Part shown: positions 1 through 64,000 of the stretch, one piece after another
How the letters are laid out: every line of letters starts with the position of its first letter
Numbering within the stretch: position 1 is the stretch's first letter
NCBI GenBank assembly: GCA_014925825.1
Contig: JACGCK010000006.1
Location: forward strand, 992,001 to 1,056,000
Origin: Pholiota molesta
Lineage: Eukaryota > Basidiomycota > Agaricomycetes > Agaricales > Strophariaceae
Reading direction: 5' to 3'
DNA: 64,000 bases
Made by a program: the position numbers and the translations under genes
Notes under the pieces: model-generated
Database searches by the model: none
The model's input: the letters and a program-made list of their open reading frames with translations, nothing else
What the model was told of the DNA's origin: nothing

Positions 1-1274
1 GATGCATTATATCTCTGGTCCGGGATCGTCAAAATAGCGCCCGCTGATGAGAAAATAAATTTGCAAATCAAGAGGGTGGCTAGAAATATTCCGATCCATC
101 GTCTTCTATTATAGAAGGCGTAGACTGCCAAAATCCTTAGATCAAGTTATACCAGATTATTCGAGCGAAGGATAAATACCTCTGATCATTAAAATCATAT
201 CCACGGCGCTGAGCAACAGATATATGGTGAAGGTCTGATATCCAAGCCAAAGCTGGCATGTCTTTCTTGGCAATGGATATCGATTCCTTAAGATATTTGC
301 TGCTACAGCATTGATTCTGGTCGTTCGGAATTAATACGTCAAATTATTGAAGTAGATGGAGTTCATTATACTCACATTTGAATGGCGAGCGCAAGATATC
401 TCACAAAAAAATACAGGATTTTTACGATAGTGAGTTTTCGAGTCTGCCTGAATATAAATGGCCAAATCGTCAGGCGTTAATACATCTTACAACAACAGCT
501 TCGCAAAACTTACGGCCACATGAGCGCGACCTCATCATCCAAGGTGGTTAAGATCTCCCAGCATATGAAGGATAATCCAGCATCTAGTGCGTATCTAAAG
601 GTTAGGCTTATCTGCAAAACTCTAGACTGAATTGATATGAAAGACATACATGAAGCGCCTTGCAATGTGTTCATGAAGACCACTCAAAATTGGCGCCTGG
701 CAAAGGAAATAGGTAGCAACAGGCAATTAGTGCTTCCAAAGTGCGATGAACCGGAAATTTTGAACAAAACCAACAAACAAAACATGCGCGGAGGGTGTGT
801 AAACCCACGTGTACTCTGCGATAGGAAATATTGAATTCAATTGAAGGCGTGGCGTGAAAGCAAACGAAGATGGTACAATCGTGCCATAGAAAACCTTACA
901 TTTGAGAGACCACTCAAAAACCAACACCCTCTGGACCCACATTTTCCTAAAATCGTGTGAATAGAATGGGTTACAAGCAATTTTTGATATAGAAAAGCAA
1001 TAATGGTAGTCTCTGTGACAATATCATCGCCAGACGTGAATCGAGGTAAATATAACATTAGACTACGCAGCGCACTGGATATCAAAACCAGATATTGCGA
1101 CTACGCCCTTACTTTACAAGACGAGGATAACTGGTAAAGCGCTTAAGAGCCGACTGATGGATTTTGCAGCAAATGAAATGGGCATGATCATCGTAGGATA
1201 GTGTTACGGACACGGCGCAAAGCTATTTTTATGCCTCAGTCCACATGAGAAAACAAAGAGCAACAAGAGAAAAA
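1..1274. other. Gene-poor left edge
   Basis: No recognisable coding region. Open frames on both strands (for example 637-834 +) are short and have no motif or convincing splice context that I recognise. The right end is the 3' flank of the eS8 gene. Confidence 0.4.
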
Positions 1275-2178
1275 TTAAGCATGGGCGTGCTTCTGCTTGC
1301 CAGTCCTCAGTTTCCTAACGTAGAACTAGAATAAGATGGTCAGTACGTTTGCATACTTGCGAGAATGATCGAATTTACCTCGAGCTCCTTGCCTTCGAGA
1401 ATGTAACCATCGGCGCGGCCAGATTGTCCAGGACGGCTGGAGATGGCGGCGTAGAGACGACCAGCAGCAAACTGGGACTCCAGAAGAGGGTCGATCTTGG
1501 CGTCTAACCAGAAAATTAATTTCTGAGATGGTATGAAAACACTGGTGACATACCCTTCTTCTTCGCATCCAAGTTGCGTTGCGCATGGTTAGAGAGCTTC
1601 ACGGGTTCAGCAGTCTCGGCGGGAGCAGTGGCCTTGCCCTTTTTGGTGACGGGTTGGGCATACTAAAAGCGCAGGATTTAAAAATCGAAGTAACGGACCA
1701 ATCAAACTAGGCTCACGTGGGCTTCATACCACTGACGGAAGGGAGCAGCATCGACTTGGATGATGGCGTTCTTGACGAGGGTGTTCGTTCGCACGAGCTC
1801 GTTATTGGATGCGTTGTAGACCTGAGGATGATTCTAAGGTTCCATCTGATTTTCCAATATGAAATGTCACATACGACCGAGATAAGCCTGGTCTTGCGGG
1901 TTGTGTTTTCCGAGGCCCATGCGAAGTTACCGCTCTCAAGACGGAGAGCACGGTATTTCAGGTTTCCACCACGGACTCGAACGGTGTGGATGCGCTTGGG
2001 TCCGAGCTTGGTGCTCGCAGGCTGACGGCCGAGCTCAAATTTTCTCTTCTTGCGGTAGTGGGCACGCTGGGCACCGGTCTCCGAGCGTTTGTGGCGGGAT
2101 GAACGGGAGATACCTGTAAGATGCAATCTTGTGAGAATCTGAGACCGACCGGAGAACAAAGTGGCAGAACTGACCCAT
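1275..2178 (-). CDS. RPS8: 40S ribosomal protein eS8
   Basis: Structural protein of the small cytosolic ribosomal subunit. The first exon is only ATGG; a GTCAGT intron follows, and the next exon gives the family N-terminus [20 protein letters not shown] and then [20 protein letters not shown]. Later exons carry [20 protein letters not shown] and [11 protein letters not shown], then a lysine-rich segment, and the last exon ends in [16 protein letters not shown] and TAA. At least five introns of about 50-70 bp can be placed with consistent phases, and the frame is intact throughout. The one-codon first exon is a common layout in basidiomycete ribosomal protein genes. Identification rests on near-complete similarity to the conserved eS8 family; I see no competing interpretation. 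Confidence 0.96.
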
Positions 2179-2606
2179 GGCGGCGAGTCTTGAGGATGGG
2201 GATCTGGTGGGGCAGTCAAAGTTGTGATGATACTGGAGAATAAGGTTCACGCCACAGATTAAAGCCCCGCCCGGCAATTCCCGTCTCTTCCCTTTCTGGC
2301 AACTCTTCTGCATCCTGTCTGCATCCCAGTACTTACTTCAACTGTTCAATGACACTGTTAATTCTCGAGGATGTCTGTTATCATGATGAAAATTGGCTCC
2401 GACGACGCTCCGAGCATACTCGCTATCTATGACATCCTTCATCTGGATCTGTTGAACGGAACTAAGGGATCCTCGCGACTAGCACACCCCTTAGACGCGT
2501 GTATGTTCAGTCCAGACGTCTAAAGCATGGTGCGGCGGCCAGCCACCTCGGTTCATAATGCATATATGGTCTTCTTGTGAATTCTGCTTGTTCAATATCC
2601 ATTGAT

Positions 2607-4813
2607 ATGCCTGTTTTCAAGCAACCGTTTCGTAGCTTTCGCCGCCATCCTGTCAGGTACTTTCCAGAACACCCAGAAAACGATGGCGCGAAGCCCATCA
2701 GCGACCAACTCAACAAACTAGTAGTGTCTATCCCGAATTCCACCTCAAGAAAGGTCGAACCACAGCTTGCTTTAGGGTCCATTTTGGTCCACCGTACTGA
2801 TATCTTGTCTAGCTATTCCTTCCGGAGCTGCAATCCTTCATGTCCCTCTACAATCGACATTTGACAGAAACATTGCAAGGGCAGAAGTTGTACGTAGTCA
2901 ACAGCTTCTTCATTAATATGTACTGATCACCTATTCAATCAACTTGATAGAGAGTGGGATAGAGTCTCGATACCGACAGAGGACCAAATTATTCCTTATG
3001 AGCACCTCGGTGATAAAGGAACTGCTGAACTTCAGAAACTTGCAGTTCTCAAGGTCAATGGAGGACTTGGAACTACAATGGGTGAGTACTGACTATCTTT
3101 TGATTTGCCAGGTAATAACATTTCTTTCAGGCTTAAATGGGGCGAAAAGTGCTCTTGAAGTTCAGGACAATCTTACATTCCTGGACCTCGTTGTCCAACA
3201 AATGGAGCACTTGAATACAACCGAACACGTAGATGTGCCTCTTTTGTTGATGACGTCTTTCAACACTGAAGAAGACACTTTGCGCATTGTAAAGAACTAC
3301 GCAAATCGGCCCGTAAAGATTACGACTTTCAATCAATCAAGATATCCTCGAATATTGAAGGAATCAATGTCGCTCCTAGCCAAAGATGTACAAGAGAGTA
3401 AAACGGCCTGGTATCCTCCTGGTCACGGGGATCTATTCAATGCACTTCAACGTTCAGGAGTTCTTGATCGTCTTCTATCTGAAGGCAAGCAGTATCTCTT
3501 TGTGTCCAACTCGGACAACCTAGGCGCCGTGTTAGTGTTATATTTTCATTCATTCGACTTTCATGATTCTAACCGCCGCGTTGCACTGACTTGACATTTG
3601 TGTATAGTGTCGATAAGCGCATTCTCCAATATATGGTCGAAAAACGATGTGAATTCATCATGGAAGTGACGAGCAAAACCAGAGTTGACATGAAGGTAAG
3701 TTCTGAATATTTATGTGCATTGAAAATCCTCAATCGTAACTTTGCAATCTTAAGGGCGGGACATTGATCAGCACGTTTTGATTCACTATCTACCTGGTTG
3801 CTTCATTTATCGGGTCTTTCATAGACTATGAGGGATCTATGCGATTGGTCGAAACTTCTCAAGTCCCGCCGCAATTCATGGAAGAATTCCATTCCGGTGA
3901 GTGATCGGTTTCACGCCTTTACTTTTCTTATCGTGAGTATCAGGTCGTAAGTTCAAGGTTTTCAACACCAACAATTTATGGATAGACCTCAAAGGTAATG
4001 TCATCCGGAAATTTATTTCGTTGGCATTTTTAAATTATCCCTGTTGTACATCAGCGCTTAAACATGTTCTACGAAACGAGAGCTTACAACTGGACATTAT
4101 TTCCACCTCAAAGCAAACCGACGACGGAAGGGCAGTGATACAGGTATTCCTATTCTACTGTCAAATTATTTGTCACTGTACTTAAAACAAGTTTTGAGCT
4201 CGAGACCGCCGCCGGTTCTGCGATCAAACATTTTGAAAGGGTCTCTGGCATTCATGTTCCGCGCTCTCGCTTCCTACCAGTGAAGAATTGCTCCGATCTT
4301 CTTCTGGTCAAAAGCGATCTCTACACCCTCGAACGTGGTTCTTTGAAGATGAGCCAGAAGCGCATGTTCGGCACTCCTCCCGTCATAAAGCTCTTTTTTC
4401 TTCCGCATTCACTCCAGCTATCTATGTTCTAGATCCATCAATTTCAGAAGCGCTTTAAACAAATACCGCATATTATCGACCTCGACCACCTAACTGTGGC
4501 AGGTGACGTGCATTTCGGGCGAAACGTTACACTTCGGGGAACAGTTATCAGTGTGTACCTTCCTTCTATGTTGGCGCGACTGTTGACTTAGATTTTTTGG
4601 TGCAGTTGTTGCCAATGAAGACCAACGCATCGACATTCCCGACGGTTGTACATTGGAAAATCGTGAGGAACAACGGATTATCCTTCCAATTCACTCTCAC
4701 TAATTATTTACTTTAGGTTTGGTAACAGGCAACTTGAATATGATTGTGAGTTTTCAATTTCGGTTTATGAATCTTTGTTACAGATTCCTTACGTCTTCGA
4801 TCAGGAGTTGTAG
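2607..4813 (+). CDS. Divergent UDP-glucose pyrophosphorylase paralog, possibly decaying
   Basis: Paralog of UTP-glucose-1-phosphate uridylyltransferase, which makes UDP-glucose for cell-wall glucan and glycogen synthesis. Visible exons carry the nucleotide-binding motif [100 protein letters not shown] and the terminal GNLNMI then EL plus stop, so the whole family layout can be followed. It has more introns than the second copy on the opposite strand. Several splice signals are odd: a weak GTCGAA donor near 2754, a GC-AG intron starting GCACGT near 3768, and no GT after PPVIKL near 4392, where reading through meets a stop (TAG at about 4430). The ATG at 2607 is a guess. It is either a slowly decaying or a specialised paralog; expression would decide. 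Confidence 0.75.
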
Positions 4814-5694
4814 TTGTAGACTATAGCCCTATCTTACACCTAACCTTAGAAGCTCTCTTTGTGAACCTCGCTGACTCAACGTCGGAACGCTTCATCCCGG
4901 ATATAATATCACCATTGCATCGAATCTATCCAGAATCTATCTTTCTTCGAGTTTAAACTGGTTTTCGACATTGTTTAATCGCCAGCTCACATAACTTTTA
5001 GCCTCAGACTGTCCTGCATGCGAATGTTCACTATCTGCACCTTAGGGGCCATTGCAACGACCCATACGGCGTTAAATACAAGGATGGCAGGGTTGGTTTG
5101 CGTGAGTGAAACGAAAGCTGTACGAAATCGCCATCCAGGTCCTTTGTGCTGTCAGGGTAGGTCGGCTGCAGTCGGCTGCCCCAGTCAGATGCTCACTCCA
5201 AGGTTCCCACCGGCTCGCGCACATGGACCCCGATTGATGATGCCTGCGAATGTATTCAATTACAAATTCCTTCCAAGTTCTATCGAAACAGCGTTGACTT
5301 CTATGACGATTTCTATCTGCCTTACTCTTCTACAGTTTAACAGGTGCAGCTTATTCTGCATTTCTGGAAGAGCGCTCGGCGCGCGTACATACCTCTCGTG
5401 AGTATTTTATCGGGAGTCTCAATGCAACCCTAATAACATCCGGTCAGGTTCGTCTAATTCATGATTTACTTACTTACCTGAATTTCGATTCCCTCATAGA
5501 CTTCACTTTGGGAGAACATTCAGACCCTGCCTCGTACTTGACTCTCTTTCAACTTCCACAATCGCGATGCCCCATACTTGTCCCTTATAACATCTTGTTG
5601 ATCCACCGTCATTTGCGAGCAATTGGCTGTAAACCAGACGCGCTCACAAACGACACTATCCGAACCCAGTAAAGCTTTAGTTACCCAGTTGAAC
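4814..5694. other. Intergenic, nothing recognised
   Basis: An open frame at 5018-5401 (+) has no ATG-anchored domain or family that I recognise. It may include 5' untranslated sequence of the downstream membrane protein. Confidence 0.35.
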
Positions 5695-7020
5695 ATGATG
5701 GACATAACTCGACTCGCAGTTTGTAAGAGTCTTCCCCGTCCTTTCTGTGAATGCTTTTCTCAATTGTCGCCCTTTAGGTGTCTCTGCCGTGATGAATATC
5801 TATGAACACCTCAGCTATTTTACCGAGGAAGTGTTTTACATCTGGCCGTAAGTGTGAGGTTAAACTACAGCATTGATAGCGCTCAATACGCGTACACTTT
5901 GGACCTCAGTACGATCTACGACTTCAATTCATTGAAAGCTTGCTTCTTTATTGCGCGTTATTGTATATACGTGCTTCATTAGTGCGTTTTCAGCCGCTCT
6001 GCCCTTATGCACGCTTGCAATACTCATATGTCGTTTCAGCATAAATTTTATGATGGGAGATATACCTGAATACCTTGATCCGTCTGTTGCTTCGCATCGA
6101 GAGCTTGAACATTGGATTTTCGTCAAAAATTGTTGTTACCACGTACTTGTTTGGACTCTTGACTATCCTATTATGAAGAGAGGTGTGTGTCCGACTGCCT
6201 TGATCTGAAAAGACACCAGTGCTCTGACGATAGCGGTTTTACAGTTTATCTTCTATATAACAGGCCACGATGGGCATACCATTTTCTATGTGTCATTGGT
6301 CTTTTGAAATTTACGACTGATGTGTACTTCGCAGTACGAGTCCGTAGGGACAGACTGGCAGATGTATACCCGACCAGCAAGGTGCCGGATCATTTATTTT
6401 GGCTTGTCTCGTCAGTCATATCCTTTTTTTCTGCGACTTGGCTTCACTGATTGGTATTCAAATGATCAGTGGCCCAGAACTCATGTTCCATATCATCCTC
6501 TTTGGTTTGGCGGTGCATGCCCAGTGTGCATCCACCCAACTAAGAACCCCTATAAGAACCCGGCTCATGCAATTTGGGCGTGCTGTAAAAATCCGGCTCA
6601 GGGAGAACGGATCTGAAGTCTTGGTCATCGGTCTGCGTATGTTTACACCTTTCGATTGTCTTTACAATGCTTCGACCTAATATTTGTCTAGTAATTACCA
6701 TGGCTAAAGTTATGTATGACAAGATTGCCAATTTCACTCCCTTTATTTATCCGTAAGTTCTCGCCTGCCATCTGCGAAACCCAGACAATAACTAACCCTA
6801 TACTTACTCAGATTCTTTACCATGGCCTTGTCAGTATTGGTGAGTAAGCATTTCATGCATATGTTTATTCTGATTCTCAGTCTCTCGACTTCAGGCCTGT
6901 CGTTTAAATTTGTCCATGCACCGAGCCTTTTATCGAAAGCCACGGACGCGCTTCGATTATCTGAGTGCTGATTCGTCCAATGAGGACGATGATGACAACA
7001 ACAAATTTCATCGCAGCTGA
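5695..7020 (+). CDS. DUF6533-type multi-pass membrane protein
   Basis: Predicted integral membrane protein of the large basidiomycete DUF6533 family, whose biochemical role is unknown. The chosen start gives MMDITRLAVC, then a GTAAGA intron (5723-5777), then VSAVMNIYEHLSYFTEEV followed by FYIWP. This matches the family pattern of a Tyr/Asp-containing first helix followed by EVxxIW. The next exon has NSLKACFFIARYCIY, equivalent to the family segment before RYxP. Further hydrophobic exons are YLLYNRPRWAYHFLCVIGLL, ILFFCDLASLIGIQMISGP and HIILFGLAVHAQ. The cytoplasmic tail ends with an acidic stretch (SADSSNEDDDDNNKFHRS). The middle exons around 5930-6200 could not be joined confidently. It lies between the two UDP-glucose pyrophosphorylase copies. 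Confidence 0.6.
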
Positions 7021-9159
7021 CAATAACAATGATGTTCTAAAGCATCTTTGAAAACTTTCGTACCCTCATTATCGAGATATCCCAGGTCGTACGTACGACT
7101 CTAGTCAGGAGTCGCTGGCGTCGCCATCTGCAGTCGAAAAATGTGCCATATCATCTCGCTGCCACCTGGAGCTGGCAGAGGACAATCACTGTATGCCTCC
7201 AACCTCCGGCCCTGACATCCACTGCAACGATCACAACAAGCAACAACCTGACTTTCGTTTCCCGCACGTATAAACACCCCAATATATATCCACATAGTGG
7301 CGCATATACCCACTGTTACCTATCACCAGGAAAAAAAGATTATCAGACCCTATCGAACACCATTCAATCCTCTTGCGTCGATGCTCTTCCTCAAAATTCA
7401 TTCGCTGCAAATTGGACGGACTTTCTCCATCACCATGCCACTATAATGTTGTTCGTTTTCTTTTACTAATATTATAAGCCTACAAGAGGTTTGGATACCT
7501 CGATTCTCAAAATTTCCCGAGTCGTGAATTTCAAAAATCCGCCCAAAGACCAAAGATAACTAACTATCAACGCCCTTGAACCATATGGCGCAGTAAGTCT
7601 ACAGCAAGAAGCCTACCCCAGGCCTACCCTCGTATTTATCGACGAAACACCGGTCCATCCTCGGGCATGGTGCCTCCCCGCATAGTCTTATTATCTGTCG
7701 TTTCGCGTTCCCCTGCTTTCTTTCAGCTCCGCTGGGCTGAGCCGCTGAGCTGTTAGTTGGCCGGGGTTGGATTGAGAAGTGTACCCTGAAACGCCTATAA
7801 ACTTTTTCGCGATGATAGCCTGCCTTTGTCAGGAAATGTCAAAGAAACTCGCGAACCATTAAATATCTCTCAAAGCTGAATCTAGCTGATCGCATAACGT
7901 CCGGATTTCTAGGTCCGCGACGATCTGCATTTCTCTATTTTTACGTCTGCAGTCTGCAGACTTGTGGGCTGTTGGAGGCACTGGGTGCAATTCAAGGGGC
8001 CGCTTGCAATTGCGTTGCGATGCCGCAGAAATTCGAAGTGATAATACGTGATTATTATTCAGATTAAAGGTGATAATCCACCGTTCCGGAGAACGACGAA
8101 CGGGCGCACGCTCATTGGTTCGCGATTCAGGACATTACTCTCTGACTCCTCCCTGAAGCTACAGGGTGCTACAGGACCACATTGTTATTATGTATAACAT
8201 ATATTAACATCTCGTAGTGCCTATCCTGTCTAATCTTCATGGTTGCGATCATCGGCGCCACCCAGTCGGTGCCCTGTACTAATTTACTTCTACAAACGCG
8301 CAATACGGTACTCATCCCTTTTCCAAAATGTCTATCCTTTCTTGAAGTGCTCCGCGCGTAGAACTATGCAGAGTACACCCCATTTCTTGCATCGCTTTTC
8401 AATGAGCCACCCCCGCGATTCACCATGAAATGCGTTCCATCCACCCAAAAGACCGAGCGGCGTGCCAAAAGCAGCCCACATTCCTCGATACGGAAGATCA
8501 GATATGGCTTCTGGGCACCGACGATCCCTTCATCGATCGTACCACCCGCGTTCCTCCGAGAGATTGAATCCGAATCATTGTCCACCACACGCGTTGCGGA
8601 AGTCATCGATTGATTATCTACGCCCCAAACGGTATTTTCGCGAAGTAAAAGCGCTCGAGTTCAGGCATAAGTAGAATGAGTCTGGAAGGGGTATATTTAT
8701 TTTTTCGGCTGCGAAATCAACCAAATGTCTACGCTTATCCTGGATCAAAATAATGGTGTAAGTAAGAAGCGAAAGGAAAAGGAGCGCAAATAAAACGAGT
8801 GATAGGTATATTGTGTCCAAGGCCATTTTCCAAAAGAACAGATGACAAAAAAAGAGCGAGGCAATGCGCCAACCAGCCAACGGAGTGGCCGTAAAATATT
8901 AGGAGAGCGAGGTGTAGTAAGTAGCGCGCGATGAGGTAGCGTAATCATGTGGCGTGGGTAATAGGCAGTTGTATGTATGATGCAGTGACGATTGATTTTG
9001 TTTTAGCGCCGAGCAGGAGAGGGTTAGAGTTCGGGAGAGCCAACAAGAGAAATAAAAGAGGCCGTAGAATACGAAGAAGAGACCATCATCTATGTATATA
9101 AATTGACCATCGACAGCCAGGCAAGGATGGTGGCAGATAAACATGAAATCTTTAGCAGA
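7021..9159. other. Long intergenic region with unassigned short frames
   Basis: About 2.1 kb without a gene I can name. A frame around 8361-8613 (+), with sequence such as EYTPFLASLFNEPPPRF, looks protein-like but is broken immediately upstream, so it may be a gene remnant. The segment 8650-9159 is probably 3' untranslated sequence of the minus-strand pyrophosphorylase gene. No repeats or RNA genes were seen. Confidence 0.3.
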
Positions 9160-11069
<1,910 letters not shown>

Positions 11070-11823
11070 GCTGGTGGTGGTGGTCAGTGGAAGAGGAGGA
11101 GGTGACACGAAGCGAACCGACCTGTGAATGTGAACCGGGGCGGTTGTGGTGGTGGAGATGAGCTGTGGAGCGGAGTCGGCGCGGCGAGCGAGGGGCGGTC
11201 TGGGTCTGTGCTGGCGCTGGTGGTGGTCGGGCTCTTCCCGGATTGGGGCGATATGGAAGGTGGTGGGTGGGACGGTGGTGAGCTGGGAGGTCTTTATAGC
11301 CCAGGAGGTGTCGGTGTACAAACGTGCATGCATATACCAATTTCGCCGTCCCCAACCACCGTCCATTTCCCCTCTGGGCATTTATACCCAGCATCCCAGG
11401 CCCTTCTGTTATATACAGCTGCTTCTTATCGCCGGCCCAGATCTGCCGTCCTTACGTCAAGCCGTATCCCCTCCTCGTAAAAACAATCCCTGTGGTACAT
11501 ACACCTCGCTACACATTACATGTGGTTGTACATACACCACTCTCCTATCCTCCCCTTCCTTAGCACGCCCCCAAATCCAATCCACCGGCACCTCGCCGAG
11601 CGCTTCGTTGAGGGACCCCTCGCTAATGCTATTTCCTGCCATCAACGGAACTGCCATGCCAGCAGATCCCCAGGGCCCACGCGCCGACGCTGCTCCTTAT
11701 AAACTACAAGTGCCTGTTCCGCGTACCGGAACGCGCTGTCTCTGAGCTGCAGTCCCAGCATCTGTCCATCGCACGCAGCCGCCGTACATAGCACTGACTC
11801 CGAAACTCCATGCACCACGCCCA
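11070..11823. other. Promoter/5' region of UGP1 and 3' flank of the arrestin-like gene
   Basis: GC-rich, pyrimidine/purine-skewed sequence between two minus-strand genes. Long open frames here are composition shadows. No independent gene was seen. Confidence 0.4.
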
Positions 11824-14291
11824 TCACCTGTCCCCGGGATGCAGCGCATCAGTATCAATCCAGGAGTCCGTGACAAGCCTGATAGGATGTGAGAGCTGCA
11901 ACGGAACCAGAGGCGACGACCGTGGATTGGGCGGCGCCAGCGATAGAACGAGGAAGTCCTGCGTACACGCACCCCCCAGGCCAGGTCGAAGAAGCACAGG
12001 CACCACCATTTGATGAGCGTCCGCCGTACGCCATGTGTCAGTCGAAGCGATCATGAAGCGGGTGCATCGGAGTGTGCGTCGTCGTCGGATGCATATGGGC
12101 GCCAAAAAAAGGACAAGGAACCAGGAGTATGCGGAAAAAGAGAGGAGGTTCTGTCAGTCACTTTGCTTCATATCACACTTGCAAAGCAAATAAAACAAGA
12201 GCGAACAAAAATCATATTCGATGGACAGAAGACCGAACGCAGAACGGAATGCAAAAGGGACTGAAAACACAGCTTACCTTGACATGTAAATCGTTCACGC
12301 TAAACCCTCCGCTGGTGACTTCCGCCCAACATTTGATCTCACCCTGCCAATCCAAATACGCCTCCGCCTCCAAATCCACATCCACATCTTCCTGCGTATC
12401 CGCAGAATTCGACCGCGACCGCGCATGTGCACTGAACGACACCCTCGCGCTATTCTTTCCGCGCGGCGGCCCATTAAGCGCCGCCGCCGCCCTCGTCCTA
12501 TACGCTCCCGCGCACGCCGCCCGCGGCGGCACAGGCCACATCTTGCCTACGCCGCACGGGAACGTCCGCACGCGCCGCCGCCCGTTGACGTCCACCGTCA
12601 CCTGCCGCGCGATGCTGATGCGGATCGGCGTCTCGCTCACCAGGATGCGGTACTCCTCCGCCTTGCTCAGCTTCCGCAGGTGCGTGTCCGTCTGCAGAAG
12701 CGCGCAGTCCGCGGGAAGCAGTTCGCGGAGCGAGCGGATCGAGGAACATAGCTGCAGGTGGAACGGAATCGTGTCCGTGAGAGCGAACGTTTGGATTGAT
12801 GGAATGAAGAGCTGTTCATGTCGCCGTCGTCGGTCGGATAACCATCAAAGACGCGTATCGTTCGATTTCGTGAAGTCGCGTTGTCGTTAGATTAGCGTTG
12901 ATTCATATCATTCGAAAACGCAAAGTCAGCAAGCGAACGAAACCCTGACAGCCCGCACTGAAGGAATACGACGTACATGGCATTCAATGGGTCTCATTTC
13001 CAGAAGCTTGGAATTAGGAATCGGACGCACATTCATAGTCGAAACCACCTGCAGCCATTCTTCTGGAACAGGCTTAATCGACGCAACTACCGTATCCAGC
13101 AGCACGATAGGACGATTGGGCCGCGTGCGTGGGCGGAAATTGAGCATCGTCACGTATCTGTACGTCGCAAATTGGATAAATTGTCAGCATTCTGCGCATA
13201 TAACATAAAAAACGCAAATAGGGTGGGCGCGGAGACATCCGCAGAAGACAAATGCCAAAAGAACGCGCCCTCGCCCCTCAGGCGCGGCGCCACCACCGCA
13301 AGCAAAACGGAATCGCAAGATATTACGTCGTAAATCAACAAGCGCCCAGGGTCGCACCGACAGGCTAGATAAGATAGAAGGCACACACGTTTTATTCGTC
13401 GTCCATGACGCAAGGTGGTACGACCGCGTTCTCGTTATCGTGATACTGAGCGTGTACAAACACCGCACGAACAGCGCAGGCACACCGAGGAAAGTCGCCT
13501 CGAAGGACGGCGGCAATCGCCAGACCTTCCCATCGCACGAATACGACTGCGGAAGCTGGATATGTATAGGCAGGATCGAGGGGCACTTCTGCTGCTGGTG
13601 TTGCGATGCGTCGTTTTGGCCGGCATTGTCGTGGGGATTCTTCCACAGCACATGTGTTATGGAACACAGCGTCGTGCAGTTCGAGCCGCTATCTGCCACC
13701 GACAGGCTCATTTGTCCAGACAGCTGTTCATGATACCAAAGGGGGCATAAATAGGGCACAACGTAAGTTATCTGGGTTTACAGCACCAATGAGAAGAGGC
13801 GAAGAAGGAAGAGCGGCAGAATGCAAGCGTGTGCGTGTGTGTGTTCGAGTTCGACAACACCTTCAGTGCTATCCTCGTCCATCGAACTGCATTCGCCCTT
13901 TCAACACATCTGGCCGCACAACCTCCAACAACGCACAGCGCCACCATCCGGGCACCATACCATAAAATGCAAACATAGCGCTCACCTTCACTGTCACCCG
14001 GTCGACCTTATCTGGATTTTTCAGGCCCAGCTCGCCAATGATCCTCCCTCCTCGGCCGTATGTTGGCAGTCGCAATTGCGGGTCCTGGTCTCTCAGAATA
14101 AGCGTCGCCTGCGGCCACTGTCTGGCGAAATGCCCAATGGGGCTGGTCACGCCCGCGCGTGGCGTCATAGCCACGGTCTCCTCGTCGGCATGAGGCTCGT
14201 AGGAATAGGTCGGCGGCAGGCTGGCGGTGGCGGGCGCGGTTATTGGGGAGGGCACCTCCCTGCTATAGTCGGGAAGCACGTAGGTCGACAT
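11824..14291 (-). CDS. Arrestin-like (alpha-arrestin family) protein
   Basis: Probable alpha-arrestin-type adaptor; family members recruit ubiquitin ligases to plasma-membrane transporters. Exon 1 starts MSTYVLPDYSREVPSP and contains the arrestin N-domain entry LRLPTYGRGGRIIGELGL with VDRVTVK. Exon 2 continues LSGQMSLSVADSGSNCTTLC and SILPIHIQLPQSYSCDG, then LPPSFEATFLGVPALFVRC. The next exon has YVTMLNFRPRTRPNRPIVLL. The following exon carries the C-domain hallmark LFIPSIQTFALTDTIPFHLQ (the family pattern of a predicted beta-strand plus 'GDxIPFxL'). The protein ends DSWIDTDALHPGDR. All five exons join in phase without breaks. No PPxY motif was noticed, so its ligase partner is not evident. 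Confident at family level only; substrate is unknown. Confidence 0.85.
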
Positions 14292-15197
14292 GCGAGTTGG
14301 ATCAGGTCGGACAAGTCGGAAATGAGGTTGGAGAGACAAGCAGAATGTTCGCAAGGTACTTAATGCTTTGAAGACAGGAGGGCAAAGCTGCGTACAGCAG
14401 GCGCACACGCGCTACCTCCTCGCAAAACTTCAGGGGCTGAGCCAAAGGAAGTCGAAGGACGTGAGGTTAGTAATCTGTGTCGATTGGGTATCGGGGAGAA
14501 GTTCTGTCGCAGAATTCCTTTACAACAAGGGAATGTTATAAGTGCGTTCCTGCGAAATGTCATCGCAATTGAGGGAAGTCATTAGGTTACGGCCAACGGT
14601 GCTGTATTTGGATGATGGTTCCGCACTTATGCCGAACGAATATAGACATCCAGCCAGACTTGGTGACACGTTCCCCATGGTACCGGGCGAGAAAATAGAA
14701 CTGCAGAAACAAGCATTGAGGAAACAAGTGAGAAATGACCCGGCTGCTCTTCCGCGCCTCCTGAATATGATGCAAGGTCACGGTGATGCAATTTCGATGC
14801 AATATCAATGCAACACTAAGCAGGCAATAGCCCACAGAGAGTCCTCGGGCGATTATAAATCCAGCTCGCCCGTATGGTGCCTGTAAGTCTGAAAAAAAGG
14901 TTAATGAAGACAGGAAATTAAATGCGTAGTGTAACACGACGAACCTATTCGGGGCATTTCGTATGATGCAGTGGAGGATGAGCAGATAAGATGTGGCTTT
15001 CCGGTTTACCGACGAGGGGTTATCGTATTCTTTTCGTAATGAATATTGGGGAATTATGACATGCCGCCATAAGCGATGAAAAACGGTTCATTCACGACTG
15101 CAAGGAAATAAGAAAATTACGGACGAAAATATGTTCTGTCCGTCCCATGTCATCTGCGAATCACCTGTGTTCAGGAATAGCATATGATAAGTGGTAC
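14292..15197. other. Intergenic, nothing recognised
   Basis: Contains the promoter of the arrestin-like gene. A minus-strand hydrophobic frame at 14587-14937 has no recognisable family or splice context and is not called. Confidence 0.3.
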
Positions 15198-15410
15198 TTA
15201 ATAGCGGAAGTTGTCCTTGATCGACTGCCACTGTGAGGTGAGGTGAGGTTGTACCCGGTACGGTCCATTGCTGAACACCGGGGTCCGAGAGCATCCCAGC
15301 GGTGCGGCGGCCGCCTTCGTCTCGGGCCCATATTCCCCTCTTTGACGAGCTTTCCATATTCCAGGACGTCTATCGCGGAAAGGAGGTCTGGGCGCATATT
15401 TAGGGTTCAC
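15198..15410 (-). CDS. Possible last exon of a small conserved protein
   Basis: The frame reads NPKYAPRPPFRDRRPGIWKA, then RQRGEYGPETKAAAAPLG and ends QWQSIKDNFRY with TAA. Its composition (basic, Pro/Arg-rich N-part, defined C-terminus) looks protein-like rather than random, and the frame continues upstream to a possible CTAG acceptor near 15450. I do not recognise the family. No first exon or ATG could be placed; it may also be a relic. Confidence 0.25.
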   Translation of the reverse strand: MNPKYAPRPPFRDRRPGIWKARQRGEYGPETKAAAAPLGCSRTPVFSNGPYRVQPHLTSQWQSIKDNFRY

Positions 15411-15539
15411 GGAGTGCCGGTTAAAATTGTAGAATTGTAGAACTACTAGTTACAGGACTTTTGTTGCAGGAACGCGAATGGGATATTTGTCAAAGACTTC
15501 CAGGACGTCATATGTATTTTCAGCTAATCTCGCAATGCA

Positions 15540-16245
15540 TTTCCGTCATGATATCAATTCTTTAGGGCATTGGGTGAGATTTTGCTGCTGAAGATTTAGG
15601 AGATCTCCATTTATTTCTCTTACATCCGAGATGAACTGCTCACAAAGCAAGTTAATCTCAGCATTGTCTATACATTCAAGCAATGCATGTTCTGGAGATT
15701 CCACTTTGATAGTAGGTTGACGCCACCTTAGTCTTTCCAGGGTGAGGCAATGTCCAGAGAGTACTAAATTTGTTAATGCCTTTCTGTGCTTACAGTTTGC
15801 GAGTCAAACACAACGTCGAGATAGTGACGAAATGCAGAGTCTTCTGGACCAATTCACCATATTTCTCGGGTTCCTTTTGACCTGTAAGTAGGTAGGTTCT
15901 CGGAGAATTATCTATAACTTTGTAGCTGCCATCTTAGACTTTTCTCAATTGAGTCAATTATTTTGTCAATGGTCACACCAGAGATTTTGTTGCAGCGCAT
16001 AGATCATAGATAATCCTTCTGTAGTGTATGGGGATAATGGCAGTTTCCGTGAAGAGAAGCGATGTTGGGCATTTTTCTCCGATGCTCAGTAGTCTGCATA
16101 TAAAGCATTGCTGAATATCCTCCAATTTTTCTAGGAGAGGGAGATGGGTGTCCATGCATATTTCTGCTCCGTGGGTGAGATGTGGGTCTATCAAGGCCAT
16201 GTATTTTTCTTTCTTTCTTTTCCCATGGAGGCAGCTTGCCAATTA
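15540..16245 (-). mobile_element. Degenerate non-LTR retrotransposon (LINE) remnant
   Basis: The minus-strand frame at 15973-16242 reads MALIDPHLTHGAEICMD, LLEKLEDIQQCFICRLL and LFTETAIIPIHYRRI. This is the region just after the reverse transcriptase domain in fungal LINEs (pattern 'IDPHLTHG... LEKxQxxFxRRxLG ... LFTETGIxPIxYRR'). Further downstream on the same strand a second piece, ESPEHALLEC and then LLCEQFISDV, matches the C-terminal zinc-knuckle-like segment of such elements. The intervening sequence is broken, and no 5' part, poly(A) tail or target-site duplication was identified. An old, inactive fragment. Confidence 0.6.
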
Positions 16246-16470
16246 TGGACTATAGTGCTAATATTATGTTCCCAACTTTCTTCGCCTTTTCCGCTTTTAG
16301 TTCATAATGTTCCTTGAATATATTACAGCTAGTGGATTCCATTGTGAATCCAATGCAGCTTTGCTAGTGCTCAGTTATGGATACTTTCTCATTACCAGAA
16401 TTTAAAAGTTGGAGGCACACATGGTTGCGTTCCAAGTATCATACCAGCAGTTTTTACTGCATTTAGAACG

Positions 16471-16684
16471 TCGTACGATGACGTCAGACGCTTGGGTGTA
16501 CCGACGGGGCTCAGACGACGCAGGGCGGCGAGGAGGGCCGTGTTCTCATCCATCGTAGCAATGGCAGAGGGGAGTGAGGTGCCGTGCGAGGACAGAGTGA
16601 GAATTGTCGAAGAGGATTGTATGATGACGTCAGCTCGTTAGGTGTACAGACGGCCCTCAGACGACGCAGGGCGACGAGTAGGCA
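16471..16684. repeat. Imperfect direct repeat pair around ATGACGTCAG
   Basis: Two copies of about 60 bp, starting at about 16479 and 16623. Each begins ATGACGTCAG, then has GGTGTAC-GACGG and CTCAGACGACGCAGGGCG. Both contain the palindrome TGACGTCA (a CRE-type bZIP site). Roughly 80 percent identical by eye. Confidence 0.6.
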
Positions 16685-16865
16685 CAGGAAACACTTAGAG
16701 ATCTATGTTAAAATGGACAGGGAATGAACAGGCGTATGTATGAGAAGGTATCTAGTTCAAATTGAGGACGCGATACAGGTATTTAGGGATGGATGCGCGG
16801 GCAGGACTGTGGATGACTCTGAGGTGCCAACACCCGCACCCCTCAAATTTCTGCACTCCTGTGAG

Positions 16866-17054
16866 GAGACCAGGGACACCAATCGTAGGGCGGCCTGGAT
16901 TTTTCGACTAGGGGCTGCTATGAGGCCTAGTACCAGCAGAATGGCTGGATTTTTACGCGTTCTGAGGTTTTCAGGACGAGACCAGGGACACCAATCGTAG
17001 GGCGGCCTGGATTTTTCGACTAGGGTCTGCTACGAGGCCTAGTACCAGCAGAAT
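16866..17054. repeat. 77-bp direct repeat, period 112 bp
   Basis: The segment 16866-16942 recurs at 16978-17054 with two mismatches. It starts GAGACCAGGGACACCAATCG and ends AGTACCAGCAGAAT. The 35 bp between the copies is not repeated. It looks like a recent local duplication, or part of a longer dispersed repeat. Confidence 0.85.
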
Positions 17055-17932
17055 CGATGGGACTATGTACTTACAGGTTTTTGGCGTGAGTGATGAGGCC
17101 TTGAGGAGCGTAGATGGTAGAGGTGGCAGTGATTTCGCGATGGCGGGATTTCGCGAATAGGAGATATTATAAGAATGTCTTGGACAACGGCCGAGCCATG
17201 CGGGGTGGACTGAACGATAGTGTTGTGGATTTCCATGATGAGTGCATCCGTTTGGAAGCTGCTTAGATGCTGATGGAGCGACTGTGATTGATGTTCAGCC
17301 AAAAGCCAGCCCTGCCCGACGGCCTCCGACGGCCTACTCAGCAACGCCAGCACGGATGCTAGTGGACGCCATCGTGACCATAGTATACGCCTTTTCAAAT
17401 TCAAGGAGATAACAATCTCTAGGGCCATGCGCATATGAAAGACGAGTAGAAGGTGAGAGGATTTTGCAAATCAGGAGAACAGAGTCGAAGTGGTATCAAT
17501 ACTATCATGAAGGTTTGAACGCAACATTGGGCTGCATGATCTGTGAGGTCATGATGTAGTAGACCGGATCAATAATATTGATCGGAAATAAGCTCTTTGG
17601 ACACTGTCCTTATCAAGTCCTTATTAAATTATGTCAATGAAGTCTAGAGCGTAGATACATCCACAAAATGTTCCGTTTGCCAATGATTCAAGAAAAAAAA
17701 ATGCATATGTACCCATTATTCAAGCATCCAACCGGCCTCAAGATTCCCAGAGTTTCCTTCCAACTTCAATGAAAGCATGAAGTGCTGAAAGACGCAACAA
17801 TTATATATACTATCCGGCAAGTCCATTAATTATCGGGTATGTAAAAGCCTTATAAAGTCCATTTAGTACATATGTCTATAAAGTTGAGTGAAGCCACCAG
17901 AAGCCCACCCCGATACTGGTATACACATGGTT

Positions 17933-19804
17933 TTAACTTGTCACTACCCATCGAGTAATCAACACAAAGGCAGCCAAAGGGAAGATGGCAATATCCCTCG
18001 CATCGAGCAGTGTAGTACCGAGCACAGTCCGGCGTCGGGGTGTTCGTCCTTGGTGGCAGAAACAAATGGCATCCCGAATTTGGTCTAACCAGCCATCCAC
18101 GGCAGGGTAGTTCAGCTTTATTTGCCGATGAGGGCTTTGCAGCGCAAACCAGCCAGGAGCCCGCGGACTCGCCCGTGAGGTAAGGCTTGTCCCAAATGAT
18201 ATAGAAGGTAGCAAAGATATCAAAGGACGGCGAGTATGTGGCGGAGAGGCGTAATGCGGGCTTAGCTCGGTCATCTCTTCGTCGGGGTCCTCTGCATCTG
18301 CCTGAAATGCGACGGTAGCATCTGATGATAGCCTAGAGTGGAAGGAGCGCCGTATGCCAATAACATTCGTGGTAAAGACGGCGATGAGAGATAGCGCGAG
18401 GAGGGGGAGGTATATGTTGAGGTAGATCCTCAGTTGATCTGGAAGAAGGCAGAGCTGGTCTGCATAGGTATCGAGCCCTTCTGTCCTCAGTTCGGTGGGC
18501 GCAAGAGACAAAAGTTGAAAGCCAGGCTGTCGGACGTTCATCACCATGGATATGGTTTTGACGGTAACCTCGCGAACAACGCGAGGTCTATTGGGAGGGA
18601 AAGACCGATGGAAGTATTCACAGTAATCATGGTCGTCCCCGCTGGGTACTGGCATGTCAATACTTGAAACAATTTCAATATGAAATAACCTTACCTATAA
18701 ATCACCACAGGGTCAAATGATTCTAAGAGACGCTGAGATGATTGCTTTTCCAGAATATTTTGGTATCCAGGACCGACGCCAGGTCGAATTGAACCACGTT
18801 CTCTGAAAGGACCACAACTTTTGCCATCTGTTCTATATAGCGGTATATGGCTGAACAAAACAACAGGATCTGTATGTTCTTCTGAAGCGAAATCAGACAA
18901 TTATCGTCTTCGTCAATCAGATTCTAGACTTACCGCGTGCAAACTTTGTTGCAAATTCGAGAGCTCCACCCTTTCTTGGAATCCATTGTTTAGCAGTCTT
19001 TTTTTGCCCATGCCGTTGTGCATCTTCATCAGCGTAGCTTGGGGCATCGAACAAGATGAGACTGTGATTCGCAATTGAAATTTCGCGATTTGGGGCTCCA
19101 AAATGTACTGCATATCGACTGTGGGCATTGGGTGCAATGTGGATTGCCTTTCCTAAACTAATGATGCACATAAGGAATGCATGAGCGTTGAGTGGATTTA
19201 CCAAGTTAACGAAGACGTACCCAATATCATGGTTTCCCGGGATGAAATATTGAGGAATAGAATCATCCGCCTTGAAGATATCCTTGAATCTTCGATAGTA
19301 GTTTTCGTATCTAGAATTGTTTTGATATGGGTAAGCGATAATAGTTGCAAGGAAGATGCATCTTGGGCCATACTCTGCACTTGACATCACATCCCGGCCG
19401 TTGTCCATCATGTCCCCAAGGAAGACAATAGCATCAGGGTTCTTCTTAATAGCAGCACGCCAACTCTTTCGCAAGTTTAGATCAACTATGATGCGCGTCA
19501 AATAGGCAGAAAAGGCGCTGCGCGTGGGATAGGAATTTCGGTCGATGATCTGCGGGTCGGCTACGAGGAGGACATGGGCAGGCCGAATAATAGTGGCATT
19601 TTTCACCATGTCACCCTGTTCAAGAAACCTATAGCAAGCTCGCGCTTAGACTGAAATCCAACGCACCACGTATATCTCCGAGTCGGGCCAGTTGCAAGAA
19701 CGAACGCTGGATGAGAAGGTCGCATATTCGTACCAAACTATGACGAGGATCCAGAATACTCGCAGGGCGTTAACGACGACGCGGCGTCGGCCTGGGGCCG
19801 CCAT
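17933..19804 (-). CDS. Cdc1/Ted1-like membrane metallophosphoesterase
   Basis: Calcineurin-like phosphoesterase of the Cdc1/Ted1/MPPE1 group; known members act in the ER/Golgi on GPI-anchor remodelling with Mn2+. Exon 1 (ATG at 19804) encodes MAAPGRRRVVVNALRV and a signal-anchor helix. Metal-ligand motifs appear in order: LLVADPQ, FLGDMMDNGRD, FIPGNHDIGY, VVLFSHIPLYR and, in the last exon, SGDDHDYCE. The SHIPLY exon continues with CGPFRERG and GPGYQNIL, typical of the family. After the catalytic domain come a helix (IYLNIYLPLLALSLIAVF), a long polar loop, and a final helix (DIAIFPLAAFVLITRWVV). All exons join in phase with canonical introns. Intact and confidently identified; the exact ortholog (Cdc1 versus Ted1) is not decided. 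Confidence 0.9.
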
Positions 19805-20419
19805 GCATTAGGAACTTTGAAGAGTCGTTTCTGTTGAGCAGCAGTGGTCTTAATTTAAAAATCCGTCCGTCTTGAAGATGGTCGTATGAATTATGTGCCA
19901 AGCTTGGCATGTGAGAAAGTCCAGCTGTCCGAAGTCAGTCAGATCACGGTCCGCCAACATACTGGCAGCCACATAAGTTATACGGATTGGTGTCGATTAA
20001 CTTCAATAGACTCCAAGTCCAAAGATATTTACTGGACATCTAATAACCAAAATACTCAAGACTGCTCTTGAGTAGATTCTCCAAGATATTTGACAAGAGA
20101 ACTATTTCGGACAATAACTTTGGAACAGAGATGATATCAGCTTTTATAAGCAGACGAAGCAAAATGGAGAATTCAGCTAAGGATATCACACAATCAAAGA
20201 ACAAACGATAGCAGGGTAAATATGTCTGGCGGCAGAAGATTCGACTGGCGACTTGAACATGGTTTCGCAGTGGCAATTATCTGGACGCGGCGGACTCAGA
20301 TGGGAGAGCAGGGTACCACATCGGCGTCAAACGAATGCAGTGTCTTCAACAATCTGAAAATTGCAGAAGATTCTAAATCGGTGTTGGTAGAGGTAATTAA
20401 ACTTTCATTCAGGTTGGTG
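19805..20419. other. Intergenic
   Basis: Upstream of the metallophosphoesterase and downstream of the small complex I-like gene. No coding signal was seen. Confidence 0.4.
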
Positions 20420-20768
20420 TCAATGGTGTCCTCCATGCCCGTCTCCGTGGTCATCACCGAATGAGTGTCGGCCCTGCTCAGGCGTGAGCGAAGATTAAAA
20501 GCACAATGAAAGTTACTCACAAGTAGTTTAGCTCCATCTTGTCTGTGCTTGGATATTAGGCTGGGTGCAAATGAAAACACAGCTGTTGAACGAACCTAGC
20601 GCGGTAGAAGATGAAGAACCACATGGATGCTCCCAGAGCTTTAGCAAGGAAGTTGTATCCAGCACCGGGAAGGTGTGGGTGGAACCCTGGTGCTGGGCTA
20701 CATGTCAGTACAGTGGAGGACATATACCAAAGACCTGAGGACGTACCATGCGCTCCGTGACCAGCCAT
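20420..20768 (-). CDS. Small complex I (NDUFB2-like) subunit candidate
   Basis: Four exons join in phase to a protein of about 64 residues: MAGHGAHAPGFHPHLPGAGY, then NFLAKALGASMWFFIFYRAR, QDGAKLLG and a His/Asp/Gly-rich tail ending GDGHGGHH. One predicted membrane helix (LGASMWFFIFYRAR) is followed by a charged matrix-side tail, as in the small accessory subunit NDUFB2 of respiratory complex I. Introns are 50-70 bp, with GTACGT, GTTCGT and GTGAGT donors. It is transcribed divergently from the large low-complexity protein gene, with start codons 162 bp apart. The assignment to NDUFB2 is based on the W-F-x-F-Y-R/W-x-R helix and the His-rich tail; moderate certainty. Confidence 0.65.
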
Positions 20769-20930
20769 GGTGTAGAGAGTTCGGGTCAGAGACGTATTTA
20801 TGTTTGTTTGCATACTTCGACGCGATTAGCTCGTCGCGCATGCTTCACTAGCCTCAACTCTGTCAAACTTCCTTTCCCATTTGTTCTCGTGGGCTCAGTT
20901 CTTCCTTTCGTTCCTTTCATCTGAGACACG
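20769..20930. promoter_or_regulatory. Divergent (bidirectional) promoter region
   Basis: Only 162 bp separate the start codons of the minus-strand complex I-like gene and the plus-strand low-complexity protein gene. The segment is pyrimidine-rich just before the plus-strand ATG (CTTCCTTTCGTTCCTTTC), a common fungal initiator context. No clear TATA box was seen. Confidence 0.55.
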
Positions 20931-23900
20931 ATGGAGACCACGAAAAAACGAAAGCGCGACATCGATCTGCCTCGAATCGTCTACGATGCCACGACTCGGG
21001 TTTTTGACCGTTTATTTAAAGGTATTGACCTCAGCTCGTGGTCTTAAATTAACAGTCGATTAATCCTACACGTAGAGGATTCTCTGGAAGGAATGAAGGA
21101 TGTAGTGCGCAAAAAGCTTGGTGTTCCGTCCTCGACGCCTGTGCAGCTTGCTCAGTTACGCGACGGTCAAACAGTTGATCTTGAGGATGGTGCGTTCGGC
21201 TAGTCGCGTCTTTTTTTCCCAAACATCAAACTAAATAATCTGCGCAGACGATGATTTTGAGGCATTCTCCTCCTCGGCATACAAATCTTCGACAGCAAAA
21301 GTCAAGGTTATTGTCGGAAGCGGCACATCCACTATCGAAGCTAATGGAGTCCCAGCATTTGCTCAGGTTAGTCTGAAAGTACTCCCAGATTCCTGGAATC
21401 ATAGTAACTAAAGTCTACTTTAATAGACACCTGAAGCCTCCGATAGGAAGAAGAAGAAATCGAAGGACAAAAAGAAACAAGACGCGCTAGACTTGTCTCA
21501 AGACCAACATAGGGCCGTCACTCCCCAAACCACTCCTTCAGAAAGCCCTCCGCCATCTAAAAAGCGCAGGGTCTCATTTGTTGAGCCATCTCTACAGCTA
21601 AACAAGGAAATCAACAAAGTAGCTGCACAATGGGATCGACTTGCCTCACTGAACGGTTTGGAAAGCACGCCTGAGCAAGAGTCGACGCACCCCGAGGAAA
21701 ATGTTGAATCAATATCTACCAAACAGAAGAGACAGGAAAGGAGGAAAGAAAGAAGGAAAGAGAGGCCGCAGAAGGCTGCAGAGGTCGAATCGTCGAAAGA
21801 GAGTACGCCTATAGTTCAAGATGGTACGCCCCAACCAGACTCGGAGAAAGAGAAAAAGAAAAAGAGAAAGAAGGAGAAGAAATCTCTGGAAAGTGCCAAG
21901 CAGGACGAGTCGACAGTGACACCCGAACCTCAACCAGGCGAAACAGTGGACAAGCCAGCAAAGGCAAAGTCGCAGAAGGTCAATGGCATAAACGACGCTG
22001 CTACAGATGACACAGCTGCCACTAAAAAGTCGAAGAAGAGGTCAAGGGCTACCGAGACCGATTCTACGGACAAACTTGAGTCAGGAAAGGCTACCACTCC
22101 AAATTCTTCCACTGAACCACCACCAGAAACCGAGAATACTGAAGAAGCCTCACGGTCAGCTAAAAAGCAAAAGCACGCGCACAAGGATGGCGTCAATGCA
22201 GGTGCTGACGGCTCCAACAAAAAATCCTCCACGAAGGAAACTAATACTCCAAATGCTCCGGAAGTTCCTCCTCCCAAAACGCCAAAGAAATCAAAAATCA
22301 AATCGCCAGCGATAATCACATCTGAAGATTCCGTGGGTTTCATTATCTCCATTTCATATCCTCTGTTAATGCATCCTGTAGGACCCTGAAACAGCGGCTC
22401 CTTCTAAGAAGTCTTCTGGAGAAGTCGACGCCCCAATACCAACGAAGAAAGCAAGGCGCAAGTCTGACGCACACCCATCGGCGCCAATTACACCAGCTGA
22501 GAAGCAACCTACTAAGAAATCGAATGATTCATCATCTCAGTCCAAAGGTTCGTAGCTATCTAACTGACTCGCAAGCTCAGCCTGATAGTAATTCGTTAGA
22601 CATACCCCCTGTGGTGCCAGAAGCTGCGGCGCCAACTGAAAAGAGTAAATACAACTCTCGCGATGGCTCTTCCGCATATCTAATCTTACTGTACAGCACC
22701 GGCCAATCCCAAGCCCGAAAAGAACTCAGACGCAACACCAACAGCAGCTGAAGGTTTATTTACTTTTCTAAATGATCTGACTAGTCGACCAACCAAACCT
22801 TGCAGCTAAAACTCCGAAAAAGGCCACTAAGAAAGCCGACACTTCCGAACCAACTGAGGGTTAGTTTCAGTACCAGTACATGTCTTTAAATCGCCCATTT
22901 TTATTCTAATAGATACCAAAGCCGCCACAAAAGCAGCCGTTGCAGCAATTTTAGCTCGCAAACAAGCAGCTACAGCGGCTACTCAACCTGAGCCGGTCAT
23001 TGCTCTTTCAGCTGTTTCTGCCAAAAAAACAGCAGCCATACCTGGCTCATCCTTGGCGCAGACAACTGCAGCTCTTGCCATTGCAGACCCTGCGCTTCTG
23101 CAGATTTCGTCAGATGAATCCATCAGCGCGGCGGTTCCCTCGTCGGCCAAAGGGCCAGAAGCGCCACAGAGCTCCACCTCGAAGGTAACCAAAACACCGG
23201 TTTCATCTGCGCACATTCTGGCGCATGCAAAGACGGCTGTGAATGGGTCCACGACATTGTCAGCGTCCGCCAAGAAACCAGCTAAAGCTGCTAATCCGTC
23301 GACGTGCCCAGTTTGTGGCGCGGTGCCATGGCATATCCGGTCGAAGTGCCCAATTATCAAGTCAGGTATACGGGCGATGCGCAGGCGGATTGGCGAGCTG
23401 GAACTAGAACTCGTTTCGGACGACGAAGACAACGACAACGAAGGCATTTCTGCGATTATTGCTGAACTGCGCGTGCAGATCGAGAAGAAGACAAAAAAAC
23501 CGAAGCCGACTCCTGCTGCCGTACAGGAGGAAGAAAGCCCACCTGCGGCTGCTGCCCCCGCTGTCAAGTCAGTCGATGCCTCCCCTCCATCTATTGAGGT
23601 TAACGTCGTATCTTCGTCTGCAGCGCAGCCGCTTCTCCCTGACGCTGAAGCTGAACCACTATCTGCGCGCGCCGCGCCATCTGCTGGCCCACTGCCATCT
23701 AAACCTGCGCCATCTACCCAATCTAGAAAGTCTATCATCCCCGTACCATCATCTACCCAGCCAAACCCGTCTATTCGATCTTTATATACAATCCAACCAT
23801 TATCTGCAACACAACCCTCACATTCTAACCAACCATCCGCCTCACAACCATCGCCGCTCTCACACAAGGAGCCCAAAAAACCCAGACCATCCATGCCCCC

Positions 23901-26151
23901 TCCCAAGCCCCCTGCGATCGACCTGCCAATCTTCCCATCCTTCGGCGACCTTGCTCTCGCAGCTACAACCAATATCCTCGGATTCGCTGGCGACGTTTCT
24001 ACCGTCAGCGACCACGATCTTGAAGAGCTCATGCGCGGACCTAAAATTACTTCCCAAGATGTGCCTTCCGAGGACGACGACGATGTAGAACCAGACCAAC
24101 AGGAACCGGACGCTGTCCTGGAGGAGGACGTCGTCGACGTGCCCGCGCCCAAACATGCGACTCGGATCGAGTACCCGAGCTCGAGTGACGAGGAAGGCGA
24201 GGACGAGGAGGAAAATACTTCGGATGATGTAGCAGCGTCTGTAACACCGGCCACTGTGGATTCTGAGGAGGCCGTACAAGTGCAGCAAATGACGAATACT
24301 GCTGCTGCGAAACCGGCACCCACCCCGAGGGCCGAGCAAGAAGAAGAAGAGGAGGAGGAGGAAGAGGAGGAGAAGGGAAAGGAACAAGAGGAGCAGGGAC
24401 AAGAAGAAGAAGAAGAGGAGGAGGAGGACGAGGAGGCGAAAGAAGGAGAGAAAGAAGAAGTGGAGCAGGAGGAGGAGGAGGAAAAGGAAAAGGAACAAGA
24501 GGAGGAGCAGGGACAAGAAGAGGAGGAGCAGGGACAAGAAGAGGAGGAGGAGGAAGAAGAAGGAGAGAAAGAAGAAGTGGAGCAGGAGAAGGAGGAAGGA
24601 GAGGGAGAAATGGAACAGGAGAAGCAGGCAGGCCAAAAATCATTCCAAGAGATGAACCTTTCGAGCAGCTCTCGCGCATCAGGCAAGGCCGGAGACGCCG
24701 CAGTGAATGACGTGGTTTCTGCTGACCTCGCACTGCCGTCTTCCACGTCCATTGCACCCTCTGCCGTTACGACTATCCCGCATTCAGACGAGGAAATCGC
24801 AAAGAAGCTCGGCGCTGTCGCTGCCTCCGCTAATCCCGAGGTCTCGTCCTCGTCTTCGCAAACACCACCCAACGCCAATGCACCCGACCCGATCGAAGCC
24901 GATGACGACGACGAGCAACCAGCGTCTCCGCCTGAAGCCATACTCTCAGCCGACGACGCCGACGAGCCTCCTCCCAAAGAATCGACGCCTAAAATCGCCC
25001 TCCGCACGAGGAGCCAGAGGACCAAGAGCGCATCGCAACCGCCTCCAGCCACCATCCAGACCCGCACCAGAAGCAAGAACCAAGAAGATTCTGCAAGTCA
25101 ACCTGAGCCAGCAAAGACCCCCGGACGGAAGACGCGGGGCGCGCAGCTCACCAAGATCTCGGAGCTGCCCGTACCTATCCCGCCTGCCAGCGTCCGCGTT
25201 ATCAGGATGCCCGCACAATCGCAGGCGCCCGAGCCCGCGCCCGCTCCGACCCCGAGGGCGACGCGCCAGCGCGGGGCGGCTATGAGCGAGCCTCCTGCGC
25301 CTGTTGCAGTGGCGACGCGGGGTAGAAAGGCGGCAGCTGCAGCAATAACAGCAGCAGCCCAGAAGACCACTACGCGGACTGGCAAGGCTGCTGATGATGA
25401 TGCTGGCGCTGTCACACTGCCATCGAAGGCTGTGGCGAAACAGGCTGCGACGAGCAAGACCCCTGCTAAGTCGGCGACGAGGGCGGCTGCTGATATGAGG
25501 ACGCGTGCGAGTAGATTAACAGCTGACCTCGAGTCAGCTGGAGAGGAGGAGGAAAAGGAAGAAGATGTTGCCCCAGCGAATCGTGAGGCCTCGTTAGCTT
25601 CGTGGGCCGTGCTTCCAGAGCCACAGAGCGGTCCGTCGCAAAATGAAAGCGAACTGCATGGGACAGCGGACGTCGACGAACTGATTTCCAGCCCAGCTGG
25701 CGGTGGTCAGAAGACAGCAGCGCAGGAAGATCCGTTATTTATGTTTGCGGAAAGCCAGATGGACCTTCCATATTCGCAGTATCCATTGCCCACTTCGACG
25801 CAGCCGCGCGACCGCTCCGCGTCACCCAATGACTCGGACGATGATGACGCGGACGAAGTCGCGGCGACTGTCGTGCGTTCAAGGCAGTCGACTGGCAGTC
25901 AGTTCCGTTCGCTCACGGAGATCACGAGCCAACGGAGGCCCTTCGCGCCTAGGTACTCATCGCAGCTCGTCGTGCCGAGCTCGCAAATGGAGCCGGAGGA
26001 CATGTTTGGGAGAGGCAAGGATAATGGAGAGGAGTCGGAGTCGGAGTCGGAGAGCGAGAGCGAGGGAGAGACGCCCGTCCCGAAGCTAAGGGCGGCGCAT
26101 TTCCCGCAGACGAGGCTTGCTGGTGCCAGTGTGCCTCCACGACGCAGATGA
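20931..26151 (+). CDS. Large low-complexity, probably nuclear protein with N-terminal ubiquitin-like fold
   Basis: About 1,580 residues in roughly nine exons. The start gives METTKKRKRDIDLPRIVYD. Residues up to about 95 look like a ubiquitin/PB1/coilin-type beta-grasp (GMKDVVRKKLG, then QLAQLRDGQTVDLEDDDDFE and KVKVIVG). A basic nucleolar-localisation-like stretch follows (DRKKKKSKDKKKQD) with KKRRVSF. A long Lys/Glu/Ser/Thr-rich region leads to a zinc-knuckle-like motif CPVCGAVPWHIRSKCP (23305-23352). Then come a Pro/Ser-rich part, about 100 residues of almost pure Glu (24338-24640), Arg-rich RTRSQRTKS-type repeats and a Ser-Glu repeat near the C-terminus. The last exon alone is open for over 1,000 codons and is unbroken. 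The junctions of the small exons between 22540 and 22910 are uncertain. Function unknown; the layout suggests a chromatin or nuclear-body scaffold, which is inference. Confidence 0.75.
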
Positions 26152-26543
26152 TTTTTTTTGCCATCTTGTCGATATTTTTTATGCATTCATTCATTATGTT
26201 TGTCAACTGTCTATAGGATTTCTTGGGATTCTTGGATGCTGAATGCTTTGCACCATACCTGATTGTTTTTATTGTATATAGTAGCACAGCACATCCACTA
26301 CGTCTTTACGTGTAGCATAGGTCACCCGTTCGTACACATTTGGAGATAAGAAGACTTGAAGAAGACTTGAACCTTCTTTTCGAGTGAGTCCGATGAATGG
26401 TGTTGGTCGGTCATTCGGACTATCAGAAGGGACTGCTTACATCAGCAGCGAAGAAAAAGGCTGCAGAAATTTTGATGGGCTCTTCACTCTGCCCAATTGC
26501 CTCTTTCCTACTAGACTCTAGGAGCCTCACCGCTTCTTGTTCA

Positions 26544-26672
26544 TGATCTTCACCCAGAACACCAGGGACGAGTACGTAGCTCTTAGTGCTCCTACTTCTA
26601 CTTGTGGTCTATGCTCACTTTTTCCTTGCAGCTACCTCAGTGACCTCGTATTCTCTCTCCTGAACCATTAGA
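26544..26672 (+). CDS. Arginine attenuator peptide uORF of CPA1
   Basis: Upstream ORF in the CPA1 leader. Exon 1 (26544-26572) and exon 2 (26633-26672) are joined across a 60-bp GTACGT...TTGCAG intron to give the 22-residue peptide MIFTQNTRDDYLSDLVFSLL then NH and TAG. DYLSD followed by exactly eight residues and a stop is the arrangement of the fungal arginine attenuator peptide (Neurospora arg-2, yeast CPA1), which stalls ribosomes at its own stop codon when arginine is high. The uORF stop lies 27 nt before the CPA1 ATG. The intron is a multiple of three and has no stop in frame, so an unspliced transcript would read a 42-residue peptide with Ser-Tyr instead of Asp-Tyr. The identification is strong; the regulatory effect of splicing is inference. 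Confidence 0.85.
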
Positions 26673-26699
26673 TCCCAAAAGCCAAGCCAACCAGCCAAT

Positions 26700-28213
26700 A
26701 TGTTTGCCCGTTATATAGCCCGTGTGCCAGCCCTCTCGCGCGGCCTCGCCACCCATGCTGGGCCCGCTATCGCGGTACCCGCCACCCTACACCTCAAGTC
26801 GGGACAGTCCTTTTACGGCAAGTCCTTTGGAGCTCCAAGGAGCATCTATGGCGAGACGGTGTTCTCCACCTCTATCACCTCATGTCAGTGTTCTTTTCCC
26901 ACCTTCACATCCATGGCGCAATATCTTACTTTTACGTTAAAATATAGACACCGAATCCATGACCGATCCTTCCTACCGCGGCCAGATTTTGGTCTTCACC
27001 AGCCCGCTCATCGGCAACTACGGTGTGCCTGCTAACGATGCCCCATTCGACTCCCAGGATGTAGGTGTCGTGCTCGAGTCTAAGGGCATCCAAGCAGCCG
27101 CGATCATCGTCGGCGATGTCGCCGAGCGCTTCTCACATTACAAGGCCGTCGAGTCCCTGGCGGCATGGTGCCAACGTCATAATATCCCAGGTATTACGGG
27201 TGTTGATACCCGCGCAATCACAACCCTTCTACGTGACCAGGGCACGACGCTCGGCCGCATTGCGGTTGGTGAGGATACAGCGCTCCCTGCGCCCGACGCG
27301 GAGGAGTACTGGGATCCTTCGAAGGAGAACCTGGTCGACCAAGTCTCGACGAAGACCCCATATGTGCTGAATGCGGGGGGCAGTATCAAGATTGCGGTAC
27401 TCGACTTTGGCGCCAAGGCAAACATCCTGCGGTCGCTCGTGCGCCGCGACGCCGAGGTCACGGTGTTCCCTTGGAACTTCGATTTCAACACTGTCAGGGA
27501 TCAATATGATGGCCTGTTCTTGACCAATGGCCCTGGTGACCCTGCACACTGCATGGATGCGGCGCTCAAGCTCAGGCGTACACTCACGGAGTGGAACAAG
27601 CCTATTTTTGGTATTTGCATGGGACACCAGATTATTGGCATGGCTGCTGGCTTGGACGCATACCGCATGACGTTTGGGAACCGAGGTCACAACCAGCCAG
27701 TGTTGGCGCTTGCTTCTGCGGGCTCCATCAAAGCTGGCCGAGTATATGTCACGAGGTATGTGCAGCCCTACCCACCCACGGCTTCTTGTGTGAGCAATTA
27801 CGAACAAGTACTGATGATAAATTTATCTTGTAGTCAAAATCACCAGTACGCGTTGAAGCTCCAGGAGCCATTCCCACAGGGTTGGGAGCCATTCTTCATC
27901 AACTGCAACGACTCATCGGTGGAGGGCATCAAGTCGACAGTGGAGTCCGGCAAGAAGGTATGGGGAGTGCAGTTCCACCCTGAGAGTGCTGGTGGGCCGC
28001 TTGATACCATTGAGGTGTGTTTAATTTTTCTCTTTCCTGGTATGCTGCGCATTGTTGCTGATCTGGTTTGTTTATGTACAGATGTTCACGGACTTCGTGT
28101 CGGAGTGCAAGGCACACAAGGCTTCCCTGGGACTCGATGTGAGTAGCGCTGCGGAGGTTTTGGCGAAGGTGCAGACGCCAGTGCAGCGCGTCGCTGTCGC
28201 TGCTGCTGCTTAA
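26700..28213 (+). CDS. CPA1: Carbamoyl-phosphate synthase, arginine-specific, small (glutaminase) chain
   Basis: Glutamine amidotransferase subunit that supplies ammonia to the large chain for carbamoyl phosphate and arginine synthesis, in mitochondria in most filamentous fungi. The N-terminus MFARYIARVPALSRGLATHA is basic and Ser/Ala-rich, consistent with a mitochondrial presequence. The small-chain N-domain follows (LHLKSGQSFYGKSFGAPRSI; after an intron, MTDPSYRGQILVFTSPLIGN and YGVPANDAPFDSQ). The class I glutaminase domain has FLTNGPGDP, the nucleophile motif GICMGHQIIG, and the His/Glu pair in GVQFHPESAGGP. The last exon reads MFTDFVSECKAHKA and ends RVAVAAAA. Four exons are in phase, all intact. 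It is preceded by an attenuator uORF, so translation is expected to fall when arginine is abundant. Confidence 0.96.
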
Positions 28214-28515
28214 ATGACTGAGGGAAAAAAAGAAGTAATACTGATTCCTGAATTTTTTGTATAATTTTCTGATTGCTTGATTCGATTGACTTGTCTAACT
28301 CATATAATGTTCATGTTTCTTCTGTACCTTGCTATACCAATCAAAGACTATTCATGTCGTATGAAAAGCTTCCTGCATGAATGATCAAGCTTTCAAATCC
28401 CAAAATCCATTCATTGCGTACTTACTTAGCAGGGGTGGTGATCGTGACCAAATCAGATTGGATACAAGCCCCTTGACCTTAAAGTGACTTTGGAATAAAC
28501 CACCACTGGACCACC
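28214..28515. other. Short intergenic spacer
   Basis: AT-rich 3' flank of CPA1 and promoter of the BSD-domain gene. Nothing else was seen. Confidence 0.4.
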
Positions 28516-30317
28516 ATGAACTTTCTAGACTCATATGACATCGCGCCTCGAGCGCCGACACCAAACCCTGCAGACGCCCCGTCGTCTGCGCCGCCCTCTC
28601 TCAACGAGGAGGTGAACGAGGTCATTGGCCAATTAGGCCGTTTCTGGGGCGGATTCCGGAAACAGGTGCGTACATGTTTCCTTTTCAAAGCATCCCCAAT
28701 GCCATGCCATGCTACACATATGGTTGTTTCGAGCATTCATTGAACATTAGCATTCCTATTCCATTTTCTTTATATCTGGTCTATAATCCCGAGTTCCCCG
28801 TTCCTGACATCTCCTTCCTCTCCCTCCGTAGAGTCAAACGGCGCTGCAGGCAGCGCGTAAGGACTTTGGCGAAGTGGTCGTGCAGGCGCAGAAGGAAATA
28901 GCCAAGTATACTGCTCCGGAGGAGACGGCGGAGGGGTCGGGGTCGGGCGAGACATTGAAGGCGGCTGAAGGGAGCGCGGATGCTGCTGCTGCTACTGCAG
29001 GATCAAGCAGCACATCAGACGATCCAACGTCTTCGTCTGCTGATCTTGTCCCTGATTCCACCACCGTCAACACCCCTCAAGACACCACCCGGGACACCGC
29101 CAACACCACCCATTTCACGGCACCCACGTCCCTATTCGCCCGCCTCCAATCCGCCCTCCCGCCTACCATCGTCGCCTCTGTCCAAACAATCTCGCATCCG
29201 TGCAGAGCAACCTCCAAACCAACCTCGCAAATGTGCAAACGACCCTCACGCAGACCGACCTCACCGCCCTGCGCGCACAGGCAGAGGAGCTCGCGCTGCG
29301 CAGCGAGGCGCGCCTGCGCGACGTCGTGCGCGAGGCCGGCGACGTGCTGCGCGACGCGGTGAAGTCGTGCCCCCGGAGGACGCAGACGGCGCCGCTGGCG
29401 CGGGCGGGGGTATGGAACTGCTGGGCAGCACACCCGGCCTGGCATGGGACGGCGCGGACATGTGGATGCTGCCCGGCGAGGGGAGCAGCCGCCGCGCCTC
29501 CACGGAGGGCAGTCGGCGCGCGAGCAGCGCGAGCGGCAGCGGTGCGGAGACGCAGACCTCGGTGGCTACGCGCGCGGAGGCGCTGCTGCGGCGCCTCGCG
29601 CGTGAGCCGGCTATCGTGCGGCACGACCCCGAGGCGGAGGAGGGTGTGCGCGAGAGGTACTATGCGTGGCGCGCGGAGGAAGGGGGGTTGGAGAGCGCGG
29701 AGTGGGCGGCGCGGATTGAGAAGGCGCGTGAAGATCCTGTCGATGGGGCGGCGGTGAAGCAGCTGGAGGAGTCATTAGGTTGGTCTTCTGTTCTTTCTTG
29801 ACATTGGGAAAAGTCGATTCATTGGTGTTGTAGTGCCCTTCGAGATGACGAAGGACGATTTCTGGCTGCGATTTTTCTTCCGGACGTACCAGATCAAGGC
29901 TGAAGAGGAGAAACGCAAGGCACTGCTGCAAAGTGAGTCTCGGACATCTATACTCGCTGTCCTACACTACACTCCGATCCATGCACCATCTTACCCTGCT
30001 GTAAACTCATGGAATCTAACCTTTCTATTTCTTTAGGTACGGCAGACACCGACGAAGACTTCAGCTGGGAAGACGAGGACGAGGACGAGGATGCACCGAC
30101 TACCACGAGTAAAGTCCCGACGCAAACGCTCGATGTGCCAGTGCAAAACACTGGTCAGAGCAGCAGCAGACCTGGGCGTGTAGGCAGCTCTGATAGTTTT
30201 GACCTCGTGTCAGCGTCGCAGAGCGTTGCCGGGGATGCGCCTGCGGGGCCCGTGGAGGCGGTGGCGGAGAAGAAGAGTGCAGAGACAGAGGAGGATGGTG
30301 ATAGCGATTGGGAGTGA
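28516..30317 (+). CDS. BSD-domain protein (two single-base frame breaks)
   Basis: Starts MNFLDSYDIAPRAPTPNPAD; exon 1 ends GRFWGGFRKQ and exon 2 begins with a Gln-rich helix (AARKDFGEVVVQAQKEIAKY). The middle is Ser/Thr-rich and then helical with repeats of LQTNLANVQTTL type. Near the C-terminus, VPFEMTKDDFWLRFFFRTY followed by QIKAEEEKRKAL is the BSD domain signature (F..F...WxRFFFR). The tail is acidic (SWEDEDEDED) and the last residues are DSDWE, typical of fungal BSD proteins related to SYAP1/Dos2. The frame shifts by minus one at about 29184 (AAAA read as AAA) and again at about 29363 (AAGG read as AAG). No other defect is visible, so consensus errors are more likely than a pseudogene. 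Confidence 0.8.
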
Positions 30318-30746
30318 TGTGCTCGATCCACTATGATATTGTTTTCTTGTTCGCCTTAGTGTATATTACCTCTATTTCTTGAGCATCTTTGGTGTGCAGG
30401 ATGGGAATTCGGAAATGAGGGTTGGTTGGGTGTGTGCTTTTGTATTTTATCTTTATTCCTCTTCGCTACACTCAAATACACCGTTTATAATGTGCTAGTC
30501 TTCACGAGAGTGTGGAATCCAGGATAATACTCACTACTAATCATAAACCGAATCGCATATGTAGCTATGGCTGCGAAGATGCGACAAACAATGATACTGG
30601 TCTTGCACTTTATTTATGTCAAATTTATGTACAACAAAAATGGGCTTTAGAAACGTTACATAGTATCAAAATACACGATCTTCAGAAGTAGCTTTCCTGC
30701 AATGGATACACGAAAATCGTTATTTAAGGCACAGATCGACGTTGGA
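30318..30746. other. Convergent 3' intergenic region
   Basis: AT-rich sequence between the ends of two convergent genes. No feature was recognised. Confidence 0.4.
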
Positions 30747-32617
30747 TCACTGGTGGCCAAAGATATTCGTGGGCTTGTACGGCTCCTCGATGTACTTGAT
30801 CTCCTCTTCTGTCAGCTTGACATGAACACCAGCTGAAAAGGGAATTGCAGTTTCAGCATTGAAAAAGGTCAGAAATCGGACTCAAAATCAAAAGTACTCA
30901 CCTATGATATCTTCCAAGTTTTTCAGACTAGTGGTTCCGACAATGGGAGCAGAAACTCCTGAAATCGTGCCCTTAGTATTATTATTCTATGTCAATTATC
31001 AGAGCGCTAGACAAACCGTCTTTTGAAAGGACCCAAGCGATTCCAACTTGAGCCATACTGATATCTCGCTTTTTGGCAATTTCTTCAACTCTGAGACCGA
31101 GTAGGTAGTTAGATCACTGGCCACAAAGAAGCTATGTATCAAATATACCTGGACAAGATTCCCTCGGTACCTGGGGCTTCGAAATACCTTTTTATGGCCC
31201 TGTATATTCCATCAATATGGAGATCATAACTAGAAGGTATCATTAATACTACCAATCGCTGTCTCCGCGCTTTGTTTTCTCTGTGAGAGGTCGGGTTACC
31301 AAACCTCGAGCGAGCGGGGACCATGGGATGGAGCCAACTCCGAAATGCTAATATATGGGAGATCAATCGTCATTTATAGGCACTAATGGACAGAGACGAA
31401 GCATACCTTGAGTGTAGGAAAAACTTCTCGCTCCTCCTCGCGGTATAAAACATTGTAATGATTTTGCATGGAGATGAAAGGAGTGAGTTTGTTGTTGATA
31501 GCGTAGTCTGAGCATTGAAACTATTAGTTTTTGTGCTGCATATAGTCTTAGACATGGTCACAAACTTTGCATGGCATGGACTAAACAAAGATCCTTAGTA
31601 AACATACAAAAACTCAAGAGAAATAGCTTACACTGGTAAGCGTAACAGGAGCTCATTCCGATGTAACGTACATAGCCTGCTTGAACAATGTCATGGAGGG
31701 CTTGCATCTGCGTGATAAATAACCTTAATACTGCACTTTGATAAGATAACTGGGATCGCATATATTCTTACCGTCTCCTCGATGGGGTTTCGTAGTCAAA
31801 TCGATGGCCTAAGTATTCAATAACAGGATCAGAAGGACGAAGATCAGGAAAATCCAAGGAAAACCGACATTGGAGGAGGTCAAGTAATCGAGTTGTAGGC
31901 GCTCCAGACTGTGCTTGACAGATTCAAAGATGTGCTGGAACCCTGCTTCAGCAATTAAAAGAAACGGATATCGAGGTATGAACCTTGCGACTGAGCCGTG
32001 CTGGTTAATATAGCCAACATCGTCGGGGTTGATGCCGGTGCCAAAGAACATCGTACCATATTCACGAGCGACTGTGCCATGGAGCTAAATCGAATTAATG
32101 GGTAAAGGACTGCTATCTTCGCCTAATGCCTAAGTTCACCTTGGTCATGATAACGATTTCGTCGCGCGGAAGCTTCAATTCTTTGATAGCCTTCCCTAGG
32201 ATCACCTCAGAGAGGCCATTGGAGTAAACCTGGAAATTCAAACATTAGCGACGGTAGCACCTTTCATGATGGTGAAATGTACATTGGCTGTATCGAATGA
32301 CTGGATACCAGCATCGTATCTATTGAAGTCGTCGGAATGATTAGATGGTGCATATATATGGAATGAAGATAAGATAAAAACCCCTTACGCCGCTTTGATA
32401 TGCTTAATAGCCTCCTCTTCACCTAAGACCCAATCTTGCCACTCAGGACTTCCATATTGCATCGTCCCGAGAATGATTTTGGAAATCTTGAGACCCGAAT
32501 TGCCTAAACGGACTACGCGATCTTATGCATCAGCGAAATGAAAAGGAGGAATGGGTTGGAAAACGGCATACCATAGGGCACTTTGGCGTTTGGCTTTGCA
32601 GCAGAGGCGTCAGTCAT
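30747..32617 (-). CDS. Aldo/keto reductase, yeast-type (three frame breaks)
   Basis: NADPH-dependent reductase of aldehydes or ketones (aryl-alcohol dehydrogenase-like group). It begins [16 protein letters not shown]; the next exons give [18 protein letters not shown] and [13 protein letters not shown] (catalytic Asp and Tyr in DTAN-Y), then DEIVIMTK (catalytic Lys). Further exons are [68 protein letters not shown] and [20 protein letters not shown]. The C-terminus reads [16 protein letters not shown]. The conserved frame is lost at about 31995 (CC to C), 31880 (GG to G) and 31785 (one C lost from a C run), each by one base; the splice sites around them are good. Probably a functional gene in the organism. 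Confidence 0.85.
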
Positions 32618-33862
32618 GTTTGATTGCTGGTAAAAGTGCACAAGTGAGAAGAATTCGTATGTTATCTAGGAGGTCTGTCCCAAGGTCCTATTCTTATATG
32701 ACAGAAGAAACGGATAATAACTATCCGGCATTTGGATTGAAGTCTGAGAAATCGCCATGGCTTGCAGAAGATTGCGTGACTGGTACATATGACCTGAAGT
32801 GAACATTATTAGAACGTCCAAAGAACGTCAGTAGCAAGCGAATCCAACCTTCCATCAAGCTGCAAACTTGTTGTTTTTGGGACAATGGGAATGCGCTTTG
32901 ATTGACCTGTGAAGTTATCGATGCTTGCAACTTCCTCGTTGTAAGAGTATATGGATCGTATTGTTGGATGGATGGACAGACAATACTGTTCAACTTGAAA
33001 TTGCAGGTCCCGAGCGGCGGCGGGCAGTGATGCGGATTTTCGGCTCGGCTCCTGGGATTCAATACGGCGCGTGAGGCCGGAGACGCTGTGACTTTTTGCG
33101 CTTGACGTTCATTGTAACTTGTAAGTATCCCAAATCGACATCGTCGTGGATTCCAACTTGGGCGCTATTCCCTTATCTTTTGTTCTATGGCTGTCATGTG
33201 TCTATCGAGCGAGGTATTCTGTCAACAGGGACAGCCGTAACGCAACAAACCTCTCTTGCCAACGGGCCTGTATCTAGTGGCAGTATACTTCGAGTGGCAA
33301 ATAAGCTACAGCGCCGGGTTACGGTAGCCTCTTCGTCAAGGACAGCCGCCCAGAAGCAAAATGCACTTATGTGCCTGCGCTTCCTTCTCAGGTATGACAA
33401 ACTCTTGTTTTCTGACGTCAACCTTGCGATGACCTCTGTCAGAGTATTAACGCAATCAAAATATCTGGCAGAGTAATCCCACAGCAAATTACACGAGCCA
33501 TGCCCACAGATTATATACGACCAACAACTTACAATAATAGCCTTCTTTTCGAAACAAAAGCTGTGAAATCAAGCAACTCGGCGATATTGTGAACTTCCCC
33601 CCTTTCAATCGCCTCTGCCGGGTAAGCATTATAGATTGTTCTCTTTATAACTTGGCATAGCCGGCCTTTCCCCATTGACAGAAACGCCAATTGTTGTCTC
33701 CACTCCCTTTCACCCGTTCGCCGTACACTCTACAGTGGCATAGTTCTGGGATCTTCTCCTCCCACTAGCGACTGTCGTAAGCGTGGACAATTATTGGCCC
33801 TAAGCGTCTGCGCTTCTCATTGCTTCGGCCTTTTTTGTGTGTGTTCTTATAAGAGGGGGCGC
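32618..33862. other. Intergenic
   Basis: About 1.2 kb of shared upstream sequence between the aldo/keto reductase (-) and the F-box gene (+). Short opposing frames at 33096-33487 have no recognisable content. Confidence 0.35.
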
Positions 33863-34864
33863 ATGTTAGTGTCCGTCGACCGTTCTTCGTTCCTTACCAT
33901 GCGGAAGCACTTTGCCCTGTCACATCTCCCTCTCGAGCTGGCTCTTGAAATTCTTCGCCTGGCAGCATCGCCCAGCGCCCATTGTACTCAAAAGAGTTCC
34001 GACGCCGTTGTATATACCACCGCATGCATCCTTGCGCGCGTGTCCCACAATGTCCGCCATGCGATCATGCCACACCTCCTTCACACTGTTGTCTTCAGGA
34101 CGCAGCAGTCCCTTGATTTATTCCTCGATACCCTTGAGCAGCAAAATCATTTCGCGGCCACCAATTCGACCCTCAAAATCGACTACAGGAGATATGTCCG
34201 CCGTATCTGGAGCTCGGAGTGCTTCGAACCCGTTCTAAATCAACATAAAGATAGCTACCGCAACTACAGCCTTCTCTCACCCATCTTCATCAATGCCTAT
34301 GACATTGGCCTTACAAAAAATTCTATGCATCTATTGCATGAAGTTTTAGACGGAAGATTCATATCTTCGGTTCACCCGTCGGGGTGGAACTGCAAACGCG
34401 TCACTATCGCTGGGAACGAGCATCTGAGGTGGAACGGGATGGTGGCGACTGAAGCCGGCCACTCATTCCTCCGCCAACTTACGCATTTCACATTGTGGTC
34501 AAACCCGACCCATGCCCAGGCGCCGGGGATCGGTGTATCGGCCAACAACATTCCCGCTGGCGTTCACAAAGTACCCTTGGATTATATGCCCAATCTCACC
34601 CACTTCGCGTTCACCCTCAACGCGTTCGATTCATGCTCGAACACGGTGCCCGTCTATGTTTATATACTGCCGCCGGCGCTCCGCGGGTCTGGGGAGGGTG
34701 GCAAACTGGTGCGAAAATGGTTGTCGGGCGATATACAACTGGACTCCAATGCATTTGTTCGTCATCTCCGACTGCGTGATTCGAATAATGTCACTTTTGC
34801 TCCTGCATTCTACAAGGGGACAACAACTCATGGGAGCAGAGAAGACCGCGAAGCACTCTCGTAA
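33863..34864 (+). CDS. F-box-like protein
   Basis: Single-exon gene of about 333 residues. The first ATG (33863) gives MLVSVDRSSFLTMRKHF; a second in-frame ATG at 33899 begins MRKHFALSHL and may be the real start. The F-box core LSHLPLELALEILRLAAS sits at the N-terminus, followed by ILARVSHNVRHAIMPHLLHT, the usual 'CR.....P.LY' continuation of mushroom F-box proteins. The remaining 230 residues resemble degenerate leucine-rich segments (LTHFTLWSNP, MPNLTHFAFTLNAF). Such proteins act as substrate receptors of SCF ubiquitin ligases and form large lineage-specific families in Agaricomycetes. Frame intact; substrate unknown. Confidence 0.7.
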   Translation: MLVSVDRSSFLTMRKHFALSHLPLELALEILRLAASPSAHCTQKSSDAVVYTTACILARVSHNVRHAIMPHLLHTVVFRTQQSLDLFLDTLEQQNHFAATNSTLKIDYRRYVRRIWSSECFEPVLNQHKDSYRNYSLLSPIFINAYDIGLTKNSMHLLHEVLDGRFISSVHPSGWNCKRVTIAGNEHLRWNGMVATEAGHSFLRQLTHFTLWSNPTHAQAPGIGVSANNIPAGVHKVPLDYMPNLTHFAFTLNAFDSCSNTVPVYVYILPPALRGSGEGGKLVRKWLSGDIQLDSNAFVRHLRLRDSNNVTFAPAFYKGTTTHGSREDREALS

Positions 34865-35216
34865 TACACAACAAGTATCTAAGTAGGCGACATTAGAATA
34901 GTTGTGCACTATAAATATACATGCATTTCATTGAAGTTGATCAGTGGCACTCATCCCGCTCTTCTTCACATTCAGCCTTCTTGTCGATACATATAGATAC
35001 TTCCCACATTCAGATCAATTTCAGTGCACAAGATAATGGAAAGCGTGTCATGTTTGAAGCAATGTGATATATGTAACAAGATTGCAATGAATGGAAGATA
35101 ATACTTATAGTACAGTAAAAGTGGGGAAAGATGTAGGTGATGTACCTAAAATGAAACCAAGACCTGAAACCAGAGCAAATGATCCAGAAAGCATATACGA
35201 AAGAATGAAAGCACTA
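34865..35216. other. Convergent 3' intergenic region
   Basis: AT-rich sequence between convergent genes; nothing recognised. Confidence 0.4.
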
Positions 35217-36486
35217 TCAATTTAGATTTTGCAGCTTCATCCACTCCTTGTCATTGGCATTAAAATCAACACCCTTCTTTTTCCACCATTCTCGTGCAGC
35301 ATCTCCAGGAATAATCGACTCCTCCAGCGCCTCCTCAATATCACACATCCGGTATTGAATAGCAAGCCCCGACTTATCCCACCACTCGAGACCTCAGGCC
35401 TATTATGCCGCGTGGCGCCCGTCAGCGCCTCCTGATCAAAACAAGGGTGAGGCCGCTGCCGAGCCACCACTGCAGCACCTCGACCTTGCCGTGGCAGCTC
35501 GCATGCTGCAGCGCATGCCGATCGTACTTGGGATCGAGCTGCGAGCGCGCCCACCACTCGAGCACGTCGACGTTCCCCGCGGTGCTCGCCATGTCCATCA
35601 CGCGGCCGAGCTTGAGCGGCAGCGCGCGCGTCTCGTGCTGCCGTTTCCACCAGTCGAGCACCGCCATCTGGTTCTTGGCGCTCGCGTACTCGAGCGCCGC
35701 CTCGGTGTATTCGAATTGGTGGCCGCAGTTGAGCCACCAATCTAGGGAGTCGACGTGTCCGTTCCGGGAGGCGCGGTCGACGGCCTCGGCCACGGAGCCT
35801 CGTTTCGGCGGGGGGATGAGATCGGGGTGCTGCTCGAAGCCGTGCTTCCACCACGAAAGAACGTTCAGGCGACCGTGCCGTGATGCTTTAATGGGGATGA
35901 GGTCGTCCTCGAAGACGTCGAGGAACATTTTATGATGTTGCGAGAGGAAATATTCGAGGACGTTGACGTAGCCGAATCGGACAGCGACGGTGGCACCTGT
36001 TTTTGTCAGGGGGTTTTCCGAACTGGGCTTTGCTTTCCGGATGAGGGGAAGATGACCTGTTATGACCGCGCGGTCCGTACGGGTGGCGCGAGTCCAATCT
36101 AGAGGTTGCGGTAGTGATGTGGGGATGCCTACAGCCTGTGCCAGCTCCCAGTCGCCCACATGTTCCATAATATCGATGAGAATCTCGACAGGCAGGTCCG
36201 GGGTCATAGACTGGCGCTGGCTGGCCGATAGCGTTGGCGAAGATGTCGAGGCGTGATCAAGCTCGGCGGGGAAATGATACGTGTGGAGGTCATGGTTGGA
36301 AAGGCGCGAGGCTAATTCTGCGTCGGTGCCGATAGTTGGCAGGTTGCGCACTTTGAGAAAGAGGACGAGTTCGGAGTGTGTGAGGCGCTGATAGGCCATC
36401 TGAACTTGCGCCAACGGCGAGGCCTCGAGCTAGAGAACGTAACTGAGCGACGAAAAAGGACAAGAAACCAAGCTACTTACCGCCAT
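35217..36486 (-). CDS. SAP-like / F-box-like protein with ankyrin-type LxWW repeats (two frame breaks)
   Basis: A two-codon first exon (ATGGCG, then GTAAGT) splices to LEASPLAQVQMAYQRL. An SAP-like segment follows (LTHSELVLFLKVRNLPTIGT, then DAELASRLSNHDL), then an F-box-like helix (TPDLPVEILIDIMEHVG). The rest is six to seven repeats of about 34 residues, each with a Leu-x-Trp-Trp motif: VLSWWKHG, SLDWWLNCG, VLDWWKRQ, VLEWWARSQ and VLQWWLGSG, with intervening A-x-x-x-Gly-(H/N)-V helices as in ankyrin repeats. The C-terminal part is displaced by one base at about 35440 (a run of five A/T read as four) and again at about 35391. The original end, after REWWKKKGVDFNANDKEW, is KLQNLN. It probably acts as a protein-binding adaptor. 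Confidence 0.7.
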
Positions 36487-36735
36487 TCTGAGGGGAACGG
36501 TGAGCGACAACGGTAGGAGTTGAAAGGCAGGCTCGATGCATTGCCAAGAATGCCTCCACTATAGCACGTGCTGTTCCACATTTATTCCCCGGCAAATCGG
36601 TGCTCCTCCCGACCCTTCATCTGCCTTGTAATGAAACTCTGGAATGCGCGATGCGGCTATCTCATTCTCATTAAGACAGACTCGATATCTCGGCATAGTT
36701 CTATCCAACTCATGAAGCTCAATTCAGCACAGTGC

Positions 36736-37143
36736 TCAGCGGCGGGCGCCCAGGTGGCGCAGTTGTCGCAGATTGTGTGTTATTTCCCTGTCATGCAATA
36801 ATCGCAGCCTCCGCATATGCCCCACCAGCTCCTCCCATGAATCCACGTCCACCTCGACAAACTTCACTTCCTCAGCATCAAACGTCGCCTGCAGATAGAG
36901 CGCCGTTGTGCCATTAAGCAGCCCAAATTTGCTCTTCAAGTACAAGAGGCGTTCTGGATCGTTATCAGAAACGCTGCTGGCGTTAAGAACTCCTGAACTC
37001 ACCCTGCCGTTCATAGCTGACAATCGCCCCCTTCCTATAGCCATGACGCGGTTCGAGAATTCCACCATTACTGGCTTCGTGTTGGGGGGGTTGGTACTCG
37101 CAATGAACGCCTGCAGCACCTCTCCGATCCCTGCCGCGAACAT
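36736..37143 (-). CDS. Unassigned protein, exon or short gene
   Basis: The frame from ATG at 37143 encodes 135 residues: MFAAGIGEVLQAFIASTNPP, a Val-rich middle (KPVMVEFSNRVMAI), LYLKSKFGLLNGTTALYLQA and KFVEVDVDSWEELVGHMRRL before the stop. The frame stays open upstream to about 37262 (HPRNGFERLPRKIEHESL), so an earlier exon is likely. The sequence looks like a real alpha/beta protein but I do not recognise the family. Confidence 0.4.
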   Translation of the reverse strand: MFAAGIGEVLQAFIASTNPPNTKPVMVEFSNRVMAIGRGRLSAMNGRVSSGVLNASSVSDNDPERLLYLKSKFGLLNGTTALYLQATFDAEEVKFVEVDVDSWEELVGHMRRLRLLHDREITHNLRQLRHLGARR

Positions 37144-37276
37144 ATTGCTCGAATGGCTGAGGTCGGTCAGCGATTCATGTTCGATTTTACGGGGGAGTCT
37201 CTCGAAGCCATTACGCGGATGCTTGACGGCTGTGAGTGATTCGAGTGGATGGATGACATTGCTGCTATGTACTTAG

Positions 37277-38607
37277 CAGGCTTTAAAAGAGCCTTGTAGA
37301 AGTGGCAGGCAGGGTAACTGAATCACGATGCCCGACCTTTTTACAGGAGCTAATCTCTGGCTAATCTAAGATATGTATGCGTTCAGCGCTCGCACGCAAG
37401 ACTTCTTCTCCTCCTTTGATCCGCATCACACTCTGAATGGGCGGAGGCTGTTGAGCCCATATCAAGGACATTATGACATACAACCTTGATAACATCGTTG
37501 TCGAAGGCCAATTGTTGGCAGCCTTGACATCCCCTTTGCCACTTTCGCGTTCCGTACTAAACATCGTCGTGATGGGGGAACGACATATCAGCATTGGCAT
37601 ATGTATCATCTGTTACTCGTATATTTGACCTGACCGCCGACTCTAATCTAGTGGCATGCATTGATTATTGTCTATCGCTCTGTACCAGCCCGTTCGGGCA
37701 CTATCGTTTCCCGCACACGACCAGTTATCGATTTATCTGTATCGTATTGTTATGTCTCCGGGGATATCAGAACATATCTAGTCAAGTCAATGATGACAGC
37801 AGACGGCTTTTGTTCAAGGCCGAATCACGAAGGCTTTTGAATGGCGATTTCGCAAACGCCAGACGCCATCGATGAAACCATCGTCTTCTTGCTTTTATCT
37901 CTTGTACCGAATATCATCATCCCGGTTTGATGGTGTCGCTTTCGTTCACTTTGCTCAAACCTCAGGTGTAACAAGTTCGTATGCGCCACAACGATTCATG
38001 CCATTACTTACTGACTGTTGGCCGAATAACATCCAATAGGCGGATATTTAAACACGGGCTCTTGGAAGTCATATTTTAACACCTGCAGCAATGGTGACGG
38101 GCTCTCAGAATTGTCAAATATTGAATGTCAAGTACTTTATTTATAGTCCAAGGCATTTACATTCCGTTGTGATACGTTCTGATGAATCTGATCTAATGCG
38201 TCTCCGAAGCCCACAATCGAAGTCGAACCTATCTTTACTGCTTGTGTAACTGCTAAGGATTTTCCAGGAACCATGTACCATTCTCACATGTTGCACTTGA
38301 CTCGGGGAAAAGGTACTCCCAACCGACGTCGATATCGCGCTCACAAGGATTCTTACGAACCCATATTTTCGCATGTTCTATGGTGAGTTATCGCGTTGTC
38401 TCTTGTTTTCGGACGTTGATGAACGTTCTTATGATAGCTTTCTGATCAACAGAATGTATCCGGTGGTATATTTTATACAACACTGGCTGAAGCTACAATT
38501 TTCTTTTCAGTCAGGAAGGCCGTTCACCAGGGTGAGACGGCCACCTCAACTGCAGTGCCTATTTCAGGACAAGGGATTGTCAGTAAACGGCCAACAAAGT
38601 TCTTGCG
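37277..38607. other. Intergenic, nothing recognised
   Basis: About 1.3 kb with only short frames (37361-37609 -, 37594-37875 +, 38141-38374 -) that show no family signature or coherent splice sites. Confidence 0.35.
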
Positions 38608-39630
38608 CTACACCTCACCGATGTGTCGCAAGAATTGTTGGAAGTTCATAAACAAATCATCCGTTTCTGTGAGTTGATAGTCCTTGTTCAATGCTTGGGC
38701 AGATTTCACTAACCGCATATAATCAGTACAGCCCTTGTAATGGTGCAATGGAAGCTACGCTTACGGTCGTATCCAAATAAGCTTCGTGTATTTGGAGGGT
38801 AAAATCGACTGGCATTGCCGTCAGATGTCAGGATTACGGCAAGAGGGTCGTTGAGGTTCATCGTCCGATAAATGAGTTCGCCATCCTTGCCTGCTGCGAG
38901 GATAATTCATCAACGAACGAGGTTATCTTAGTGTCAATGCTAGTGGAGTGGATACACTCACGAATTTTGCAGCGATATCTTGATCCCTGCCAATTGCCGC
39001 CGACTCTCATCAGCCTGCTCCTGCAGACTCTGCGGCAGATGCTCCGTAATCTGTTCGTCGACTTGCTCCTTGACCTGCTTTGATATTTCATTTCGGATGA
39101 GCCTGGCCCAATCTGCCGACACGCTCTTGCTCCTGAAAATCTTCAGTATCTGATTCAATACGCCTGCTATGAGCCATCTCGGACGCACCTTATCGACTCT
39201 GGAATTTCTCGTTGGACGGTGGCTTCAAATAAGCTTTGGAGGCCGCTGATTTCTTCGCTCATCCTTCGGCCATGGGCGTCGATCTCTTGACTTATAGCAT
39301 GGATCTCTTCCTGGGTTGTGCGCTATTGTGTCGTGTCAATTCACCGTATTCAGCCCTTCTGTTTGTCGCTTACAGGTTGCACCGGAAGATCAATGAATTG
39401 GTCAGTGTATTCCTGTAACACCGCAAAGCCTTCGTTTCTTCATATCGCTAGTGGTTATTGCCTGCGCTGCGCATCCACAAATAATCAACCCACAGATAAC
39501 CCCAGGTCTCTAGGACATCTGTCATATTCTGCCGCGTAACTTCATGAGGGTCATCTTGGAAGATGTCGAGGGGCGTCGTCGGCGCAGTGGATTGGGCTGC
39601 AGGCACACTTCCGTTTGTTATGGTTGACAT
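38608..39630 (-). CDS. Unknown coiled-coil protein of mushroom type (one frame break)
   Basis: ATG at 39630 gives MSTITNGSVPAAQSTAPTTP then DPHEVTRQNMTDVLETW. Short exons follow: EYTDQFIDLPVQP, then EEIHAISQEIDAHGRRMSEE, LQSLFEATVQREIPESIR, and a helical exon SADWARLIRNEISKQVKEQV with QLAGIKISLQNS. The next exon reads QARMANSFI and, after a one-base shift at about 38866, TMNLNDPLAVILTSDGNASR and TRSLFGYD. The last exon is DYMRLVKSAQALNKDYQLTE to the end at 38608. This resembles a widespread, uncharacterised agaricomycete family with a coiled coil followed by a short 'AR.xNS...DDPL..' domain. Function unknown. Confidence 0.5.
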
Positions 39631-39914
39631 CAGGATTCGATAGACACTGAGGCTTGAGGTTTGTATATAAGCCAGTGAGTTGCCCGCGCCTCGAGGTTGC
39701 CTCGTGTTCGTCTTACTTTAAAACCTGCTCAAGGAAGCTGTCCGTGATAAATATGTAGATAAAGTCAATATATGTAAGTACAATGAAGGTCTGATACATT
39801 AGCATTGCGGATATTGAATATTAACCATGGATATCCAAGGTATACGTAGATCCACTGTGTCCGTTCACTTCTTCGGGTCGTCGAGGTTGCATTAGCGCTC
39901 CTGATACAGTTCCA

Positions 39915-41151
39915 CTACAGTTTCTGCTTTACCTTGGCTGAGTCGTTCTTGAACTCCGGAACGAGATCTTTGCCTTTGCCCGTGATCAAGAAATCGCGCA
40001 GGTTGGATAAGGCGCGTACTTCCATCTTGCGCTGCGTGTCTTGATTTTCTGTTCCCATATGTGGCAAAGTGTCACTTGGGGGAACTCAAGGAGCCTGGGG
40101 TTGACCTCGGGCTCATTTGGGAAGACGTCCAAGCCAACAGCTGCGAGCTGTGTGTTTTATCAGATCCGAATCCGCCTGAAGAAAAAAGAAGCACTAACAT
40201 GTCCGTCTTCCAAGGCCTTAATCATCGCCTCCTCGTCGATAACCTTTCCGCGTGCAGTGTTAACGATGATAGCGCCTGGTTTCAAAGCCCTGATCATCTT
40301 TCCCCCACAAAGCCGACGGTATCTTGCCGTAGAGGGACGTGTACGCTCAGCACATCCGTCTGCGCCAGCATCTCATCCACATTCTCAAAGTATTCGCAGT
40401 AATCAGGCGCGTCGGGGTTTTATTCCGCGAGTGGTAGATGACCCGCATCGGGAACGCATGCGCGAGGACGGCGAGGCGCGTGCCGATGCCTCCAAGCCCG
40501 AGGATGGCGAGCGTCTTGTCCGTCACGTCGTGTGTCTCTTGCTTATGCTTTGGGCTTCCATTTCAATTCGCGGAGGGAGCGCTCGGCCAAAGAGTACTGT
40601 CGAAGCGTCGAGATGACCAAGTATAGAGCTGTTGTAGCCGTGGCGTCATCTACAGCCCCCGGTGTATTCGATAGATAAATGCCTAATATTCCGCCTGTAA
40701 ATTAGGTGTTTTGGGTAACGGAGAGCTTATAACATACCGCGGGCTTTGCAAGCATGCACGTCCACTGGGTCATAGCCAGCCCCATTGTGCGCTATCCACG
40801 CACCGATGATGGCAGTCCATCGATAAGCGCCTTATCAAAGACCCCTAGCTGTTTTGCAGATTCATTCTCCCTGTAGATCCCTACAGTGTTCTCGTATTTT
40901 CCGCCTGGGCCGAATTCTGCGAGAAAGCTTCTACGATCTGGAGAGTTGACGTACTAAAAGAAATGGTCAGATCAATGCCAAAGCAAAGATGTCGATAAAA
41001 AGCACTTACGACCACCTCGGCGATGTCTCCCAGTAGGCGCTTCACATCATCGTGTGCCCACACGATTTGGCCTAAGTCCCGTATAATATATCCGTCTCGC
41101 TGCGGCAATAGAGACTCAGTACTTACTGCATATCAGTATACGTGGTGCCAT
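39915..41151 (-). CDS. D-isomer-specific 2-hydroxyacid dehydrogenase (glyoxylate/hydroxypyruvate reductase-like; five frame breaks)
   Basis: NAD(P)-dependent reductase of 2-keto acids. A short exon 1 (MAPRILIC) splices over a 55-bp intron to SQIVWAHDDVKRLLGDIAEV. Recognisable segments follow: WIAHNGAGYDPVDVHACKAR, YLSNTPGAVDDATATTALYL, the Rossmann loop LAILGLGGIGTRLAVLAHAF, DVLSVHVPLRQDTVGF, the catalytic Arg in IIVNTARGKVIDEEA, and the catalytic Glu in LDVFPNEPEVNP. The C-terminus is EFKNDSAKVKQKL. The frame is disturbed at about 40800, 40551, 40416, 40300 and 40064: four single-base losses and one extra A, while codons between the breaks are conserved. Assembly error is more likely than decay. 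Confidence 0.8.
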
Positions 41152-41799
41152 GTCAAGAGAGAGACGGTCAGGGGTGGTAAAGATGCAGGGGACTAAGAGA
41201 CCGGCCGGCTTAAGTAGCTGCCACAACGCAAGTTCGGGGAGCAAAGTTGGAGCACAGCGGAATTCGGATGTATGCGGCTTTTATGGCTGAAAATGCGCTG
41301 ACCCATAGCTCGTCTGACAGAGAAACGAAGGATGCAAATGCCCGCAACACCCGGGCTCAACAGTTGAGGCTTTCCGTCAGGGCTTCCGGACCGTTCTGCG
41401 CGAATGTCTATTTCTGCCGGCCGGAACTAAGTGGTAGAGATGCTCTTTATCCCGCACGGTTCAAGTCCACCTGACTCCCAGAACGCCTTCAGAATCAAGA
41501 GGCGCTGGCGCTGGTTGGTGCGATAGGGGTGGCGTATTTATAGTTGCCATCAAGGCTCAGGGTAACGTAAAGATTAGATGAGCGCAACTTGCGATGGAAG
41601 GTAGTAATGTAACATATGTTCAGAAGTTCAGAATCAAGGGTACTTAGTAGATGTTAAATTATCATTCGGTTTGTAAAGAGAGCCAATTCTCATTGTTAAA
41701 TGGTCAAGAAGAGACCATGACTTTGATAATAGAATGTCCAGAATTTTTGAAGCGAGCTGCATATATTATCATGGAAAGTACTATTAGAAACGCTTATGG
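41152..41799. other. Intergenic
   Basis: Upstream of the dehydrogenase and downstream of the glycosyltransferase gene. A GGTTCAAGTCC box near 41459 resembles a tRNA B box but no tRNA fold exists (see rejected list). Confidence 0.35.
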
Positions 41800-43506
41800 T
41801 CAAATCAATGAGCATGCAAGAAGGCGCAATACACTTGCCTTTGAAAATGCTCGCGTAAGAGACTTGATTTTTTTGCATTCACTCAACGCGTTTTCCGCCA
41901 AGTCTCTATCAAGCAGCGGATCATCATGATATCTCTTCAAATAACTGTCAAGCAAATCAGTCTTTTGTCCATATGTTGGGCGCCAAACTTACCGGAGACA
42001 TGTTTCTTCCTTGAAATCGGAATATATCTTGCGATTGTACTTGCGCTAGGAAGAATCAGAAATGATGATGAACTGACATATAAAGAGAGGCAATGAGAAG
42101 CGAACTTCAATTTTCCGAGCCGATTCTTCGTAAAGGTGATTTTGGTGGATGATGAAATGATCGGACAAGACATAGAAAGATATACCGGCTAGGTACATTT
42201 CAAAGAGACATGCGGCTTTGTTCCCACCGTAACCGACAAATCTCTCATCGCACCTGGCAAAAGGGGAGGTAGGAGATCCATAGCAGACTGATTAAACATG
42301 GGCGCTTACCATGGAGGGCCATCCTTTTTGACGATAACATAGGGCTCATAAGCCGATTGATATCGCGTTACTTTGTAGACCTCTCCTGAAGGCGCTCCGT
42401 AGAAGCGCTGATAGTCGGAGGCGTTGTGGCCAGGGCCCCAAAATGCATGAAACATGTTGATGCGCTGCTGTTTTACCAGGCGTAGTAGTTCCTGAATGTA
42501 GATAATTCGTTATTTATTGTAGAGCACGAAAGGGCAGACGGACAGTTTTCTTAGTCGGGAAGGCCTCATAGTTCGTGCCTTCATGGAAATCCACATACTC
42601 GAACGCAGGGACAACGAGAGCGGCGCGTCCAGCGTACAGTTTATCAGAGATGGTCGAGCTTCGCTTGATCACAAAGCGGAAGTCCGTGCACGGATAGAAG
42701 TCGATGTCGAGCATCATGACAAAGTCAGTACGTGCGAAAAGGCGCGCAACGTTGCGCCAAGTGTTGAATTGGCGGTCAAATGAGTCGATAACTAGGTGCA
42801 CGTCGACAAAGGTCATCATTAGAGTTGAAGAGGTGTACATTTCGCGCAAAGACTCGAGCACTTCTTGGATGTGTTCGGGCACGTCTCTGATATGGACGGT
42901 GACTGATACAGGCCCTGAGCGAAATAAACCATGATAGTGAGCCAAAGACAGAACAGGACAGAAGAGAGCAACAAGTGAACCTCTGTACTTTTCCACCAGA
43001 CGCACGAACACGTTAAAACGGTTGCTAGTAATAAGTGTAGTGATGGTGATATCATCGCCATCGAAAGAGCCTCTGGCACGGTAGAAATACGGCATGACGT
43101 TGGACGGACGCATAGAAGTCGCAAAAGCCTTCGAAAGCACCGTAGTTTCATCTACAAAGATAGGCTGAGTATGACCAAGGCCGTGGTTCAGTGTGAATTC
43201 ACTCGAAGTCCATTGAAACATCGAAGTTGAACGCGTTTTCCATGTGTGGTTCGATAACATAGAGAATGCAGGCCGCGCGAGGTCAGAGCTGAAGTCGCCA
43301 CTTTTGGTCTGAGTAGAATCAAGCCCATTCCTTGAAGCCTCAGTAGAATGCCTAGATACTAGAAAATCCAAAAAGCTTCCGAGGAACGCGGAAAGAGGAG
43401 TGAGGAAGAACAAATTGGTGGTGTATATCACGGAGACAGACACAAATAGGAAAAGCAAGAACTGTGGTATGTGTCTTAAGGCAGAGAGGCGTCCTAGTCC
43501 TGCCAT
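41800..43506 (-). CDS. LARGE-like (GT49) type II membrane glycosyltransferase
   Basis: Predicted Golgi glycosyltransferase. Exon 1 starts MAGLGRLSALRHIPQFLLFL with one signal-anchor helix (FLLFLFVSVSVIYTTNLFFL), then a Ser/Thr-rich stem. The catalytic region contains ITITTLITSNRFNVFVRLVE, VHIRDVPEHIQEVLESLREM, DRQFNTWRNVARLFARTDFV and the DxD motif in MLDIDFYPC, followed by ALVVPAFEYVDF. Later exons give NMFHAFWGPGHNASDY, YVIVKKDGPPW, CDERFVGYGGNKAACLFEMY and FYVLSDHFIIHQNHLYEESA, matching the GT49 pattern 'YDErFxGyGxnKxxxxxEl'. Five exons are in phase, with no frame breaks. The donor sugar is unknown; in vertebrates related domains add glucuronic acid or xylose. Confidence 0.85.
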
Positions 43507-44222
43507 TTTGTGACTTTCTTTCGCGTCGTCGCCGCGTTGAAGCTAGCGATGAGTGTCTGGTCAGTCGAGTTCAAGTTTAAAAGAGCCTGGCCTGTACAGC
43601 CTGCGCGCCGCTAAGTCGCGAAAAAGAAAGTTTGGCATGTCGATGTGACGTCACGCACACCTTCCTTCAAGTTCAAGTTGCTCATGCAATCAACATGCAA
43701 GGCTCATGTACTTACTGTACAGAACGAGCCGACCGGCGAAGTCGTGAACATTAAATTATCAATGCGGTACGCTATATACTCGTACAAGAGGAGTATCAAG
43801 ATTTCTAAAAGACAGGGCGAGATGGGCTTGTGTCGAAGTGCAATTGAAGCGAGTAAGCAGTTTCTGCTTACTGGCGACATAGTACTATGCTGACGATGTG
43901 TAGCGACGTGTACTAGGCTGTACTAGGCCATCCCATCGGAAGCGACGAGTCGAGGAAACTAAGACCCGAGGCAGGACATGGCCAAGATTTTTGCATTGGC
44001 TCATGCATTGCCCCGGGGCGAGGGCTATTTATCTCAAGGTAAGTAATTGATAGTAGAAGCGCAGAAATCATAATTTGGATAGAAGAGACAGCAAGATTGA
44101 ATTCGACGAACATGTCAAGACCAATAAAGAAATATTACAAAACAACAAGAGAAAGATGACCGATAAAGTGCCAGTGATGCTGAGTTTATACTGAATGTGG
44201 GTCTTCAGCAAGCAATAGAGCG
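43507..44222. other. Intergenic
   Basis: Upstream region of the GT49-like gene and 3' flank of the next minus-strand gene. No feature was recognised. Confidence 0.4.
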
Positions 44223-45091
44223 CTCAAAACATCCAAGCCATTCCTGCTCTTTGAAGCACGGAGAACCAGCTGTTTACGGGAATGTTGCCACGGAAGAAGT
44301 AGCTTTGGACCAAAGCAGCAAGAGAGCCTACCACCAGAACCATTAATGAGTAATAGGTTATGTATAAATTTCGACCAAGAACAAACCTTTACGTGGGCCT
44401 GCTGAACCAAATCCAAATAATCTCAAAATAATGCGCAGGATCCTCAGGCTAATCCACTTAGAATTAAGTAGAATAGGTATGGCAGCAGTCAAGATGAGGG
44501 CCCTTGTGATGTAAGGGTGATCTTCTGGAAGGCATACTAATGTCATTTCAACCATTAGCATAAAATCACTAAGATGGGCGGGATTGTACATGCCAATGAT
44601 AACAGCAGCATGTCGTATATGCGGCTTGATCTGTCCAAACTTCTCGCGAATTTGTTCTTCAGAGATGTGGGAAATATTAACAAAATCGCAAGCTTCCACC
44701 AGTACATCCTCAGTGGCATCGAGGATCTTGTTTATGACGGCTTCTTGTTGCGTATAGCACTCGGATTGGTTTTTGGATCTAGGCGCTTCGAGTTCAGGTC
44801 GTAATGCTTCTAGAACTTTCTCCATATTTGTGCTGAAGTAAGTGGCAAAGTCTTCAACCAGGCCTTGTCGCTCCAAGAGGGAATCAGGATTCAACAAGGA
44901 ATGCAATTCACCCACGGCGGTGACTACATGTGTCCATGTCGCATTGAACTCCTGGATTTCTTTAACGATGGAGACATTCTCGGAAGCGAGGCGTTCAATA
45001 TTCTCATTCGCAAACTTTGCCGCGTTTTCTCCCAATTTGCGGGCCTCGTCCAAAAAAATGGGTGGGACAAGAATCAGATTAGAGGAGACTA
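44223..45091 (-). CDS. Helical protein with C-terminal ISG12/IFI6-like membrane domain
   Basis: About 255 residues visible. The N-terminal two thirds is alpha-helical: EARKLGENAAKFANENIERL, IVKEIQEFNATWTHVVTAVG, EDFATYFSTNMEKVLEALRP and EEQIREKFGQIKPHIRHA. A hydrophobic stretch (ALILTAAIPILLN) and ISLRILRIILRLFGFGSAGP follow. After a GTTTGT intron, the last exon reads GSLAALVQS, then WFSVLQRAGM and ends AWMF. The Gly-x-(S/T)-x-A-A...Q ... S-x-F-x-x-L-Q-x-A-G-M pattern is that of the interferon-induced 6-16/ISG12 family, which has many fungal members of unknown role. The first exon and ATG are not resolved; an exon GT-AG junction near 45092 implies upstream sequence to about 45170 or beyond. 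Confidence 0.6.
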
Positions 45092-46628
45092 CTGGGGATA
45101 AGATGAAGAAATGTATATGTAAGCCAAGGAGTAATATGGCTTACCTTTATAAATGTTTTCAATTCCTAAATAACATGGTTACATCGTTCAGCGTTTCTTG
45201 TGTTCAAACGATTCGTAACATGAGTGACCGTGACTCACCTGAAAGCAGTGGATTGCTAGAGCCCAAGATGGGCTTGAACTACGAACGACACCAACACAAA
45301 TCAGGGCACGGGCGCCTATTTAAGGTCACGTGCAAAATGAACTTGAGGACCACCATGTGATCACGATCACTGACCATTATTAATGATTTAAGTTTTCTGG
45401 TTGCTTTCCACTGTCCAGCTCGCTGGACGCGACGTTCTCCGTTCTGGGCCCTGGGTGCGAGTGAGTCTCGACTCCTCGGAGAGCCGTCTTCAATGTTAAC
45501 ATATCTGGTGAACTACCAGGCCTCTTACCTCTGCGCACTCTACACACTTGATTCCGATAGTCGTCTCTCCATGGTCCTCGTGATATATCTGAAGCCTTCT
45601 TGATCCAATCTTGATTCTTGATCTCATAAAATGACTCTGGCGAACAGTGTTCTGGTAGTCAGTCTAGGTCTGCACTCTTGTCCCACTAGCTCGCTATCCA
45701 TGGCCAACACTCATTCAATAGATGCCGACAAAGGAAGAACATGCTATTCATTAGACAACCCTTCATTCAGTCAATAGCTTCGGAATGACTGCAGACAGGA
45801 TCACGCCTCGATCTTCCTTTCCAGTCGTCTGGCATAGAAGCAAGTCACCATTGTGTTGTACCAGAACTCCCAATGGTTGTTACATGTTTCTGAGGGCGCT
45901 TGCCGTCCACACCGTTCAATTCACCATAAGTACTTAATCGATGCCATCAAAGGGTGCGACTAACCTTATCTGCGCTACAATGTCCCTTCGGCTCACCCAA
46001 GAATAAAGTATGCGGCAATTCTGAACTCTACTTCTCTTGAATGGAAAATCTGATAACAATGCAACTCCAGGGAGAAATCGTGCAATTATCCGTGAAGGCG
46101 CCGACATTTTACGGCCCCGCCACTCAAGCAGTGGGGTATGTCATAACTGAACCCTCGGACATTTTCCAAGCATTCGGGTGTGTGAGCGCCGTATTCCCAC
46201 AAGAGTTCCGTGCTGAATCCCTCCTGACCATTGTGATCGTAGCAGTCACGAAAAATAGATGTGGTAACCCACGACCGACGTTGTGCGAGTATTGCTCGGC
46301 ATTTGTGGCTGTCTGGTAAAGTTAAATAATACCAAGATCTCGACGAACGTCAGCCAGAATTGATGGATTCCGAGAGGCATATGGGGGTTTGTTCAACTTT
46401 GTTGAAGTGCCACTGGCCGTGAAAGATGACGTCGTCGCGGAACAAGCACCCTTACAATAGATCTTTTCCACGCTTCGACGCCGCCCACGAGCAAGCTAAA
46501 AGTCAGTCTCTGTTTCTACACCAATCAACGTATATCATCAAAATAGACCTACAGTGCGAAAAACCACGCTCAAATTGAGATTTGACATGCCATCACTTTC
46601 TTGAGCGCAGCACCCAGCTTATCGCAGA
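45092..46628. other. Intergenic, nothing recognised
   Basis: Probably contains the 5' end of the ISG12-like gene near 45092-45300. A minus-strand fragment around 46460-46500 (LLVGGVEAWKRSI) could be another exon of the unassigned frame described next, but the joins are not clear. Confidence 0.3.
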
Positions 46629-46960
46629 TAAAGAGGCATGTTGTGAAAGACAGGAGTCGGATTACCTTGTCCATGCACACCCGAGATGATCCAGCTGCTC
46701 TCAACTATATAGTCGCAGCAAGAGAGCCAACGTGCGACCGCCGGGTGGGCTGAGAGCTGGCTGCGAGCAAACTTGAACCCATTATGGAAATCGAAGATGC
46801 CACTTTCGTAGCCGGAATACCCGCCACAGAAGTGGATGAGCGTTTTCAAACATTCACATGAAGAGGTGTCTATGGCTAGTCGTCTGCTCTCTCCAATTTG
46901 TCTATGAGTCGTACATGATAACGCTAAGAAACGCCTTGAAAAGCTCTATAATCCCACCTG
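46629..46960 (-). CDS. Unassigned internal exon
   Basis: An open frame bounded upstream by a good acceptor (GATTATAG) reads SFSRRFLALSCTTHRQIGES, then LIHFCGGYSGYESGIFDFHN, ARSQLSAHPAVARWLSCCDY and VESSWIISGVHGQGNPTPVF, ending near HNMPLY. Codon and residue patterns look like a folded protein, but I recognise no family and cannot place a start or a stop. A one-base loss near 46622 may separate it from GAALKKVMACQISI. Confidence 0.35.
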
Positions 46961-46994
46961 CTGGCTTTTGAATAGTTTTACTGGTATACAGCAA

Positions 46995-47132
46995 GTCATC
47001 TAGCAGTCTAACTCGCCCGAGCTTCCCAGGTCTTACATTTCCCTCCGATCCCTCCCCAATGACCAGTCATTCGCAGTCCAACTCGCCCGAGCTACCCGGT
47101 CTCAATTTCCCCAACGATCACCCCAACAGTTC
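46995..47132. repeat. Imperfect tandem duplication, period 70 bp
   Basis: AGTCAT...GCAGTC(T/C)AACTCGCCCGAGCT at about 46995-47022 recurs at 47065-47092, with decaying similarity after it (CCCAGGTCTTACATTTCCC versus CCCGGTCTCAATTTCCCC). On the plus strand both copies can be read as SNSPELPGL-type peptide (MTSHSQSNSPELPGLNFP in a 48-codon ORF from 47059), so it might be a degenerate coding exon. Confidence 0.5.
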
Positions 47133-47601
47133 TCGAAAAGTATACGGCGATCTTCAAGTAAATAAAGGGGATTGCCTGATACCTTCTGGATCCAAATACC
47201 TGTAAGTAGCCCTGTGTCTCCTGAGATTCTGTGTTAATTAAAGATTGCACGCGTTTAATTGAATGCAGAGAGTAATCCAGGCTGTACTAGAAGCCGGCTT
47301 CAAAGGCCTTTTTATATTATCATTGACTATTTCCCGCATATACATATCTGGTGTCACACATGGCAATATTCGCCCGCATCGAGGGTTCAAGTATAGAAAA
47401 CAAACATCTTCCCCACGCGATATTGCGACCGCTCGCCATCACCTCGGTGGAACGATTCCGCTCATCCACGTCGGAGATTTCTCTGCTTTACCTATACCGA
47501 GAAGCTGACGCTTTAGGACCGGGAGGAGAGAATAAACCTTATAGGCATAGCACTATTTATCAAGGGACTGCCGTGTTACTCTTCACCTCTTTTTTATCAT
47601 A

Positions 47602-49858
47602 ATGTCCACAAACACCATAGACGACGCGGAGAAGGGCATTCCGGATCAGTACCCAGTGGCCGTCTCCTTCCCCGTGGTCCACTCGGCATCATCGGTGCGT
47701 GCGGCGGATACATTGGCCTCGCTGCCCGCCCTAGAAATCGTTTCCAGTCCCAAGTTCCCATCGGAGAAGGTCTCCCCAAATCCGCCTCGGGCCACCTCCA
47801 GAGTTGTTTTATCTATCCCGCCTAAGAAGGCCTTGAAAAAGAGAGCAAGGCGATGGGTGCGGTTTCAGCTGTGGTTCAATACCTACCGGTATGTATGGAT
47901 TTTAAATCGGGGCCTTATATAGGTCGTCTTGACGTCTCTCCCTTGTAGAAAATTCTTCGCCGTTGTTATGTCATTCAACTTAGTTGGGCTCGGTTTAGCC
48001 ATCGCCGATGTCTGGAAATACCCACGGAATTATACTGGAGCGTTTGTTCTGGGAAATTTGCTGGTCGCTATTCTTATGAGGAACGAGCTTTTCGGGCGTT
48101 TTCTTTATCTCATAGTCAACACCCTGTTCGCTAAGGTGAGCATCATATCTAATTTGGGACTGTGGTCAACGGGCGCTAAAAGTCTTGAAGTGGACCCCTT
48201 TAAGTTTTCGTCTTGGCTGCACATCCGTCCTACAACACCTCGGCGGAATACATTCTGGATGTGCTACATCTGGATTTCTTTGGCTGATATTCCGAGTGGC
48301 GACCATATTAATTAACCATAAAAATAATCACGACGCCGTTCTGGTGACGGGTGTTCTCACGAACCTTGTCGTGGGCGTCTCTATTGTGTCTGCATTTCCG
48401 TGGGTGCGGAATACTCATCACAAGTCGGTTCACTCGCAAAGAAAAATCGTGTATCTTCTGACGGCATTCGTAGTGTTTTTGAGCGGCACCATCGGTTTAT
48501 GGGATGGTGCGTTCCACGACAAAGAAAATACGACAATCGTGCTGATATCTTTTCCACGAATTAGGTTAGGTCTTTTGTCCAGTAAGCTAATATTCCTCTC
48601 TGATTGTCAGCACCTTGTATTAACCTTCTTAGCTTGGATATTCGTTGTTCTCGGCGACAGTTACGACCTTCAAACTCATGCCTGGAACCCTGATGGGTTC
48701 CATATAGTCCGGCAGCAAGATTTCTGGTTTGCATTCGGAATGACTGTATTGTGAGCAGAAAATAAGGTGCTAGAATATTCTATTATCTAACCTTCTTTCT
48801 CCAACAGCGTGATAATCCCGTGGTTAACGATAAGAGAAGTCAAAGTCGATATCGAAATTGTATGCGAAGCAGTTTCCCTTCTGGCCCAGTGACTGACTTA
48901 TAGAGTGCAGCCATCACCGAAAGTCGCTATCATCCGCTTTGAACGTGGTATGCAACAGGGCCTCCTGGCGAGGATTAGCCGAAGTTCTATCATGGAGTAC
49001 CACGCCTTTGGAATTATCTCGTATGTGTCTGCGACCTTGATATATCGGCCTCAATTAGGAATTATACTGATGATCCATATCAGGGAAGGAGTTCACGCCA
49101 AAGAACACTATCTCATATGCGGAGTCCAGGGGGATTTTACTCAATCTCTTGTCGATGACCCTCCGACTCACCTGTGGACACGGCAGTTAAAGGTATACAC
49201 TTTCCAAGCCAGAAGCCAGCCACATGTCTAAATATTTCCACTTAGTTCGCAGGAGTGTCTAATACATCGACTCTATACAAGCGCGGCATCCGAGTTTGTA
49301 CCGGGACTGGGCTTGGCGCAGCTCTGTCTACTTGTCTGCAGGTAAGATATTCTTGTGTGCTGACTACAGTCAACGACAAGCGCTGACCGATTATTCTCAT
49401 AATAAAAAGAGTCCTGATTGGTGAGTACTTACCGGAATTAGCTGCAATGCCAGGCAGAGTTCAGACACTAAACCGATTTTCAGGTATCTTATCTGGATAG
49501 GTTCAGATCAAGAGAAAACATTTGGCCCAACAATATCAAATCTTATCAGCAAGCACTTGGGCCCCGAACGTGTACGTTATGGGACTCGAAAGCAAGGGGT
49601 TCGAGAATTGTTTGTTGTTGTAACGTACCTGTCTTCTAACTTTCGTTGCAGGGGGCCGCCCGGACACCTTGAAACTCATCAAAGATGTCTACAAGTCGTG
49701 GAATGCAGAAGTTGTCTTTATCACCTCAAATTTCCAAGGGAATCGAGAAATGATGGAAGGGTGCAAGGAGGCGGGGATCCCAGCATTCGTACGTTCTTTC
49801 GATATTGCCCTTTTGTGTTTAACTCACCTCGCTCCAGGGTACTCTGTGGGACTTTTAA
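47602..49858 (+). CDS. Polytopic membrane protein with ferredoxin-reductase-like C-terminus (two frame breaks)
   Basis: The start gives MSTNTIDDAEKGIPDQYPVA; a basic linker (KKALKKRARRWVRFQLWFNT) leads to helices KFFAVVMSFNLVGLGLAIAD, GAFVLGNLLVAILMRNELFG and RFLYLIVNTLFAK. Next come WTPLSFRLGCTSVLQHLGGI with HSGCATSGF, DAVLVTGVLTNLVVGVSIVS and VFERHHRFMGW, a paired-His arrangement like haem-binding ferric reductases. After AWIFVVLGDSYDLQTHAWN come PSPKVAIIRFERGMQQGLLA, YHAFGIIS, YLICGVQGDFTQSL, and nucleotide-binding-like CTGTGLGAALSTCLQ, then LIWIGSDQEKTFG and VVFITSNFQGNREMMEGCKE. It ends PAFGTLWDF. It resembles the membrane module of basidiomycete NRPS-like/adenylate-forming reductases, here standing alone. 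Single-base losses at about 48505 and 49571. Confidence 0.65.
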
Positions 49859-50071
49859 TTTGGCTTTCAACAATATCTTGAGCATAATAATCAACTGTAT
49901 CCTTATTCTCTGCATTTGGCCAATGAAAAGTTTATAACCACCAACGCTGCGACCTAAATAGTAATTAATGGTGTCACTATCTGTCGGACGATCCGACGAG
50001 ATTAAACTTGGATCCCAGTTGGATCCCAGTGAGAGGATCGGGCTTTGAAAGAAAGCCACCCAAGAGGAGTA

Positions 50072-51223
50072 TCAGGAAATGGTTTTCTTAGGCGAGTGGC
50101 TTTGGAGAGATAATGGAGACACAAAAACGTTGCTTCGGTACCATTGTAGCTCTGTCAGGATTATAAGAGCGTTTATGGGGAAATTTAATATTAATTGCAT
50201 ACCTCTGATCGAGCTGCGGATATCGTCCAACGCTCTATAGCAAGTCGGTTAATAAATTCCAGAAGGAACCCTGCTCGCTGCTCACCTGTGGCTAGATTCA
50301 GCAGTTCTCGGAGGAATCCCTTTCTGAGCAAACCAACGACGGGATATTTCCTATTCATAATAAATGAAATTGTCAGTAAAAGCACACTGGTTCAATGCAA
50401 GCAAGCAAACCTTTATTGAAGAAACATCTGTTAACTCAATGAGTAATTTATCGACGAGCCGGAAGCATAGGTCTTATATACGTACCGACAATACTAAATA
50501 CATATGTAAGTCAAAGTGAATTAAATTTACCAGTAGATGACGAACCGGTAGTGAAGGTGGTCAATGACTTTAGGCATTTGTTCGACTAAGAACATGCGAT
50601 CAGCATGGACACTGTTTCCGGCTAAGACACCGATCCTTTCTGTTGGTATCCATTTCTTGACATAGTCAAGAACCTTTTCCGCGACGAATTCGAGCGTATG
50701 TGGGGAATCAAGACATGCTTGGGTCAGGCCTGACTAGACAGTCATAAGCGTTGCCACCAGGGGTTGTTGACTCGGAAGCTGGGAACTTTACGCACTCTTC
50801 CGTGTTGTTCTGTACACCAAGCATCCATCCTATGTCCTCCTGACGCGTGAATATAATATAGTAGATGGCGAACACGCGACTTACCCATCTAAATATTCTT
50901 GTCTGTCTTAATGACATATTCAAGCCCTTCATCCATAATATCAAGGTTGCCATTAGTTATCAGAACCTGTCATTCATTGTCATTCAGGATATAGAGAGGA
51001 AGGTTGGTGCATACCGCAATTTCTATAATTTTGTCTTTCGTGGATTGAGGCCCGTCATTTCACAATCAATCCATACCAGAGGGCCAGCATTGAAGTCCAA
51101 TGGCTTTGCCGCCATGTTGACGTAAAGTCCTCGAGGTCGAGGGGCTGCTCGTACGATGGGAGATGGTCGCAGATGATGGAATACACCAGCAGATGGCCTT
51201 ACGAATCTAGAGGCCGCCAACAT
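50072..51223 (-). CDS. REX2: Oligoribonuclease (REXO2-type 3'-5' exonuclease; two or more frame breaks)
   Basis: Degrades 2-5 nt RNA fragments in mitochondria and cytosol. ATG at 51223 begins MLAASRFVRPSAGVF, a basic presequence-like N-terminus; an inner ATG (MAAKPLDFNAGP) may give a cytosolic form. The DEDDh exonuclease core is clear: VWIDCEMTGLNP, LDIMDEGLEYVIKTDKNI, AWCTEQHGR, SGLTQACLDSPHT, VLDYVKKWIPTERIGVLAGN, SVHADRMFLVEQMPKVIDHL and HYRFV. DVSSIK and EISRRWFAQKGIPPRTAESS follow, with RALDDIRSSIR and ELQWYRSNVFV near the end. Reading frame is lost by one base at about 51035 (AAGGAC read as AAGAC) and 50891 (T run short by one). The junction between HYRFV and DVSSIK also does not resolve cleanly. 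A conserved single-copy type gene, unlikely to be truly inactive. Confidence 0.85.
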
Positions 51224-51475
51224 TCAACGACAAAGAACGATAATAAGTCAAGGTGGCTTGTCAGTGGCGGCTTTACAACTCGGAAATTTGGCAGAAACAA
51301 AGACAAACAACGCGGTGTCGTGTACCACCATATCTGGCTGTCCCAGCGCTCACTTCATACTGAGGCTCTCTTTATTCTGGACTACTGTCGGAATATCCAA
51401 TGTCTGATTGGAAGCGGCTGGTCTATGTCTGTCTGATCTGCTTCAAGGCCCACTGTATGTTCAAAAATATCTGTA

Positions 51476-52542
51476 ATGTCGACAATCCTTATCGATTCGC
51501 CACCCAGGGCATCGATAGAGATTCTGCCTGGTGGTCTGAAGGAATGGGAAGACATAGAAGTGCCCCCAGGTCGAAAAACCCTCTCCTCTCTTTCCTTTTG
51601 TCTTTGTGGAAGGAAACTCGGAGTACCCAAAAAGATCCTTTGTGCTGTTTACTTGGCAGCAGTAAATATGTCATGGCGATCCTCGGATGTTCGGACAGCA
51701 AGTGCAGCATCGAGCGTTATCATCTTGTTGAATCCTGCTCATCAAACGGCTCTCAATGCTCGCAAGCGGCTTATTCGTGACGGGCAATTAGACGCTTCGA
51801 AGGAACTCCTGTTCACGGAGCTTGTTGCTTGTGGATCCCAGAATGTGGAAAGCAATCAATGATGTGGGATCATCGCCGATGGTGCTTTGGGCAAATATAC
51901 GGGATAATGGGATCTGCCGCACATTTACCATATATCCAACATTGGGCAAGCTCCGAAGAGATGCAAATATTTCCGAGGATGAGCCCAGCCGCCGTTCAGC
52001 ACGAACTAGGTGTCATTCGACGGACTTGCGAAACATATCCACGCAATTATTATGGATGGTCGCAATGGCATTTCATGATCAATATTTGTTATGCTTCAAT
52101 ACATTTCTCAGAAGATACCGCCACGAAACGGGGATTCTTTGGTATTATCACACAGTCATACACGGGTCTCCGAAATTGGGTCAATCATCATGTTTCCGAT
52201 TACTCTGCAATGCATCAGCTATTCCAAATCCAGAACCTTATTGAACATCTGACACGCATAGAGTCGCTCACAATCAACCTGAGGAGCGATTTGACGCCGT
52301 CGACGCTTGCAGCTGCAGATCATGCACTATCACTCGTGACTGCTTTCCCCACCCACGAGTCCCTATGGATGTACCTGCGAGTCTCAGTCGCTGGTTTATC
52401 CCCCGAAACACGCACAAATTTTCTAGAGCGAATCAAGAATCAGAGCGTGTCTGAGGAAACTAGCAGCCACTTCGCAAAGCAGCTTTTCAGTTGGTTTTCT
52501 CGACAGGAAAGTCTTTCGGTGGAAAGTACAGAAACTATATGA
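51476..52542 (+). CDS. Protein prenyltransferase alpha-subunit repeat protein (PTAR1-like; one frame break)
   Basis: Contains the tetratricopeptide-like PPTA repeats found in farnesyl/geranylgeranyl transferase alpha subunits: NPAHQTALNARKRLIRDG, MMWDHRRWCF, CETYPRNYYGWSQWHFM, HHVSDYSAMHQLFQIQNLI and PTHESLWMYLRVSVAGLSPE. The visible start is MSTILIDSPPRASIEILPGG. The N-terminal and C-terminal parts lie in different frames; the join is at about 51849, where an A run appears one base short, between GSQNVE and KQSMMWDHRRW. The layout, with a poorly conserved N-terminal 110 residues and WDHRRW rather than WxxR of RAM2, fits PTAR1 better than a canonical alpha subunit. No intron is needed after the start. 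Partner beta subunit is not in this window. Confidence 0.75.
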
Positions 52543-53001
52543 ATGCAGCGATGTATCCTACAATTTTCTGGTATTTTGATGACTGAATATTATTGCGAGA
52601 TCAACAATAATGAACCAGGTGCGATAAAGAAGTTCAATCAAACTTCCAATGCATTCCAATCTTGAGTTGGAGATTGCTTCCTATCAAAGCTTATAGCTCC
52701 GGGTTATCAGCCTAAATAGCCAATACTCCTCAACTTGAAGCAACGAGTAAATACCAGCACCTTCGGACGGTTTCTAGATTTCGGACGGACAAGTGCAACG
52801 ATTCCCAGAAAATAAACGCTCGGTTATCTGATAAGATAGGTACACGTGGTGCTTGACGTGGACAGCGCGTGTCGTGTCGAATTGGGACCCAGGCTCTCCC
52901 AGATAATTCAGTGTTCGCGCGAATTGACTTTCTATCCTACACTTACACAGCGCGATATGAGTCGACACTGATCCTACTTCTGCCATTTACATTGCTAGGA
53001 A
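52543..53001. other. Intergenic
   Basis: 3' flank of the PTAR1-like gene and promoter of the HRD3-like gene. Nothing else was recognised. Confidence 0.4.
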
Positions 53002-56000
53002 ATGGAATCCAAAAACAGGCTCTGTGCCCGGAAGGCCACCTGGCTCGCCTTCGGCCTCATTGCACTGGCAGCGAGTATCTCCTCGGCACAAGATCAAGCA
53101 CCACAAGAACCCTTCTCAGAAACCACCTATGTGAGCCCAGCATCAGCGAACTATGAAGGTGTGATGCTGAGCCGTAATTTTGGACTTTTAGGCTCTTGGT
53201 GACGCGACGACTTCAAGTCTGCAGCCGACATCGTCAGATAGTACAGCGGTTGTTACAGGTGTACTACCCGTGAGTCAGCAAAATATTTGGTAGGTCTGCA
53301 AAATGCTGAATATAATCTCTAGGGATCCGCACCTCCACAGCCTGAATTTGACCAAGGAGCAGAAGGTAGAGACTCTATTTCTTTGCGAGCAGGCATGGGC
53401 TCACGACTTGTTAATCCCAGCTGTACGCGCCTACAAACAAGCTATATCAACCTTGACAACCCTGAGAGCCCATCCACCACAACACACATTCGATCCCGCG
53501 CTTGCGAATGGAAACGGACATTCCAAATCCATATTTTCTTCCTTCCTTCCTAACTTGCAAGGTCAAGGCCCGATTGGTAGCGTTGTTCGCATCATTCTCA
53601 AACTCCACAGCTCTGTCAATCGCGTTGTCAGTGTGCTTAGCCCGGAGACGTTAGGGCTAGGTACAAAGAAGAAGGATGAGGAACTCAGAGGAAAGGCTAT
53701 AAAGGTTATTGACCTCCTGCAACACTCGCAGAATTGGGCAACATGGATGCGTTATTCACTCTCGCTCAAGTATCATTAGTGGGTCTCCCCTCTCATCAAA
53801 GATAATAACCATTTTGTTAACTCTGCCTTAGTTTCCTCCAACTTCACACTTCGTCATGGATCCACATTTGGCTTACCATTCACTCTCAACACATGCATAC
53901 CATACAGGAAATGCTACATCTCAAGCGCAACTAGCATTCTTCCATGCATCAGGGTACAAGGGGTGGTACCAGTAGACCAAGGCAAAGCCCAGCTCTATGC
54001 CACATTTGCTGCCAATGGAGGCGACAAAGGCGCCCAAATGACGCTGGGCTACCGTTATTGGTCCGGCATCGGCACTGCAGAAAACTGCGAAAGCGCGCTG
54101 GCATGGTATGGAAGTGCAGCTGAACAAGGTTTGGGTGTTGCATCTTTTGTGTTGTTGATCGAGATGCTGATGCCGCCCTATGATCTAAGCTATGGCAAAG
54201 TTCGAGTCCGGCCCTCCAGGAGGTCGTACATTACCACAAACGGCTACGCGGCTCTCGGACCTTGCTGGTGGAATTTATGGTCCAGGAGCGAGCGTTGCCT
54301 CAACTGGGCTTAACAGTCATAGACCTGCCATCAAAGCAGGAATAGCCCGGGCTGCGGGGAGACTTGGGAGGACGTTCTTGAATATTATCTAGTAAATATC
54401 AATCCCTCTACACTCCGATCATCTACTCTAACTTTACTCATTAATGTTCATAGTTCAACGCCGAACGTGGCGAAATCGAATTCGCATTCCGACTGGGGAA
54501 AATCTTCTATCAAGGCAGTATATATCCTTCTGCTGGAGGTATCGCTTCTGGAAGTGAAGGCGTCGGCGCCATCCCACGTAATTTCAAGTCGGCGCGCCGG
54601 TACTTCCTCCTGATCGCAAGACAAGTCTGGCCGCACGATCCACCGAGCGCCATGCAGACCAAGGACGAACAGAAGCCGGTCGGGTTTGCAGCGGCTAGTG
54701 CGGCGTACATTGGGCGCATGTACCTTCGGGGAGAAGGCGTCAAGGTTGATTATGCTTTGGCCAAGGCATGGTTTGACAGAGCAGCGGAGCATGGCGACCG
54801 GGAGGCGCATAATGGCATGGGCATCATGTATAGAGACGGACTTGGTGTGAAGCCGGATATAGCGAAAGCGATGGCGCATTTTAACGCTGCGGCTGGTCAG
54901 GAGCTCGCAGAGGCGCAAGTTAACGTCGGGAAATACCATTACTGTAAGCCCGATTTCGTTCCACTTCAAAAACATAAGTTGCTAATATGAATTATTTTTC
55001 CTCCTCCACAGACCGTGGCGAACTCGGACTTGCCACCACCTACTTCGAGACCGCCGTTCGCAGTGGCTCGCCATTTGAAGCATACTACTACTTGGGAGAA
55101 ATTCAGTCAGCCCAAACATCCAATCCAGCTGTACCGCGCCATGTGGCCTCGAGCTCATGCGCGATGGCAGTGTCGTTCTACAAACTCGTCGCTGAGCGCG
55201 GTGTCTGGGACGACGATCTCCTGCGCGACGCAGAGATTGCGTGGATGTCGGGGACAGATCAGGGCAAGGAAGTCGCTATGCTGAAGTGGTGGATGGCGGC
55301 TGAACGCGGCAATGAGATCGCGCAGAACAATTTGGCGTACGTTTTAGATCAGGGTATGTGTCCACCGGCTCTCCTTTTCTTCACACCTCATGTGCTTATA
55401 TATGTTTCTTGTTTTATTTGATGAAGACAAGAGTATTTTGCGGCTTACAAGGTTCTCGCCCATGACGACTTCCACGGACCAGGCCAGGCTCGCACTTACC
55501 CAGTGGATCCGCGCCGCTGGCCAGCGGAATATAGATGCCCTTGTTAAAGTAGGAGATTATTACTACCATGGGCTGGGCGTCCCAGACGAGCCAGAACAAA
55601 CACGTCTCGAAAAGGCTGCCCGATACTACCAGTCGGCCTCGGATACCCAGATGAGCGCGCTCGCTATGTGGAACCTTGGGTGGATGTACGAGAATGGCAT
55701 TGGTGTGCCCCAGGTATGCGTTGAACTTCATTTCCATATGTGATATAGTGGTTGAGTTGATGTGAATTTATAGGATTTCCATCTGGCTAAACGACATTAT
55801 GATTCGGCGCTCGAGACGAACTCGGAGGCGTATCTTCCTGTAATTTTGTCGCTCGGAAAACTATATGCACGGAGCATCTGGCATACCCTTACTGGTGGCA
55901 CTGGTGGACTCAACCTCTGGGGTCCAGATGAAGACGAAACAGGTTGGTTTGCTCACCGCGATTTTTTTTATCGCCAGTATTGACATTTGGGTTTGACTTG

Positions 56001-56627
56001 TAATGATGTAGCCAAGCCTACTCGTGGAAGACAAATTGAGGAGGGTAAACAGAATAGCGGCATAGAAGAACGTCCTCGAGAGCGTGAAGAGGAATATTTC
56101 CGGGAGGAGGAAGATGGACCTTGGTATTTCGGCAAAGCTAAGGAAGAGTTTAATAAACGCCGAGACGGACAAGCTGTGGACGGGAGAAGGAGAGACGACG
56201 AAGACCCTATTCAGGTTGGTTCTTTCATTCTCTAGGAAATATGCTTTCATTTAGCTAATATTGATCTTTTGCAGTGGGCTAGAGATCGCCGGGACGCCGA
56301 AAGGAACGCGAAGGCGAATTCGGTCCCGAGGATTACTTCGAGGGCATGACGAGAGGAAACCGCGAGGACGCAGACTACGACGAGTTCGGCGAGACGATGC
56401 TCCTCGTTCTCCTGTGTCTGGTGATATCTGTTCTGCTCTACATCCGCACACGCATTGTTGAGCGGATGCGGAGAGAGGTGCGCGAGCAACAAGGTCAGGG
56501 CGGGAACCAGAACCAAAATGCCCAGCCCCGAAATGGGAATGGTAATGGAGGAGGCCTGTTCCCCCGCCTGGGGATCCTGCGCGGGATGATTGGGCTATTC
56601 TTCGGTGAATGTGTAGGTTTAATTTGA
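53002..56627 (+). CDS. HRD3: HRD3/SEL1-like ER-associated degradation component (four frame breaks)
   Basis: Lumenal scaffold of the HRD1 ubiquitin ligase that selects misfolded ER glycoproteins. It starts MESKNRLCARKATWLAFGLI; a signal peptide ends near ASISSAQD. Sel1 repeats run through the protein: FFHASGYKG, GAQMTLGYRYWSGIGTAENC, ALAWYGSAAEQ, AAYIGRMYLRGEGVKVDYA, KAWFDRAAEHGDREAHNGMG, MYRDGLGVKPDIAKAMAHFN and VGDYYYHGLGVPDEPE, then MWNLGWMYENGIGVPQ. Near the C-terminus an acidic/basic linker (EEEDGPWYFGKAKEEFNKRR) precedes one membrane helix (ETMLLVLLCLVISVLLYI) and a cytosolic Gly/Asn/Gln-rich tail. At least nine exons. The conserved frame breaks by one base at about 53735, 53961, 54357 and 56302, mostly short G or T runs read one base short. 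The first exon/intron junctions near 53160-53330 are uncertain. Confidence 0.88.
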
Positions 56628-56932
56628 GTTATTGTAAATGCATATTAGACTTGCCTAGCAAGAATGGTGTATCTTTTTCAAGACCAAATCCTTGGAAATT
56701 TCAAGCGAGGTGGTGGGCTCAGCTATTTTGTCTACATGAATGTTTGGCTGTGCTTGGTGAGTGGGTGACCACGTGTTGGAGTGAATGCGATACGCGCTCA
56801 GCGCTGGAGTGGTATCCTTATTCATTACAATCTCGGACGGAGTTTCTGGACACCCACCCCATCTACCCATCCTCCCTCACCTTCTCTCCTTTTAACTTAT
56901 TCTGTACATATACCAGGCCATCTATCGTTCCA

Positions 56933-57880
56933 ATGGCGTTTGACTTTGCCTCGCTCGAACCCCGGATCCACCAGATTCTCTCCGCCCCCGGGACGGATTT
57001 ATCGACCATTAGCGCGAAGCGTGTCAGGCGCCAGCTGCTCGAACTCGACCCTTCTCTGACCGCAGAATTTATGAAGGACAATAGGGAGGATGTGGATATG
57101 GTCATTGCTAGCGTGTTTGAGAAGGTGAGCGGCGAACAAGGCGCGGATGCTTCCACAAATGGCAGCAGCGAACCGGCCGTGGAGGAGAAGCCAGCCCCGT
57201 CACGTAAGCGAAAGCAGGAGGGCGGTGATCAAGTTCCCGACCAGGGGGACGACGCCGATGCCGCCGACAATACGCCTCCGCCCAAGAAGTCCAAGAAGGC
57301 GAAAAACGGTCGGGAGCTCACCGATGCTGAGCTAGCCCGCAAACTCGACAGTGAAATCAACAGCCGTTCTACACGGACAGGAACTAAAGGCCGTGGTGCG
57401 GCGAACGGGACAAAGAAGGGCGCGCGAGCGAAGAAGAGCGCAGCAACCGTGCATTCGGATGACGATAGTGACTCCGGTCCTAAGAAGAAACCAAGAAAGT
57501 CCGCAGGAACAGGAGCCAAGGGTGGCTTCGCAAAGGAGTTCGCTCTGAGGTAAGATAGCTTTTAACCACTTTTCGGACCATGGCATTCATTGCTGACATC
57601 TTCATCCAGCGAGCCATTAGCAGCGCTCCTCCAAGTCGATAAGCTATCGCGACCACAAGTGGTGAAGCAACTCTGGGTCTATATTAAAGGAAATGAGTTA
57701 CAAAACCCCGACAACAAACGCGAGATCCTGTGCGACGTAAATCTACGAGCCGTCTTCGGTGTTGACAAATCGACATGTTCAAAATGAACAAGGTTCTTGG
57801 ACAGTAAGTGCTATACCTCGACTCTTTGGAGAAAGCCTATTTTAAACACTTCCAATAGGCACTTACACGAAAATGAGTGA
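56933..57880 (+). CDS. DEK_C and SWIB/MDM2 domain protein (Tri1/Uaf30-like; one frame break)
   Basis: Chromatin or RNA polymerase I-associated factor by family. MAFDFASLEPRIHQILSAPG opens a DEK_C domain (RVRRQLLELDPSLTAEF, then REDVDMVIASVFEKV). A charged linker with KRKQEGG, PPPKKSKKAKNGRE and KKKPRKSAG is followed, after a GTAAGA intron, by the SWIB domain: SEPLAALLQVDKLSRPQVVK, QLWVYIKGNELQNPDNKREI and CDVNLRAVFGVDK. A one-base loss at about 57767 (AAAA read as AAA) displaces the last residues DMFKMNKVLGQ, which splice to HLHENE and the stop at 57880. In yeast such proteins are UAF30 (rDNA transcription) or TRI1; the two are not separated here. Confidence 0.88.
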
Positions 57881-58499
57881 CGCAGATCATAATCCTGCCA
57901 TCGTCCTCGCATGGCCCCAGGATGGCAGATGAAACTCTCCGATTCAAACAAAACTGCCATTCGAAAATATTGCATATCTTCTCTTCCATCTCCTTTCTGT
58001 GTGTTTTCTAATTAGCTAATCTCACGCTGTCCACTGTACATTTTATCTCCAATTCCACTCACGGCTTCTTCAATTCTTGTGGAACTCATAGCTAGCGAGA
58101 TCGATTCTATGATTTTATGAAAGTTATCTCGAATATGACATGTTCCATCACAACTAGCATTTCTTCGAAATACTGATACCGCATTGGACTCAGATCGCAG
58201 AAGTTACTTAACCACCTGACTGACCGTCATACATGTGAGCTCTCCCGATTCCTGGGTTACGAGGCTGAATATCTTCAGCTGTAGAATCCATATATACTAC
58301 AAATATGTACATGATAAAAAGCAAAACACATTTAAAGCCACGAAAGCATTTCGAACATTGTACTGTGCCACCCATAAACGGAGAGCCAGCTAAAAAAAGA
58401 AAAAAGAAACACAGAAAACATACATAAAAATACAGCGTCGGAGATGAAGTGGCCTCAGGACGCAACTATAACGAAGACCTCGTCTCCGCTCCATTCAGA
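57881..58499. other. Convergent 3' intergenic region
   Basis: AT-rich. A minus-strand frame at 58208-58465 is probably 3' untranslated sequence of the zinc-finger gene. Confidence 0.4.
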
Positions 58500-59697
58500 T
58501 CACGCAGAAGGCCTTGCATGCGGCGGCATTTCGGGCAGCGGCGGCTTCCCAAGCCAACACAACTTATACAAACTCTCGGGCTGCGGTGGCGGTATTGGCT
58601 TGCCAAGCAGCTTCGCCAGCCTCGCACAGGACTTCGGAACAATTTTATAGTGTCTGCGGAATGCGTCGGAGCGCGAGAGCGTCTGGTAGCACACCGGGCA
58701 CGTCCGCGTGCGCACGACGGCCGTGGTCTGCACCTCGTGCTTGCTCTTGATATGCCTCCCCAAGTCGTACTGCCGCGTGAAGGTCTTGTCGCATTGGGTG
58801 CATAGAAACACCTTGGCCTGCTTGGACTGCTTGCTGGGGTGCGGCTCTAATGGTGCGGCCGAGGGATTTGGAGCGATAGAACGCATATTGGGCACAGGAG
58901 AGGGCATTTTTTCGGCTGCGTGCTCTTCTTCCTCTAAGGGCTTTTTGCTTTTCTCGATATAAGATGTATCGAGCCGTTGAAGTTCGGCTGCTTCTAATAA
59001 CTGCTGCATCGTACTTCGTGGTCCTAGCATTTGTGCTGATGGCTCCGATAGCTCTGGTGAAGCGTCGCGGGCGTCTTCCGGTGGCGCTTCCACCTGGATC
59101 AGCGGCGGCTCGTCGATATCGCTCTCGACTTGGACATCCAATGAAAGTCGCCTGCTCGTCGACCGGATTCCCAGGGCCTGCGTTGCAGAAACCAAGCTGT
59201 CTTCTTCTATCTCTGCGAAGCTCCTCTTTCGTGCTTTCGACATGGGCTGGCCCGGACTGGTAGGTGGAGATGCATCGCGGGAGAGGCTGTGGGTGTAGGA
59301 TATTGGGGACGCAAGGCTCGATGGCGATGACGAGGGGTCATCATATACGAGGGAAGGGGTTCTGGGTTCAGCTACGGGACTTAGGCGGCTGGCGAGGCTG
59401 GCGAATACTTCATCCTATTGAATTGAATGAAAAGAATGCCATGAGCGCGAGAAACCAACAAGAAACATAATGGATTTAAATCTTTCTAGCGTAAGGACAC
59501 ATGGAGAGAGGACTCACAAAGCTTCTTCCTGTTATATTTGTTGGTAAATCTCGATAGTGACAACGGATATCCTCCTCTGGGTATCCTCTATTCGCTCGTC
59601 GCATTCCGGGTTCAAAGGACAGGGAGCTGTACTCCACGGCCGTCTCTGCTCTGCCCCGTGGAGGCGACAGTCTGGAGAAACTGACCGGCCACTGCAA
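58500..59697 (-). CDS. C2H2 zinc-finger protein
   Basis: Probable transcription factor. The last exon (59414-58500) reads DEVFASLASRLSPVAEPRTP, a Ser/Pro-rich region, KARKRSFAEIEED, an acidic stretch, and then a classical finger, FLCTQCDKTFTRQYDLGRHI (Cx2C...Hx4H completed by KSKH). A second, variant finger follows: TCPVCYQTLSRSDAFRRH with a terminal Cys instead of His (H-x6-C). It ends EMPPHARPSA. An upstream exon (about 59697-59518; WPVSFSRLSPPRGRAETAVE and then YRDLPTNITGRSF) joins in phase over a GTGAGT intron. The first exon is uncertain: a candidate MVIEDLEAEVS near 59803 has a phase mismatch. The retrotransposon begins about 250 bp upstream of that candidate. Confidence 0.75.
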
Positions 59698-60054
59698 ATG
59701 ACTGGGACTATCACTGTTGAGAAGCTGTGAGAACTATATCCTCCGTCTTCGAGAATAGTATACACTCACTAGATACTTCCGCCTCTAAATCTTCGATAAC
59801 CATCTATATCCTGCATACTGACTAGCCTTGCCCCGTCGGCGTCGAAAACCTAGCGATTAGCAGCCTCCAGGAGATGATGGAGCTGCGTGGGTCACCGATA
59901 GTGGCGACTTGTTGATAATCACCCCTCACAAAACTATGATGTTAGTTTATGTATGGGTTTGTGGGCTTGCTGTTACAAACCCTGGGTAGCATATGACATT
60001 ACAGGTTCGGTGTCTAAATTTGGGACGCTCAGGAGGGCTCGTACCGTGGCATTT

Positions 60055-60236
60055 CCAATTTTACCTAGGCTCTTGCGTTTGCAGAGGCGAATGCTGGAAT
60101 CCATGTTTGATGGATTGATGCGCGATCAGGATGTAGGCCGAAAATGGCAAGGTGTCGGCTCTGCGCCAGACACCCCGCGAATATTATTCGTCTTGACACC
60201 CCGCGAATATTATTCGTCTTGACTGTACGGTACGGC
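60055..60236. repeat. Terminal repeat B2 of the retrotransposon
   Basis: Direct copy of 60667-60823, starting CCAATTTTACCTAGGCTC and ending ACGGTACGGC. It differs only by a 26-bp tandem duplication of the segment containing CGCGAATATTATTCGTCTT and by one missing G near 60098. The lengths agree exactly (157 + 26 - 1 = 182). Confidence 0.95.
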
Positions 60237-60666
60237 ATACAAGACAGTACATAAGGTGTATGTAAGTGTAAATAAAGAAAATGAATGAGTCGAAAATTTG
60301 AATGCATCAGGGGTTGAGGAGGGAGGGTGATTCGAGAGAAATAGCGAGCCTCTGCAAAGGGGCGAGTAGAGGAAGTTGGAAGAGAAAAACAAACCTGGCT
60401 TGAGTCAGTTTGTCTTAAATACCCTTCCTCTTAGATGAGTCACATGCCGGCCCAAAATTGAGCCATTGGGGGAAATACTTTCTATTAATGGTGACGCAGA
60501 CTCGCAGTGAGCGGCGGACCAGCTCAGCGTGGCGTCAGATAATTGCGCGGCGGACCAGCGCAATGGAGGGTCATCCACACGGTTCGGACCAGTGTGGGGA
60601 TATTCGCATGTGACTTCGAGCCTTGGCCGGTATCATTGGACTAGAGTAAATAATATTTAAACCCGA
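60237..60666. promoter_or_regulatory. Segment A2 of the split direct repeats, with promoter-like box
   Basis: The 430 bp between B2 and B1. In the element's sense (minus strand) it carries TATTTAAG (60414-60421), a TATA-like box, and a cluster of three hairpins (60508-60597). In Ngaro/PAT elements A2 equals the 5' terminal A1, which holds the promoter, so A1 beyond the window should match this segment. Confidence 0.6.
60508..60597. other. Three tandem hairpins with a shared loop
   Basis: TGAGC-(GGCGGACCA)-GCTCA at 60508-60526; ATTGCGC-(GGCGGACCA)-GCGCAAT at 60542-60564; CCACAC-(GGTTCGGACCA)-GTGTGG at 60575-60597. Stems are perfect but differ in sequence, while the loop core CGGACCA is constant. 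Read on the element's strand the loop is TGGTCCGCC or TGGTCCGAACC. Confidence 0.85.
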
Positions 60667-60823
60667 CCAATTTTACCTAGGCTCTTGCGTTTGCAGAGGC
60701 GAATGCTGGGAATCCATGTTTGATGGATTGATGCGCGATCAGGATGTAGGCCGAAAATGGCAAGGTGTCGGCTCTGCGCCAGACACCCCGCGAATATTAT
60801 TCGTCTTGACTGTACGGTACGGC
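60667..60823. repeat. Terminal repeat B1 of the retrotransposon
   Basis: 157 bp, immediately downstream (in element sense) of the recombinase ORF and poly(A) tract. Copy of B2. Confidence 0.95.
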
Positions 60824-60853
60824 TAAAAGCCCTATTGGAAAAATGATAAATGG

Positions 60854-60877
60854 TTTTTTTTTTTTTTTTTTTTTTTT
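60854..60877. repeat. 24-nt homopolymer T tract
   Basis: A run of about 24 T on the plus strand (A on the element's sense strand) lies between the recombinase ORF and B1. The exact length is unreliable in any assembly. Confidence 0.8.
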
Positions 60878-62009
60878 AAACTTGAGAAAATGAAATGAAA
60901 TGATGGAAGAAAAAAATAGACGAGGAAAATAAAGATGGGTAGTGGAATAAAATAAATAGGGCCAGAAGATGAACGAAGAGATGTGAGGAAGTGAAGTCAA
61001 GACGAATGGACATAGGCCTCCTGACGCTTGTCGCGGGCGAACAATAATGCTTGGAGAAGAACGGGATTTTTCTGATGTAGACTTGGAAAGCCTCGGACGT
61101 CCACCGGCCAGCAGCTTGAATTAGGGACGGAGGACAAGCACACTCGGCCATGAATGTTGCACCGCCTGCGCGCATGGAATGACCACCGATGTCTTTCTCA
61201 AAGAACGATCTGATGCGCCGCATAAAGAATGAACGAGTGGGAACCTGGCCCCGGCTCGTCAGCCATAAAGCGGAGTTGAAAGGAAACAGGCGGTCGCGAG
61301 ATGTTAAGTATTTGAGGAAAGCAGAGAAAGGATCGGCTTTCAGCAGGTTGCGGCGAACCATGACGATGTTGCCCTCGTAGAATTTATCTGCTTTGTGACT
61401 CGGAAGGAAGAATTGAAATATGTCTCCTTCGATCTTGACGGACGCGCGTGTGGTAACCTTTCGAGGATTTCGTAAAGTCGTATCGTCGGAATATGCCATT
61501 TCGCCCAACCGCATCAAGGCGAAGAAACCTGTTAGAATCATCGCCACAAATAAAAGGTCGTCATGATTTGTCGAAGTTGCGTATCGCTCAACCACTGACT
61601 CCAAATCACGGATGGTGAGCGCGTGCTTCCGAATTGTGGGAGATCCATGACGACGCATACAACCTTGCATGGTACGATGAACCAGTTGCGAATTGCGGTT
61701 GGTGCGAACATCGGGAAAATAAGGCTCTAATTGTTGGCAAATTCCAGAGAGGTACGAGTTTACGGACTTTGGCTTGAGGTGGTCGGATTTCCATACGGCG
61801 TAGAAGGATAGGGTGTCGGGTGTTGGGTCAACGGGAAAGTCATGCAGGCGTATGAAGTCGAGGTAGGAGTTCAGGGCTGATCCATAGTTCTTCCAAGTAC
61901 CAGTGTCAATTGCTTGACCGAGAGAGATTGCGCGCTCATGAACTAAGCGCTCGCGCGTCCAGGCGTCACGCTTGCGTTGCCTGGAACGCACACCAGACGA
62001 AATGATCAT
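60876..62009 (-). CDS. Retrotransposon tyrosine recombinase
   Basis: Integrates the circular cDNA by site-specific recombination. ATG at 62009 overlaps the RT stop codon (ATGA). The N-terminal SAM-like/core-binding part contains NYGSALNSYLDFIRLHDFPV, LSFYAVWKSDHLKPKSVNSY and LSGICQQLEPYFPDV. The catalytic domain has box I LTGFFALMRLGEMAYSDD (catalytic Arg), box II GGHSMRAGGATFMAE (His-x-x-Arg) and the nucleophile region AAGRWTSEAFQVYIRK (Tyr), giving the R-H-R-Y set. The natural C-terminus is probably reached through a one-base shift at about 61068 (run of A in AGAAAAATCCC short by one), giving a short tail that stops near 61000; the frame as given runs on to 60876 with a composition unlike a recombinase. 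Confidence 0.88.
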   Translation of the reverse strand: MIISSGVRSRQRKRDAWTRERLVHERAISLGQAIDTGTWKNYGSALNSYLDFIRLHDFPVDPTPDTLSFYAVWKSDHLKPKSVNSYLSGICQQLEPYFPDVRTNRNSQLVHRTMQGCMRRHGSPTIRKHALTIRDLESVVERYATSTNHDDLLFVAMILTGFFALMRLGEMAYSDDTTLRNPRKVTTRASVKIEGDIFQFFLPSHKADKFYEGNIVMVRRNLLKADPFSAFLKYLTSRDRLFPFNSALWLTSRGQVPTRSFFMRRIRSFFEKDIGGHSMRAGGATFMAECACPPSLIQAAGRWTSEAFQVYIRKIPFFSKHYCSPATSVRRPMSIRLDFTSSHLFVHLLALFILFHYPSLFSSSIFFFHHFISFSQV

Positions 62010-63868
62010 TTTTTGATTGCCCCCAGCGTAACTCGAGGGGGTTCAAAAACGTTGAAAGTGAGTTGGGGTCGAATGAGAAGAGCGCGCGCAAATTCTCGAC
62101 GAGAAATGGCGTCAGCAACGTCATTGCGCTCTCCAGGAATATGCAGGACACGGAGTTGATGGCCTTTGGATAAGCGAATATCCACCGATGCTTTCAAGAT
62201 CTCGTTGTATTGCGGTTGGGCGCGAAGGGAAGCGAACATGTCAACTGTGTTTGAGTTGTCGGTAAAAATAATAATGCGACTGGGGTTTGGAGAAAGGGAA
62301 GCGACGTGGTCGAGTGCTGACAGAACGCAAAGCGCTTCGTAGATGGAAATAAATTCACCATTCGTGTCAGCAGGTACGGGGGCGTAGAATCCTGCGTCAA
62401 AGGCTGGGTACCAAAAGCCCATACCTTCGAGGCAGGCGTCGCAAAGAATTATAACGTCAGCCTCGTCAATTCCCCAGTCTAAGGCTCGTAACAAATGAAT
62501 CCCGTCGGAAACGCGAATGTGGTCAGCCGCCCATTCCAAATCACGTCGCACTGCTGTGTTCGTCCAAATGGTCTGGTTGGGGGCATCCTTGCCGGCTATT
62601 TTTGGGTAGAAGTTGTTAAGGCAAGGTCGTAGTAGGGGGAAAACATTAAACGCCCAGTTGAGCCAGCCGGCGAGGCACTGCCAACGACACAAAGTGTGCT
62701 TGACACCACGGGAACCATCTGGTAGGCTGCAGAAATCGGAAATCTCCTCCAATAGATCATCTCTGGCCTTCTGTGGCAAAGTCAATGTCATGGCATTGGG
62801 GTCGACATCAATGCCAATAATTGTCAGCGGAGAACCAGATATTTGTTTCTTTTCTTTATAAGGGATACCGAGTTCCCGCCATAGCGCGAGGAGCTGAGCT
62901 TGACTGGATGGCAATTCCTTCTGCAAGCTAGGTTCCCAGGTGATGCGGTCGCTCCATTCGGGCATGAACGAATCATCGGAATAGACGCATAACCAAATGA
63001 GACCCTTGACGTGGATGGCAATCCAAGTTACCAGCCCGTTGAAGGCGATCCATATGCAGCCCGAGGCTCGCCCGCCGAAAGCGTTATTTCTATCAACGTT
63101 GCGAGACCCGTTAATAGTATTCACTTGCTTGATCTGCCAGTATGGATGCATGGGCATCAAGCGATAAGCTTCGGCGACGTCGGATTTGACCATGATCAGG
63201 CGGCCATCCCCTTCGGTTTTGCGGATGTGGAGGAGGAGTTCGCCCAAACGCTTCATGTTGTCAAGCGGATAACCGGAAATTTCTTCGCGAGGAATCATAG
63301 AGTTGAGAGAAAATTCACCCGCGCTCTGATCCGTCACCATACGGAGGTCAGAGGAGTTTGGCTTAGGTACAGCATGTATCGGCATGCTGTACATACCAGG
63401 CAAGAGATCAGGACCAAAGGAAGGGGAAAAACGTCCTTTAGCGATCTCTTCTTGGCGTTGAGACTCTAAGAACTCAGCTTCGCGTGGGTCGCGAGGCGGT
63501 GGCTTAGAGGCATCGTGGGTGACTGGGTAACCATCCTTGTGGGTATCGGCCCAAGGCCAGAAGCCCTCGCGGAGGCCACGACAGACAGACGCCACGAACG
63601 CAGGGTTGGGGTGGTCATGTAACAATTCTTCGAAACGGTCTACGTTGATTGGGGTAACAATTTTGAACAAATGTGGATTATCTCTAATTGTTTTCGAAAC
63701 TACAGGGTCGTCGAGCTCGCTCTGCGGGGGGGAAGGAAGTGGTGCTGCTGTCTCGGTCCAATCGGCAACAGAGTGAGCAGTAGGGTAGTCGCCAGCAGCC
63801 CACAAATTATGTCGAAGGAATTTGGGCCTAAGCCCGCGTGCTAGTCTTTCCTTCTCCTTCCTTTCCAC
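62006..63868 (-). CDS. Retrotransposon reverse transcriptase - RNase H
   Basis: Replicates the element RNA. The frame is open up to the window edge without an ATG, and the Gag-like frame overlaps its 5' part, so translation by frameshift or reinitiation is likely. RT motifs in order: GMYSMPIHAVPKPNSSDLRM, MVKSDVAEAYRLMPMHP (motif A Asp), GGRASGCIWIAFNGLVTWIA (motif B) and LCVYSDDSFMPEW (motif C, YSDD). RNase H residues follow in DVIILCDACLEGMGFWYPAF, EFISIYEALCVLSALDH, IIIFTDNSNTVDMFASL and HIPGERNDVADAISR. It ends PPRVTLGAIKK with a TGA that overlaps the recombinase start. No frame break is visible in 620 codons, consistent with a young insertion. Confidence 0.93.
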   Translation of the reverse strand: MERKEKERLARGLRPKFLRHNLWAAGDYPTAHSVADWTETAAPLPSPPQSELDDPVVSKTIRDNPHLFKIVTPINVDRFEELLHDHPNPAFVASVCRGLREGFWPWADTHKDGYPVTHDASKPPPRDPREAEFLESQRQEEIAKGRFSPSFGPDLLPGMYSMPIHAVPKPNSSDLRMVTDQSAGEFSLNSMIPREEISGYPLDNMKRLGELLLHIRKTEGDGRLIMVKSDVAEAYRLMPMHPYWQIKQVNTINGSRNVDRNNAFGGRASGCIWIAFNGLVTWIAIHVKGLIWLCVYSDDSFMPEWSDRITWEPSLQKELPSSQAQLLALWRELGIPYKEKKQISGSPLTIIGIDVDPNAMTLTLPQKARDDLLEEISDFCSLPDGSRGVKHTLCRWQCLAGWLNWAFNVFPLLRPCLNNFYPKIAGKDAPNQTIWTNTAVRRDLEWAADHIRVSDGIHLLRALDWGIDEADVIILCDACLEGMGFWYPAFDAGFYAPVPADTNGEFISIYEALCVLSALDHVASLSPNPSRIIIFTDNSNTVDMFASLRAQPQYNEILKASVDIRLSKGHQLRVLHIPGERNDVADAISRREFARALLIRPQLTFNVFEPPRVTLGAIKK

Positions 63869-64000
63869 CGTCGCACTCGTGCTGTCCGTGTCCCTGTCTC
63901 TTGCAGCGGCGGCAGATGTGCCTGTACTTGCAGGACGTTCCGTCGGGGCACGTGGAAGCGTTGAACCGTTTGCAGACGTCTGATCCGCGATTTCGTGATC
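63828..64000 (-). CDS. Gag-like ORF, C-terminal end with CCCH and CCHC zinc fingers (partial)
   Basis: A frame running off the right edge reads DVCKRFNASTCPDGTSCKYR then HICRRCKRQGHGQHEC and stops at 63828. It contains a CCCH-type finger (C-x7-C-x5-C-x3-H) directly followed by a retroviral-type zinc knuckle (C-x2-C-x4-H-x4-C), as in the nucleic-acid-binding end of Gag-like proteins of mushroom tyrosine-recombinase elements. It overlaps the open RT frame by more than 40 bp in a different register. The rest of the ORF is outside the window. Confidence 0.75.
   Translation of the reverse strand, partial: SRNRGSDVCKRFNASTCPDGTSCKYRHICRRCKRQGHGQHECDGGKEGEGKTSTRA

Follow-up and report, generated by a model that had tools for sequence, protein, structure and literature searches.

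How is an arginine-sensing leader peptide read when the codon for its key residue is split by an intron, and which genes does such a peptide control? Both questions are raised by a short upstream open reading frame (uORF) in Pholiota molesta. It is located in the 5' leader sequence of CPA1, the small-subunit gene of the arginine-specific carbamoyl-phosphate synthase (CPSase), within the 64,000 nucleotides of DNA that we analysed (the window). Arginine attenuator (AAP) uORFs occur widely on fungal CPA1 genes. The core motif of the AAP is D-Y-(L/I)-S-D, and the stop codon follows eight residues past the core. To our knowledge, AAP control in the model fungi is limited to the small subunit, and the large-subunit gene has no such uORF.

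An earlier note on this DNA proposed that the CPA1 leader encodes such a peptide across an in-frame, stop-free intron, and that splicing could switch arginine control on or off. Our results bear out the first proposal and speak against the second. Judging from sequence, we consider it highly probable that the locus carries a fungal AAP uORF whose Asp codon is assembled by splicing, and that its leader has been copied to CPA2, the large-subunit gene, which would place both subunits under one arginine brake.

A leader peptide apparently completed by splicing

The uORF spans positions 26543-26671 of the window. All coordinates given earlier (26544..26672) were one base too high, and that range taken literally translates out of frame. 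The features of the locus are as follows.

26475..26546, forward strand: additional upstream ATG that opens a 23-residue ORF; its TGA overlaps the AAP ATG (ATGA) in both CPA1 alleles
26543..26571, forward strand: uORF exon 1, from the ATG (26543-26545) up to and including the GA of the Asp codon, MIFTQNTRD + GA; identical in all four genome copies
26572..26631, forward strand: putative uORF intron, phase 2, 60 nt, with a GTACGT donor, a branch-like CTCAC at 26614-26618 (read by eye) and a TTGCAG acceptor, signals from which splicing is predicted
26632..26671, forward strand: uORF exon 2, C + YLSDLVFSLLNH + TAG, the stop at 26669-26671; identical in all four genome copies
26700..28213, forward strand: CPA1, small subunit of the arginine-type CPSase; three more introns and the exon boundaries read by eye

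Splicing the uORF in silico gives MIFTQNTRDDYLSDLVFSLLNH, a peptide of 22 amino acids that reads DDYLSD and has eight residues from DYLSD to the stop. With the intron retained, the frame stays open for 42 amino acids, and Ser instead of Asp stands in front of Tyr. Both translations agree with what had been claimed before, namely a 22-residue peptide with a DYLSD core, a codon-splitting intron of 60 nt just before Tyr, and an open retained frame in which Asp-Tyr becomes Ser-Tyr. They support the reading that the CPA1 leader carries a uORF of the arginine-attenuator type in which splicing would complete the codon of the key Asp. It appears that the leader peptide can be made only once the intron has been removed. 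A second AG lies 9 nt into exon 2 (26632-26640, CTACCTCAG); used as an acceptor, it would delete Tyr-Leu-Ser in frame and destroy the core.

The gene downstream is recognisable by its domains, as the ORF piece at 27040-27756 matches PF00988 and PF00117 (Pfam) and TIGR01368. Its ATG lies 28 nt past the uORF stop and has an A at -3. The start context of the uORF itself, TTCTTGTTCATGA, has a T at -3, a weak context of the kind associated with AAP uORFs, and it is the same in the CPA1 and CPA2 copies. The additional ATG at 26475 opens another frame in the CPA2 copies, and in one of them (C196) this frame runs via the retained intron into the C-terminus of the AAP. Given this change of frame in the CPA2 copies, the 23-residue ORF probably either lies upstream of the transcription start or is irrelevant. 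A scan of the window against Rfam found no family at its gathering score, and a search of PDB chains with the spliced 22-mer found no match at E values up to 10.

Relatives of the peptide in protein databases

The retained 42-mer, used as query against 5.8 billion predicted proteins, returned two relatives (E values of 2.4e-3 and 3.4e-3), and two profile searches widened the set to nine distinct metagenome proteins (P0001-P0009), of which eight were kept. While outside the query, these proteins had E values of 1.3e-4 (P0003), 8.9e-3 (P0004), 0.1 (P0005), 0.15 (P0007), 5.9 (P0008) and 7.7 (P0009). Several relatives are thus weak by E value, and it is the residue pattern that carries their matches. 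P0006, with an E value of 9.7, was dropped as a chance match.

Five of the relatives (P0001, P0002, P0004, P0005 and P0007) show exon 1 (...TRDEY), then a variable stretch and then S-YLSD, which implies introns of 48, 66, 54, 51 and 54 nt, respectively. P0003, from a contig of 1191 bp, is contiguous over the junction (MLFTQNTRDDYLSDLVFSLINL) and could be the reading expected from a spliced transcript or from an intronless gene. In P0008 and P0009, both weak matches, exon 2 stands in the attenuator frame and exon 1 can be read only with a one-base shift of frame; here the implied introns, 65 and 53 nt long, are not multiples of three. We kept these two proteins because, immediately before the insert, M-(I/T)-Y-N-K-(F or L)-TRDEYV can be read in the +1 frame. 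When P0008 was shuffled, TRDEYV turned up anywhere in a shifted frame in 5 of 2000 shuffles.

The same intron position is therefore implied in seven of the eight related metagenome ORFs, some of them weak matches, and the eighth reads across the junction. YLSD is retained among the relatives. The tail from the core to the stop has eight residues in all four genome copies and in six of the eight relatives, and in these the "exactly eight residues" of the earlier note hold; they do not in P0001 and P0002, where the tail has 15 and 12. A Trp three residues after the core (Trp19 of the Neurospora peptide), which may or may not be a defining residue, has no counterpart here: the residue at this place is Phe in the window and in all eight relatives. 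Hence, the arginine response may differ here.

The earlier note had named a lack of conservation of the peptide in relatives as one result that would count against it, and had asked for intron position and length modulo three to be compared. The peptide is conserved among the eight related metagenome ORFs, and so is the intron position where it is implied; the length modulo three is not, given the implied 65 and 53 nt. In the sequences at hand, then, peptide and intron position are conserved and the "in-frame, stop-free" property is not. Exact pattern scans of viral and genome contig collections for the relatives' DNA gave no matches. Our reading of these sequences is that the uORF peptide is more than chance, because its exons recur nucleotide-identical at three other places in the genome and because the relatives keep the exon-1 and exon-2 residues around a variable stretch.

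A copy of the leader upstream of CPA2

The genome assembly comprises 65.6 Mb in 625 contigs. Two haplotypes appear to have been assembled, since loci occur as near-identical pairs: CPA1 on C555 (which holds the window) and C365, CPA2 on C619 and C196, and a CAD-like gene on C41 and C12. A whole-genome DNA search with positions 26300-26700 of the window (401 bp) hit four places, and searches with the exon-2 and the exon-1 sequence (allowing up to 3 mismatches for exon 1) each found the identical four. They are the two CPA1 alleles and the two CPA2 alleles. Positions 114-378 of the query match C619 at 89% and C196 at 87%, which defines one further feature.

26413..26677, forward strand: leader cassette of about 265 bp, consisting of promoter-side DNA, AAP uORF and intron; recurs upstream of CPA2 on C619 and C196

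The homology begins about 130 bp before the uORF ATG and ends 6 nt after the uORF stop; the sequence outside looks unrelated. On both haplotypes, the uORF stop of the cassette lies 10 nt upstream of the CPA2 ATG, which has a G at -3 and a G at +4. Just upstream of the shared cassette, we noticed by eye TGAGTC at 26385-26390 for CPA1 and GGAGTCA for CPA2, which resemble Gcn4/CPC1 half sites; the sequence around them is otherwise unrelated between the two genes.

The product of the gene behind the second leader begins MGLLRLQSLGVRGLIRPGIRSFHATR, and its first 211 residues are identical between C619 and C196. Pieces of it on C619 (L013) match PF25596 (2.7e-42), PF02787, PF02786 and TIGR01369. In a genome search, PF00988 matches only C555, C365, C41 and C12, and neither C619 nor C196. 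By these domain matches, the gene on C619 and C196 is CPA2, the large subunit of the arginine-specific CPSase, without the small-subunit part of CAD/URA2-type genes. Another large-subunit candidate, on C456, was ruled out as CPA2, as it is a frame-broken fragment; it lies outside the four places found in the cassette search. Its similarity to the large subunit shows up in tblastn pieces of 35-61% identity around 286800-287900 (L029, 281900-291800), with small-subunit-like sequence before them, seen by eye; it is presumably a decayed or misassembled CAD-like copy.

Among the open-licence papers whose titles and abstract starts were listed as matches in our literature search, none dealt with an AAP uORF of CPA2 or with an intron within an AAP uORF. 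An earlier publication of an intron in an AAP uORF is quite possible.

History of the second leader

In a four-way alignment of the copies, none of the 69 columns of the uORF exons is variable, and substitutions occur in 8 of 134 columns of the 5' part and in 8 of 60 columns of the intron. The exons differ from both other parts at p=0.0065 and from the intron at p=0.0017 (Fisher tests), values that are indicative given four related sequences and few substitutions. Within 26413-26677, the two CPA1 alleles are set apart from the two CPA2 alleles by five substitutions and three indels, none of them in exons. The distance between the genes is otherwise small: C365 (CPA1) and C619 (CPA2) differ at 4 of 119 sites in the 5' part and at 3 of 54 in the intron. 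For comparison, the two alleles just upstream of the CPA2 cassette (L013, L012) show 24 mismatches in 527 aligned columns and 91.3% identity with gaps, against 97.3% in the gene body.

The cassette copies of the two genes thus seem to be older than the divergence between the sampled alleles, yet differ little more than alleles do. Such a pattern points either to a recent capture of the leader by CPA2 or to an older duplication with conversion. The direction of copying was probably from CPA1 to CPA2, because AAP uORFs are widespread on fungal CPA1. On balance we lean towards the view that a complete attenuator leader was recently duplicated from CPA1 to CPA2, and that both subunits are now governed by a single nascent-peptide sensor of arginine.

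One could also argue that the two leaders stem from an old duplication and were kept alike by gene conversion. The non-exon divergence between CPA1 and CPA2 is indeed about as low as the allelic divergence of the flanking non-coding DNA, and the C619 intron is nearer to that of C365 (3/54) than to that of its own allele C196 (5/53 and a gap). Nevertheless, the substitutions and indels that divide the CPA1 from the CPA2 alleles mean that complete recent homogenisation has not taken place. We consider an old, converted duplication possible but rather doubtful compared with a recent capture.

Alternatively, the duplication may have concerned the promoter only, with the uORF as a passenger that exerts no arginine control of CPA2. 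The cassette does include the 130 bp or so upstream of the uORF, and these are similarly alike between the two loci. It is improbable that the uORF is just carried along, for the following reasons. First, neither CPA2 allele has any change in the uORF exons, whereas the introns between them differ at 5 of 53 sites and by a gap. Second, the GT and AG ends of the intron are intact. Third, the CPA2 start follows 10 nt downstream in a favourable context.

Retention of the intron

A further possibility, raised by the earlier note, is that splicing is regulated and that retention of the in-frame, stop-free intron, with Ser in place of Asp, switches the attenuator off; this would amount to arginine or developmental control by splicing. 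In the Neurospora AAP, D12N reportedly abolishes control. In three of the four genome copies and in five database relatives, the reading with the intron retained stays open to the end of exon 2, and the Asp codon is destroyed on retention in all four genome copies. However, the loss of Asp is a consequence of the phase. A phase-2 intron with a terminal AG, placed in a GA|C codon, yields AGC (Ser) when in frame and something different otherwise, and neither a length of 3n nor an open frame is needed for switching by retention. The five open relatives do not count as support either, because closed frames are rarely predicted as proteins and only open ORFs enter the protein database. Moreover, the window contains 48 matches to an intron-like pattern (candidate introns), of which 16 have a length of 3n, 12 are open in this phase and 5 are both. 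Being 3n and stop-free is thus roughly a one-in-ten property and unremarkable on its own.

The intron has 60 and 54 nt in the two alleles of CPA1, and in those of CPA2 its length is 54 and 53 nt. Compared with the 54-nt CPA1 allele, the 60-nt intron of the window has six extra bases in a CTACTT-type repeat and two substitutions. The 53-nt intron shifts the frame, and the retained reading stops after 37 residues without reaching the core. Given this CPA2 allele and the implied 65-nt and 53-nt introns of P0008 and P0009 (weak matches), we rejected regulated in-frame retention as a conserved device. With Asp lost at any intron length, the in-frame, stop-free layout is also unsupported as a meaningful switch, and we regard control of this kind as very improbable.

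A proposed arginine brake on both subunits

We return to the reading that we favour, in which a spliced attenuator peptide acts on both genes. The short phase-2 intron would be spliced out, and the Asp codon of the DYLSD core would thereby be assembled. At high arginine, the spliced peptide would stall the ribosome at its own stop codon; the stalled ribosome would keep scanning ribosomes from the CPA1 start, 28 nt further on, and expose the mRNA to nonsense-mediated decay. At low arginine, ribosomes would leak past the weakly placed uORF ATG to the better-placed ATG of CPA1. The start contexts of CPA1 (A at -3) and CPA2 (G at -3 and +4) fit this leaky-scanning scheme when set against the T at -3 of the uORF. 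This is also how AAP action is described in the literature, with a stall at the uORF stop, blocked scanning and decay at high arginine and leaky scanning at low arginine (PMC11550727, PMC7969011, PMC7049704).

The leader copy on CPA2 would put the same brake on the large subunit, and joint repression of both subunits by arginine is predicted. With the CPA2 start only 10 nt past the uORF stop, we estimate that a stalled ribosome would touch or cover the start, and re-initiation seems unlikely. Both halves of the enzyme are thus probably under the same arginine control by means of the copied leader. The scheme takes as its starting points the observed sequence, the splice-site-like signals, the conservation, the duplication and the identity of both genes by domain models. 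Splicing in vivo, stalling, the arginine response, leaky scanning, decay and copying from CPA1 to CPA2 are the steps that we infer.

If the scheme is correct, it would offer an example from nature of how a translational attenuator can be transferred, as a finished module, from one subunit gene of a complex to the other. The same uORF leader on both genes would provide a natural test of the portability of a nascent-peptide sensor, of subunit balance and of how uORF control spreads. There is also a practical side. The intron in the Asp codon makes the AAP motif non-contiguous in DNA, and genes of this kind would escape a search for the AAP core in unspliced genome sequence.

Comparison with known systems

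The closest known systems are the AAP uORFs of Neurospora crassa arg-2 and Saccharomyces cerevisiae CPA1, which likewise sit on the small-subunit gene of CPSase. Their peptides have a DYLSD-type core and eight residues from the core to the stop, as here. The Pholiota leader differs from them in the intron within the Asp codon and in the second full copy on the large-subunit gene; it also has Phe where the Neurospora arg-2 peptide has Trp19. A weak start context that fits leaky scanning is described for AAP uORFs (PMC7969011, PMC11550727) and is found here as well.

In Cryptococcus neoformans and C. deneoformans, the CPA1 homologue is reported to have a conserved AAP uORF that is strongly occupied by ribosomes, and its main ORF is repressed; in C. 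deneoformans its mRNA goes up 5-fold in a upf1 deletion (PMC7049704). An AAP uORF ahead of the small-subunit gene is common to Cryptococcus and Pholiota. In the Agaricomycetes, a nascent peptide of antizyme is described to stimulate frameshifting in response to polyamines (PMC4505036). It resembles the AAP in being a nascent peptide of a fungus that responds to a small molecule; the antizyme peptide acts on frameshifting and not by stalling at a uORF stop.

An AAP-type uORF on a gene other than CPA1 has a parallel in Toxoplasma gondii. The arginine transporter gene ApiAT1 is described to carry an AAP-like, arginine-responsive uORF in which a conserved Asp is critical, as seen with D19N (PMC8370653). 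Toxoplasma belongs to a distant lineage, and the resemblance is one of the peptides only. In Pholiota, in contrast, the second copy is homologous DNA within one genome.
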